A DNA stretch of 64,000 bases from Climacium dendroides (lineage: Eukaryota; Streptophyta; Bryopsida; Hypnales; Climaciaceae). The stretch spans positions 33,359,213 to 33,423,212 of the forward strand of contig OX467084.1 in assembly GCA_950106755.1 (NCBI GenBank), read 5' to 3'. Position numbers and translations under genes: made by a program. The notes under the pieces are model-generated. The model was not told where the DNA came from, searched no databases, and saw only the letters and a program-made list of their open reading frames with translations. Position 1 is the stretch's first letter, and each line of letters starts with the position of its first letter. Below, in pieces: positions 1 through 64,000 of this stretch.

Positions 1-2037
1 CCCTTCTAAAATATTGAAGTGATTGAAGATACATCCTTCCAAACTTTTAGAGTGAATATCCCCATCAATTGCAAGTTTGGTGTGTCTAAACTTCAAAATA
101 CAAGATTTCTTAGTCTTTCCAAATAGTGAAATTTTGTCTTTCAATATTTTTAGAAAAAAAAACATATATGTCCTATAACTTGTGCATTTTAGTCAATATA
201 TTTGAAAAATGGGTTGACAATCATACTACTAAAATCATAAGTCCCTCTGTAATATCACAAATGCTACCATTAATAGTACGGGCTCGTACTTGCTATGCTA
301 AGCATTCATTGTATCACATATTAGTAAAAATTTCATATATTTGAATAGAATGCATGATAATGATTTCGATAAGTCTTTAAAATAATTATTATAATTATTT
401 TATAAAAATATTTCCAATCATGCATACATAGAAATTGTATTTTCTCATAATGTGATATTACAGAAATAGAGTAGCAGTTTGCAATCACTTTTGTAATATC
501 ACTTTTTACAAAGGGTGATATTATAGAAATAATATAGTTGTTGCAATTAAAGATGATATTAAAGAGGATCCATAGGATGATATTATAGAGGTAGCAAATC
601 CATTGCTTTTCTTGGCTTTACACTTGTTTGAACTTCTATGATTTAGTGCTTTTGTGAGCTTTGAGCTTTTGATTTCAATTTTCTATTACTACTACCAAAT
701 GATTTGAGAAATATATTAGATTGAACTGATTTTGGATTTCACGACAATTAAGTTGTTCACAAAGTTTTTGAGATTTATAAGTTTATCTTTTCAATTCTTC
801 AATTTGTGTTGCTATTTTTTGTAACAATGGAGTCAAATTTCTAATGCATTCTAATGTATGTGTATCTTTTATAGTATTTACCATTGCATATGTTTCATTC
901 ATCATTCAATAAATTTCTATTGTACATTTCAATATATGTTTACTTATAAAAAAAATTATACAAAGATTTCAGTCATTTTTATTTGCAGATTTATTGAGAT
1001 TTTTGTTATTTTTGTTCTGCATTCTATCTAATACATAAAAATTCTTATAAAATTCTAATGATGAATGCATAGCATAGCAAGCGCCAACCACTAGTATAAG
1101 TAAAAGAAATTAAATAAGAGTTCTTTCATATTCATCATAATAAAAATTATAAAATGGAAGGTGGTATGGATTGATAGAAAAAACTATTCCACTAATAACT
1201 TTTATAAGAAATTGAGAATTATTAATTCCAATGGTGAGATGTTCAAGTAAAGATTAGTATCCTTTATTTTTCATTATATTTGAAAATTTTCAAAATTGAG
1301 TTCAAAATACAACTTTGTATATTTTTCTACCTTCATTTCCCACCCAAAAAATCTCCTCATAACTTTCACCTCATTATTTTGGATTGAATGGCTCAAATTT
1401 TTTTGAGTAGGTATCAATCTATAAAATCCAAATAAATAAATTTATGTATTTTTAGAATATATTTTTAGCTACTCATTTTTGACATTGAAATCACCCCCCC
1501 CTCTTTAACTTTTGCAATACTTATTGAAATGACATGAACAAAGCTTCACATGTAGATTAGGATGATTAGCATCCATCCTAAATTTTCATGCAAAAATTTC
1601 AAATTATGAAATCAATAAAGTAGATTAGGATGATTAGCATCCATCCTAAAATTTTCATACAAAATATCCAAATTATGAAGTCAAATAGAGACTACCCAAT
1701 TTTTCTAAACCCAAAATGAACTCCTTGTACATTTAGGATTTAAGTGTGGTTTGTATTAAATATGAATTCTCTTCATTTTTTCTTGAGATTAACAAATTCA
1801 TGATAGACTAATTCAAATCTTCACAACAAATTTCTCTTTCATTTACCAATTTTAAAATGGAGCATATAGAGCAAAGGATTTCAAAATACTAAACAAAATC
1901 CAATTCATTCATACATAGTAGCAAAATGGAAACATACAAAGGACTTTGAAGTTGGGCAAAGATTGAAGTCAAGGATTGGATGATGAACATCAAAGATTAT
2001 TTGAGCTACTTAAACCCAATAAAACCATACCCAACAG
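1..2037. other. AT-rich non-coding DNA, no gene seen
   Basis: No credible coding region. The stretch is AT-rich with only short random open frames. The one clear structure is a two-copy tandem repeat with a 68-base period, starting at about 1552 and 1620, built around a core reading GATTAGGATGATTAGCATCC. Similar phrases about cells of sequence being 'tolerant' to decay recur elsewhere in the window as weak matches (for example near 12650), so this is probably old transposon-derived DNA. Confidence 0.6.
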
Positions 2038-2737
2038 TAAGCACCTAAGTTTTGAAACTAATATTGGCTCGTGATATATGCAAAATGGCCTGCAATAATA
2101 AGGTCACTGACGTCATTGATACACTCTAGATGCTATGTTGAACCTCCCAAGGGATCAACCTCTTCCAAGTTTCAGAATCTAAACAATCCACGCTCTCATA
2201 AAGCTTGAATTGTGTAGATGCTAGTAATTTCCAAGCTTTACGTTGACGAGTTAACTACTGTCTTGAGTACCCTCCGGGGTAACGCCACAAGTGGCGGCCC
2301 ACGATGGGACCGAGCTAACAAATATCACCATCAACCTCCAAAGTTTGACTAATCATGTATTAGAAAAAATTATCCATTATCACACGTTAAATGGAGATGT
2401 ACATTGAAATGTAAAAAGCCAAGCTTGACGGTCTATTGAGAACTAAAATCTTCTTTCTTCAGTAACGACAGTGCAAGTCTCCTTTAGTCTTAACGCCTGC
2501 AGGTCCATTACAGGGCAAAATGTCAAATCTCTTAATAGAATCCAGGTCTGAAATATGTTACGAAGAACAGGAGAAATAAATCACAGCAATTGATGAGGAC
2601 AACGTACCTTCAAGAAAAAATGTCGGGAGATTCTCGTGGTTCCAACTTTTGTAATGCCCAATATGAGAGGTTACCCACCCTAGACGCTAATCGTGATCTT
2701 CAAATTGGAATCCATGTTCATCATGCTTCTCGGATGG

Positions 2738-5700
2738 TTATGAACCTCTTTGACTTTCGGGCACCCACATGCCTGGACCCCTACCAGTCTGCTCCAAACT
2801 GAAGATGAGAAACATTATCAAATCAGTGTTTTTAAAAACTACCACAGACAAGTAATAAAATCAGCTGACAAGGATTCCGTTCACAAGACAGCTCAATGAT
2901 TAGGAGGATGGCAATTGCATACGTTGGTGCTAGACGACCGAGACCTTTAAGTTCGACTCCTGTAGTTTCTTCTGTTAGACGACCGTCAATATCCACATTG
3001 TACGCTTTCCCTGGGACTCCTGGTAAACCGCGCTTCTTCAGTAGCTCCAAGTCCTTATGATGCAGTTCCCTCCCGTTCACGAGTACTCCAGTTTTGCCAT
3101 GGGAGCAATGTCGGGCCAATGGAAAGTTTAATTCCTCGATGAAGGGCTGCAAACATTTTAGCCGCTGTAAGTCCTAGGGAGCAACCATAGCACTAGACTG
3201 AAGCATGAAGGAACAAGTGTGTTGATCAGTTCACAGTTCTACTTACCGGGATCATGCCCAAACAAGGTCCACCCATGACTCCCCAGAACCCAGCTCGAAA
3301 GTCGTACCTACAAATCCCACCAGATCATGCGACTCAGATACTTTTCCAGAGTACAGATCTGGCATCTGCAACACAACATAGTTTACTAGCATTCCGTATT
3401 AATGAACTTTTACCAGTACTAATCTAGCTCACTATTCACGGGCACTCTATACAAAAGCATTTCCTCTAAACCAAAAAAAAATAGATAATAACAAACATAC
3501 TGCTATAAACTTCTTTCTCTTCAAAAGTATAGAAGGAAATCGTTCAATAGGAGAGATAAAATTCTAGGACAATTTACAGATGCTAAAACGACCTTCAACT
3601 CAGTCTAGAGTGCACAGGGTAAGAATGTAGGTCGGGGATTGGTTATGCAGCTGCATGTATTGTGACTTAACTGCAAAGTTTCAAGCGGGGATTTTACAAG
3701 TCACCACAACACAAGATGAAAGAACTTACCAGTAAGACCCCGGATGTATGCCTCCAGCATATTCCTCTGCTCTTCTCACCACATCATCAGGCACAGGATG
3801 ACCATTCACTACCACTTTCCGACGATATTGGGTCGATTTCTTGCCCTTGGTGAACTCCTTGACACTTTTTTTGAGGAAACCTTTGAGGCCTTTGAACTCG
3901 TGTCCGTCATCAAAATCGGGGGTTTCAGGAGCAGACCATGTGGTCATTCGTACAGGATTAACAGCACTTGGTCCTATTTTCAGTTTGGCCGAAGCCTTTT
4001 CTTCATCAGAATCACTGCTGGATTGCAAAAGTCTGCGATCAGGTGAGGTAATCTTTTGCTGGCGATCTTTTGAGCCGACATCCTGACTTGTGCTGGACAA
4101 TGTAGGGGAGAGCGACGTATGTGAAGGCTCACCTTGCCCTAATGGAGAAATGGCAACGATAATTTCCTTTCCACGGTTAGGTGAGCTCTGAGCTGGGCCT
4201 AAGTCACCTGAGGTATTTGGAGTTGAGGCTTTTGAGGTTTCAGATGGAATGCTCGAAACCGAAACCATATTCGACAACTTAGACCCTGAAGCAGCACGAG
4301 GGTTGTGCCGGGCAGAGGGTGGCACTGGAAGATTGGCTCCAGACTGCGTCCGAATTACCGCTCTGTCCTGAGAACCTGTTTCTCGGTTAGATCTTGTTCC
4401 TGAATATCTACCAGACGTGCCATCAGAGGAACCAAGCCGGAAAGAGGATTCAGGTGATCTATCACTTCCAGCTGGAGAAGATATTCCACTGGGTAATAGT
4501 AGGTGGTTCAAGCGAAAGCGCGAAATTTTCCAGCAAGAACCGCAGCGAAGTTTTTGTACACCTGTCTCGCTGCGACCAAGGTTCGTCGGGACCTCCAACT
4601 GCAGGTTGCAATGTCGACACCGAACATGAATACGTTCAGGTATTGAGGTATTAATTTGCAACCTAACTTTCTGCGTCTGCCCCTTCAGAGAAGAATAGGA
4701 TGGTCCTTGCATCTGTCCACCTTGATCGAAAGAAAAACTATTCATCGATTCAGGTGCCTCAGGAGGCTGAGTGAAGGTTCCTTGCAGCTCTTGCTTGTGT
4801 TGATCGGACGTTTGAATTTGGGGAGGACTTTCACTATGATTGGACTCGGGAGAACGATCAGGAGAGAAATAGGGAGAGGCACCAGCTTCGACTGGGTCAA
4901 AAGGACTACTAACCCCCACTTTATCTTGAGACATTGAATTCGCCGATCTCGTACCTGTAGGGTCATGTTCATCTTCATGATCCAACCTCTCACTGCTACC
5001 TCCTGCAGTATCTTCCCCATTTAGTTGTCCATTGTGTGAAAAGGTGGGAGATTTAAGCTCCTCAGAGTGCGGCTTTGAAACAATCTCATACTGATCAGTA
5101 TCATCCACATTGGACGAATCTTCACTAGTATCATAGTCCAGAACATCTGGGAGGCCGGGAAAAACTTGTAGATTCGAAGAGGCATCCGAGTCCTGCCGTG
5201 CACCAGCGTGTGCCTTCGACAAGTGCTCCAGTTGCGGCTGAACACCTCCTATCGCTGGGTTTGACGAAAGAAAACGAGGAGGTGAAAGAGGTTTCCTCCT
5301 CGTTGGCGGCGACTGAGAAGGAGAATACTCTCGCTTATCCAGCACTGCGCTATGTTCGTCCTCGTCGTCAAATGTGTCCTCACTGACAATGAACTCCTTC
5401 TTGTGCAGTGCCTTCAGCTCTGGAGAAATCCGCCTGACTAAGGAAACATCGCTTGCAGGTGGCAAGCCCTGTTCAGCCGCAATTACCTTCGGAGGTGACC
5501 AGTTTATTGTCTCGTTCAACTGACTAGCAATATCAGAAGATGAGGCCCTTGAAATTGACTTCAGATCAGGTGTTACCTTCTCTTCGTCCCCTCGGGTAGT
5601 CAGTGGATTGTCTCTGCTTTTCTCTTTTTCCACTGTCAACTTCAAATTATGTAAAATTCTTCTCTCGTCCTCTGATACATTGGACACGGATGTGGGCTCC

Positions 5701-7595
5701 GCAGGGAACTTACCTACTGCTTTAACTTCGTTTTCTAAGCTCCATCTTGTGCCAGAATTGAGAGCAGAATTACCAGCGTAAAGTTCATTCTCGTGAGGTC
5801 TATCACTGGCGACCACACCATCTGAGCGCTGTCGCCGATGTAGACCAACGATTTCCTCCTTAGTTGGACCAGTGGATGGGCCAGGCTCTACTGTGTCATG
5901 CCGAAGACCAAAATCAGTATTTCCAGTCCCCGTGGATTCATCTCCTTGGGATCTGTTTCTACCCCTGGTGAGAAATCCTTGTGAATTACGTATTGGGAAT
6001 TTACTTGACGCTCCCAGTCCGGGCGCTTGTCTCTCTTTCACCTTGTAAAGCGGTCCATCATTCTGCAATCGCAACGCAGCAAGTGCTTTAGTGGGTGAAA
6101 ATGATGTACGATCATCTTCGGCTTCAGGTGTCCCCTGGTGCTCTCCGGCTCTGTTGTTTGCTCCCTCACTCGTCATGTCTGCAGATGGTCGCTGGTGACG
6201 AGCCGCTTCAGCGACCAAATCTGCAGTGGGTAACTTTTGACGAGTATTGACGTCCTCACTCGTCGTGTCTGGAGGAGGTTGCCTAGAGCGCGCAGCCTCA
6301 GCGACTAAATTTGCAGGTGCTGACCTCTGACGAATAGTAACGGCGTCACTTGTCATGTCTGAAGGTGGTCGTCTGTAGTGCGCAGACTCAGCAACCGAAG
6401 CTGCTGGTGGCGACTTCTGACGAGTACTGATGTTCTCCCTCGTCATGTCTGCAGATGGTAGTATATAGCGACCAGACTCATCCACCGAATCTGCAGATGA
6501 TGACTTCTGACGAGTATAGACGTTCACGTAAGCGGGTGTGTTTCTTGGTCGCATGTCTACAAGCCCGTCCTTGTCAGTCGATGCATCACTTATGGCTGAC
6601 GGATTCCTAATCTGATCAATCGGGGGAAAACGGATACTGCGGTACATGTCATTCGATTTCTTACCAGAATGGGCTTCCTCTAGATGTGCAGGGCCAGAAA
6701 CCTTGGTTTGTAGCACGTTTAATGGGGCTTCTCTCCCACGAAGAAGATCCACCTCCCTACTAGGACTTGCTAAAGAGTCACGCGTTCCAAATCTCTGGTG
6801 ATCCTGTCCTGCTCGGGAACCATTGTCAGCATATGTATTCGTATTGCTTGGCACAGGAGGAGGAGGAGGAGGAGGAGGAGGTCCAGGAGAAAAACTACTC
6901 TGGGGGTGTAAGTGGCTTGGTGATCTCTTTCCGATGTCCGCTGGACTGAATCTAGGGTTTCCACTGCTATTTCTGAAATCACCTGGATCGTCTAAACTTG
7001 CCTGTCTCGATGTCAGGTCAAGTGCGATTGATTTGGAGGGCAATTTTCTACCATCAATACCACCAGTATCTGCATGGACAGGAGGAGCAGCCCTGTTCAG
7101 CTGCTGTACACGGGCTGTCGTCCTTCTAGCCCCAGAACCATCAGAGCTTGCATGTTTTGCTGCAAAACCATGATAAACAACAGATACACAAAATCTCAAC
7201 GATCAAAACCAGGGACCGAAAAAGTCAAAAGAAACAAAAGGCGTCTGTCCCAAATCTTATTAGGAGAAATTTGATATTTGATGCTCAGTGAGAATTAGAT
7301 GATGTAAATCAATAATCATACCGATACTTCGAAACCGGTCCACCTCTTCCCAGCCCGAATCACTTTTGCACATACAAAACTTACCTAAATCCCACACACC
7401 GCGGTCAAACGTGATTCATCCACTACAAATTTAACCTCATATACTGTTTCCCAAAGTATAGTAGTGAAACATACCTCTCAGGACAGTGGAACAGTTCCCA
7501 CACTTGTATAAAGGGGTCCCTGGAGGAGGCTCTTGAAGAAGTGCAAGGCACTTAGGGCAACGTACAATCCGAGAGGCTTTTTCCATTGTAGCCAT
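2738..7595 (-). CDS. DUF3133 zinc-ribbon protein (EDR4-like / 'extra-large G-like'), five coding exons
   Basis: Coding exons on the minus strand are 7475-7595, 3730-7159, 3247-3307, 2923-3146 and 2738-2798, all with GT-AG introns. They total 3897 bases, or 1298 residues. Exon 1 encodes an N-terminal zinc ribbon (C13-x2-C16 ... C32-x2-C35) typical of plant EDR4/DUF3133 proteins. Residues ~41-880 are low-complexity and Ser/Pro-rich, with a polyproline run and four 30-residue repeats (~250-370). A second CxxC...CxxC zinc ribbon (the DUF3133 domain) lies at ~882-920. The conserved C-terminal module (VVVNGHPVPDD, GSYWYDFRAGFWGVMGG, FVNGRELH-like, LGRLAPT, GMWVP) spans exons 2 to 5 and closely matches the family represented by Arabidopsis At3g61670. 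The start at 7595 fits the family N-terminus; a second ATG lies three codons in. EDR4 itself is linked to membrane traffic and powdery mildew resistance; the role of this paralogue type is unknown. The protein is longer than most relatives. Confidence 0.9.
6172..6531 (-). repeat. Four exact-period 90 bp repeats inside the DUF3133 coding exon
   Basis: Units begin at 6172, 6262, 6352 and 6442 on the plus strand, with exactly 90-base spacing. Each encodes 30 residues of the pattern TRQKSxxAxxVxExxxxxxP followed by SxDMTSE-like text. The exact multiple of three keeps the frame open. The units have diverged by substitution only, with no indels, which suggests selection for frame. Confidence 0.88.
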
Positions 7596-10060
7596 CAACA
7601 AACTCCGGCTCTACACAAAAGCCCAAGGCCAACAATTATGCTACGTGAGCACCTTCAACACCTACAAATCGATGGTACTACCAAATTCTGTGTCAATTGA
7701 AACGACAGCTGATATGTCCATTCACGTTAAATTCTCGTATGTAATGTCAAACAGAACTTCAGCATTGCATTAGATACCTGTTCGCCCTTCACCCGTGACT
7801 CAGTTCCGCAACATTTTCTATCCACAAGGACAATGAAGTCCGGTGTACATCACCATAGAACGATAGGGATGAATCTCAATACACCGCATTCTGAAATACT
7901 TGACTTCACGGAAAATGTTCCCGACCTTCGTAGATATATTTCCATCGATAACCCTGCTTTGCTGTTGCACATTACAGACCAAAAGCATGCTAAGGAAGTT
8001 GATACTTGCTCTGACAATATAGAAAGACAAATTTGCAGGCATCGATGCAACATAGAAAAGCAGGAACACAGGTAGCAACTATATCAGCCGAAAGTTACAT
8101 ATTTGAGATATTCTCATCAAACTTTCTACCTCATCCAATCAAATGGTTCCTCGTTTGGTATTCATTGTGGAATAGACAGATTTTCCAATAAAGTTAATGG
8201 AAAGTCAGGATCAAAAATCGCTCACCCCTGCCTTGGTCTCTGGGTCCAAAGCCGGAGTCTACAGGAATAATCAAACCCCTCCAGTACCACTAAGCGACTG
8301 TTACGTTCCCCTATCAAAAGTTTGCTTTCCCACTGGTTCAGTGAGCAGTAAAATTTTCAAATTATTCGAGATTGTCTCGGTTCAAAACAGAGATGAGATG
8401 TTGAACGTCAAAGATCAGCATGACCCCAAAGTTTAAGCGATTCGTCTACCGAAAAGTATGTGACGAACCAGCTCCTCAAAAAATGAATTAAGCAGAGAAT
8501 ACAGACCTTCTACCAGAGTATCAATTCCACTCCCCGTTCCTGACCTAGTCACAGTACTTTACTAAAACCTAGAGATTACCTGCACGTCCGCTACAACGCC
8601 ACCAATCACTCCACTGCGGTGTCCGCTTAAAAAATCATACTGAATCTAGATTGCCTTAGTTCCAGATAGTTTAACGATGCGAGATTCTGACCGTGCTAGA
8701 GCAGTAAGTCCTAAATTTTAAACGCTTTCCATGCCGAAAAGTAAGTGACGAACACTCCACTCACAAATTGGACTCATCAGCGCATCAACAACTCCTACCA
8801 GAGAATCAATTCCACTCCGCATTCCTGACCTAGTCACAGTGCCGCACTTAAACCAAGAAATTTTGAAGCGCTTTAACTCAAAGGTTCACCTAAAGACACG
8901 ACACGTTCAAATGAACGCTACGGTGAACAGTGACAAATTTGAACTGAATCGGGATTATCTTAGTTCCAGTGAGTTGATTAATACGAAATCCTGAACGCTC
9001 CAAAGCCTCACTGCTCACTATGTCCCAAAGCCAAACCGCTTTCAATGCCGAAAATCATGTAAAGAACCAGCTCCTCACGAATGGATCAAACCGAATCTCA
9101 AAACCTCTTGACCAGAGCACGAATTCCACTTCTCCTTCCTGACCTAAATACAGTACCAAACGAAAACCTAGAGCTTACCTGTACATCCGCTGCAACACCA
9201 CAAATCACTCCCCTGTCGCCTTGACGCACTCCAAGTCCACGCAAACACGACCCAATCGCTTCCAAACCAGACCACCAGAAATCCAATCGCAAACCTCCAA
9301 TCCACAAGTCGTCAAGCCAGAAAAACAAAAATGTCGGTATCGTCCTCTCCAACGTACAACGACCGCGTCAATGCCGCCACATCTTCGGGAAACACTTCAA
9401 TCCTTCGGAAAAGACACCAGATAAAAAAGATTTCAAAACAAACGCTCCCGAATGACACCTACACTAAACTAAAAAAAAGAAGCCTACTTCTCCACTCATT
9501 GTTCTTCCAAACAACTTCTTCTGCCATTTCAAAATATCAAATCACCACACCCTAACCTCAACCATAAGTTATCAAAATCTCACTCACCGAAAAGATTCAA
9601 CACAATAGAAATTCGCAGATCGTCGCACAGACCAGGTTAGATCGCCAGCACAAGCGCTTCGTGTCCGGGAACGAAAAAACCGTGGGATCCAGATCTTTTC
9701 CAACAGGGCGTCTCCGGCGACATCCCGCGGCTTGTTGGAGAGAGGAAGACGAGGCCGGTGCGTGTGAGGGGAATTCGCAGCAGTTGGTAAGACGGAGGAT
9801 GGTGCAGTGAGCTAGAAAAGTGCGAGCGCAAGGGCGCGCAGGGCGAGAGGACGAGAAAAAGAAAGGTGAGTGGAGAAATAGCGGGAGGGGACAGAGACAG
9901 AGCGACGGAGACAGGGTGGGATTGGAAATCGTTTGAATCTAGGATTTTGGGTGGAATTTTGGGGATTCCGGAGAATGATCGTGCCAGTGATGATTCTAAC
10001 TGAATCGGAAAAACACATTGATCCACTATTTTTCCATGCTGGCCTTGTGGTGTGCATAAT
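7596..10060 (-). promoter_or_regulatory. Probable 5' leader and promoter region of the DUF3133 gene
   Basis: The region between the coding start and the AT-rich repeats is markedly richer in GC and has no convincing protein-coding exon. On the minus strand the part from about 9990 down to 9640 is pyrimidine-rich and looks like a transcribed leader. GT donor-like sites (CAG followed by GTAAGC at about 9175, and CAG followed by GTAATC at about 8578) suggest one or more introns in the 5'UTR. No TATA box was identified with confidence, so the transcription start is not placed. Confidence 0.45.
8423..9240. repeat. Three tandem ~285-314 bp units in the DUF3133 gene leader
   Basis: Copies begin at about 8423, 8708 and 9022. 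Shared landmarks in each are a CCGAAAA-x-GTGACGAAC-like phrase, the block ACCAGAG...AATTCCACT (8512, 8797, 9111) and CTGACCTA-x-CACAGT. The first and third copies also share a candidate 5' splice site context on the minus strand; the second has lost it. The copies are diverged, so the duplication is not recent. Confidence 0.75.
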
Positions 10061-10129
10061 AAATGTTCAACACGTTGAATGCTTCTAATGTTGGAATGGG
10101 AGGACCTCTAGCGGCACAAAAGTGGAGGT

Positions 10130-10155
10130 ACCCAAAAAAAAAAAAAAAAAAAAAG
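10130..10155. repeat. Poly(A) tract
   Basis: A run of about 20 A with one G marks the sharp boundary between the GC-richer gene leader and the AT-rich repeat desert. It could be the tail of an old retroposed insertion, but no target-site duplication was identified. Confidence 0.6.
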
Positions 10156-10448
10156 AAAAATCTTTAATTTTTAAATGTTTGTTTTTAGATCACGTGTGGA
10201 AGCAACAAATTTTAGATTATAATTCATCTTCCATTTCAACAAAAATAAATGGGATGAAAATTGAATTTTTAATAATGGAATTTTGGGTTTTTTTCAATGT
10301 TGGTTTCTATTTACAACCTAAAATGATTTCACTCAAGATTTTGCTTTTATTGGAAATAAATTTTACATCCAAAATATAGAATGATGTAGCGTACATTGAT
10401 TACATATATAAGAAATGAAGTTCTAATAGAGAAAGTCACACACAAGAT

Positions 10449-10566
10449 AGTTCACACAAGTGAGTTGGCATGGATTGAGTTTCAATCAGTTCACACAAGA
10501 GAGTTGGCATGGGTTGAGTTTCAATCAGTTCACACAAGAGAGTTGGCATGGGTTGAGTTTCAACTA
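10449..10566. repeat. 39 bp minisatellite, three copies
   Basis: Units begin at 10449, 10488 and 10527 with an exact 39-base period. The core is AGTTCACACAAGAGAGTTGG. Because 39 is a multiple of three, the array keeps a short frame open on both strands; I do not regard those frames as genes. Confidence 0.9.
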
Positions 10567-10640
10567 AGATTAAGCATTGTAAATTAGAAAGGTGGGCAAG
10601 TCCAATGAAGGTGGAATTGGAATTGGAAATGAGTTCATAA

Positions 10641-10880
10641 TCCACATTCAAAAAAATTGAGTTTTTGGAAGAGATACATCCACATTCAAAAAAATTGAGC
10701 TTTTGGAAAATTGAGCTTTTTGAAGAGACAAATCCACATCTAAAAAATTGAGCTTTTTGAAGAGACAAATCCACATTTAAAAAATTGAGCTTTTGGAAGA
10801 GACAAATCCACATTTAAAAAATTGAGCTTTTGGAAGAGACATGTCCATATTTAAAAAATTGAGCTTTTGGAAGAGACATT
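10641..10880. repeat. 37 bp minisatellite, six copies
   Basis: Copies of TCCACATTTAAAAAATTGAG followed by CTTTTGGAAGAGACAAA start at 10641, 10679, 10733, 10770, 10807 and 10844. Spacings are 38, 54, 37, 37 and 37 bases; the 54-base step holds an extra partial unit. It directly follows the 39 bp array. Confidence 0.88.
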
Positions 10881-13346
10881 AAATAAAAGAGTGTAATTTT
10901 TCTACCCAATGAGTGGTGTGCACTTGAGAGTTTTTCAACGTGGAGAAAATTTGACTTAATGAGTACCCCTTGGCTAAAAATGATTTTCAATCTACTACCA
11001 CCTAAATTTTTCATCCTACTCTATATGGAACATATTAAAAATTTGAGACAATAAGATTCCAAGCAACATTCTTAAAGTAGAGATTAGACATTTTACCTTG
11101 AATGAAATTTTTAAATAATCTTTTTTTATAAATTCAATGAATTATTAAAATTAAGCTTCTTTGTTGCAGGTGATTGTTGTTCAAAATTAGAGCATGCTAA
11201 TCCAAGTTTGTTGATTCAACTTGTGTAACCTTGTGACATTTTTACATACAAATAGCTTGCAATTTTTTACTATGCAAGAGATACTTGAAGGATAATATCT
11301 CAAGCCTTGCAAGAAACAAATTAAATAAGAAGAAATAAAGAGCCTTGAGTAGATATGGTACTATGACACCTAAGTTGAAACAACGGTTGGAAATCATGGG
11401 GAGTTAAATTCTAGAACTAAGATGGTAAGATACATCATAGATAAGTAGCACGTGCATTGTTATGACTTCTTATTGTACAATTAGAAAGGATGTGCCATTG
11501 ATATACTCTTGCAAGCTTCATTTTAAAGTGTCATAAGGATATCTAACTAATTTAAAATGCATTTCTATTGTTGAACATATGAAAAATAATGAATTGAAAA
11601 ATACATTTCTATTGTTGAACATATGAAGATTAAACTTTATTGGTATGAACATATATTTTTAAGTGTTGAAAATAATTATGCACCTCTTCAAGAATGCAAA
11701 AATCTTTGACAATTACAAATGTTCCACATGGCAAGTTATTTGAGGGGTTCATATAATGGATAAAGCTATTGTCAATTACACCACATTTTTTTGTTCAATT
11801 TGATGTGTTCATGATTAAATCTTGGTGTCCCAAAGCCTTTCTCCATAAAAAAACCCCACATAAAATGGCAATTTCTATTGAAAAGAGCAAAAAACTTTAT
11901 AAATTGATTTTTTTTTACATATTTTAACCATGAAAACTTGCACAAAAATAGTATTAAAATGTGTGATAGAATTTTACAAACTTTCACCATATAGATTGCA
12001 AGATATCCATCCATTAAGATAGGCTATTTATTTGTTTGTTTGTTACATTGAGATCTCCTAGATTGTGCATCCAAACTCACTTGCTTGGTATCGTTTAAAA
12101 GCTCTCTGCGAGGAGGGATGCACGGGCTTCGTTTCATGGCATTTGAAGCTACAATGAGAAAGTTATTGAATTTTGAAGTTTTTACAAACTAAAAAATCAG
12201 AAAATTATTTTCACTTTTATTTTGATTGCAACAATGTCACAAAGCAAACTAGTTTGTGTTTAAAGTGATGAAAACAAAATTTTAAACATGTTCTATGACT
12301 AGAGTATTGAACTTTTTAATCTTCTCAACTTAAAATTTTTGCACTAAAAATTTTGAATTGAAAAAAAATTATATTGAAGATAAAAGTTCAAGTCTAGGAT
12401 TTTTTTTGATTTGTATTCATTAAAAATTTATTAAATAAAAATAGACACAAGATAGAAGGAAAAAGTAAATTATTTATAACTCTAATAAAATGAAATTGAA
12501 ATATAACAATCCCAATGGTGAGATTGTCCTAGCAAATATCTTAACCTCGTGGAATATTTTTTTAAATTGTGAAAATTGAATTTAAAGACAAATCTAATAG
12601 GTGCAGCTCCTTAATTTTCACATCAATGATCCAAATGGAATGAACCAAAGCTTTCCATGTAGACAAAAATATGATCTATAAGAAGAAGAAAAATTAATTT
12701 GTTTAAAATTTATGTGGATTTTTTTTATTGCCTAGTCTTTCCTTTAAAAACTTTGAAATTCAATAACTTTCTCAATAAGGTAGGAGGCTCAAAATATAAG
12801 CAAGCATTAACAACTGCCCATATAGGTGGTTGTGAATGGATATGAAGTGGTTCTTAAATGGACCTTTGTAGTCCTTGAATGAATGGAAAGAAAAAAAGAA
12901 CATTATTAATGACAAGAGCCAATCATACTCTTTGCTTTCCCATTTATCTTCAGAAGTTGCAAGCAAACAATTCATGGAAGCCCTAGGGACATAAATAGGG
13001 ACCCATACCACATCTCGTTTGAAAATTCACAACTAATTCAAAAATGATCCAAAAAATATGAAACAACTTGAATTAGATGCCAACTCCTCTTTTTTTTAAA
13101 GGAAAATTTACTGAAAAATATTTTGAGAAGTTTCACTTGTCCAAAAATCAGTTTCAGTCCTTAGATGCTCGGTTTATGGACCGACTACCTTACAGGTCCA
13201 AACACCATGGAACAAAGCCCGTGCACACCTTCTCACATAGAGCTTTCCAACGAAACCAAGAACCCCAACCCAACCAAAGGACACACAACCCAAGAGATTT
13301 CTCAAAACAAAGCAACCTAACACTTAAGCTATCTATACCTTAAGAC
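10881..13346. other. Repeat-derived AT-rich DNA, no gene seen
   Basis: No coding region supported. The part from about 11840 to 12700 is a diverged relative of the TTAA-flanked element at 46591-47520: both carry a GGCAATTTCTAT-like start and the phrase TCCCAATGGTGAGATTGT (near 12510 and 47050). The stretch 12031-12250 is a copy of the ~230 bp repeat described at 13347. Confidence 0.55.
12031..12250. repeat. Copy 1 of a ~230 bp dispersed repeat (TTTGTTTG...GATCTCC)
   Basis: Begins with a TTTGTTTG run, then GAGATCTCCTAGA, CTTGGTATCGT, a GAGG-rich block ending GCACGGGCTTCGTTTCATGG, and AAGTTATTGAATTTTGAAGT. The same order of blocks is seen at 13347-13572 and 49847-50082. This copy lacks a TA-flanked element at its right edge; the other two have one there. 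Confidence 0.75.
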
Positions 13347-13572
13347 AGTTTGTTTGTTTGTTTGTCACGTTGAGATCTCCCAAACTGTGCATCTTCCGAT
13401 CATGTACTTGGTATCGTCAGAAAACCCTTGGCAAGGAGGGGGGCACTGGCTTGGTTTCATGGTATTTGGACGGACGGTGTGAAAGTTATTGAATTTTGAA
13501 GTTTTTATGAACTCAAAAATTATAAACTTACTTTTTACTTTTGTTTTGAGTATTGTGGCAACAGCACAAGGC
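13347..13572. repeat. Copy 2 of the ~230 bp dispersed repeat
   Basis: Same block order as at 12031: TTTGTTTG run, GAGATCTCCC, CTTGGTATCGTC, CACTGGCTTGGTTTCATGG, AAGTTATTGAATTTTGAAGT, ending CAGCACAAGGCACAC. A TA-flanked element follows directly. Confidence 0.75.
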
Positions 13573-13578
13573 ACACTA

Positions 13579-13969
13579 AGGTAGAAACACCCCAAAAACG
13601 TCCTCGTACCTAATCTTTGTCCCATAGAGTGCCCTTAAAGTGTCCCTCGAGTTCTATTAATCTGTCTTACACATGTTTAATAATTGTGATTCGCTGACGC
13701 ACTTGAACGACACGTACTGAACTTTGATTCGCTGACAGTTGAATTTTGCGCAGTCCAGATTTAGGTGCACCTATGGGTCAGTTCCAATGGTCTAGAGACC
13801 TGCCACTTTGAAAAATCATAAAAATTACATATTACATCAGAAAAATCTAATTTATTTTTTTAATTTTCATGATTTTCTCTTGCTAATGCTACAAAAACGT
13901 TAGTTTTAAGAAAATAGGCCTTCAACTATGCTGAATTCCTTATTTTGACGGTTTGGGGTGCCTTCACCT
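13579..13969. mobile_element. TA-flanked MITE (Tc1/mariner-like), AGGTAGAAACACCCC type
   Basis: Left end AGGTAGAAACACCCCAAA and right end (reverse complement) AGGTGAAGGCACCCCAAA form imperfect terminal inverted repeats. TA lies directly outside both ends (13577-13578 and 13970-13971), as expected for Tc1/mariner target duplications. The interior has no coding capacity. Confidence 0.75.
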
Positions 13970-14728
13970 TAGTAGTAACTTATAATAATCGGTTGTAGGC
14001 CTTGCAACCCAGGAAGCTTCCTTCCTCAGTCGGCCCTTCAATTGGTGCTTCGCCGAAGAATGGTAAGCTTGAGAAAAGTCAAGTCTGTCAAATCTACTTC
14101 AAATAGACCTCCAATCATGTCCTCGGAGTACCGTTTCCACTACTGAAAGGACCACAAACTGAAACAACAGTTTCAGTTGCTCACTGGCTGTTCAGCTCAG
14201 GCTCTACAATAATGGCTCACCTCCTGAAATGTACACTGTTTATACATGTTCCTTTTTTTTTTCATAGCCTTCAGCAATGTAATGTACAGACGGTGTACAT
14301 TTTACGAGGTGAGCCATTGCAGAGCCCTATGCCATTTCAACTTCTAAATTTTTATAATTGATTTCACAGAGTTTCAGAAAAATATGAAACAACTTGGGTT
14401 AGATGTTGAGATTCCACTTGTCCGAAAAATTAATTTCGAGAGATGTTTCACCTCCCCGTAATTCAATTCTAGCTGTTGGATGGCCCATTTATGGATCTCC
14501 CACCTTACTTTACATAATCTATGAGGTGAACTTTGTTTATGACAGGTAGATTGAGTGGTTTGTTCTATTGCCATTAGCAAAAAAAAATATTCAGATTTTT
14601 TCCTATGCAAAGACGAATGTGAGAAATGAAGGAGGCAATTGAAATTTTGTTTTTTTGGATAAAGTGTGAATTTGTTATGAATTTTTGAAGTGTGTTGCTT
14701 GATTGGCCCAAAATGAGTATGTAGACTA

Positions 14729-15042
14729 AGGTAGAAGCACCCATAACCGTCATTGCACCCATAACTGTCACTTCTAAAATCTTGGAAAATCTTGGGAAGT
14801 GAATAGGTGTGATTATAAGGATGTACTATATCTGAACATCATCCTGTGGGGTTGGAATTAGGTGTACGTACAATCGGCTCTTTAAAAATTCACAACTTAT
14901 TCTCACAATGTTCAAATAATACATTTGAAAGTGCATAGGAATTCTTTTTTTCTTGCCAGTAGAGTCCAATAATTTTTTGGATGTCTATTAATAGACGTCA
15001 TGTCCGAAATTCTTGAATTGACAGTTGTGGGTGCTCCTACTT
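14729..15042. mobile_element. TA-flanked MITE, AGGTAGAAGCACCC type
   Basis: Ends AGGTAGAAGCACCCATAAC and (reverse complement) AAGTAGGAGCACCCACAAC, flanked by TA on both sides. At 314 bp it is nearly the same length as the related copy at 43587-43902, and both share internal phrases such as CTCTAAAATCTTGGAAAAT and GGATGTCTATTA-x-TAGAC. The GGATGTCTATTAATAGACGT block is itself palindromic. Confidence 0.78.
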
Positions 15043-15443
15043 TATCCCCAAGTAGTAAAAAGTGTTTCCATGATGGTCATCTTACTACTTACAATAGTCA
15101 CAACTTTTTCTAACTTGGCTACAAGATTTCCTAACATGGCCATGGCATGAAGGAATAAGAAAATAATTTTTTATCATGAGTTTACACTAAAAAGGTGTAA
15201 GTGTCCTATGACAATTACTAATAACTCCATGACCATCTCTCAAGGCATAGATTATGGCCACAAATCAACCTAATGTAGTCCTAACTTCATTTATTAGAAA
15301 AAATCTGCCATGAATTGATGTAAGATTCTAATGGGTATTTCCCTAGGTGTGTGTTATAGGTGGTTTGCCTATCATAGTAAGGTTTACCTTGGTTTCCTGA
15401 ATTTTAGCATTCATAAGTTTGGTTTCATGCACTTCATCAGATA

Positions 15444-15867
15444 AGGTGGAGACACCCATAATAGATTAAATAAGTATTTTTGGAGTTGATCTAGGGTAGT
15501 TCAAGGCAAAGCAAATATTTTCCTATGTGCAAAGATAGAAATGATGAAGATTGCAAAAAAATTGGCAATTTTATGGCTTGAATTGAAATTACTATGAATT
15601 TTGAGAGACAAAAAGTGCTTTGGACCCATAACCAATGACTGGCTACTCTTCAATTTCAGTAATTCAAGAACCACTTTCCCACTCACAACTTCCTACTTTC
15701 TTGCTCACTACATTGAGACATGTCTCATAAACTTATTAGTCCAAACCTTGAAAAAAAAAATACATGATTCCAAACTTTGGTTGGAAATCTTTTATAGCCA
15801 CAGTTGGAAATGATTGAATCTTGTAGGTTGGATGTGGGTCACAAGTCAAAAATGGGTGCCTCTACCT
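15444..15867. mobile_element. TA-flanked MITE, 424 bp
   Basis: Left end AGGTGGAGACACCCATAAT; right end reverse-complements to AGGTAGAGGCACCCATTTTT. TA occurs at 15442-15443 and 15868-15869. No coding capacity. Confidence 0.72.
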
Positions 15868-16048
15868 TACATAAGTTTTATATTTCAAACACTAAATTTC
15901 AATATACAATACCATACTCAACAATAGAGGTGAAATTCTATTTGAATCCGTACAAGAAAAGAAAAAAACACATTTACTCTGTAAGGTGGTTGTGGATACT
16001 AAGTGTCCAACAAATGATAGAGAATTCTTCTATGTAAGAAGTGCAAAT

Positions 16049-16600
16049 GTGAGTTCATCCTTGAAATTTTGCATAAAAAGGAAAGGTCTTGCACAATATA
16101 GTTCATCCTTGAATGACTATTCTTAATTTTCTTGAAGTTTATGTAGAACAAGTGTCCATCTTTGGAATTTTGTGTGAAAAGAAAAGTCGTTTTGCATATA
16201 GTAGTTCAACCTCCAAGAACTACTCTTGATTTTTTCTAAGCAAGTGTCATCCTCAGAATTGTGTATGAAAAGGGAAGCCGTTTTGCATATAGTAGTTCAA
16301 CCTCCAATAACTACCCTTGATTTTTTCTAAGCATGTGTCATCCTCGGAATTGTGTGTGAAAAAAGAAGGTCATGTACAATAACTTAGTTCAACCTCCAAT
16401 GATTGTTCTTGTGTTTTTAGAAGCAAGTGTCATCCTTGAAATTCTATGTGAAAAGAAAAGGTCATGTACAATAGCTTAGTTCAACCTCCAATGATTGCTC
16501 TCGTATTTTTAGAAACAAGTATCCACCCTTAGAATTTTGAGTGTAGTTCAACCTCCCATGACTGCTCATGTTCTTTCAACAAATGATTCACATTTTAATG
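16049..16600. repeat. ~92 bp tandem array derived from the interior of a TTAA-type MITE
   Basis: Six units start at about 16049, 16151, 16243, 16333, 16426 and 16518; most spacings are 90-93 bases. Each reads GTGTCATCCTCAGAATT, a GTGTGAAAAG block, TAGTTCAACCTCCAATGA and a T-rich tail. The same blocks in the same order form the middle of the complete element at 16646-16866, which begins less than 50 bases after the array. Confidence 0.85.
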
Positions 16601-16645
16601 AAAAGGATGATTTCCACGAGGACCAACCCTTCTTTTCATGGTTAA

Positions 16646-16866
16646 CCTTCAAACGTTATTACAAACATTTTTTGTCCAATGGATGACAAGAAATTCTCTT
16701 ATGTAAGATAGAAATGCAACTATCCATCCTCAGAATTAGGGGTGGAAAGGAGAGATCTTCTACAATAGTTTCACTCTCAATGAATATTTTTGGTTTTTTT
16801 AAACTAGATGATGTCAAAGGTTCCCCAAAGGCTGATTTCCACAATCACCAGCCCAACATTAAAGGG
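16646..16866. mobile_element. TTAA-flanked MITE (piggyBac-like), ~220 bp
   Basis: TTAA at 16642-16645 and 16867-16870 flanks ends CCTTCAAACG and ...TTAAAGGG. Relatives with the same internal text (GTCCAATGGATGACAA, then CAACTATCCATCCTCAGAAT) are at 21617-21846, 25544-25761 and 54395-54597. No coding capacity. Confidence 0.72.
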
Positions 16867-16929
16867 TTAAAATTCACCTTTATTGGAATAGGATGCACAT
16901 CTTATTTGAACTAAGATTAACCCTGGAAG

Positions 16930-17000
16930 GATGCACCCCCCGTAACCAAGGTAGTCACCAAAACTCTCTGATTATTGGACCAATAGGTGCATTCACTTTT
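16930..17000. repeat. Dispersed phrase GGTAGTCACCAAAA...GATTATTGG, copy 1
   Basis: A ~55-base block (GTAGTCACCAAAA, GATTATTGGACCAATAGG, TGCATTC) recurs at about 21548 and 22137. It appears to be part of a longer decayed element that also contains the TTAA-type units. Confidence 0.6.
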
Positions 17001-17686
17001 TTTAGAGTGTAACATAGTGTAACAGTTATCCATCCACAGCGTCCTCTTAATCAGTCTGGGCCGCCTACGATAAATCGCTCCTTAATGGAGTACACTGATT
17101 AGTCCCATCAGTGAGGAGGAAACTGTTTTCCAAAAGAAAATTATTGTCACTAGAAAATGAAATTTGGCACAATACAGTAATATTTCAACCTGCACTAATT
17201 TTAAACAGTACTCTATCATCACTTTGTATAGTGTATGGTGCCACGCACACAGTTAGGACCACAAATCAGTGTGGTAGACCACAAGCCATGCATGTGCCAA
17301 ATACGCGACCGATATGGTCAGAGCATTAACTAAATGCCACTTCACTACGAGAAACAAATTCAAAGCCTCCGAGATGAAGATCTGATTGCAAGGGATGTAA
17401 TCTACAATTCCTAATTTGTCTAAACGACAAGGAGAAATAAGACAGAGGAAAGCATGGAAACAATCCTCACCTAACATCCCCAAAGATGTGTTTTTTTCAC
17501 CGGCCTTCAATGATCAATCCAAGAAATGAAAATGTATTCTACTCTACTTGGCAAGCACGTCATTCTAAGCTGGAAGTACAGGTATGATACATTGCTTCCA
17601 AATTCACCAGAAGCGACCGTGTGCTATATAAATGCTACAAATACAAAGTATGCTAGGGCATCCAACACGAAGGAAGGCTCCGCTTC

Positions 17687-20600
17687 TCAGCCTTCAAGGT
17701 CCATGCCATCCACGAAGTCGAAGTCCCAGTCGCCAGATCCATCGTCGCTAGAAGAATTGTCCATGGATTGCTTGCTGCAACACAAGCCACCCAACAGCAC
17801 ATTAATTCAAAAGCTCGAATATCCACTCTATCAAAGACCTTCAACTCCTGCTGGAAATTGATATGAATAGAAACATAAGAGTCGCTCAGAGAGGATGAGG
17901 TAGTAAAACATGCAGGACGGAGATAAAGAGATAGACCTAGCAGTGTTGCCAGTGTAGTGTTCAAAGCATTTCACCCGATGCTGTGTGTCTACTAAAAGTA
18001 GTGAATATGAAGATTACCTAGTGCATCGCGAACTGAAGTAGAGAACACGCTTTTGTTTCTTGTTGTAGAAGAAGTAGTTAAAGGACCATCTAAGGGCACA
18101 GAAAAGCAATTACAACATTAAGAAGTAAATCTGGATGCAGCACCGGGACTTCCCGAGAGGTCGCCCTCCCAGTACTATGCCGGCCCAAAGGCGCTTAACT
18201 TCAGAGTTCTGATGGGATCTGGTGTAGTAGCCCTGGTATGACCGCATCACAACCATTTTCATGGTTCGATATTACTTCAAAACAACCATATTCATGGTCG
18301 CCAGAGATTCAAGCAGAAGATTTGCCCAGCTTCCAAAACGTGAACCATTAACCTCAAAGTCTAGAGGACATCCCATGCATATTCACAGCGCAAATTCGAA
18401 AAGTTCTTAAATTATACATGATCACTATAAAAGTAAAAACGGTCAGAACAGACGAGACATAATACTGTCAGCTCAAAAATATTGCACGTATACGTCTGTT
18501 GGAACTCACATGCTGCCAGTGTCAGCAAAAGGATCTCCTTCAGCATCAGGCGAGTAGCTGTACACTTCACATTCCTCCAAGTTGATTACCTGATAGGCGG
18601 TGAACATGTTCATTCAGATAGAAGACGGTCGTTGCAATTATTTAAGCATGTCGATGTTCTAATAAGCGAATCACTTCCATCATTCTCAAACGGTGTTCCA
18701 CTAACCTGGTCAATGGCGCTCCAAATGCTGTCGGTCAATGTTGTTTCTTCACCAACTTCTACAGACCATATCTGTTATTCGAAATGTGTTAAAACAAACC
18801 GACCCTCCGAAAACTTGAACGTCCAGCATCGACAGACAACTTTGAATGTAGTCTAAATTCGATGATCTTATAGATTTCAAGAAGATGCTTCTTAAAATAA
18901 AACACTAGGCACGATTCTGCCAAGGATTAGGTGCAATAATCCAGTGCCAGACTTTACTCAATGGACAAACACAACTATCCAATAGATTTGGCAAGTATGT
19001 GATCCAGAAAAGAGTAGGATAAGACAAGACGTCAAAATGAGACGATTGGCAACAGTCAATTTTCTACCTTGGATGCCTCAACCAAAGATACGTCAATCTT
19101 CTGCTTTGCAGCAAGAACTCCATGTTCCTTAGTAAAGTGGTGAGGTCGCAACATACTGGTGAGTATATGGACATGAGAATATCAAAATGTTAGTCTACTC
19201 AACTTTCGCCTTTACCCAAACATGAACAAACTGATCGACAACCTGATCGATACTCTACGCAGGAAATAATAGGAAATGGAGAGACTCGAACTCTCAGCTC
19301 CTTGAGGAGCAACGGTTTTAGACCGCTTGTCAACCATTGACACCACTTCCTAATTCCTTTCAATAAAATGGGTTGCCGGCCATGTAGGCACTCACAGTAC
19401 CCATGAAAACCTAAACTAGACTAAAAACGCATAATCACAAGAACCTGAATATTAAATGCCTCCTTCGATGATTGTCGAGGAGAGCACAATGGAAAGACCA
19501 TAAAAGATACATACTTTGAATGATGCCATTACCTGAAATCGTAGTCAGGATACATATGATTCAAGGTCAGAATCAGGTGAATCAGTGTCCTGCGACTGAA
19601 AACAATTGAACAAAGGGGTGAACACAATCACAGAAAATTCAGAAGAGGGAACTAAAACTAATTAAGAGACGTGGAACCAGCTTTGACTTGCACACAAGCT
19701 AACATTGAAGGAGTCAGGAATTGACAAGCCACGGGGCTAATCTAAGAACGACTTCATCCTCATCCTTTCTTCCTTGTACGTTTGAACAACGCCACCGTCA
19801 GTCAAGCTCAATAAACAATTCTCTAACACGAGAACAATAATTCCTCATTCCCTTCAACCAAATAATGAATGTACAAGGCAGAGGAACCTCCGCGAGGATA
19901 CAAACGAATACTTAAAACTTCGGCCTTTAAGCTCTTCCACAACTTGGAAGAAAAGACACTTACCTTGCAGTATTAGAGAGCGGTCCAACGGGAGAGGTGG
20001 AGAGGTCTAACGGGGAATATGCCAACGAATCCACCACCTGTGAAAAGGTCATACAAGAGTCACTGATACATGTCCAGGTAAACAGCTTCCTTGTGGAAGC
20101 TGAATTCATTTGCAAGAACAAACAACAAAGAGAGCAGTCTAAACTTGCATCAAGTAATACAGTCAACAAAGAAATTCATCAAATCAATAAATCAGATCTA
20201 AAACATGAGATCACAGACCAAAACAAGCATAAAAAATCAACCTCTTGCTCCAAACTCCGCGACAACTTCTTATCGACTCCTGCAAGCTTGCCTGCGAAAA
20301 AACCAGCTAATTCAGTTTTCAAAAACTCACTACAACGGAAGACGCTGAGGGTTAACACGAACTCAATTCTTTATATTGTTAAAAATTCGTGATATATGAA
20401 CTCAACGGACAAAAACTCAACCGAACATACTCTCTTGCCAAAATACACTATAATTCAATCACAGAAAAATATAACAGCTATTGCAATCTAGAACCGAAAC
20501 CTCTTGACTACAAAATCGCACGCAGTGACCACACTTTAAGTGTAAAAAACGAAACCTAACTTAATCTCTTACCAAAAGACGCTACAATTTCACACAAACA

Positions 20601-20993
20601 CCGTCACAGAAAAGAAACAAACCTCCAACAACAACAACAACAACAAGGAACTGCGAGGAGACCGCTATACACCTACCAAACTAGAATTAACAAAACTGCA
20701 AGAAAAGTCTGAAAAACGTACAAGAGTATGCCTCCATGACACCTTGAATCATGCATCCTCCCACATCCACATCAGACAGAAACGAGTTTATTCTGCCACA
20801 ATAGGGATTGAAAATCAGATGAGACCACAGCATGGCAACCAAACAAAAACCTCCAACCATCTCCAATACAAAACGGCACGCAACATATAAACATAAGATT
20901 ACATACAAAACCGAGAGAAGAGGCAATCATCATGAGAATCCAAGGTGAATCCGAGGGTTACCGAGCGAGAGGCGTGTATTCGAGGAACTTCAT
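17687..20993 (-). CDS. MAF1: MAF1, repressor of RNA polymerase III transcription, ten coding exons
   Basis: Exons (minus strand): 20962-20993, 20722-20792, 20242-20291, 19964-20037, 19533-19595, 19068-19155, 18706-18771, 18510-18589, 18018-18089 and 17687-17774. All introns are GT-AG and the sum is 684 bases, giving 227 residues, close to the usual plant length. The N-terminus MKFLEYTPLARINSFL is the MAF1 signature. Later conserved segments are GVMEAYSCK with DKKLSRSLE, TLIHLILTLNHMYPDYDFS, a VINLEECEVYSYSPD block, and IWSFNYFFYNKKQKRV (the MAF1 core), followed by an acidic tail ending DWDFDFVDGMDLEG. MAF1 is a soluble regulator that binds Pol III, blocks its engagement with promoter-bound TFIIIB, and is normally controlled by phosphorylation through nutrient signalling. 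Ser-rich stretches after exon 3 could be phosphorylated, but no site is proven. Odd feature: introns 5 and 8 contain a tRNA-like and a 5S rRNA-like sequence. I am confident in the family; splice sites are inferred by eye. Confidence 0.93.
18133..18248 (-). rRNA. 5S rRNA gene or 5S-like element in MAF1 intron 8
   Basis: Read on the minus strand, the 116 bases carry 5S landmarks in order: GATGCGGTCATACC, AGATCCCATCAGAACTCTG, the box A region AAGTTAAGCGCC, ATAGTACTGGGAGGGCGACC and a terminal GGTGCTGCATCC. The fold is intact. Helix I pairs GATGC with GCATC. Helix III pairs CAGA with TCTG; typical plant 5S has CGGA with TCCG, so this is a compensatory change. Helix II also shows paired changes, and helix IV closes on a GCGA loop. 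The sequence lies within intron 8 (18090-18509), in the same direction as MAF1, with its 3' end 43 bases before the exon 9 boundary. The first TTTT (minus strand of 18102-18105) is 27 bases downstream, so Pol III termination would be late and weak. No neighbouring tandem 5S copies are present. It could be an active dispersed 5S gene, a regulatory mimic, or a retroposed copy. Confidence 0.85.
18252..18298. repeat. Pair of 14 bp palindromes just upstream of the 5S element
   Basis: ACCATTTTCATGGT (18252-18265) and ACCATATTCATGGT (18285-18298) are two near-identical interrupted palindromes 33 bases apart. On the minus strand they occupy about -4 to -50 relative to the 5S 5' end, where plant 5S genes keep their upstream control elements. 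Each could form a short RNA hairpin in the intron. An AT-rich TAATATC lies between them at about -20. Confidence 0.6.
19271..19350 (-). tRNA. tRNA-Leu(UAA)-like sequence in MAF1 intron 5
   Basis: On the minus strand the 79-base body folds as a class II tRNA. The acceptor GGAAGTG pairs with CATTTCC (one G-U), and there is a short GTC/GAC D stem with a GG-containing loop. Anticodon stem AGCGG/CCGTT encloses loop TCTAAAA; a long variable arm GCTCC-TCAA-GGAGC and a T arm GAGAG-TTCGAGT-CTCTC follow. Anticodon position 34-36 reads TAA (Leu), which agrees with the long arm. Oddities: position 33 is C instead of the near-universal T, the D loop is short, the discriminator base would be T rather than the usual A, and no T-run terminator follows closely. 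The shape resembles bacterial or organellar tRNA-Leu more than nuclear tRNA-Leu. It sits in intron 5 (19156-19532), sense to MAF1. It is probably a degenerate or mimic tRNA, though stems are well kept. Confidence 0.65.
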
Positions 20994-21470
20994 AGTGCGA
21001 GGCCGTCGGAGAAAACGACGGGGACATATAGCAGACACCAACTGAAATGGCAGAAGCGTAGGAGTGGGACGAACTTCAATGTGACCCTGCACGTACGTCA
21101 GATCGCAGCTCGGGATGCGCAAGAAGAACCAGAGGAAGGGGGGGGGGGGAAGCCAGAGATACGCCACGAGGAGAATGTTTTCGCCTTGGAGAGTCCGATC
21201 CGCTGGTTGGAAACGTGAGCGTGGTAGCGCGAGAGCTCGTTTGTGCGAGTGCAGGAAAAGGAAGAAGCGGCTATGGCGGAGATGGTGGCTATGGCGGAGA
21301 CGATGGCTATGGCGGCGTGAGTTGGAAAGTCCGACGATGGTGACGGTGACACGGAGAAAGGGGGGGGGGAGGGAAGAAGAGGAGTGTACGACCGTGGGGA
21401 TAAACTTATTGAATGTGCCGTCGAATCTTCCCGTGAGCATGCCAATCATGCTGACAGGGCTCTACCTGGC
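20994..21470 (-). promoter_or_regulatory. MAF1 5' leader and promoter region
   Basis: This ~480-base GC-rich block directly precedes the MAF1 start codon and contrasts with the AT-rich DNA beyond 21.5 kb. On the minus strand it is rich in pyrimidine tracts, including two C-runs (plus-strand G-runs near 21139 and 21361), and has an imperfect GCCATAGC/CATCTCCGCC repeat around 21265-21315. Open frames here run in several phases with biased composition, so I read it as untranslated leader plus promoter. Confidence 0.5.
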
Positions 21471-21616
21471 AACGTGGGATGATTGAGGGGCCCATGCCCG
21501 TGTGGGGGGGCACTCTTAGAGAACTTAGAGAACGTGGTCCCGTGACCACGGTAGTCACCAAAATACTTGGATTATTGGATCAATAGGGGTATTCTTTTGG
21601 CCTCAACGTCGTTTAA

Positions 21617-21846
21617 CCCTTACCCTTTAAACATTGAAGCGGACGTTTTGCGTCTGATGGATGACAAGGAATTTTTCTATGTAGAACAAAAATGCAACTA
21701 TTCATCCTTAGAATTAGGGGTGGAAAGGAGAAATTTTCTACAAGAGTTTGACTCCCAATGAATTATTTTTTATTTTTTTAAATTAGATGGTATCACACAG
21801 TTCCAAAAGGGATAATTTTCGCGGCCACCAACCCGACTTTTAAGGG
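21617..21846. mobile_element. TTAA-flanked MITE (piggyBac-like), 230 bp
   Basis: TTAA at 21613-21616 and 21847-21850 flanks ends CCCTTACCC and ...TTTTAAGGG. Internal text matches the element at 16646 (GATGGATGACAAGGAAT, TGCAACTATTCATCC, TTAGGGGTGGAAAGGAG). It lies just outside the MAF1 promoter block. Confidence 0.75.
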
Positions 21847-21859
21847 TTAAACAATGGCT

Positions 21860-22490
21860 AAGGACAATGAATGTCAAAGAATCTATCCATGCAACTATCC
21901 ATCCTCCAAATTTTGTGGAAAAAGGGAACATCTTCTATAGTAGTTTGTCTCCCAATGAGTGTTTTTTCAATTTTTTAAGCCAACAATTCACACGGTACGT
22001 AAATAGATGATTTGCATGGTGACTAGCTCATCATTTAAGGGTTAATCCTTCAGTCCCAAATGTCTGTGTGGGGTTAAAAAGGTTGCTTTCACAGCAGCTT
22101 CCTTGACATTTGAAAGACGAGGCCTTGCAATGACCAAGGTAGTCACCAAAATACTTGGATTATTGAACCAATAGGTGCATTCTTTGTTTCTACATTGAAT
22201 AATCAAGTCATCACTCACTTTTGGGCTTCAACTTCTTTTACAAAATATTGATTTTTATAATTATCATGTTCAAATTATTATTGAACAAGCACCTCCTTAA
22301 TCCATAAATGACGTAGAGGATGTTTTTAGGATGTTTTTTGATTGATGAATGACAAAGAATTTTTCTATGTGAAAAGGGGATGTCTTCTATTGTAGTTTGT
22401 CTTTCAATGAGTGCTTTTGCATTTTTTTTTAAGCCAACAATTCACATGGTATCCAAACAAATGATTTCGATGATTGGGAGGGAATGAAGG
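21860..22490. other. Decayed TTAA-type element fragments, no gene seen
   Basis: Contains two further partial copies of the TTAA family interior (GCAACTATCCATCCTC near 21890; a CTTCTATTGTAGTTTGTC phrase near 22388) and a third copy of the GGTAGTCACCAAAA phrase at about 22137. No protein-coding region is supported. Confidence 0.55.
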
Positions 22491-22498
22491 AAAATAAT

Positions 22499-22815
22499 GG
22501 GGAATTTCATCAAAATGGCAATTATTCTGTGACTTTGGCATTCCCACAGTTCAGACTGGGCGGTCTGAATTCTACTAGTATCCTAGATTTTTTAAATCTA
22601 TACCATTATTAGATATCTGAAATCTAAGAAATAAGTAGATTTTCTAGACCAATTGGTTTGAAACCTACATATTTCTTAGATTTAATACATCTAATAGTGG
22701 TATAGAGTTCACAAATCTAGGATACTAATAGATTTCAGACCGCCCGGTCTAAACTTTGGGAACGGCACACTGTGAAAATGGCACATGGAATATTACCATT
22801 TTAATGAAATTCCCC
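22499..22815. mobile_element. 317 bp foldback MITE with ATAAT target duplication
   Basis: The ends GGGGAATTTCATCAAAATGG and its near-perfect inverse CCATTTTAATGAAATTCCCC bracket a long inverted repeat. Inner arms also pair: CAGACTGGGCGGTCTGAA with TTTCAGACCGCCCGGTCTAA, and CTAGTATCCTAGATTT with AAATCTAGGATACTAATAG. Direct ATAAT repeats lie at 22494-22498 and 22816-22820, a likely 5 bp target duplication. A transcript would fold into a hairpin over most of its length. Confidence 0.85.
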
Positions 22816-22820
22816 ATAAT

Positions 22821-25540
22821 AGTACTTGTGATTCTCTAATTAAATTTGGAAATTTCAAATTTGCATTCCAACTTGAAGAATTTTGAGTTAGATGGTGAAA
22901 AGAAAGATATGTTAAATTAATGAATTACAAAGATTTAAATTTAAAGGGAGATTTATTTATTTACTCATACCTCAAGGTAAAAAATTTGGAATAAAAAACA
23001 AACCATTGCAATAAAATGATAAGATGTGATTTAAAATTTTGGAACAATTCTCATTGACATCTATAATTGTTGGTCAACAAAGTGTGATTTTGTGCTAATG
23101 CATGACAAAAACTAAAATAAACTTAGGTGAAGTCTAAAACTAATCTTTGAATAGTGCACACAGTAATTATAGAAGGCTCAGGGTTAGTAAATAGATTTTT
23201 TGAATTTGTTTGTTTTAATTAATTGTCCAAAAGTTGAACAAATAGTCATTTTTTGAATTAATTTTGTTGCACACAACATTTATTTAAGCTAAGTCTACAA
23301 AGAAGTGAATTTGCAATCACTTGATTTTTTTACTTTAGAGTTTATTTACACCAAGAGAGACATATTTCAAAGTCAAAAAGGAAAAACTAATTCACTTCAA
23401 TAAATGGAAGATGTACAAGTAGTTATCTTTTTGTCAATTAAATGTTTTATAAAATGTGATTGCATAGTCACAAATATTATAACCTTTAATTCCTACATTG
23501 TATATTCTTATAGTTCTTCAATTTTTACACTAAGATAATAGGAATGAAATGCAAGGGAGTATGAATTCATTTTTACAACTGAATTTGTTAAATTAAAAGT
23601 AATTTTGTCTAAACAAGCATTGTATATGATGGAATAGCCAAGCTAGATTCTAAAATATATATTATATATGATTGTCAAATGAGCATCCTCATAAATCAAT
23701 GTTATGATCCTTTGGTCCTCTAATACTAATATACCTACTATACCTATCATACCCACTATACCCACTATATCCAAAGGCCAAGTTTGAATATTCAATGATA
23801 TAATCAATTAAAGTTGAAAAAGTTATTTGGAAGATGCTTTAAAATAAAAATCCTTGGCAAGATTTATTTTTGCCTAATTAATTATTTGTAAAAATATTTT
23901 GTCAAATTTCCAATACCTATTTTCAAAAATATTTTTTGTCAACCTTGATCACTAGATAAAGTAGTTCTATTTGGTTTTATCATTTCTCCCAAACTACTTG
24001 TTTCTATTAGTCGAATTCTAGGATTGAATTCTTTTTTAGAATCAATTAATGAAATGAAACTCAATCATTTTAGTTTATTATCCTTATTGTAGATAAAAAG
24101 TTCTAATATTCAAAGCTTTTACAACCATCAGTCAACTAAGTCAATGACCAAAATATAGTGCAAATTTTGTGTCTTTTATTTCAACTCTCTACCGGTTAGA
24201 AAAATATTCATCTACATTTGACCATTTCTCATTATGAGATCTCCATTGGTAAAAATTTAAAACATTTTTAATACATTTCAAAAGGCAAGAGTACCTTAAT
24301 CTTGTGAAGACATTGAGTCCTAGATGTAGCCAATGGATGCTTTCAAAATTACTATAGATAAAAATGCACTTGTTTGTTCAAAAATTGAATCATATTTGAC
24401 AAAACATTAAATGAGATTTTAGGATTGTGAAGGGCCACAAGTTTCTGGATTCTTGGGAATGTGGGATTTATGCCAAATCAACACCAAATCAACAATTTGT
24501 CATGGCTAAAGTTCAAGCATGTCAAATAATAATATTTAATTAATATTTAAATTTTCATTTATTTATTTATTTATTATTTTGGCCAATAGTGGCTAGTTTA
24601 CAACATAGGGAATGGGCCTAAAATGGCCCTCTAATGTCCCCCCAAACAACTAATGTGTACCTCGATGATAGGTCTTGTTCTTTTAGAATTAACCCTTTTT
24701 ATCTTTCCTTAATATCCAAATTAAGATAAGTAAACCTAAAACCAACAAAATAAGCAATCCATCATGATTCTATTATTATATTGATTTTTTCCAAAGTCTT
24801 GTCAATTCAAAATTCTCTTAGAATGCATTTTTTGGATGTCATACAAGTAAATTATGAATTTTCAAAGTGTTGAAAAAGGTGTTTTCAAATTGACATTAGC
24901 CCCTTGTGGATAGTAGGAGTACATTTTAGATAACAATTTGTAAATGTCAATTTTAAGGAAGAAGTTGTTTTTAGGTGTAGTTGCCTTATCTCCTAAAGCC
25001 CTTTCATGTTTAGATGCCCAAATTTGCTTCAAAATACTATTCTCTTGAGCAAGACTAAAATGTATATATAATTTTTTTTTAAATTCAAATTTTTGTTTAT
25101 GAATTTTTATTTCCTAGGACTGTCCGGATTTAGAAAAAAACTACATATTATACAATAATTTTTTTAACCACATAGTCAAAAGCCATGAAAATTGTTGGGC
25201 CTTTAAGTTATCCTTTGACCACATGTTGTATGAAAGTTTAAAATAAAAAAATAAAAAAAATCTATTCTTTATGAATTGCCCTAAAATTGCTATGTTGCCA
25301 AAAAACACAATTTGCTCCAATCCTCATGGGTTCATGCAAAGAGGTTCTTGCACTACTCCAACTCTCCCTCATGTGTCCTAGTTTTGAAGAAATTTCACTA
25401 AAACTAGTCCCATTTGTGAACCCTCCCCCCAATGACAACATTGCAAGAACAAGAACACTAAGGTCGAGAAATCAGTGACCAATGGATGACTTTCAAGATT
25501 ACTATAGAAATAAAGAATGCACTTATTTGTTCATTGAGAT
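22821..25540. other. AT-rich repeat DNA, no gene seen
   Basis: No coding region supported. Around 25130-25310 there is a copy of the sequence found in the inverted arms at 33.2 kb and 37.9 kb (CATAGTCAAAAGCCATGAAAAT, TGTTGGGCC). Around 25377-25440 there is a diverged duplicate of the leader of the downstream DUF300 gene. Confidence 0.5.
25377..25445 (+). repeat. Diverged duplicate of the DUF300 gene leader
   Basis: The blocks TTTGAAGAAATTTCACTAAA, CCCATTTGTGAACCCTCCCC and CCAATGACAACATTGC line up with 26699-26765 (TTTGAAAGAAGTGTCCACTAAA, CCCATTTGCGACTCCTCCCC, CCGATGCCCGCC). The two copies bracket the TTAA element and the minisatellite, so the intervening 1.2 kb arose by insertion or duplication next to the promoter. 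Confidence 0.6.
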
Positions 25541-25543
25541 TAA

Positions 25544-25761
25544 CCATTAAACATCAACGAGGACATTTGGCACCTAATAAATGCCAGAATCCTTCTAGTA
25601 AGACAAAAGTGCAACTATTCATTGTCATAATTTTGTTGTGAATAGGGAAGGTCTTCTATGTTAGTTTGACTTCCAATGAGTACTTTTGCAATTTTTTTAA
25701 AGGAATAATCTATACAATATAACAAAAGGATTTCAATGATCACTAATCCATCTTTCAAGGG
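25544..25761. mobile_element. TTAA-flanked MITE, 218 bp
   Basis: TTAA at 25540-25543 and 25762-25765 flanks ends CCATTAAACATC and ...TCTTTCAAGGG. Internal text (GTGCAACTATTCATTGTC, GGGAAGGTCTTCTATG, TTTGACTTCCAATGAGT) matches the family at 16646 and 21617. Confidence 0.72.
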
Positions 25762-25765
25762 TTAA

Positions 25766-26698
25766 CAAGTCCTTAGATTTTTCTCTAATATCCAAATTAA
25801 CACTATGTTACTATCTTTAAATTTTTCTCTAATATCCAAATCAATGTCTTTCACTAATATTCAAATCAATGTCTTCCACTAATATCCAAATCAATGTCTT
25901 CCACTAATATCCAAATCAATGTCTTTCACTAATATCCAAATCAACGTCTTCTACTAATATCCAAATCAATGTCTTCCACTAATATTTAAATCAGCGTCTT
26001 TCATTAATATCCAAATCAACATCTTCTACTAATATCCAAATCAACGTCTTCCACTAATATCCAAATCAACATTTTCCACTAATATCCAAATCAACGTTTT
26101 CATTAATATCCAAATCAACATCTTTCTATCCAAATCAACGTTTTCCACTAATATCCAAATCAACGTTTTCATTAATATCCAAATCAACATCTTTCTATCC
26201 AAATCAACGTTTTCCACTAATATCTAAATCAGTGTCTTTCATTAATATCCAAATCAACATCTTTCTATCCAAATCAACATCTTCTACTAATATCCAAATC
26301 AACGTCTTTCACTGATATCCAAATCAACGTCTTTCACTAATATCCAAGTCAACGTTTTTCACTAATATCCAAATCAACATCTTTTTATCCAAATCAACGT
26401 TTTCCACTAATATCCAAATCAACGTCTTTCATTAATATCCAAATCAACGTCTTTCTATCCAAATCAATGTTTTTCACTAATATCCAAATCAATGTTTTCC
26501 ACTAATATCCAAATCAACGTTTTTCACTGATATCCAAATCAACGTCTTTCATTAATATCCAAATCAACGTTTTTCACTGATATCCAAACCAACATCTTTC
26601 TATCCAAATCAACGTCTTCCACTAATATCCAAATCAACGTTTCTCACTAATATCCAAATCAACGTCTTTCACTAATATCTAAATTAACGTCTAGCTTA
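25766..26698. repeat. Minisatellite of CTAATATCCAAATCAACGTCTT units (about 0.9 kb)
   Basis: Roughly forty units of 19-26 bases, with core TATCCAAATCAACG. The common unit is ~25 bases (TTTCACTAATATCCAAATCA); a shorter variant (CTTTCTATCCAAATCAACAT) is interspersed. The array begins at the right flank of the TTAA element and ends about 480 bases before the DUF300 start codon. Its repeated TATCCA is the core of a known plant MYB-binding sugar-response element; regulation by it here is only a possibility. Confidence 0.9.
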
Positions 26699-27181
26699 GT
26701 TTGAAAGAAGTGTCCACTAAATTGAGCCCCATTTGCGACTCCTCCCCCCGATGCCCGCCTCCCGTCCCTTTCCTCGAACATCCTCTCCGTCGTCACTCTC
26801 TTCTCGCATCTCCACCGAACTTCGACTCCTCCACCTATTCCGCGAAGCTTGACGTTGCCCCCAATCCCAAGCACCTCCAGGCAATAAGCTTACATTTCCT
26901 CATTCAGCACGCAATCAGTCCGAAAACCCAGCTTTCGCTAGCTTCCAATCGAGCAGTACAACCGTTTCCAACAGCGACACGCACACAGATTTCCCGTTGG
27001 CAGTTTCCCGTTTGGAGGTTTGCATTTGGAGGTGTAGGTGCGCGCAGCATGGGAGGGAGTGGGCGTGATGATGGAGCTTTGGGAGCTTTGGGAGCTTTGG
27101 ATTGAGTAGAGGACGTTGGAGGAAGTTGCTGTTGTTAGTGGAGGGATTGGAGAAAAGGGTTTGATTTGGATTGGGTGTGCG
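26699..27181 (+). promoter_or_regulatory. DUF300 gene promoter and 5' leader
   Basis: A GC-rich island beginning exactly where the minisatellite stops. It has CT-rich text typical of plant leaders (CCTCCCCCCGATGCCCGCC, CCGTCGTCACTCTC). An upstream in-frame ATG exists at 27116, but the family N-terminus favours 27182. No TATA box is assigned. Confidence 0.5.
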
Positions 27182-30100
27182 ATGGCGGCGTTTCTGGAGA
27201 TTTTGTTTGCGTTTCTGTGTACGTGCGGGGCGTCGGCAGTGGCCCTCCAGCACATTTATCGGCATCTTTGTAACTATACGGAGCCGATTTATCAGCGGTA
27301 TACTGTGAGGATTATTCTCATGGTTCCTGTAAGTGGCGCTCGCGCTTGCTTCTTGCAAGGGGGTTGGGGGTTGAGGGTGTTTGCGGGGTTGGTTTAGTGG
27401 AGGGCGGGGGTTGCTGGTGGTTGAAGAGGGTTTGTGTTGGTGTTGTATACGTTGCATTTGTTGCGTTTCTATGGGGATTGTTTTTAATTTGGTGGAATAT
27501 GGCATCTGTGGGTCTGGGGAAGTATCTGATGAGCTCTATGTGGTCGATGTTTTGAGCATCGTGTGATATTTGTTGGCCACGATTGTTTTCTAGGGTTTGT
27601 TGGATCTCAACTAGTTGGGTAGGGCTTAAAGGTTGCTGCAGGTGGAGTTAGTTGGCGTCAGTGTGTAATTTTTCAATGCTGTACACGGTGATTTCTAGCG
27701 TTTTGATGTTATGCCATTTGGTGTAGACAGGAAGTCTGTTGGATAGGGTTTAGTAAACATATATGGTTCTTTGTACTTCATTCTATAATGATTTTTATAA
27801 TGAGAGATTCTTTCGCTTCCAATTCTAGCTAGAGAAGATTGACTTACGACTTTAGAGTGGTTTTAGGGCTCTTCGGTATGAGATTTTCTTATCCTGACTT
27901 GGATATTATTACTTGGTGGTGTGCAGGTCTACTCTTTAATGTCTTTTTTGGCTCTATTACTGCCGAAGAATGCGATCATCTTCAATTCGATAATTGGAAT
28001 GTAAGCATTTTTTTTCGCGACTTGAGCAGAGTGTGGGATTTTCTGTATAAGATGCACCGTTAGTTAGTAAGAAGATCTAGGTTCTCATTAGTTTATTTAG
28101 GAATTCGAAACGTTAGGGTTGTTCTTATGATCCATCTGAAACTATTCATTATAATACGCAGCCTATCTATTTTAGCATTCATATTCATCGTGGAATACTT
28201 ATTAAGAAGATTGGTATGATCAGTTTTATGTGAGGAAGTATTTGGATTTAGTGTAGTCGTGACTTTCACAGCCTAATCGAGAATTGTGAGAGGTTTTTGA
28301 ATTTGGGCAAGGTAGGAAACCGATTCCCCACCAATTGAAGAAGTTAACAATTGCTGAAGTTTAAGTAGGGTTTCTATCGCTCGCCTAGACTACCCTTGCA
28401 CCATGGTACTGCATCTGCGATGGAAGCATCTTTGAATGTGATAGAACCTAGAAGTATCTTATTTCTCACAAACCACTTATTTAGCTGACATTTGCATTGT
28501 GAATGGGTGGCTTTCCACTCACGGGAAAAGGATCCCGATGGGGATGGGCTCCTACCTTAGATGGTTATATCCTTGTGTACATTCTGGTCTCTCAATAGTA
28601 TTACCACTTTGAATCCAGTTATGTTAATTGCTACCATCATGAAAGAGTTAAGTGTGTTCCTTATGAGAAACCATAACCAATTGAAGATGATCGTGTCACA
28701 TATGCGTAGAGGGCGTTTGGCAGAACAGACACGCGAGATTTGTTGAATGATACGTATGGTGTTGTTTGTGTGCAGATACGAGGCATGGGTCATCTACAAT
28801 TTTCTGTCCTTGTGTCTTGCTTGGGTGGGCGGACCTGGGGAGGTTGTGACTAGCCTGCAAGGAAAAGTGTTGCAGCCTTCTTGGCATCTCATGACTTGTT
28901 GTTTTCAAGCTATCCCCCTTGATGGGTGAGTATGTTAATACAACCCTATTTTGGCAATCCCATTCTTGTTTCTTTTTGTGGATAGATGCACTCTATGTGC
29001 GTGTCAGATTCTGTATAAAATGATTTTGTAGTCAGGAAGTGACATATGTCATCATGTGATTGATTGTAACCTCTTGAAATGTGATATGGAAATAGAACTT
29101 TGACAGCGAAGTGTTGAATCTGACCAATGTGTATAGTATCTCTTGGCTTTTGGATCACCATCTACAGCAGGAGCTGCTTGACTCGACTTGACAAGTTTGC
29201 TTGACAAGTTTGCTTGACCTTATTGATTCGGCTAATGTTGCAGGCGATTCATTCGAAGGTGTAAGCAAGGAGTTCTGCAGTTCGTCATATTGAAACCATT
29301 GCTGGTTCTGGCAGCATTCATCCTTTACTACAATGACAAGTACGAAGAAGGGAGCTTTTACATCGGAGGGGGCTATTTGTACATCACGTTGATTTACACG
29401 TTCTCTTATTCTGCGGCTCTTGGAGCACTAGTTCTATTTTACGTAGCCTGCAGGGATCTTCTGACACCGTACAAGGCTTTGCCCAAGTTTGTTCTTGTGA
29501 AGTCTGTGGTTTTCCTGACGTACTGGCAAGTGAGTACTCCTTCCATATTTATAAGCAACAAGCTTGGATGATTTTTACCACCAGCTATTCCGTTTTTGTT
29601 TGGCTATACTTGTTAATTTGATACTTTCAGTGGGTGTAGACTTCATATGTTGACCTGTGGAATGAAAAAGTCTCTACTTCCTAATAAATGTTACTTGTGA
29701 TGCTGGGGTATATGACAGATTGATGTGTTGCTGAGATTAAGTTCATTGCGGCCGCATGTATTGAATAGACGTTTTGTGGCAGGGCTTGGTAATCTTTCTT
29801 TTCTCTGAGGGTGGCAGCATCAAGAGTCCCCAGGAGGCTGCTGACTATCAAAATGTCCTGATTTGTGGAGAGATGCTCCTCGCGGCTTTTGCCCACCTTT
29901 ATGCTTTTCCTTACAAGGATTACGCAGAGGCCAATGTTGGAGGCATGGAAACTAATGCTTGGCAGAGTCTATTCCATGTGGTCAATCTTATCGATGTGGT
30001 CCACGACACAATGCATCAGGTACATGGTCATCCTCTTACATTTATCATTTTACTCAAAGTCCTTCATTCAGTAAAATAATTTTAAAAAATCAAAATTAAA

Positions 30101-30846
30101 CAACAGTAATTCCTCCAAAATATTTGTCACTTATAACATAAGTGCAATACCTCTTCTTTCCACTGCTATATTACTGGTACATGACCTTCCTTGAAGCTTC
30201 TTTAACGATCTCTGACTGATGAATGAAGTGGGCTTTTCAAAGCATTCATCATCCATTGTTTGGATGGTTGAGCCTTTCAAGGGGTTAAATCAATTTCAAA
30301 CCTCAATGCTTGTTTCATACATGCTCAGTTTTTTGTCTGGCGACTGATATTGTTTTATTGAATGTCTTAATTTTGAAATAGTGATACCTAGATCCGGAAG
30401 TATTGCGCTGTGTAACTCAGCTTTTCCAGATTTGTTATCTCGATTTATTCAATCTCTTGGAAAGATCATGGGAATGCTTCTAGCTTCCTAACAAAGGCAT
30501 TTTTTTTTAACTGCAGTTTGCCCCCACTTATCACGACTACGTCCTTTACAGCAACGACTCCGATGGTGCTCCTAAGCGTTATCGAACCCGTACTTTTGTT
30601 CCTACTGGGCAGGAGATGGGAAACGTAAGGACTGGAAAGAGTCCGAACCAAAGTGCAGTACTTGATCCCTCTGCGGACATCACGAGGAACGCAGAACAAA
30701 GTCAAGGTGCTATTATTGACATGCAAGGTGGTCCCCTCATCAATGAAGCCGAATTCAGGCAGACTTATGACATGTCTCCGTTGGAACCAGCTGTAATTGC
30801 GGTGGACGCAGATTTGGAGCCTGGCAAAGTTCGACCAGCTCAATAG
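27182..30846 (+). CDS. LAZ1/TMEM184-type DUF300 membrane protein, six coding exons
   Basis: Exons: 27182-27328, 27927-28000, 28776-28925, 29244-29529, 29783-30019 and 30517-30846. All introns are GT-AG; the sum is 1224 bases, or 407 residues. The family (organic solute transporter alpha-like, Pfam DUF300) has about seven membrane helices. Recognisable conserved segments are the first helix after MAAFLEILFAF, HIYRHLCNYTEP, YEAWVIYNFLSLCLAWVGG, PLDGRFIRRCKQG (charged loop), LQFVILKPLL, FYVACRDLL, KSVVFLTYWQ, HLYAFPYKDY and the C-terminal FAPTYHDYVLY with RTFVPTGQEM. This pattern is closest to Arabidopsis At3g05940/At5g26740. Relatives such as LAZ1 act at the vacuolar or endomembrane system and affect brassinosteroid signalling and cell death; transport by this protein is unproven. 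The C-terminal tail after GQEM is shorter than in Arabidopsis but keeps a YDMSPLE-like end. An in-frame ATG 22 codons upstream (27116) would extend the N-terminus. Confidence 0.92.
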
Positions 30847-31510
30847 GGGTTTGATCTCGTTTTCACATCATATCCACAACATGATGCAAGGGAGCGCAGC
30901 TTGCAAGCAATGGAAAGAAATGGAGGAGGGAAGGAGACATCATCTTGAAATTCTTCTCATATTGCTGGTTGCATATTCATTGTCCGAATGTAAATGACAT
31001 TTTTTGAAGAAGAAAAACTCACAGGTGTCGGTAGCTTCTCGAGTTTGTGTCTGTAATTTGATAGGCCAGGGAGCATTCATCCATAGTCACTTGCTTCGCT
31101 TGTGGCTGAGTGATAGTAGGTTAATGCCTGTAAAATATTTCAGTTTTTGCAGATGGGTGTCAGCTCAACATCATTTAGAAAGTTGTGAGGAGGTTGGCCA
31201 GCACTTGGTATGTAAGGGAACTACACGTAATTGGGACCTGGTTGCAAAACCTACCTTCTGAAAATGTACACCTTCTGAACATGTGTGCAAGCGTAAGGTC
31301 AATTCTGAGTTCACCTATAATCAGCACTTTGAGATTTCATAGTTTCTTAGCTCTTGACTGAAGGGGAGGAAGGTTTGCATTAATTGAAGCTACTTGTGTG
31401 AAGAAGCTTGAGTAGGACCTTATTTGAGAATTGTGTGAGTGCCATTGGGGACATAACTTCTTGTAAAGGTCTTACCTCCGTCCCCAAATGATCTTGTTGA
31501 ATAAAATGTT
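30847..31510 (+). other. Probable 3' untranslated region of the DUF300 gene
   Basis: The base composition stays gene-like for several hundred bases after the stop codon and then turns AT-rich. A possible polyadenylation signal AATAAA lies at 31500-31505. No second gene is supported here. Confidence 0.4.
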
Positions 31511-33142
31511 CTAGAATAAGGTTTAAAATAACATTTTAAAGACATTTTTTGCACTGTGAGTAGAGTTTGGTACACTCTTGGCATCCAAGAAACTTTGAGC
31601 TTCAAAGCCCTTTTCAAAGTGTAGTTTTGGAGTATTGTAAAGTGAAATTTTGGGGGTATTTTCATAGAGTACCAATGAACATTTAATTGTTGAGTGTTAG
31701 GTTTTCATTTTATGGGCATTTAGTATGTGTTTTCACTTCCTGAAGCTTCATCTCCTTAAATTGGGAAATACTCAAAGGGATGCAAAAAATAAGAACGAAC
31801 AATGATGATTGATCCTTCCAATCATTTCATTTGTCTTTGGATGGAGGGAGAACTATTACTCATAGTTGTTTTGCTAGTCCCAAGAAGTAATCAAAAACCA
31901 AATTTAACCTATTCCAATATTACAAAGTGCAACAGGAAGATCATTTGGGATTAAAAAATTAAGGCCAACATGAAGATCATTATAGAACAGAGGATGTAGT
32001 TGCTTATTCATTGCATTTAATAAGAACAATGTTCAAATGCTTATTTGGATGATTTTAGATGTAGCACCTTTAATAAGTAGTAAAATTGAAAATGTGATAC
32101 ATATTGAATCCATATTGATAAGATGTCAATATGATAGTCATTGAAACAATGTTGGTTTGTTGGTACTTCAACTAAAGGGATGTTTTGATTCCATAGAGAT
32201 TACCCCTATATCATAGAATTATAAATTTGGCCAACTTGCAAGGAAGTTGGTCTACATTGACCTAAGTTCATATATTCATATTATCATACACTAAGAACCA
32301 CATCTTTTAATCCAACAAGAACTTGAAAAGAAATGCCTCAATGTGGTTGTTGAAGATGTATAGTTAAGAATAGTTATATTTAGAAGTGGTGATTCAATAT
32401 TGCATGATTGCTTTGATATTCTACGTGGTTGTATATGTGTAGTTTAATTTTATTATAAAAAAATAATATTTTAGTATAATAAAAGAATCTACTATATGAA
32501 TCTAATATTGTTTCAATTTTCCAATAATTGCAAGAAAGTTAAAGGAGACTAAACTTATAGATAGGCATGTTTATTGTAGACCTTCATGAATGTTTCACAT
32601 AAATTCAATGATCGGAAGCAAAAGAAGATACAGTCTAAATTCATGATAGTGGAATTGGTATGTTATGAAATGATGCACAAAAATTATAAGTGATTGTGGC
32701 AAAGTTCTTGGTAATATAAGACTAAATGCATGAAAAATTTATGAAGAATATTTTAGAACCATATTGTAGTTTAGATTTCTGCCTATTCTACAAACACCGA
32801 GGACTATAGTATAGGGATTCAAAATTCAAGGAATGATCAAATAGTCAACACATTGTGGCTAAGTTCATATCTAAAAATAAAAATATCTTGTAATCTAATG
32901 GAAGATATAATTTAAACAACCCACTGATTTTAGGAAAAGAAATCACTCACTTATCCAATCACTAATTTCCGTCCATTGCACATGGATGCAACATTACAAT
33001 CATGCAATCCCTGTCTTATTCTAGTTTAGGGTTCAAGAAAGAAACACACTTAAAGTGATGATAAACATAGCAAGTAGTTTAAATTATTACAATAACCATC
33101 TCCTATTGTAATTGCTTTAAAGCATAGGCTCACAATAATCGG
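31511..33142. other. AT-rich DNA, no gene seen
   Basis: Only short random open frames, and no repeat family recognised except weak similarity to other AT-rich parts of the window. A TTAACCCCTAAAGGCCC end, matching the TTAA-flanked element termini, starts at 33143 without an obvious partner. Confidence 0.5.
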
Positions 33143-33189
33143 CTTAACCCCTAAAGGCCCAACCTTGTGTTTTTAGCAACATAACTTTT

Positions 33190-33890
33190 TTAGGCAGGTA
33201 CGTATGAGTAGGGATTTTTCTTTCTTTGAATTTTTCACACAACAAGGAGTAGCTTTAAGGCCCAACAAATTTCACAACTTTTGACTACATGGTTAAAAAG
33301 TTATTGTGTGATATGTAATTTGTTTCTCAAATCAGGCAACTCGAGCAAATTGGAAAAAATCAATTTTTTATAAATAAAAATTTGAAATTGGTTCATTAGA
33401 TTTATATACACATTGGAAGCTTGAATCATCCTATTTAGATTAATGAAATGATGGAAAATTATGGATTCTCTACTCTAAAATAAACTTTGAAGTCCTTTAT
33501 TTAACTCAATTTTCAATATTTTTAGAAAAAAATAAAATCATATGATGTAGATTGTCTATTACAACACTACAACCATTGGGATTGGCATTTTTCAATTCCA
33601 TAAATAAATTCTTATGAATTTAGTATTTTGAATCATTATCTACTTCTTTCTATTTACTATTTTTTTCTTATATATTGCACAATTTCAGATGATTTGAAAA
33701 TTTTCAAGCATGTAGCCAACTTGACTTGAAGAATGAATCCAAAGAAGCACCACCATTTTGGACATTTTTTCACAATAATATGACCTTGTGAAGTACAGTT
33801 GCCCTATTTTTTGCATGGTTAAAAAAAGACCTTTGCCACTTCAAAGCAATCTATATGGTGGAAATTTTTGAATTTTCCCCCACATATTCT
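33190..33890. repeat. Left arm of a large imperfect inverted repeat
   Basis: Blocks found here appear in reverse complement and reverse order at 37180-37960. Examples are GTAGCTTTAAGGCCCAA, AACTTTGAAGTCCTTTATTT, TAGATTGTCTATTACAAC, AGCATGTAGCCAACTTG and GACCTTGTGAAGTACA. The arms are diverged, with several small indels. Confidence 0.75.
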
Positions 33891-34015
33891 CAAACTAGAG
33901 TACTACGAGATCCTACAAACTAGAGTACTACGAGATCCTACAAACTAGAGTACTACGAGATCCTACAAACTAGAGTACTACGAGATCCTACAAACTAGAG
34001 TACTACGAGATCCTA
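33891..34015. repeat. Five identical 25 bp tandem units
   Basis: The unit CAAACTAGAGTACTACGAGA followed by TCCTA is repeated without a single mismatch, starting at 33891, 33916, 33941, 33966 and 33991. It is inserted at the end of the left inverted arm. Its perfect identity contrasts with the decayed DNA around it. Confidence 0.97.
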
Positions 34016-36146
34016 CAGTTACATGTGTCCAAAAATGATATTTTTCAAAAATTTGGTATTTGTCTTAGAAATGGCAATTTGGGAGCATTTTTATGAGAAC
34101 ATAGTCAAAGAACTTTAGGGCTTAAAGTGCCTCTCATGCACTCAACAAACTAATGTTAGTACTTTTGAATTATCAATTAAACACATGTCTCTACATTTGC
34201 TTATAGTATTACTATACTAATTTGCTTAAAGCCACTTTATCTAAATAGTCCAATTGTAAACTCTCACTAGTTCACCATCAAACCACACAATTGCTTAAGC
34301 TTTCACAAACACAAGGCTATCGATACTAATGGTTGTTCATATTCTCCTTATCAATATAGTTTCAATCACACAAATGTTGATACAACTTCAAACTATTCAT
34401 TTAATATTTACTTATCCAATCTCTCGAAACACACTTACAATTCTCCAAACAATCCAATTACTTGGATTTCTATACACAACCACACACAATCTCAATGCTT
34501 ACCCAATACACATTCTCACATTTAATGTCCATCTCTAAGCCGTATATCAATTTTTAAATATAATGCTTAAAGCTCATCCATAGTAGACTCAATACACTCC
34601 AAGCATACATCACTCATAAGTTTGCTTAAAACACTTTCAACATGTATACGCTTAAAGCTCACACATTCAATCATTTACTATCACAAGTATTTGCTTAAAG
34701 CTACAATCCTCTCGCACAAACAACTACTTCAAGCCTCAATAAAATCACACATTGCTCCAACTCTTATACAAATTCACCATATGACATAATAAAAAATACG
34801 TACACACAAACAGCTACTTTAGGCATAACAATAAGTAATTCCTCTCACAAGGAATTCTTGACAATAACAATTGCCCAACTACTAGGATTTAAACCTTAAA
34901 TTAATTATACATTAAAAGATACCCAATCACTAAGACTTACACACAATTCAAAATATATACTTAAAACTTTATTACACAAAAAGAGTATTCACAAATATAT
35001 ACATAAGTGTTGTAGAAACTCACACACATACTAGAAGAGAAGAAAGGAGAGAGAATGAGAAGAGAATTGCTTTATCTCTAATAATTTTAGCAACTTTTCA
35101 AATCCACATTGGTTTAACCTTTAAGAATTCAACAATTGCACCCCCTTGGAATCCAATGGAATTCCTCAAATCAATTATCATTGAAGCTCTTATCACTATA
35201 TAATTCTAAAATTGAGTGCAAAACAAATTCTATTCAAATAAAGAAACATTTATTTATAGTTTCCACACTTACATGCATAGTCACCGTCTAGGTCCATGAA
35301 GCTTGAATAGTTGAGCCATGACCAATAGGCAATTTTTTTAGATGTGTAGCTACAAGATGGAGTAGATACAAAACATGTAAACTACAAATGTAATATAAAA
35401 TATCAATTGTATTGCAAGAGTAATATTAAATATCAATTGTAACTACATTGGCAACCAAAATATATGTATGAATTCATCTTTTGTTTTCAATCAATTTTAA
35501 TCTTAGAGAGATGGAGCATGATGCTATTAAAAAAAATTGGCTCCTAATTGAAAGATACCATCAATACAAAGAGGTCAAAAAAAAGTTGTAATATCAATAT
35601 TTCTTTTTATGAAAAATAATTACAAATGGCTTTACAAGATATGAATGTTACAAAATATATCAAAATCTATACATTCACCTTATAAAAGTTATTTTTTATA
35701 GTGGGTCTTGTCAACTTATACACCCTTCTTTAGTGCTTGATAATATTTTTTAAATGCTATTAATTATGTCCCTTATTATATCATTAATTGTTTTAAATTT
35801 ATATTACAATGTGTTTGCAATATACTATTTTTACTCTATTCTAAATGTAGTGATTTAGTGAAGAAGAGCTAGTGTTAGTAAGGCTTTGTTAGTAACTCCA
35901 CACACACTACCCCACCCAAAATAATACTCTATATACATTAATGCCTATGGTAATATTTAGGATATAAAGGTGGATTTTTATATACCTATTTTTACACTAT
36001 GTAGATGGACTTTATTGTAAGTTATGGTTGGACATATTTATTATTTTTCCATTATTATATTGATATTTGAACCCTAAAAAAAACTAGAATAGTATGAATG
36101 TTAAAGGAAATGAAAATAATTGTGATGAATATTGTTGTGCAACTAG
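34016..36146. other. AT-rich DNA with a recurring TTTGCTTAAAGC motif, no gene seen
   Basis: Between about 34195 and 34700 the motif GCTTAAAGC or a one-base variant recurs at least six times with irregular 30-60 base gaps in strongly C/A-biased sequence (few G on the plus strand). This could be a decayed satellite. The rest has no coding capacity. Confidence 0.45.
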
Positions 36147-36149
36147 AAT

Positions 36150-36329
36150 CACTAGAAGAAAACAATGTTTTAGGTGATGGATTTTAGGTGACATTCAATT
36201 TAACAACCCGTATTTTTATGTAAACAATAATGTCTAACATAACATCAAAATGAATAAAGTAAAAAAGATAGGTTGTTACATTAAATGTCACCTAAAATTT
36301 GTCACCTAATACTTGGGTTTCTTCTACTA
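36150..36329. mobile_element. CACTA-like MITE, 180 bp
   Basis: Left end CACTAGAAGAAAAC; right end reverse-complements to TAGTAGAAGAAACCC. Plant CACTA (En/Spm) elements typically start CACTACAAGAAA. Subterminal arms pair further (TTTTAGGTGACATTCAAT with ATTAAATGTCACCTAAAAT). The trinucleotide AAT on both sides (36147-36149 and 36330-36332) fits the 3 bp target duplication of CACTA elements. The last bases of the right end have drifted from TAGTG. Confidence 0.78.
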
Positions 36330-36332
36330 AAT

Positions 36333-37179
36333 GCTTATGGTGTTGATTAATAATGAAGTCCAAAACAAGATATATTTTGAAATCCTATAATTTTAGACTT
36401 TGAAGATCATAGACATTACAATTGAATTGAAGTTTGAAAGTTTGAAAATTATATAATTAAGAATACTATAAAGGTTAAATTTTTCAATACTCTCTTAATT
36501 AATATATTTAAAATATACAACTACAAAAAAATCATCGATTGATCCAAAAACAACCAAAAAAATAGCCTCTTGAGACCATCTCATTGAAACTTTCAAAACT
36601 TTCAAATTGGTAAAATTAATCACCTAGCTATGCATCTAACAAAACTAGCAGAAAAGTCTTGAAGCATGTCAAATTTGGATGAAGTTTACAAAGTTTAGAC
36701 AATATTATTGATGAAAATTTATAATTGATCCTTCCTAACTTTTATATATGGTATCAAAATGCCACATTCTTTGGTGTGTTGGAAATCCTTTCACTTGCCA
36801 ATAAGAAAATCAATGAAAATTGAAATATTCAAATAATAGTAACTAGGCACAATAGCAAAAGGAAAAAGTGGCAGTTTGAAAGGGATAATTGTTGTATTGG
36901 CTAAATATTCTATAACTAAATTTAAGGGGGGGAGAGTTTGATGATTTGGTGGCCATTTGCTCCAAAGTAATGGATCTTGCACCACATCCTTGGAACACAA
37001 ACAGTATTGAAAGGGCGGAAAATTGCCAAAAAATTTCAAATCAATCCCTAAAGACTTTAGACTATATTTTCACCAAAACCGCTACTACAAGTACCAAATT
37101 TTAGAAGAAAAAAACCAATTTTGGACACATATAATTGTAGGATCTTGTACTATACTAGTCTGAAAAGAAGTGAAAAAAA
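36333..37179. other. AT-rich DNA between inverted arms, no gene seen
   Basis: No coding region. Around 36790-37040 the text (CTTTCACTTGCCAATAAGAAAATC, AATAGTAACTAGGCACAATAGC) matches the 3' half of the TA-flanked element at 50087-50361 and the tail of the array at 39190-39350. Confidence 0.5.
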
Positions 37180-37960
37180 ATTCAGAAATTTCCACCACAT
37201 AGATTGCAAGATGTTAGTATTTGAATTATCAAAAGTCCTTTTTTGGCCCTACAAAAACCCAGGTAGTTGTACTTCACAAGGTCTAATCATTATAAAAAAT
37301 GTTCAAAATGGTTGTAATTCTTTAGATTCATTCTTCAAGGCAAGTTGGCTACATGATTAAAAATTTTCAAACCATTTGGAATTGTACAACATATAGGGAA
37401 AAAATAGTAAGTAGAAAGAAATAGAGAATGATTTAAAATACTAAAATGTTAAATAATTTATATATGGAATTGAAAAATGCCAGTCCCAATGGATGCAATG
37501 TTGTAATAAACAATCTACACCTAATGCTTTTATTTATTTTTCCAAAAATATTGAAAATTCAGTTAAATAAAGGACTTCAAAGTTCATTTTGAGAGTGGAG
37601 ATTCCATAACTAACCACGAACTAAAACTCATAACTTTCATCTCATTAATCAAAATGGAATGATTCAAAAATGAAATTACTTTAAAATGTACATGGAAAGA
37701 TTTGAATTATTCCATTTATATTAATCTTTCCATGTATATTAATCAAAATGGAATTATTTTTAAAAAAATATGATTTTCAAAGAAGTATGCTTTATTTGTT
37801 GCCCAAGTTGATCACCAAAGAATGAAAACTACATAATAACTTTTAAACCATACCGTCAAAAGTTATGAAAATTATTGGGCCTTAAAGCTACTCTTTAGGC
37901 ACATGCTATGTGAAGATTTTAAAAAAAACAAAAACAAATATTTCATTCATAGTGAGCTAC
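37180..37960. repeat. Right arm of the large imperfect inverted repeat
   Basis: Reverse-complement partner of 33190-33890, with the same blocks in opposite order. The two arms are separated by about 3.3 kb containing other insertions. A decayed GGGGTTTAA at ~38009 may be the remnant of a TTAA-type end. Confidence 0.75.
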
Positions 37961-38129
37961 CCCAAATTGCTACATTGCCCCAAAATGCAATTTGGTACTT
38001 TCGGGGTTTAAAAAAAATCTTGGATGAAATCACCAAATTGTGGATGAATGTGCTAACGTGACATTGGATGAATGTTGAAATTTCGAGGCACCCACCGCTC
38101 TAACATTTCAATGATATCGCCACTTTGGC

Positions 38130-38195
38130 ACTTCGTTAAAAATGGAAAAAAAAGAAAAAGAAAAAGAAAAAGGAAAGAAAAAGAAAAAGAAAGGA
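38130..38195. repeat. A-rich / AAAAAG microsatellite
   Basis: Repeated GAAAAAGAAAAAG and close variants, about 60 bases. It creates a poly-Phe/Leu shadow frame on the minus strand. Confidence 0.85.
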
Positions 38196-38439
38196 CTTGA
38201 TTGCATACACCGACTGACTGACCGACCGACCTTGTTTCCCCATTTTGGACCTTAGTTCTTTGGAAGCTAGTGAATCACTGCTACGGACTTCACTTTCGTG
38301 TACTGATGTCAGGAAGCGCATCATCAGTGCAACGCTGTAAAGGGCTCTGCATAAATGAGTCGTGCCGGTACGTTTTCAGGTCTTTGTGCAGGGCCTTTTA
38401 CAGAGGTCGATTGGTGGATGATGGAGCTCTTATTAACTA

Positions 38440-39185
38440 AAGTGGGTACACCCAAAATGAATCACACATTGCCCGAAACTGCCATCATCACTTTGTGTAC
38501 ATCTTCAAAACCAATATGTATGTGTATTGTAGAAACGAATAGAGAACATCTACCAAAAAGTAAATTTGTATGTACAGGGATGGATGGATTGATGAAGTTG
38601 GCTAATAAGGTCAATGCACTCAAAATGAATCATACATTGCATGGAACTGCCATCATCACTCTGTGTACATCTTCGAAATTAATATGTATGTATATTGTAG
38701 AAATGAATAGAGAACATCTACCAAAAAGTAAATTTGTACTGAAGTAGGTACATCCAAAATAAATCACACATTACCTGGAACTACCATCATCACTTTGTGT
38801 ACATCTTCAAAACCAATATGTATGTATGTTGAAGAAATGAATAGAGAACATCTACCACAAAGTAAATTTGTACTAAAGTGGGTGTATCCAAAATGAATCA
38901 CACATTGCTTGAAACCGCCATCATCGCTCTATGTACATCTTCAAAATCAATATGACATGTATGTATGTTGAAGAAATGAATGTAGAACATCTATCCAAAA
39001 AAAAAATTGTACTAAAGTACGTATGTTGAAGAACATCTACCAAAAAAAATTTGTACTAAAGTGGGTATATCCAAAATGAATCACATTGCCTGAAACTGCC
39101 ATCATCATTCTATGTACATCTTTAAAATCAATATGTACATATGTTGAAGAAACAAATAGAGAACATCTACCAAAAAGAAATTTGT
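38440..39185. repeat. ~135 bp tandem array built from the 5' half of a TA-flanked MITE
   Basis: Units start at about 38440, 38608, 38743, 38877, 39016 (truncated) and 39060. Each opens with AAGTGGGTACACCCAAAATG or a close variant, then CACATTGCC-x-GAAACTGCCATCATCA, TGTGTACATCTTCAAAACCA, and ends GAGAACATCTACCAAAAAGT. After the last unit the 3' half of the same element (CCTTTCACTTACCGACAAGA ... GGCGGTTTAGG) occurs once, up to about 39350. Confidence 0.88.
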
Positions 39186-39359
39186 CCGGGCTTCATAGCT
39201 TTTGCTTACAAGATCCAAATCAGCTACATTTTTTTTAATTAGTGATTCGGAACCTCCTTTCACTTACCGACAAGAAAAATATGGAAATTAGAACAATCTA
39301 ATAATAGCTACTAGGCATAGTGGCAAAAATTGGCGGTTTAGGGGGGCCCATCTTTAGAT

Positions 39360-42300
39360 ATGTGATTGTAAGTGGTTGTAAATGTGATTATTATAAACAT
39401 TTGTTGTGTAAGTTGTAACAATATTGCTAAATGTATTTTAAAAATTTAAATTTTACTTCTTTTACTAAGGTTTAGAACGGCCTCTTTAATCCTAAAAGAA
39501 TGAGCCATGTGTTTTTGTATTTTGTGTGTGAATGGAGTTTTTTATATTTATTTTTTGGAGATGTAATCACATGTTTACTATAAGTGATAAAAAATTTCAA
39601 TGTTTTTGGGTGAAGTTTTGAAGTTATTGTGAATTTTGAATAAAAAGTGGAAAAAAATTTAGATCAAATACAAATTATGCTATAAAATCTAAAATGTTTT
39701 CTAAAGGTGTATATGTGAGTGGAACAATATGATGCAAATCAATTTATTAACTCATTCTAAAATAAGAAAATCAACATTGTATAGTTATGAGCCCAAATAT
39801 CAAATTGCAATAAAATATTGGTTCTTAGGAATTTTTCAAAATGTTAAATTGGAGTAGAAACTAGACCTCATAATCCTCATTTCATTAGACTAATTGAAAT
39901 CAAATTCAAAAAAATCATTTTTATAACTAAAATTTAGATGAAGTGAAAAGAGCAAAAGTAATCAAAATACAAAATATGGTAATATGTGGATTTGTCATTA
40001 TCTTATGTAAGAAAGTCAAGAAATATGATAAGGGAAACTCCAAAAGTACCCAAGTTGCCATTGATTGAGTTTCTTTTAGAAATCTATTAGCATCTTTGGA
40101 TCTCTATTGGACGAAATAAAGACCCTTCCAAATGCCATCAATTTCTTGAAAAATTGAAGTTGTTGATGTTTGTTAGATACAATCATGACTATCTAAATAT
40201 GCATTTAGAATACAAAATCTGGATACTAATACATCATTTTAATTACAAAATATGGATAAGATATGGTTACAACATTTGAAATACAAAACACATATAGAAT
40301 ACATACAAATTCACACAAATTCATATAGATATATCCCATATAAATTGTAAATTCCATAGGAATATAAATGTGAAGGTAGGGTGGATTTTTAAGTATAATT
40401 CATGAATTCATTTTACTAGAGGATGTATTCAAATTTTTGGATGTGAAAGATTAACAATCACCAAAAAAATTGCATGTATATTCCTTTTAGAATTTTTGTA
40501 AAAGCTTAACAACCAATGGTTGAATGACATGTGTACCCCACTCATATTTCCATATCTCGTTTTTTGATAAATGAGCAATCTGTGACTATATACCAAGAAG
40601 ATGATTGACTATTTAAGACTAACTAAGTGATTGAATATTACAACAATTGTATTTCAAGTAGACACGTGAACCTCTAAAACTCTTTACAAGCTAAAATGGG
40701 TTTTGAGAAATTTGGGCATCTACTTTGAAGTATTGAGCTTTTTTATTCTTAGATTTTCTCCAAAAATTATTTAAATAAAGAAAATTTGAGGGAATCAAAT
40801 TTCTATGAAGATCCAACAATTAGGAAAAATGTACATCATTTCTTTGTTTGGGGTCTTAACTTGGGCAATAGGAGTGGAGCATTATTTTGTTTTGAAATAT
40901 TTTGAACTCCTTCCTAAGTTCCTAAAGATGATAATATTTGGCTTGTAATTGAATTTTGAAGGAATTTTGAAATTTTCCTTTCAAAATTTATAACAAAGTG
41001 TTGGTGATGGCATTGGTGAATTTAACTGTATGGATGGAATCTAAAACTCAAAATCTACAACTTTATTTGTAAATGAATTCCAAAATATTCTTCAAAATAT
41101 TACTTTATAATGATTTTTTTCAAATCATGATTTTGGGAGAAGACCTTAGACATTTAGGGATTAAGAATTAGGAGTTGTCTAAATTTCCAAAATTGTAAAA
41201 GTGTATTATTAAATGCATCTTAGAACAATAATTTAATGATGATTCTCAAACAAATGTTGTAAAATATGATCTATAGATCATATCCATACAATTAGATCAA
41301 TTAGTAGACAAACTAATATTTTTGAATCAAATTTGAAGCCAAAATTTTGAAATTTTCTCCTAAAATCAATTGTAGAATGAATAATTGTGAATTACTCTTT
41401 TAGTCAAGTCATTTTTGAAGGGTTATATTTTGAACTAAAAAAGGTCTACAACATACAAATGTTTAAGAATCAACACAAGAATCTTCAAAAAAATGAATTG
41501 ATGAAAAAATGCATTTTTTGTGCTTGAAATGTCTTTGCTTTCATCTTTTGTTCAAAATTTGAATGTCAAGTCTTTAAGGGGTTAAAATGACCTCCAAATG
41601 AATGTCTTGCTATATTTTAGTACATACTTCATATTCTAAGAGTAAAATACAAGACCATTATATAGACCCTACTAAACCTTTATCCTTTAGCAATTTGAAT
41701 TCCAAAATCTAGACAATGAACATAGAAATTCCAAAATACCATCATTCATCTTATCCAATACATTAATTTTAAAAGAAAAAACTCTTTGAACGATGAATTT
41801 GATAACATTGACATTGAGATAAATAATATTTATATTTAAAAAATATAAGCAAAAATTATGCAAAAATTAAAGAAAGGATTTAGGATTCAAAGTCTCACTT
41901 GAATTTGAACCATTGAAGAAACTCAAGCACAATATTCTACCCTTCATTTCCTTTTAAACCCTAAATGTTCAAAGCCTTTTTCTTGAGCTTTTAGGAATTT
42001 GATCTAAATTGAACAGAAATTCAACATTTTTATAAATTCCATCATTTTTTAAATTATAATTGTACAAATTCAAACTAGATATGTGAGAAATCACATACAA
42101 AAAGAAAAAACAACAATATCACTTAGTTATGGATTGAAAGATTATAATGTTTGATCATGAGAGTATTAAAACTACAAAAGTGATTTAAAGTCTTTCAATC
42201 CTCATTTCACATGTCAAATTTGAAAAGTTGGTCACCAAAAAAATATGAAGATAAAGGGTTTAACATGCATAACCTCAATCAATTCATGTCTTTTCAAAAT

Positions 42301-43580
42301 CAATTATATAATTTTTTTATATGAATTTATAATGTGATTTTTTCTTCAAGATTTAGTGTATTTGAGGCTCATTTCTAAGAGCCCTCAACATTTTAGAAAG
42401 TCAAGATTGCAATGGACATCCTTGCACAAAATCTTGAATAGAAAAATTATAATCAATCATTTTCAAAATTAGATTTTTGATGCTAAAACTAGATTTTAAA
42501 AGGAATTTTTCAAAAATATAAACTATTCAAAATAAAAACCTTGCTAAAAACCTTGTTAGGTTTTCTTCAACAAAGTGTTGTTGACACTGAATTTCGGTGC
42601 CTTGGACATTAGGAATTAATTTATTGCTGGGAATGATTGGCCTTCTTGAACAGGAGTTTCACTTACATTTTGGTATCAATAATAAAATTTGGTATTAAAC
42701 TTTTAAAATTTAGACACATTTCAAAACATTGAACAATGTTCGGAAAGATTTAGAAGCTGTTCCAGTAATTTGCCTCCTCTTTGTAGGAGTCAAGGGGATC
42801 TAAGGACACCAATTGCATCCTTTCCTTATCCAAATTTTCCACTTCATTTTTTCTAGTATCAAATTCTCACCGGCCACTTTCCTTGAACTTTAAATTTGCA
42901 AACTAAAGCCACAATATTTCAAAGACATGTTGGCATTAAAACTAAAATTTGTCTCACAATTTGTGATTACATTGGACATATACAACACAGACGATGGTGC
43001 TAGGGCTGGACACCTCAACCAACCTTAAAGCAATACCCTCCTTACACCTCAACCAACCCTAAAGCAATACCCACCTTTGTATCCACCCAGTCCAAGCACC
43101 TCAAGACCTTTAATATCCAACCCCAAAGCAACAATTCCCATCTCTAGCAACCCAAGTATTAGGCTGGGATTCGAAATGGCAAGCAACTAATATTTGACAA
43201 TTTCATGAAAATGCTTATATTTCCACACCTAGTCAAAGATATGGTGGCTAGTCCTATCAATTTTTTGTTTGGTTTGGAATCTTCCCTTTTCACACTCTAA
43301 CCAACATAGGATGCCATGAAGTGAGCCATGTAGGATGGATGCCAGGTAATTGTAAAAAGAAATATATATTTTAAACAGTGTTAATTCTATATTCTTCACC
43401 TTTCCTAGCTAATTTAGGGCCTCTAATTGCAAGTATGAACTCAAAATTTGCAAATTTTAACATATATGAAAAATAAATAAAAATTCTTATATTTTTCTCT
43501 GAGATAAAGTTCCTTCGTTTTCACCCTTACATGGCCTACTTTGTGGGACAAGTTTAGCATCATGCTTAACCCACCAATTA
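39360..43580. other. AT-rich DNA, no gene seen
   Basis: More than 4 kb without a credible open frame or a clear element boundary. A GGGGTTAA end at about 41577 resembles the TTAA-flanked termini but has no recognised partner. Between 43010 and 43140 there is a short direct duplication around CACCTCAACCAACCTTAAAG and its copy. Confidence 0.5.
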
Positions 43581-43586
43581 AACTTA

Positions 43587-43902
43587 ACGTATCAACATCC
43601 ATAATTGTCATTACACCCATAACCATCACCTCTAAAATCTTGGAAAATTTTGGAAATTGAATAGATGATTTCAAGGATATACTACATTTGAATATCAAAC
43701 CCCTAGTGTTGGTATTGGGTGCATGTATAGTCATCTCTTTAAAAATTCATAACTTATTTTCACATCGTTCAAATAATACATTTGAAAGTGCACAAGAATT
43801 ATTATTTTTCTTTTACTAATAGGGTCCAATCATTTGTTGGATGTCTATTAGTAGACATCATGTCCCAAACCCTTAAATTAACGGTTATGGATGTTGCTAC
43901 CT
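43587..43902. mobile_element. TA-flanked MITE, second copy of the 314 bp subfamily
   Basis: Ends ACGTATCAACATCCATAA and (reverse complement) AGGTAGCAACATCCATAAC, flanked by TA at 43585-43586 and 43903-43904. Internal sequence is collinear with 14729-15042, including CTCTAAAATCTTGGAAAAT and GGATGTCTATTAGTAGACAT. Confidence 0.75.
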
Positions 43903-44019
43903 TAATTCATATTTTCCTTAAGTCACTAGTTACCAATGAACTCGTCTACTCGACAATTCTCTAACAATGCTGGTTATATGAATTGGGAGCCTGGGCCAAT
44001 GATTAAAGTAGGTACTTAA

Positions 44020-44981
44020 CCCCAAAATGACAAAAGAGGTCAGAAAGTGTCCTCACACAATTTGAAGTTCAATTCAAAGTGTTGTAACTTTTGCATCCAA
44101 GGTCCAAATTCAATCAAACTTTTTGGAAAAGTTGTGTTCTCCCCTCTAGTTTGTGTGAAAAATATTTCAAATTAATCCAAGATGTACTGAATTTTGGGGG
44201 GCCAATTGAAGTTCACAGCTTCAATTTGAGTTCACCAAACTGCATTTAGGGCTGCAACTTCGGGGGCTTAGATCTCTTTTGTAAAACATTCATTTTCAAT
44301 AAAAATTTGTTGGATTTAGTTCCCCTTGAAGTCTAGTTGTTGTGATAAAATTTTCATGTCAATCCAAGTTGTTGTGAATGTTTGGGATCAATTCGAAGTT
44401 CAACATCCTGGCATTTGGGGAGTAGAGTAAACTTCAGCGGCCTTCTTCATACAAAGTCCATTTTCAATAAAAAAATTTGGAAAAGTTGCGCATACTAGTC
44501 AAGTTTGTGAGGCAAAAATCTCATGTCAATCTAAGAAGTAATGAGTAAGTGAGAAGCATTCTAGTAGGAGGTTAAGCCTTAGATGTGTTTTTTGCAATTT
44601 TTCTTGCTATTTTTTGACATTTCAAAGCTGTTTTTTAGACACAATGAGTCGATTGAATGAAAAAAAAAATTTGCCAATGTGTTTGTATACTAGTTTTGAA
44701 TCATTTTGTAGTGTAAAGTTTTTCATTCGAGTAGGTTTAGAAAACAAATTTCACCTCCAAATGTGTTTTTGGGAAAATTTCAGCATCTATTTTTGACACT
44801 AAAACATTATTATCTTACAATCTGTATGGCCAAATGACTTCGAATTTTGTACATATCATCTAAAACATATACACTACAAGATTGTACGGTTGAGATTTGT
44901 ATAACTTGAAGATATCTAGACCTACAGAGCTTCAAAAGCAATGATGTTTTTGAACCCTGGATATCGAATGTCACTTTGGGG
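44020..44981. mobile_element. TTAA-flanked non-autonomous element (piggyBac-like), 962 bp
   Basis: TTAA at 44016-44019 and 44982-44985. Ends CCCCAAAATGACA and (reverse complement) CCCCAAAGTGACATTCG are terminal inverted repeats of ~13 bp starting with CCC, as in piggyBac superfamily transposons. The interior shows three diverged ~190-base internal repeats (TTTTCAATAAAAATTTG, GGAAAAGTTG, CATGTCAATC). No transposase is encoded. Confidence 0.78.
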
Positions 44982-45179
44982 TTAAATCGACCAAATTCTA
45001 AATGCGTCCTCTATCTAGGAGAGAGTGACATGCTCCTTGAAATATCTATCACTGTCATTGATGAGGTAAGGTAGGCTTAAATGGACGATTTATGGACCTC
45101 CTACCTCAGTTCGGTTGCAGCGGATCGTCATACAGTGTAAGTATACAGTGCATGCATCATCATCAAAGCCCAGCAAGAC

Positions 45180-45330
45180 TTGGAATGGGACACCCACTTT
45201 CCGGATCAAGGTTTCCCACTTTTTTAAGTTTTTAATTTTAAGTTTTTAAGTTTTTTACTTTTTTACTTTTTTTACTTTTAAGGTTTCCACTTTTTTTTAT
45301 TTTTTTTATTTTAAGGTTTCCACTTTCTTC
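45180..45330. repeat. TTTAAGTTTTTAAGTTTTTA low-complexity tract
   Basis: T-rich run of TTTTTAAGTTTTTAAGTTTTT and TTTTACTTTT-type units over about 120 bases (45210-45320). No function assigned. Confidence 0.7.
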
Positions 45331-45645
45331 ATCACACCGGACTCTCCATAACTGAAAAGTGGACATGCAAGTTGAAGGCATGCATCAAAGGGAAGGAATG
45401 TTTTGGGGAGAATGGATTTTTTGGGAATTTGGAGTGTACCTTAGCGCCCACACTTGAAATTGTGGATCACATGGGTGCCCACTGTACAATTACTGTACAA
45501 TTTGCCCTTACACATTTGCATGAGGCCAATGCTTTTTTTTTAGGTTTCAGGACAATACAACCGTGTTTGCTCGGTTTTGGAGAAGCACATGTGACCTCAA
45601 ATTTTGACATGATTTTTCGAAACTTTTATTGAAGATAACAAGATA

Positions 45646-46029
45646 AGGTAGAAGTACCTATTTTGGATAACTTAAGTATTTCATTGTGTATGATTTGGGA
45701 AAGTCATGGAGGAACTGATCTGGGGTGTGCAAAAATAAGGTTGCCAAAGAATGCCAGAGAAAAAGGAAATTTTTCCTCCTAGAATGAATATTTTATTGAA
45801 TATAAATAAAAGAGAATTTTTCATCTGGACTCATTATGGTTTTATAAACTTACCTATTTTGGTTACCTTCGGCACTTTTCCCTAAGCCAAGAAAGAATAG
45901 AGATCCCAATGGGTGAGAAGATACAAATAGAGAATCTTTCTCAATAACTAGTGCATTCAACTACTGTCTACAATAGGTTAGCCTATGCAACCATCATGGG
46001 GGGCCTGTCTGAAATAGGTTCTTCTACCT
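45646..46029. mobile_element. TA-flanked MITE, AGGTAGAAGTACCTATTTT type
   Basis: Ends AGGTAGAAGTACCTATTTTG and (reverse complement) AGGTAGAAGAACCTATTTC with TA at 45644-45645 and 46030-46031. Internal text (GGCACTTTTCCCTAAGCCAAG) is shared with 50719-51201 and, inverted, with 51338-51709. Confidence 0.8.
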
Positions 46030-46590
46030 TACATTAACTTTAGGGGGGGATAATTTTTTTTATTGGTATCCGGAAGCCATTATAGAAACAAGAAAAAGAA
46101 TTGAAATAATTTCTTTTCAAACATTATATTTTTGACTGCATGGAAGCTTTTATTCATTTTATTTGGACTAAAGGTGCAAAAGTTATAGAGCTCCTTGTTT
46201 TTCAAGCAATTAAAACATCCTCTTCAAAAAAATAAATTATAGGATTCAATTTTGCACTCAATTTTCACATTTTTTCAAAAAATAAGTTGCATGAGGTACA
46301 ATGCACTTTCTAAAACAATCTTACTATTGGAAATAGTATGTTTCAATTCCATCTTAGAACTATTAATGATTTAGTTTCTCTTTCTATCTTGTACCTACTT
46401 CTACTAGACAATTTTTTATAGTGTGAAAATCAAATCTTATTTTTAAAAAGTTCCTAGATTCTCAACTCAATTATCCATCATAATGTTTTTTTACCTCAAA
46501 ATTTTGAAGTGCAATATTAAAAGTTAAGAAGATTCAAAGTCTTATATTCAAATCACACAAGGTGCAAAAAACTTGTTTTCTTCACTTTAA

Positions 46591-47520
46591 CCCCTAAAGG
46601 ACCAAGGCCTTATTTCTACAAAAAAAATAACTCAAAACTGCCATTTCTATAGCAAAGAGTAAAAAAAAATTTGAAAATTATTTTTTCTTCACATCCAACC
46701 ATAGGATATTATACCTTACTTGTATGTAAATGTGTGGAAAAATTTCAGAAATTTTGACCACATAGATTAAAAGATATTTGCATTTAAAGTGAAAAAAATA
46801 AATTTTTCAACACCTTGCGAGACTGGATTATTTGACTTTGAATTTTTTTAACTTAAATTTTTTGCACTATAGAGTTTTGAGCTTTAAATCATTATTGTGT
46901 GAAATTGAGTTGAGAATCTAGGGGGAAAAAATTCAAAAAAACCCTTAATTTTCATGCTTAAAAAAATTGTTAAGTAGAAGTAGGTATGAGAAAGAAGGAA
47001 AATCTAAATTATTAATATCTTTAAGATGGAATTAAAAAGTACTAATCCCAATGGTGAGATTGTTCTAGCAAACCAAAAAAATCATGTCAAATTTTTTCTG
47101 CATAAAAATGGTAAAAATTGCATTCAAAAATGAATTCTACAAGTTATTTTTTCGGGAAGATGCTCTAACTGCCCAAAAAACAAAATTGTCCATAACTTCC
47201 TCATAATAAATCCAATTGGAATGAATCAAAGCTTCCCATGTAGACAAAAATATAATCTACAGGAAAAAATTCAAAAAAAACATTACAAAATTTTTCAAGT
47301 TTTTTTTGCTGCCCGGATTGCCCCCTGTCCCCTATTTTGAGCTTATTTGGCCATAACTTTTGTTTCCAAGCATCGAATGTGAAAAAAATTATATTCCCAC
47401 AAAGCTCATCAGTTTTTCTATCTTCAAAAAATGTTTCAAAAAATCATGACAAAATTTCAGCCCATAGGTACCTGCCAAAAATCCAATTTGTCCCTTGAAG
47501 GGACAATGGTCCTTTAGGGG
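46591..47520. mobile_element. TTAA-flanked non-autonomous element (piggyBac-like), 930 bp, with matching empty site
   Basis: TTAA at 46587-46590 and 47521-47524. Ends CCCCTAAAGGACCA are identical for 14 bases in inverted orientation. The flanks left and right (GATTCAAAGTCTTA ... TTCACTTTAA and TTAAATGCGAATATCTTATAATCTAT) line up with an uninterrupted relative at about 48975-49085 (GATTCAAAGTCAGA ... TGTCACTTTAAACGCACATATCTTGCAATCTAT). That is a paralogous empty site with a single TTAA. No transposase is encoded. Confidence 0.88.
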
Positions 47521-47524
47521 TTAA

Positions 47525-49846
47525 ATGCGAATATCTTATAATCTATACAATCAAAGTTCTTAAAATTTCTTCATCACATCCATTTCAGCAATTCTAGTAT
47601 AAGATCCTACATTTAGATATTGGCAAAAAATAAAACCTAAGTATTTTGCTTTGTACAATAGAATTGGCAATTTTGAGTGTTTTTTAATGAAAAAATGACC
47701 TTGGAACTAGGGGTTCAAATTAATTGTAGATTGTATAATAATAATTTCAAATTAATAAAATATCTTTAATTTTAACATATTAAGTGCTAATTGTAATGAT
47801 TTATTGGAATTTTATTTTTCTATTTGTTCAAAATGTTTGAAAGGTCATTTTTCAAAGTAGAAAAATGATTTTTTGAGGTGAAATACACTACCATACTCAA
47901 CTATCAAGGTTGGAAATTTATGTCTAAATAATTAATTAAATTTGGAAAAATGGTTCAATAGTTGAGTTTAGATTTAACAAGATTTTTAATTTTATAAAAA
48001 AATTCCAAGAATTCAATACATTAATTATAAGAACATTAAGAGAGTAGCAAATTTATTGTTTTAAGATTTTCATGTGACCATTTGATCCATTGTGAGATTT
48101 ATATAATTATGAGCCATTTCAGGTTTCGATGTGAACCATTTTCTGATAATTCAACATTTGTAGCATTGATTTAATTGTCTTTTCAAAATAATTTTTAAAA
48201 AATCAACTTCTATTTTAAAAATATTTTTGTTGACCCTAATAGCAAGGGCGTGGTAATTCCTTCAAATTACAAATTGTTTGCACGACAAAGTCCTAAAAAT
48301 TTATATCATACAAATGTTCAAGAATCAATTTAACCCCTAAAGTCCCATTGTCCCCTCGGGGACAAATGGATTTCATATAGGCTCGTATAACCTCAAATTT
48401 TGAGGTTTTTTCTTGAATTTTTTTAAGACAGAAAAAACACAATTTTTTCAAGATAGAAAAACACATTTTTATTTAGCAATTATAATTTTTATTTCAATTA
48501 GTCCTTGGGAGCAAAGGTGATGCCACAATAAGTTCAAAATAGGGGAAACTAGGCAACAAAAAAATTCTACAAAAGCTTGAAATAACTAAAAATATATATT
48601 TTGTTTGTAAGGAAAACTTTGGTTCATTCAATTTAAATTAGTGATGTGATAGTTATAGAGCATCTTATTTTGCCAACAATCATAAAAACTTTGTAAGAAA
48701 ATAAAGTATTGGAATTGTCTTTGAACTCAATTTTCACAATTTAAAAAAAAAATCTACAAGGTTAAATATGTTTGCTAGGACATTTGACCCATGGAATTAA
48801 TGTGGACATTTCAATTTCATTTTAAAGCTATTGATAATTTAGTTTTCCTTTAATTTTGTACCTACTTCTACTTAACAATTTTTAAAGAGTGCAAATCACA
48901 TGTGTGTTTTTTAAATTTATTTTCCTAGATTTTCAAACTAAAATCTTCAATGTAATTTAAAAAAAAAATTAGAGTCTATAGTGCAAAAATCTTAAGTTCA
49001 AAAGATTCAAAGTCAGAAAATCTAGTCATAGACGTGCTCAAAAATTATTTTGTCACTTTAAACGCACATATCTTGCAATCTATGTTCTTATTCTATTCTT
49101 GTGCATAGTTTATATTGAACAATGAAGGATGTTGAGGACCCAAAGTGTCCAACGGATGACTTCACTGTTCATTGTGGAACAAAAAATGCACCTATAGTTC
49201 ATTAGTCAAAGGATTTTGTTGTAGTACTACCTTAGTTGTAGAGGTTGTGTCCTTTTATTCGTAAACACCTCCATCCTTTTTCAAATTTTGGCACATTTTT
49301 GTTTATATCTCTGTATAGAAATATCATTTACCACAATTTCATCAAACGAGTCATTAAGGAAGGTCGTCTATTCAACATTTAAGTATTCATCGTCCCAAAT
49401 ATGGACATTGGAACGCTTAAAGGTTAAACCCCAAAAGGTCTGCACTTATAGTTTGTCACACCAACTTGCATTTGGATACAATCCAATATAAGTAGGGAAA
49501 AAAAGGGACTACTATTGAATTAACCCCTCACTCATCCCCCCTAAATCATTCCATAAGTGCATCTAAAAAAAGACTTCCTATTTTGTGCTTGATTTATTTA
49601 TTTTCTACACCTCTCCTAGCTAATTTGGGGCCTTGGATTGCAAATATGAATTCAAAATTTGTAAATTTTACAAAGGAGTCAAGTCACCTTAGCTTTGAGA
49701 ATAAGACTCATGAGATTGATGCCAATTCTTCAACTTGCCGTTGCCGATGTTGTTGTTGTCTTTTCAATTACCGACCCACCATTAAGGTTGTTCTTCACAA
49801 TAAGCTCATTAAATGAGTGATTGTCACATCCATCCATTGAGTTAGG
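47525..49846. other. AT-rich repeat DNA holding the empty site and a lone TTAA-type end, no gene seen
   Basis: A TTAACCCCTAAAGTCCCATT end at 48330 starts another TTAA-type unit whose right end I could not find. The uninterrupted target at ~49046 is the empty site for the element at 46591. A candidate open frame at 49583-49816 has no family resemblance and is not called. Confidence 0.55.
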
Positions 49847-50082
49847 TTGTTTGTTTATTTGTTTTGTTTGTTATACTAGGATCTCCTAGATCATGCGTCA
49901 CTTCTAGCTGCATGCTTGGTACTGTTGGAAAGCCCTTGACAAAGAGGGGTGCACTGGGCTTTGTTTTGTGACATTTGGACTCACAGTTGAATTTTTTTTT
50001 AATTTTGACATTTTTATTGTGGATTAAAAAGTTAAAAATTTACTTTTACTTTGATCTTGACTGTGGAAACGGCACAATGCAC
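49847..50082. repeat. Copy 3 of the ~230 bp dispersed repeat
   Basis: TTGTTTGTTT run, GGATCTCCTAGAT, GCTTGGTACTGTTGGAAAGC, GTGCACTGGGCTTTG and a tail ending GGCACAATGCACAC, collinear with 12031 and 13347. As at 13572, a TA-flanked element follows directly. Confidence 0.75.
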
Positions 50083-50086
50083 ACTA

Positions 50087-50361
50087 AGGTAGGTACACCT
50101 AAATGTGCCACTGACCTTAAACCACCATCTATACTCTATACGTACATCTCTAAAACCAGTTCTGTACCTATGTCGAAGAAATGCTTTCACAACCAAACTT
50201 CGTTCCTTAATAACTTTTGCATACAGTATCCAAATGCCACGTTCTCCGGTGCGTTGGAACCTCCTTTCACTTGCCAACAAGAACATATGAAAATTCGACC
50301 AGTCTAATAATAGAAAATAGGGCTCGGTAGCAAAAAGTGGCGATTTTAGGTGTACCCACCT
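50087..50361. mobile_element. TA-flanked MITE, AGGTAGGTACACC type, 275 bp
   Basis: Ends AGGTAGGTACACCTAAA and (reverse complement) AGGTGGGTACACCTAAAA, flanked by TA at 50085-50086 and 50362-50363. This is the most complete copy of the family whose 5' half was amplified at 38440-39185. Confidence 0.85.
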
Positions 50362-50718
50362 TAGTCCTCCATGATGTTCCCAAACCTTGGGCACCGAATT
50401 GGCAAGGGGAAGCGTGTGTGAACAGAAGGATCCACAACACTTAATTATTAATCCCCACAAAATTCAATGTCCCCCAACTGCCCCCCTCTGGTGGCACTAA
50501 ATAGAATGGGCAAATGGCCTTGTAAAAAGAGCTCTGACATAGGCTCAGAACTTGACACGTGGTAGAAGTGCAATTAGAATTGTACTCCAAGGGACAGGTA
50601 CTTGGGGTACACACACACACACCCAATAAAAAATTAAATTTAAAAGGGTAGTTTCAGAGCATAATAAGTGGGCATGATCATTGATGGGTGAGGCGGCCAA
50701 TATGGGGGCCCATTAATA

Positions 50719-51201
50719 TGGTAGAGGTACCTATTCCTGATCATTTAGGGGCCACTTCACACTATGGCCGTGGGAATATAACAAATAAAATAAATAGTGT
50801 GAACTGGCCCTTAAATAGTGTGAACTGACCCTTAGCCATTTCAGCATGTTCGAGGAGAAAAACTGTGAGCTCCATCTGTGTGCAAACATAAGGATGAGGA
50901 AGAATGAAAAAAAAAATCCAAAAAAGAACGATTTTTTTTCTTCTGAGAATGAATATTTTATTTGATGTGAATGTAGATTTTTTTTATTGGGACTTATTCT
51001 GGTCTCATAGATTCACCTATTGTGGTTAGCTTTGGCACTTCTCCCCCAAAGCAAGGAGGGAAGAGAGAGAGAGAGGAGTGGACAAGAAAGTGCAAATAAA
51101 GAGTGTTTTTTTTAATGAATAGGGCATTTGAGTGTTGTCCACGATGGGTCAGTTTAAGAAGTGATGATAGAAGGGTTGTTCAAAATAGGTACTTCTACCC
51201 A
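50719..51201. mobile_element. TA-flanked MITE, 483 bp
   Basis: Ends TGGTAGAGGTACCTATTCC and (reverse complement) TGGGTAGAAGTACCTATTTTG, flanked by TA. Contains the GGCACTTCTCCCCCAAAGCAAG block shared with 45646-46029. Near 50790-50830 there is a short tandem duplication of AAATAGTGTGAACTGNCCCTTA. Confidence 0.75.
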
Positions 51202-51337
51202 TAGTGGTGAGTGGTTTGGGAAGCAACCCATTCCTAATCAACCCCCACTCTAGTAATGAAGGTTGTTGACTTTCCGTGTAAGAAGAGATGAACGGTGATA
51301 AACTATGGCATGGTTTAGGACACAATTGTGGCATATA

Positions 51338-51709
51338 AGGTAGGAGTATATGTTTTGGATAGCCCCCCCTCAACCCTAGATTTACAGGGGGGACCTATTG
51401 TCGACAATAGTTGCATGCATTATTGATTGAAAAAAATTCTCTATTTCTCCCTCCTCGTCCACTCATCTCTTTTCCCTCCTTGCTTAAGGAGAAGTGCCAT
51501 AGCTAACCATGTTAGGTGAGTCTATAAGACTAGAATGGGTCCAAATGAAAAATCCACATTTATATAGAATAAGATATTTATTCTTGAAGATTCTTTTTTC
51601 ATTCTTCCTTGTCTTTATACTTGCATATATTAAGCTCAATTTCTCAAACAAATTACTTATATCCTATAAGCTGAAATGCTTAAACTATCACAAATAGGTA
51701 CTTCTACCT
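51338..51709. mobile_element. TA-flanked MITE, inverted relative of the 45646 element, 372 bp
   Basis: Ends AGGTAGGAGTATATGTTTTGG and (reverse complement) AGGTAGAAGTACCTATTTG, TA at both sides. The block CTTAAGGAGAAGTGCCATAG is the reverse complement of the GGCACTTNTCCCNNAAGC block in the two related elements, so this copy is in the opposite orientation. Confidence 0.8.
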
Positions 51710-51713
51710 TAAT

Positions 51714-54390
51714 GATTGGCTACAAGACTCTCAATACTGCAACCAACTCTAAGTTAGAAATAGGAAGGTCTATATGATCAATATAGGTCAAATAGAATTT
51801 GTAGCTAAAAAATTCATAGTAACTATGTTTTGAGAAATAATAATTTGGAAAACTATAGAAACCTTCCTAACTCTATTTTCGTACACGGGGGAGTTTTTCC
51901 ATTGAAGAAATCCACCTTGCAGATACGTGTATTTGCTTTATGTGGTCAAAAATGGGTTGCCTCCCTTACCGTGGTATGCTCTAAAGCGCTTGTGCTTTAA
52001 AAGCAATGATGACATAGAGGCACATTTTGTTTTTTGCAGTGTACCAGTAATTTACATTTTAGGAAATATGAAACAACTTGGATTAGATGCCAATTCCATT
52101 TTTCTTCCTATGAAAATTGAATGATTTTTTTCCCAAGGAATTTAGCTTCTCCCCAAAAGCAATTAGCTTTAAAATGGTCACTTTTAGAGCAAACTATCTA
52201 AAGTGGTTTCGTATATGTTTGAATGAGTGATGGTGTATGTAGGATAATTTTTTCCAATCAACAAATAGAAAAAATGAAGATTGCACCGTTGTTGGTTAAT
52301 TTTTTTAACAAGTTTGACAGTAGAAACAAATTTAAAAAGTGTAGATTACAATCCGAACAACAAATTTTCAATCTATAAACAACCCTATTTTTTGAGGAAT
52401 GCAAAACTAAAAATTGGTTTTAGCAACCTTCACTAGGTGATGGTGTGTTATTTGTTATACACATGATAATGAAGGTGCTATGATCCTACATGATATTCCC
52501 CTCATTCATGAAAAATCCTATCTTGTGCAAATGGGGCCCTAGTCAAAAATAGGTTGCATACCTTAATAAGGATGTCCTCAATAGTCTAGTATAACTACCT
52601 TGCCAAATAAGATAAATCAATCTATTATGTGATCTAGATTTGCTATGGAGGAACCTTGGAGAAGCTATGTGTCAACTCATTGATATTGTTCAAATATTGA
52701 AGAGATTGGAAGAAACCATTTGCAATTAGCATAAAGACATTTTGACAAAAAATATTTTTTTTTTGTGATTTTTCAAAGTTTGTTGGGATGAAATTGATAA
52801 AGCATGGGTAAAACCATTCTAGTGCATCTTCTCCCCAAGTGCATTGTCACAAATGATGCTAAAAGATTGCTAAGATTGTAGTAATGGGTGGATGGCTAAT
52901 GCAAATTGGGGGTTAAGTAGATGTTGGAATTAGATGACTCACTATAATTGGTTGTTCTACCTTATGATTCTAATCTCTCATTGCTTTATAATTAGAATTA
53001 AAAATTCGTATCTTTTAGAAGTGCATCCTCAAGTACATTGAATAGGTATAATTTCAATTTTTGCATGTGCTTTTGAAGTGGTTTATTTCCATCTTCCAAT
53101 GTCTAAATTTGAGTTTTTTTTAGAGGTGCTAGCAAATCATGCTCATTTGAATTTATTTTTAGTACATAGTGTTGAAAATTCCTTTATTGTAGAGTTTTTT
53201 TTAACATTTATATTAATTATTCAAAAAGATATTGATTATGTCTTCATTCAAATTTTGTTAGATTTTTTGTAAGTTTGCAATGAGTGGAGATTTTAGGTGC
53301 TCATACCTTATACATTTTATTTATACAATATTGCTTCATACCGAGAGTTTTAAAATTGTGTAGTTTTTATATTAGTCTTCAAATCTCAATTACTTACAAC
53401 TCAATTTTATGAAGTCATGTTTACATGTTGGAGACATGTAGAGAAACATATATGCGACTACGTATTTACGTTAATATGTGGCTTACCTACAAGTCATTAT
53501 TAAAAAATTTATAACTTATTCATATGATATCCAAATACCCATATTCAAGTGAATTGGAATCTTCATTCACTTGCCAATAAGAGGCAATAAAAATTATTTA
53601 TTTATAATAATAATATATATACTTAGTGTCAATTATGGATATATTTACTTTAGGGGCTTAGGCTATAGAGCATCCCTTGTCCACTTTCCAAAACATGCCC
53701 ACTATATTGTATATAGAGGGCCTATATTGTGAATGGTGGATGAGATTGTAACTAGACAAACTCTCTCTCCTTATGTCATGGATTGATTGGAATGAGATGG
53801 CCAAATCTGTGAGGAGGGTGGTTGGCAATAAGTGGAATGGAGAGCATGTAGTCAACATCAAAGGGAATTCAAAAGGAAAAAACAATCAAATTTTGCAAGT
53901 CTACAACAAGAAGCTTCAATTGCAAGCAAATAAACTCAATTTTGTGGGGGTCATTATTCTAGCAAGTTGGATTGTAAATGGCAAGGCATCCAAAGGATGC
54001 CTAAAGTTGGTGCAAGAAAGCAGGATTTGGAGGTAGGCAAGGGATACTCTTAAGAATGCTTTTAGCGGGACTAGTATACAAACTTACCAAATATAACTCT
54101 AACTTTTCACTTCTTTATAATTAATACTTGAAAATTTTCATCATTAGAAGTGCATCCCATGTCTATAAAAAATTTAAAAATAAAATTTACAATATCTTGC
54201 AAACAGTTATTAAGGAAGCTCTAAAAATACATAATTGATTTGGGAGAAGATATACACAAAGTGAAGATGGCGGTTTAGGGTCAACAATGCATTTGGGGGA
54301 CCCACACCTTACGTTGTCGGGATGAACCCTCGCTTCGAAATTTAGAAGTTTGACCACATGTATGGTGTCATAGGCTCCATCCATTGCTAG
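51714..54390. other. AT-rich DNA with truncated MITE fragments, no gene seen
   Basis: 51714-51972 matches the right two thirds of the element at 54802-55195 (GATTGGCTACAAGACTC, GGAAGGTCT, GTCAAAAATGGGTTGCCTCC). Similar element ends occur near 52545 and 52960. No coding region is supported. Confidence 0.5.
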
Positions 54391-54394
54391 TTAA

Positions 54395-54597
54395 CCCTTA
54401 AACTTTGAGGCGGACGTTTGGCATCCAATGGATGACAAAAAATCCTTATGTGCAGCTATTCATCCTCAAAATTTTGTGTGAAAAGGAGATATCTTCTACA
54501 GTACCATACTGTGACTTCCAATAAATGTTTTTTGGATTTTTTTTTACCAATGATTCCCACGATATCAAAATGAATGATTTTCACGGTCATTTAAGGG
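54395..54597. mobile_element. TTAA-type MITE, 203 bp, right flank mutated
   Basis: TTAA at 54391-54394, left end CCCTTAAACTTTGAGG, right end ...TCATTTAAGGG followed by TAAA instead of TTAA. Internal text (GGCATCCAATGGATGACAAA, CAGCTATTCATCCTCA) matches 16646, 21617 and 25544. Confidence 0.7.
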
Positions 54598-54801
54598 TAA
54601 AAAAAATGACCTGAATGATTGGTTGAGATGAACTTTCACTGGCCAGGTGTCACCTGTAATAAAAACTCCCCTATTAAAATAAAAAAACACCGACTGTACT
54701 CAAAAATTGGTCCAGACACAATTATAGTGACACTGACTCTTGTGGCTTGAATGAGGTTGAGTTCATGAAATAATAAATTCTAAGGCATATAGAATAGAAT
54801 A

Positions 54802-55195
54802 GTAACTGACCCATTTCCAACCATCACCCCATTTCCAATCTATAGGTTCGCTTTCTTTTCATGATGTTGTGCTTTTTTTCCGCGGAGTTGTGGTGGAATT
54901 CGAGGAGCACAGTTCATGATTGGCTGGAAGGCTATCAACACTGCAACCAGCCCTGGGTCGGTTTTGCAATCAGCCTATGGTCAGAAATGGAAAGGTCTGT
55001 ATCACCATTACGGGCCAAAGAGAATCTTTCACTAAAAAAAATTTCAGAATAATTGTGTTTTGTAGAATAAAATTATGGAAAAATATACGATCCTTTTGAA
55101 CTCTATTTTAGTATGTGGGAAAAAATTTGCACTCAAAAAAATTGCGCTCCAAATATGCGTAAATGCTTAAGTGGTTGGAAATGGGTTGATTACCT
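54802..55195. mobile_element. TA-flanked MITE, CAACCCATTTCC type
   Basis: Left end GTAACTGACCCATTTCCAACC; right end reverse-complements to AGGTAATCAACCCATTTCC. TA at 54800-54801 and 55196-55197. A truncated relative is at 51714-51972. Confidence 0.65.
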
Positions 55196-55206
55196 TAACT
55201 CAACTT

Positions 55207-55304
55207 AAGGTGGGTACATCCAAAATTATGCCTTGCCTAAAATTGGCAGCCATCATCATCACTGTGTGTACATCTCTAAAATCAATATGTATGTATCAAG
55301 GCTT
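55207..55304. mobile_element. Truncated copy of the AGGTGGGTACACC MITE
   Basis: Begins AAGGTGGGTACATCCAAAAT and follows the 38440 array unit text (CATCATCATCACTGTGTGTACATC) for about 95 bases, then breaks off at a G-rich tract. Confidence 0.75.
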
Positions 55305-55336
55305 GGGGGGAGGGGCGGGGGGGGTGGGGTGGGGGT
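55305..55336 (+). repeat. G-rich tract with G-quadruplex potential
   Basis: Five or more runs of four to eight G separated by single bases (A, C, T, T) over about 30 bases. This is very unusual for the AT-rich surroundings and sits exactly at the break of the truncated element. Confidence 0.85.
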
Positions 55337-56806
55337 GAACTCTCTAGTGTCAGATTGCACCAAAAAAAATAATCTAGCTAAAAAATGCCCAAAATCTTGG
55401 ATGAAATCATAAAAAAACTTCAAATTAAAAAAAAATCTTGGATGAAATTGTCAAAAATCTTCAAATTAAAAAAAATCTTAGATGAAATCGCTAGATTGTG
55501 GATGAACACTGAATTATAGACATGTGATATGTGCTAATGTGATATTTTGTATCCAATATGTGGATAAATGTTGAAACTTGGAGCACTATTATAACATTTT
55601 ATATCACCACTTTGGCACTTCATACAAAATGAAGAAAAAAAAATCTTGGTATGTATGTGGATGAAAAGGATTTCATAACATCTATTAAAAAAAAACTTTC
55701 TAATTTTTCTAACTTTTGCATATGGTGTTCAAATACAAACGTTCTTTGGTGCATTAGAACCTCCCTCCCTTTCACTTGCCAACAAGAAAATCAATGAAAA
55801 TTATGCTACTCTAACTAGGCACAATAACAAAAATTGGTTGATGGATGACTTGATTGTTCAATGTAGAAACAAAGAATGCACCTTTTAGTCCAATAACTTG
55901 AAGCATTATTTTCCATGATTTGATTGTACTTTTTGCATCCTAAATATGTATTGCTAGGCACTGGGATTGTAATCATTAAAAAAAAGTGTACTCATATGGA
56001 CAAGGACAAACCATAAAGAAAAAAACATTTTCACATGTATTAGAACTTTGAACAATAAAAAAATGAAAAAAGTGGACTAATATTCATAGGGCAATTATAC
56101 TAGTAAGTCATTAAGGCAAGAGGTTGATAAAGTGCTTGGACTCTAAAAGCATCCACCTTATGAAAAGTATATTATTTGTAAATTTTGCTTTCACATTTCA
56201 CCAATAATTTACAAATTATGTAGACTTGGGGAAGTGGGTGATTTTAGTGACTATTGAATTTCAACTTCAAAAATTCATAACTAATTCCACAAAGCTTCCA
56301 AAAATATGAAACAATTTGGGTTAGATGCCAATTCCATTTGTTTTTCAAGGAAAATTTATTGAATTTGTTTTTCCAGAAGTTTAACCTCCCCAAATTAATT
56401 TCTAGTTCTTATATGGATGCTTTATGGATTTCTTGTCTTATAGATGTGAGCTTAAGTTATCATCATTTGAGTAAATGATGACATTGACATGTGATTTTTA
56501 ATGCTCTCAATCCCTAAAGGTGAGGGAAAGGGATCAAGGAAAATTGTCAAAAACCATCAATTTTTAGTGCATTGACTAAAATAATTTTTTTTATTGAACT
56601 TCAACCTTATCTAAAATAATATACTAGTATAGAAATGTGTGAAAAAAATTCAACTTACTTGATTGCATGGATTGAAAGATTATTAATAATGTTTTAGTGA
56701 GAAAAAAAACTTCTTAAGCACATGCATATAAAATTTAATAAACAAATATGGTCAACTTTACTTTGAATCACTCTACAATGTGAGGAGTTCAAATAAATTG
56801 ACAATG
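55337..56806. other. AT-rich DNA, no gene seen
   Basis: Contains a short tandem duplication of AAAAAAATCTTGGATGAAATCG-like text at about 55425-55500 that also resembles 38010-38040, plus more 3'-half MITE text near 55770. No open frame of note. Confidence 0.5.
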
Positions 56807-57088
56807 CACTACACTAAAATTGGTAAATAGTGTTAAGTGGTAATTAATGTTGTAGTGAACTGGATCATAGCCTTAACTTATTATATTACCATTCCAACTT
56901 CTATATTTTGTTCCCATTTAACACTAAATGCACTCTTGTAGAAATGTTGAAATGACTAAATTTTACTATAGAGCTAAAATAGTGTTAGAATGGGTAAATA
57001 ATGTTCTAACACTAACCTTGCAAATCACAATTAATGTTATTGTTGACAATTAGTGTAGCCAACACAATTTACCAATTTTAGTGTAGTC
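56807..57088. mobile_element. 282 bp MITE with CACTACACTAAAATTGG ends
   Basis: Left end CACTACACTAAAATTGGTAA; right end reverse-complements to GACTACACTAAAATTGGTAA. The ~28 bp inverted ends continue into subterminal matches around AGTGTT and AACACT. Flanks ATG and ATT differ by one base, so a 3 bp CACTA-type target duplication is possible but not shown. It lies about 600 bases beyond the 3' end of the CobW gene. Confidence 0.65.
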
Positions 57089-57680
57089 ATTTTTTGATGA
57101 TTTCTTGTGCAATGACTAAATTTTTAATCCAAAATCATAGAGCCAAATAGCAAACCAGCCTAACTTAATACGGTACAGCACCATTTATCTATGAACGTTG
57201 ATCATTTTAGCACTCAAATCATGCTGCAATGTGAAACCGCCAAGATAATTAACTTTGAAAGTTTAACATTTCAGCACTCAAATGACGCTGACCGATAGAT
57301 AGTGGCAGTTTTTAACAGTTATAACTTAAATCCCATATACTTGCACAACATCAGTTTGGATTGTTGAGTACTAAATATATTTTTACAAAAATCAACATGA
57401 AAAGCAAACATTTTGGCATTAAAAAACTGCAGACAGCCGATAAAGTTGACTTAGAAATCAAAAAATTTGTCTTTACTGTCACATTCGCAAAAATTCTGAG
57501 TTCAAAGTGAGATACTGCTACTTCAGCACAAAGAACAGTCCTGTTCAGAGAGACTGCTGTAGTTGCTGCTGACTCGTTTCCACTTCCCACTCAAACTACG
57601 TATGTTCACTCTGGTGTCCAAGATTTAAATGTACGTTCAGTATGCAGGAAGCTGACTGCCTAATCTATTCCGCTTCCAAT

Positions 57681-60600
57681 TCAAACCATTGAAATATTAC
57701 GAGTAGCAGGAACTAAGCACTCTTCAAAGCCTTTTCTAAGTAGGGACTCGTCTAAATTCTTGCCAATAAAGACGATCTTATTAACACGTTTCTCACCAGG
57801 TCCCCAATTCCGTTCAGGTGTACCTTCGAGCAAAGAGTGAACTCCCTGAAAATAGACGAGATTTTCATAAGATCAGAGACCATTGACTATCTAAGTATCC
57901 TACGGAACCCAACGTTCGTCTGTAAGGACACATCCGTTGTAAGAGCGACAACAAACATACCGAAAAATCAAGGAGAAACTGGTGCAGGTTAGAGACGGCT
58001 ACCTGGAATACAAATCTTTCGTCCCAACCATGGATTGATAGAACACCCTTCGTCCGATAAAGGTCTTCACTGCGATCGTTCATGAGGCTTTCTAACCAAT
58101 TGTTTATCTGAAAATGATGACAAGCAAACAGGAAATTCAAACTTCGAGAAGAAACGACATCTGCAACATATACCTAGTACTTGCAGCATTGAAATTCTAT
58201 GAGCTCAAGATCCATAAACTAGAGCAATCCCTCTGCATCCTATGCTACATGAGAATCAACTATAGTAGTGTCGGTGACCCAAATTTGAAACAAGCTCTGA
58301 CAGGCTACAATTAACACGCAGATGCTAAATTTTAGGCACTCAATCAATAGAAGACTCCTACAAGCTTTCAGTGACCAGTATAACGTCAATAATATTTAAT
58401 CTCTGACGCTAGAAATATTGCAAAAGTATAGATCAGTACCTTATCAAGATCAAGAGCACCATCACATACTATAGCAACAGAGGAGACTCCTGGATCATGG
58501 ACGTGGTCATGAACATGGTCATCATGATTGTGCCCTGCAAAAATCGTGACTGGCGTTAGCAATCTATTATAAATGTAGGGGTCATATAGTCATATAGTCA
58601 TTGTCAAAGATAGTGCTGTCAAATAGCAAAGTAATACAGGAAATAGACGGGAACTTAAGAGAGAGGAAATCAAATAGACAGGAAAGAATGGGAAATTAAT
58701 ACAAGAAAGTAAGCCTTCAATTAATAATACAGGATCTAAGGTTCCATAATAAAACTAGACAATCAGGTATGCACATGGACAGGTGTTTTAACGATTTGCG
58801 GCATCCTGCAACTAAGTCTAAATGAAAGAGTAAATTCATTTCATACTCATATCTGAATCTACCATACAAATCACTAGAGAACATGACACTTACCACACTC
58901 AGCAGTATGAACATGATCCTCTTTGCACTCATGCTCGTGATCGTGCTCATGGCTATGGCCGTGCTCATGGCCATGCTCATGCTCATGTGAGTCTTGTACA
59001 GGACTTTTCACACCCTGCATAATACCCTCTTCAACTCTGCACCACAAAGCAAAATGACCCCGTCAACGTTATACTTACACCCGCATTCTAGGAATTTGAA
59101 TGCTCCATCGACTAGTCGAACAACAGAATACAAAAATTCAATACTAGAGGATCATTCACCCCCAAATAATATTTTGTACGAACCTTTCCAAGTCGAAGCC
59201 ACCTACTCCTAGAACGTAGTCCAAGTCCACTTCAGCCAACTTGGCGCTCCTCACCTGGGCTATTCCGTTGATACGCTGCCAGAAGCCACGCCGCAATGGC
59301 ACCACGTGAAGTGAAATACTTGTTAAGCACTATATGTAATGAAACAAGCTTTAAGAGCTGCACTGAATAGGAAAGTATCCACCACCAGCTAAGAATATGA
59401 GGGCCTCGCCCACTATTAAAAATTAATTGTAAAAATGCAGTGGCCATATCATGGTTACACAGGCTGAAACACATTGCGGTGAAAAATCGTCCCATGTCTA
59501 GGTCGCAAACACAAAACTTTTAAATGCATGCTCAAACGGAAGTACAATTAATATAATAGCACACCGCCACATCAATAAATGCTATTATGACTATTTCAGA
59601 GCTATTTACCTTTATCTGCCGCATCACCGACTCCATCTCAACTTCTTTTACCAGATCAATCTGTTGGCAGGAATTTGGATTCAGGATATAACCAAACGTA
59701 AAGAAGCAGAACAGAATTTAATCCACAAGCGTTACCATGTCAAAATATGAAGAATATAAACTTCCTGACAGTGGTAATGGTCCATCAAGTCTGAACTAGA
59801 CACAGGACTTAGCAGGACACCATATACCCACTCGAAGTAGGATACCTTGTTCAAAATGATGCGATCCGCATAAGCAATCTGTTCCACTGCTTCATTGACC
59901 ACACCATCGGGCTTGACTTCCTCTATATGCTGTGTTGCATGCTTGGCATCCACTAGCGTCACAACTCCATCCAGACGCAAGTGATGTGCCAGACCCTCAT
60001 CAAGATAAAACGTCTGGATGATTGGAGCAGGGTTTGCAAGACCTGAAGATGACCATTTCTCAATTACATCTCTAGTACAGTAACAGAAGCAACAGACCAA
60101 TTGCTATTGAACTACCATTACTATTGACAAGCATGCCCCGTTCCGCAGCTATTGAAGATCCAGAGGGATGAGACTGCATCAAGCCCATGATGACAGCAAA
60201 CAAACGACAATTATTTCAATCAGGAATGATTACTAAGTGTGAGACTATATAGAGAACGTATACCAACCGACAATAACAGTTGTTTAATATAGAAAAACAG
60301 GCACGACAGGGCCAGGGCTAGAGCTCATCTGGTTTTTGTGAACCCAGGGTGCATAAACTCCAACTTTTTAGATCAATGCATAAATGCCCTCTGTTTTGTA
60401 ACGAGTTAATTACGTACTACTCGACATAACTTAGCTAATTCAGACTTCCTGATTCCAAGTATGAATCAAATTTTCCAAATATTATCAACCACGGTAAAAC
60501 TTAAAATAAGCTCCAGCGCTATCACCCCGCGGAGGAATTTGGAGCTGGTTTCACAGGCCCAGATGAGATCTAGCCCTGGCCGCAGAACAGTACTTGGACT

Positions 60601-62350
60601 CTTAACTCACCTGTGGTCTCAATGATGATATGATCAAACTTGCCCCTTTTTTTCTTGAGAAGATCACCCAGCATCTGCACAAGATCGCTTCGAACCGTAC
60701 AACACAAGCAACCGTTGTTGAGCATTATTATGTTTTCGTCTCCTTGCTGTCTTGAAGCTACCAGAGAACCATCGATGTCCACCTCTCCAAACTGCAAAGC
60801 ATTATTGTCAATCTCAATTCATACTCATGATTACACCTCGACTCTAAACCCTTTGGTAAAGAACCTTTTCAAGAATTTGCGAAGACAAAATGCTCTAATT
60901 CCGACTCTGGACCTAATTCTGCAGAAAAACATGTGATAATTAAAATGTATGCCTCCTTCACATGCACATACCTGTGAGTGACCAAGAGTAAGTGCATGTA
61001 GTACAGGCTTACAGTTTGTCCCTAGTTGTCTTCCTGGTCTATATTTGACGGAGACCTGAATCATAAGTAAGCTATTCGAAAGTTCAAACTTGTTACAAAG
61101 TACAAAAATTGAAGAGAGTTCCGACGAATACCTCATTCTCGATAACAGCAATCCGTTTGCCATGGTTCGCGGTAAGGATGTGATTTAGCAGCGTTGTCTG
61201 TCCCAATAACGACGTTGCATAACATCAGAAACGAAAAGGAATTAACTGGAATTTAACTATGTAAATCACAACGGAACTCTGCACTTAACGGAAGTCACTT
61301 CTTCATATCACTGTAGAAAGTTCTGAGATTCTCCTAACTAAAACACATGCAGAAGCATCTATCCACCCTTCAGTGCCCAAATGGCCTGAAGCGGCTGCTT
61401 TCATATCAATACGAGTTCCAATGAAGGAAGCGTCACAACATGTACCAATAGAAAGATACCTTACATTCTTGAAGAATAGAAATATGTCTAAAAACTTCCT
61501 ACTAGCTTCCGAACTGGACTTTATTTTTTAACCTAAGTCATTTAAAAGTTCTTGCGGAGGTCAACAGCTACAGCAGTTTCTAAAATTCTCCAAGCTAAAA
61601 CATGCAAAAGCATCTCTCAATCCACTTGGAAGCTAACCAGAGAGAATGCACCCTCAATCCAGAATTTAAAATGCATTTATTATTGCTACTAACATTGACC
61701 CCAGGCTCGTTTCAATCGATCGAAGTCATCAATTCAATCCACAAAATTCACCAAATCCGCTAATTCGAGAGACTCCAATCCGTTTCACCTCGTTCATTAC
61801 ATTTTCATCTCCACAAATTTCACGCAATCTATTTACATTTTGTTCCTTTCATGCAGTAAATTCCCATTCCAAGGCTTTCCAATTCTCTCTGATTTAGCTC
61901 CTTCGAATAATTCCAACACTTCCCAATACTTCTAGCCGATTCTTCAAAATTCTCCATAACCAATTTCTCAATCCATACCTTGCCAGAACCAAGGAACCCC
62001 GTAATAATCGTCACCGCCACGCGGTTATCCACATACTGCGCCTCACTGGTGGTCTCCAACGGCCCCTCCTCCAGCTGACTAACCCCCGCAGTCGTCCTCA
62101 ACCACCTCGCCCTATTGTTCTCCATCACGCGCGGAAACCTAATTCCAATAGGCACCACAGTCGCTCGTCTGCTGAACCCTCGCAGCATCGACCTCGGCAC
62201 CGAAACCCGAGCGCGGCAGATTCCCACGCCATGGACGCATGATTCCGAAGCGCCGAGGCTTCGTGTGATCGCCCCGGAAGCCCCCAGCGCAGACGACGCA
62301 GTGACGGCCATCTTAGCGAAGGAGCGGTGCAGAACCCGGCTAAATTGCAT
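57681..62350 (-). CDS. CobW/ZNG1-type GTPase metallochaperone, probably organellar, ten coding exons
   Basis: Exons (minus strand): 61979-62350, 61132-61197, 60611-60791, 59846-60042, 59610-59660, 59184-59275, 58894-59036, 58440-58534, 58003-58107 and 57681-57845. The total is 1467 bases, or 488 residues; all introns are GT-AG. COG0523 proteins use GTP to deliver metals, often zinc, to client enzymes. Landmarks: Walker A GFLGSGKTT at 118-126, split by intron 1; the GCLCC metal-binding motif (CxCC) at 173-177; ETTG near 205 (Walker B region); NKID at 271-274 for guanine recognition. A His-rich segment at ~335-387 has many HEH and HDH units, and the CobW C-terminal domain (YRTKGVLSIHG, FIGKNLD) follows. 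The first ~90 residues are Ser/Arg-rich and low in acidic residues, fitting a plastid or mitochondrial leader; the Arabidopsis plastid relative PTAC17 belongs to the same family. The exon 6 donor (GTTCGT) is weak. Two in-frame Met codons near the start leave the exact start slightly open. Confidence 0.93.
60309..60581. mobile_element. Foldback MITE inside CobW intron 3
   Basis: GGCCAGGGCTAGAGCTCATCTGG and its inverse (CCAGATGAGATCTAGCCCTGGCC) form ~35 bp imperfect terminal inverted repeats 200 bases apart. The CAGGG start resembles hAT-type MITEs, but no 8 bp target duplication is visible. It is contained in the intron 60612-60041 equivalent (60043-60610). Confidence 0.65.
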
Positions 62351-62560
62351 TGCTGCAAAACATCAAAAGCTTAAGATTTGAGAGGCAAATTGGGGGTGGG
62401 AGGAGACAAGAAGAAAGGAGGTGGGTGAGGGTTGTGTGGTTGAATGGCCGCCACGGTTTAGGGTTTAAGCACGCGGGCTTGGGCTGGGGGAGCGGACCGG
62501 GTATTGCGGGGTATGTTCCTTAGGACGGGTATACCCTGGTTGAGCTCCATGGGACGGGTA
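62351..62560 (-). promoter_or_regulatory. CobW gene promoter region with a telobox
   Basis: Upstream of the start codon the minus strand carries AAACCCTAA (62458-62466), the telobox found in promoters of many plant housekeeping genes. Further upstream the phrase GGGACGGGTATAC or a variant occurs two to three times between 62497 and 62570. No TATA box is assigned. Confidence 0.45.
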
Positions 62561-62579
62561 TACGGGGGCTGCGCCTCTA

Positions 62580-63090
62580 GGGAAACACTATAATGTTTTT
62601 AATTTGCAACACATGAAAAAATTTGGACATTTTGAATTTCATATATGCCCCAATTTGATGAGGAGAGGTGAAGAAACACAAGAATATGTGGTACAAAATA
62701 GGGGGCATTTTTTTTTCATTTATCATTGGCCAGGGCAATGAGGGGGTCAATTTTACCTAGGCCCAAAAATGAATCTATGAAAAAAAATTAGCAAAGTCAA
62801 ATGACAATGCAATGAACAAGAGTGATCAAAAATAAAAATTTGTAAAAACAAAAATTGTAGAGTATGAAGTACTAAACAACATTATAATGAATAAAGGATG
62901 ATTCCAATTATAACAAAGTAGACAAAGATGATTGAAACACAATATACGTAGACTTGGTTTTTGTATTGTTACACCTCACAAGCCACTTAAAAATGTGTCC
63001 ATTGCCCTTTTGTAGCCAAAACAGTTGTAATCCGATCATACATGCTAGTATACACTATCTTACACTTTTCTACGCTAATGGAAAAGAGAA
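62580..63090. other. AT-rich DNA, no gene seen
   Basis: Between the CobW promoter and the transposase relic there is no credible open frame. Composition drops back to the AT-rich desert level at about 62590. Confidence 0.5.
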
Positions 63091-63099
63091 CCTCTTACA

Positions 63100-64000
63100 C
63101 TTGCTCCCATAATTGAAGGATACTACTAGGAGGACTAGAATAGGAGTTTAATCATTGTTTGAGTGAAGTCCATACATGTTCAATGGGAATCAAGTCAGAG
63201 GATTTTATAGGGCACTCTAAAATTTAAAATGGTTGTTTTCCAAACCATTCTTGAACAACCTTTATTGTATGCATTGTCTTTTTGGAAAATGACTTGTTCA
63301 AGATTGAACACAAATCCACGTAGTGTGATGTGTAAATCTTCCTTTAAAATTGCAAGATAGCCTTTAGCATTCAAATACCTAAATATATTGTACAATGATC
63401 TCAATTCTATATATACACATCAAATAACTTTAGACCATGCTTAACAATTTGGTCACCGCACATACATGAATGTTTCTTTGTCCTCTATCCAACACCATGT
63501 CTTCCTATCTGAGTTGAAACGACTTATTTTTGTTTCATCACTAAATGCTACCTACTCTTAATCACATACTATCCAACCTTTGTAGGTTTGAGGAAAACAA
63601 AACCTAGCTTCAATGTTTTTATAACTCAAAGCAAGCTTTTCAACCTTTGAAAAAGAAGACAACCCTTGTTCTCTCAATGCATTCCTCAAGGTATCGTCAC
63701 ACATACATCTCGACCACCATCTTTCTTCTAAGCACTTTTGTTGCCTTTGTTGCAATTTTTAAACTGCCAACAATAACTAGGCATAAAGCATACCGCTTCT
63801 CTGACATTGTGGGGATCCTGAGACAACCTCTTTTAGACAATTCTACGTTGTGAGAAAGTTTCTTTCTCATTCCATTAATTATAGATTGTGACAAACCTAC
63901 AATCTTTCCAATCTTGAGATATCAACCTCAACCTTCCTTATAACCTTTTCAAAACCACAAGAAGTACTCAACACAATCTTATAGAAACACTTAAGAAAAT
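63100..64000 (-). pseudogene. Broken Tc1/mariner-like transposase
   Basis: Translating the minus strand across three frames gives pieces that fit the Tc1/mariner DDE transposase in order. An N-terminal helix-turn-helix-like part lies at ~63700-63960. Then LREQGLSSFSKVEKLALSYK and a WIVCD-like segment (63558-63700) are followed by a VAFSDETKISRF-like text, the first catalytic Asp region. Finally YLNAKGYLAILKEDL and a VIFQKDNAYNKG segment (63195-63404) give the second Asp region, FQ-x-DNA. Stops and frameshifts interrupt it several times, and the N-terminus runs past the window edge. This cannot make an active enzyme, but it shows that a TA-targeting transposon family was present. Confidence 0.8.

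Follow-up and report, generated by a model that had tools for sequence, protein, structure and literature searches.

MAF1 is the repressor of Pol III and lowers the production of 5S rRNA and tRNA. A sequence-only reading of a 64-kb stretch of the moss Climacium dendroides (the whole of the DNA analyzed here, hereafter the window) had placed a full-length, foldable 5S rRNA sequence inside an intron of MAF1 itself, and had proposed that this element could feed back on its host gene. The locus therefore raises the question of whether the MAF1 pre-mRNA senses a product of Pol III through its own intron, or whether the 5S sequence is a passenger that is discarded on splicing.

MAF1 gene structure

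All nine introns of the host gene are of the GT...AG type, and the joined protein of 227 aa matches the Pfam family Maf1 (PF09174) with 195.9 bits. Among the best named relatives, protein identity is 93% to Ceratodon purpureus (M758_3G097400), 87% to Physcomitrium patens, approximately 70% to Sphagnum, and 69% to Marchantia. The family match confirms MAF1 as the host gene, as the sequence-only reading had it, and the identity to Ceratodon goes with moss nuclear DNA in the window. The limits of intron 8 (18509-18090) also agree with that reading. The coordinates of the gene and of the elements in its introns are collected in Table 1.

Retention of intron 8 leads to an immediate stop, read as GS-M-stop. 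An ATG spans the junction, with two bases from the end of exon 8 and one from the start of the intron, and a TGA follows directly at 18508-18506. Because a further exon junction lies far downstream, such a transcript would probably be subject to nonsense-mediated decay. Skipping of exon 9, which is 72 nt long, keeps the reading frame and removes the stretch WSFNYFFYNKK, of which 9 of 11 residues are invariant across 19 aligned MAF1 proteins, the window's included. The same 19 proteins, mostly cluster representatives, show no difference at the exon 8/9 junction. Elsewhere in the gene, two Sphagnum fallax models (P0013 and P0055) are without exon 5, directly upstream of the intron that carries a tRNA-like element described below, and two (P0009 and P0055) are without exon 7; alternative splicing of MAF1 is therefore annotated in a moss.

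Two tandem arrays lie near MAF1, one with a 91-92 bp unit in 3.4 to 4.1 copies (16144-16520) and one with a 25 bp unit in 36 copies (25824-26692). Elsewhere in the window, a long ORF on the minus strand (3726-7202) contains a 90 bp tandem repeat within its coding frame and weakly resembles the EDR4 zinc ribbon, with 24.3 bits where the cut-off is 27.

Table 1. Positions of the MAF1 gene and of its intronic elements in the window
Feature	Position	Strand	Basis or remark
MAF1 coding region, 10 exons	17687..20993	-	GT/AG boundaries and reading frame
MAF1 exons 1-5	20993-20962, 20792-20722, 20291-20242, 20037-19964, 19595-19533	-	
MAF1 exons 6-10	19155-19068, 18771-18706, 18589-18510, 18089-18018, 17774-17687	-	
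tRNA-like element, sense, in MAF1 intron 5 (19532-19156)	19271..19351	-	RF01852 sub-threshold, fold
MAF1 intron 8, 420 nt	18090..18509	-	direct reading
Pair of short, similar palindromic hairpins (ACCATGAAWATGGTTGT type), shortly before the 5S start	18250..18299	-	
5S rRNA element, 118 nt, full-length, sense to MAF1	18132..18249	-	Rfam RF00001
Variant carried by the 5S element, GGGAGGGCGACC	within 18132..18249	-	
Spacer from 5S 3' end to exon 9, 42 nt	18090..18131	-	pyrimidine tract, CCCTTAG acceptor; read directly

A full-length 5S rRNA sequence in intron 8

The Rfam 5S_rRNA model (RF00001) matches the minus strand at 18249-18132 over its entire length (1-120 of 120), with 99.2 bits and an E value of 1.9e-20. 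The gathering cut-off of the model is 38 bits, and this is the sole Rfam match at gathering score in the whole 64 kb. With such a score over all 120 model positions, the nesting of a full-length 5S rRNA in MAF1, in the sense direction, was read correctly and is not a chance resemblance.

The element is wholly intronic, and its 3' end lies 42 nt upstream of exon 9 and the 3' splice site. The branch point of intron 8 presumably falls within this spacer, so that the 5S sequence would sit directly upstream of both the branch point and the pyrimidine tract. The first TTTT starts 27 nt past the 5S 3' end, inside the pyrimidine tract. At the other end, GTTG immediately precedes the element, and TAATAT is found at about -25. 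The two hairpins just upstream of the 5S start form a direct repeat (two copies, 33 nt apart, 79% identical over 29 nt) that extends into the 5S start. Both hairpins are present in the fold of intron 8, one of them with a GAAA loop.

The description of the element as foldable holds for the pairing of the 5S model, in which 31 of the 34 Rfam pairs are standard, but not for energy folding, as folding of the stretch alone misses the full 5S fold. Its minimum free energy is -42.7 kcal/mol (z -1.26), and the standard Rfam pairs alone reach -19.6. No unusual folding energy was found for this stretch or for intron 8 as a whole, where z is -0.41 and 38 of 100 shuffles are as good.

Comparison with ordinary moss 5S rRNA

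The ordinary moss 5S sequence was inferred by way of a protein database, in which short ORFs called across 5S genes were matched to the translated element; the query translation carried the frame over one lost base. Eleven proteins were found among 11 candidates, with Physcomitrium patens (P0126) and Sphagnum compactum (P0130) as the named sources. Six of these ORFs (P0121-P0126, Physcomitrium included) read MRSYQGYYTRSHQNSEVKRLWAGIVLGWVTSREVPVLHP exactly. The remaining five (P0127-P0131) depart from the common 5S frame; P0130 is one residue off this frame before its tail leaves it, and P0128 sits on a contig of 110,011 bases. The tails of the ORFs beyond the 5S differ, except that P0121 equals P0122. 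With five of the ORFs off the common frame, and with tails that vary, the translations suggest that mosses harbor stray 5S copies and that such copies are not rare.

At all of its first 27 codons the element equals the common 5S frame, with no change over approximately 62 nonsynonymous sites, which bounds its neutral divergence below approximately 4.8%. If the copy is neutral, it is therefore young. As inferred from the translated ORFs, the element is a near-canonical 5S rRNA, which would set it apart from a diverged mimic of the kind found in TFIIIA (P5SM). A diverged-mimic reading was considered and rejected. Seed-plant 5S has the letters GCAC/GTGC in helix II, and the GGGC/GCCT of the element had seemed compensatory, but the Physcomitrium ORF and others read the same, so these letters belong to ordinary moss 5S.

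Three changes, one of them probable, distinguish the element from the inferred moss 5S. A single T, the bulge of helix IV, is lost between 18167 and 18166 (position 84 of the inferred moss 5S). In loop D, a T to C substitution at 18163 (position 88) turns GTGA into GCGA, that is, a GUGA loop into a GCGA loop. The probable third change is a C to T substitution in helix IV at 18156 (position 95), which converts a G-C pair to G-U; it is assumed, since it is synonymous in the translations, and the other two are pinned. A stretch of 12 nt in helix IV and loop D holds all three, and none of the 35 assigned pairs is broken. Under uniform mutation, draws of two substitutions and one deletion cluster this tightly (within 12 nt) in 2.2% of cases, leave every pair unbroken in 11%, and combine the two outcomes in 0.23%; these odds amount to a hint because they are post hoc, include one assumed change, and ignore mutation bias. 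In a control with the pinned changes (one substitution and one deletion), no pair was broken in 21% of draws. The helix IV changes fall in what we take to be box C of the Pol III internal promoter. The internal control region (box A, IE, box C) is thus not intact, with a 1-base deletion and a substitution in box C.

Relation to the TFIIIA 5S mimic

The parallel drawn by the sequence-only reading was with P5SM, reportedly described in 2009 by Hammond et al. and by Fu et al. as a 5S rRNA mimic in plant TFIIIA pre-mRNA. P5SM has diverged from 5S in sequence and has kept the structure, and it occurs across land plants at a constant place in its gene. Excerpts of two papers present it as a stop-containing alternative exon of TFIIIA that is regulated by the ribosomal protein L5 (PMC4538838, PMC5972288), and an excerpt of one review describes it as a retained 5S-mimic intron (PMC6164485).

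The parallel stands insofar as TFIIIA and MAF1 both control Pol III output and both have a 5S-like sequence, in sense orientation, in their pre-mRNA. The two elements differ in host, MAF1 as opposed to TFIIIA, and in position, as the MAF1 element is wholly intronic, with no known alternative use, whereas P5SM is an alternative exon. They also differ in divergence. The MAF1 element is near-canonical by comparison with 6 of the 11 ORFs, but for one deletion and one substitution, whereas P5SM is diverged. With respect to a stop-containing alternative stretch, retention of intron 8 would meet a stop, but the 19 aligned proteins contain no alternative junction. Since the element is wholly intronic and nearly letter-identical to ordinary moss 5S, the parallel is weaker than it looks, and the host gene and the degree of divergence argue that the element is not a member of P5SM.

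Among the matches listed in a literature search that reached few subscription papers, with excerpts from PMC12218528, PMC4538838, PMC5972288, PMC12857756, PMC6164485, PMC6739443, and PMC7865372, nothing describes a 5S element within MAF1.

A tRNA-like element in intron 5

MAF1 carries a further structured element in sense orientation, in intron 5. Its match to the tRNA-Sec model RF01852 (44.9 bits, E 6.7e-07) is just under the cut-off of 47, and it has a long variable arm and a 5-nt anticodon loop. The cloverleaf is the minimum-energy fold of this element (z -4.0; 1 of 200 shuffles as good). ARAGORN, run in its bacterial setting, calls no tRNA here. On the opposite strand, 19271-19321 (+) gives a sub-threshold match to RF04351, Plastid-psbl-rps4 (29.6 bits against a cut-off of 68), perhaps a hint that the element derives from something like a plastid tRNA-Ser.

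In the Marchantia polymorpha protein AXG93_4225s1210 (P0039), a related stretch is annotated as coding right after exon 5, and exon 6 is missing. The translated intron 5 element agrees with it at 21 of 27 residues, ungapped, so the tRNA-like element is common to a moss and a liverwort. Among proteins of about the length of P0039, a search for exonised tRNA-like copies elsewhere returned only P0039 itself.

Excerpts of a recent paper describe a tRNA-like sequence termed CPIR-1, which lies close to a "MAF1 motif" in the MAF1 introns of flowering plants (Sack et al. 2025, PMC12218528), and credit it to Akkuratov et al. 2014. The intron 5 element shares the tRNA-like fold within a MAF1 intron and is probably a homologue of CPIR-1, as judged from the description of CPIR-1 rather than from its sequence. 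A hairpin corresponding to the "MAF1 motif" was sought upstream of the element, but neither of two candidates near 19352-19430 folded better than its shuffles (z 0.17 and 0.77). CPIR-1 and the "MAF1 motif" resemble the intron 8 element in being structured, Pol III-product-like RNA in MAF1 introns; they differ in that a tRNA-like element and a hairpin are found there and a 5S here. In the main-text excerpts of PMC12218528, the term "5S rRNA" is absent and P5SM is named as a known case. That the intron 5 element is shared with a liverwort raises the odds that MAF1 reads Pol III products, without establishing it.

Origin and possible role of the intronic 5S

We favor the explanation, and consider it the probable one, that the 5S sequence is a stray copy, most simply a young one, which leaves with the spliced intron and has no specific role. 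A dispersed near-canonical moss 5S copy would have been inserted, probably recently and in sense orientation, into intron 8 and would be removed together with the intron; as a 5S pseudogene it would have at most a slight effect on the nearby 3' splice site. Its recent age, its origin by insertion, and its lack of function are what we infer from the comparison with ordinary 5S, to which a young stray copy is also expected to be nearly identical. A copy outside the rDNA array is expected to drift unless it is young or selected. Like dispersed 5S copies and pseudogenes, the element is lone, near-canonical, outside an rDNA array, and damaged in its internal promoter; unlike them, it lies in sense orientation in an intron of a Pol III repressor and keeps all of its assigned pairs. 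An excerpt on moss rDNA reports that the 5S genes of the mosses described lie inside 35S-5S units and follow a GTCG (PMC6739443), and the GTTG before the intron 8 element agrees with this at 3 of 4 letters. Against such an rDNA-unit context, the 64 kb contain no further Rfam gene and no other rRNA match.

As for traces of insertion, direct repeats in the 80 nt flanking each side of the element reach no more than 6 nt, a length matched or exceeded in 754 of 1000 shuffles. None of the retroposition marks sought, namely direct repeats and repeat copies in the window, was convincing. Intron 8 has no match longer than 24 nt to the rest of the window (best E 0.26) and no second 5S copy there. Searches of viral and genome contig collections with two 5S patterns, and of viral contigs for MAF1, returned no locus. 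The missing traces of insertion count against a stray copy, as do two further observations. The host is a Pol III repressor that already carries a tRNA-like intronic element common to Marchantia, and the three changes lie within 12 nt with 0 of 35 pairs broken (0.23% jointly, post hoc).

Two further explanations seem less likely to us than either a stray copy or a regulatory element. The 5S sequence could be a live, unlinked variant 5S gene that is transcribed by Pol III inside MAF1 and perhaps interferes with the passage of Pol II, which we regard as improbable. Its near-complete identity to moss 5S by translation, the TTTT from 27 nt downstream, the TAATAT at about -25, and the GTTG resembling the moss GTCG would suit a gene. 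Yet box C lacks one base, and no T-run terminator is found near the 3' end, the first TTTT being the one 27 nt downstream; on both grounds the element probably does not work as a 5S gene. The presence or absence of a TATA box does not settle the matter, since it was found in one moss and absent in another in the excerpted account (PMC6739443). We give still less credence to the element being part of a 5S-bearing mobile element, whether a Cassandra-like TRIM or a 5S-headed SINE. Mobile elements carrying 5S occur in plants and animals, which lends this explanation its plausibility, but the intron 8 element has no target duplication longer than 6 nt, no poly-A after it, and no second copy in the 64 kb. 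Within the window, neither terminal repeats nor a target-site duplication, as expected of a TRIM or SINE, was detected at the element.

A regulatory role is a better candidate than these two, although we hold it to be doubtful. Here the intronic 5S would be a mimic that tunes MAF1 splicing through ribosomal protein L5. When 5S is short, free L5 would be in excess and would attach to the intronic 5S, close to the intron 8 branch point, so that intron 8 would be retained, with its immediate stop and nonsense-mediated decay, or exon 9 would be skipped. MAF1 would then fall and Pol III output would rise, and plentiful 5S would soak up L5, allowing MAF1 to be spliced and Pol III to be repressed. 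This loop is coherent, and each of its steps beyond the anatomy is presumed. It draws on the sense orientation 42 nt upstream of the acceptor, on the immediate stop upon retention, and on the tRNA-like element in the same gene, common to Marchantia. All 35 of 35 assigned pairs are kept, and the changes, confined to helix IV and loop D, spare helix II and loop C, where an excerpt of a review places the L5 site on 5S (PMC6164485). In addition, L5 is a known splicing regulator through the TFIIIA 5S mimic, according to excerpts of the work on that mimic (PMC5972288, PMC4538838). Against this role, the 19 aligned MAF1 proteins (the window's included) are uniform across the exon 8/9 junction, the folding energy of intron 8 is ordinary (z -0.41, 38 of 100 shuffles as good), and a sequence this similar to ordinary 5S does not reveal selection for mimicry. 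That near-identity makes the feedback interpretation weaker than first stated; the tRNA-like element in the same gene makes it less far-fetched.

A broader proposal, which we consider unlikely and somewhat more so than the L5 loop by itself, is that MAF1 splicing is tuned by a two-channel sensor composed of a conserved tRNA-like decoy in intron 5 and a 5S decoy in intron 8, shortly before the acceptor. In this arrangement, tRNA-binding proteins and L5 (or TFIIIA) would act on their respective decoys. The 5S decoy would be kept as an RNA for 5S-binding proteins, and helix IV/box C, the part needed for ribosome docking and Pol III promotion, would be free to change.

Significance for Pol III control in mosses

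With a stray copy as the favored explanation, the locus keeps its interest through the host gene, through a sense orientation close to the acceptor, through pairs that are all kept, and through the tRNA-like element that lies three introns upstream and is common to a liverwort. Should the 5S element be restricted to one species, its presence in MAF1 would be a curiosity, a stray copy. If MAF1 in other mosses carries it as well, MAF1 would join TFIIIA as a second, independent example of a Pol III-control gene with a 5S sequence inside it, and together with the tRNA-like element this would suggest a MAF1 pre-mRNA that reads out both main products of Pol III.
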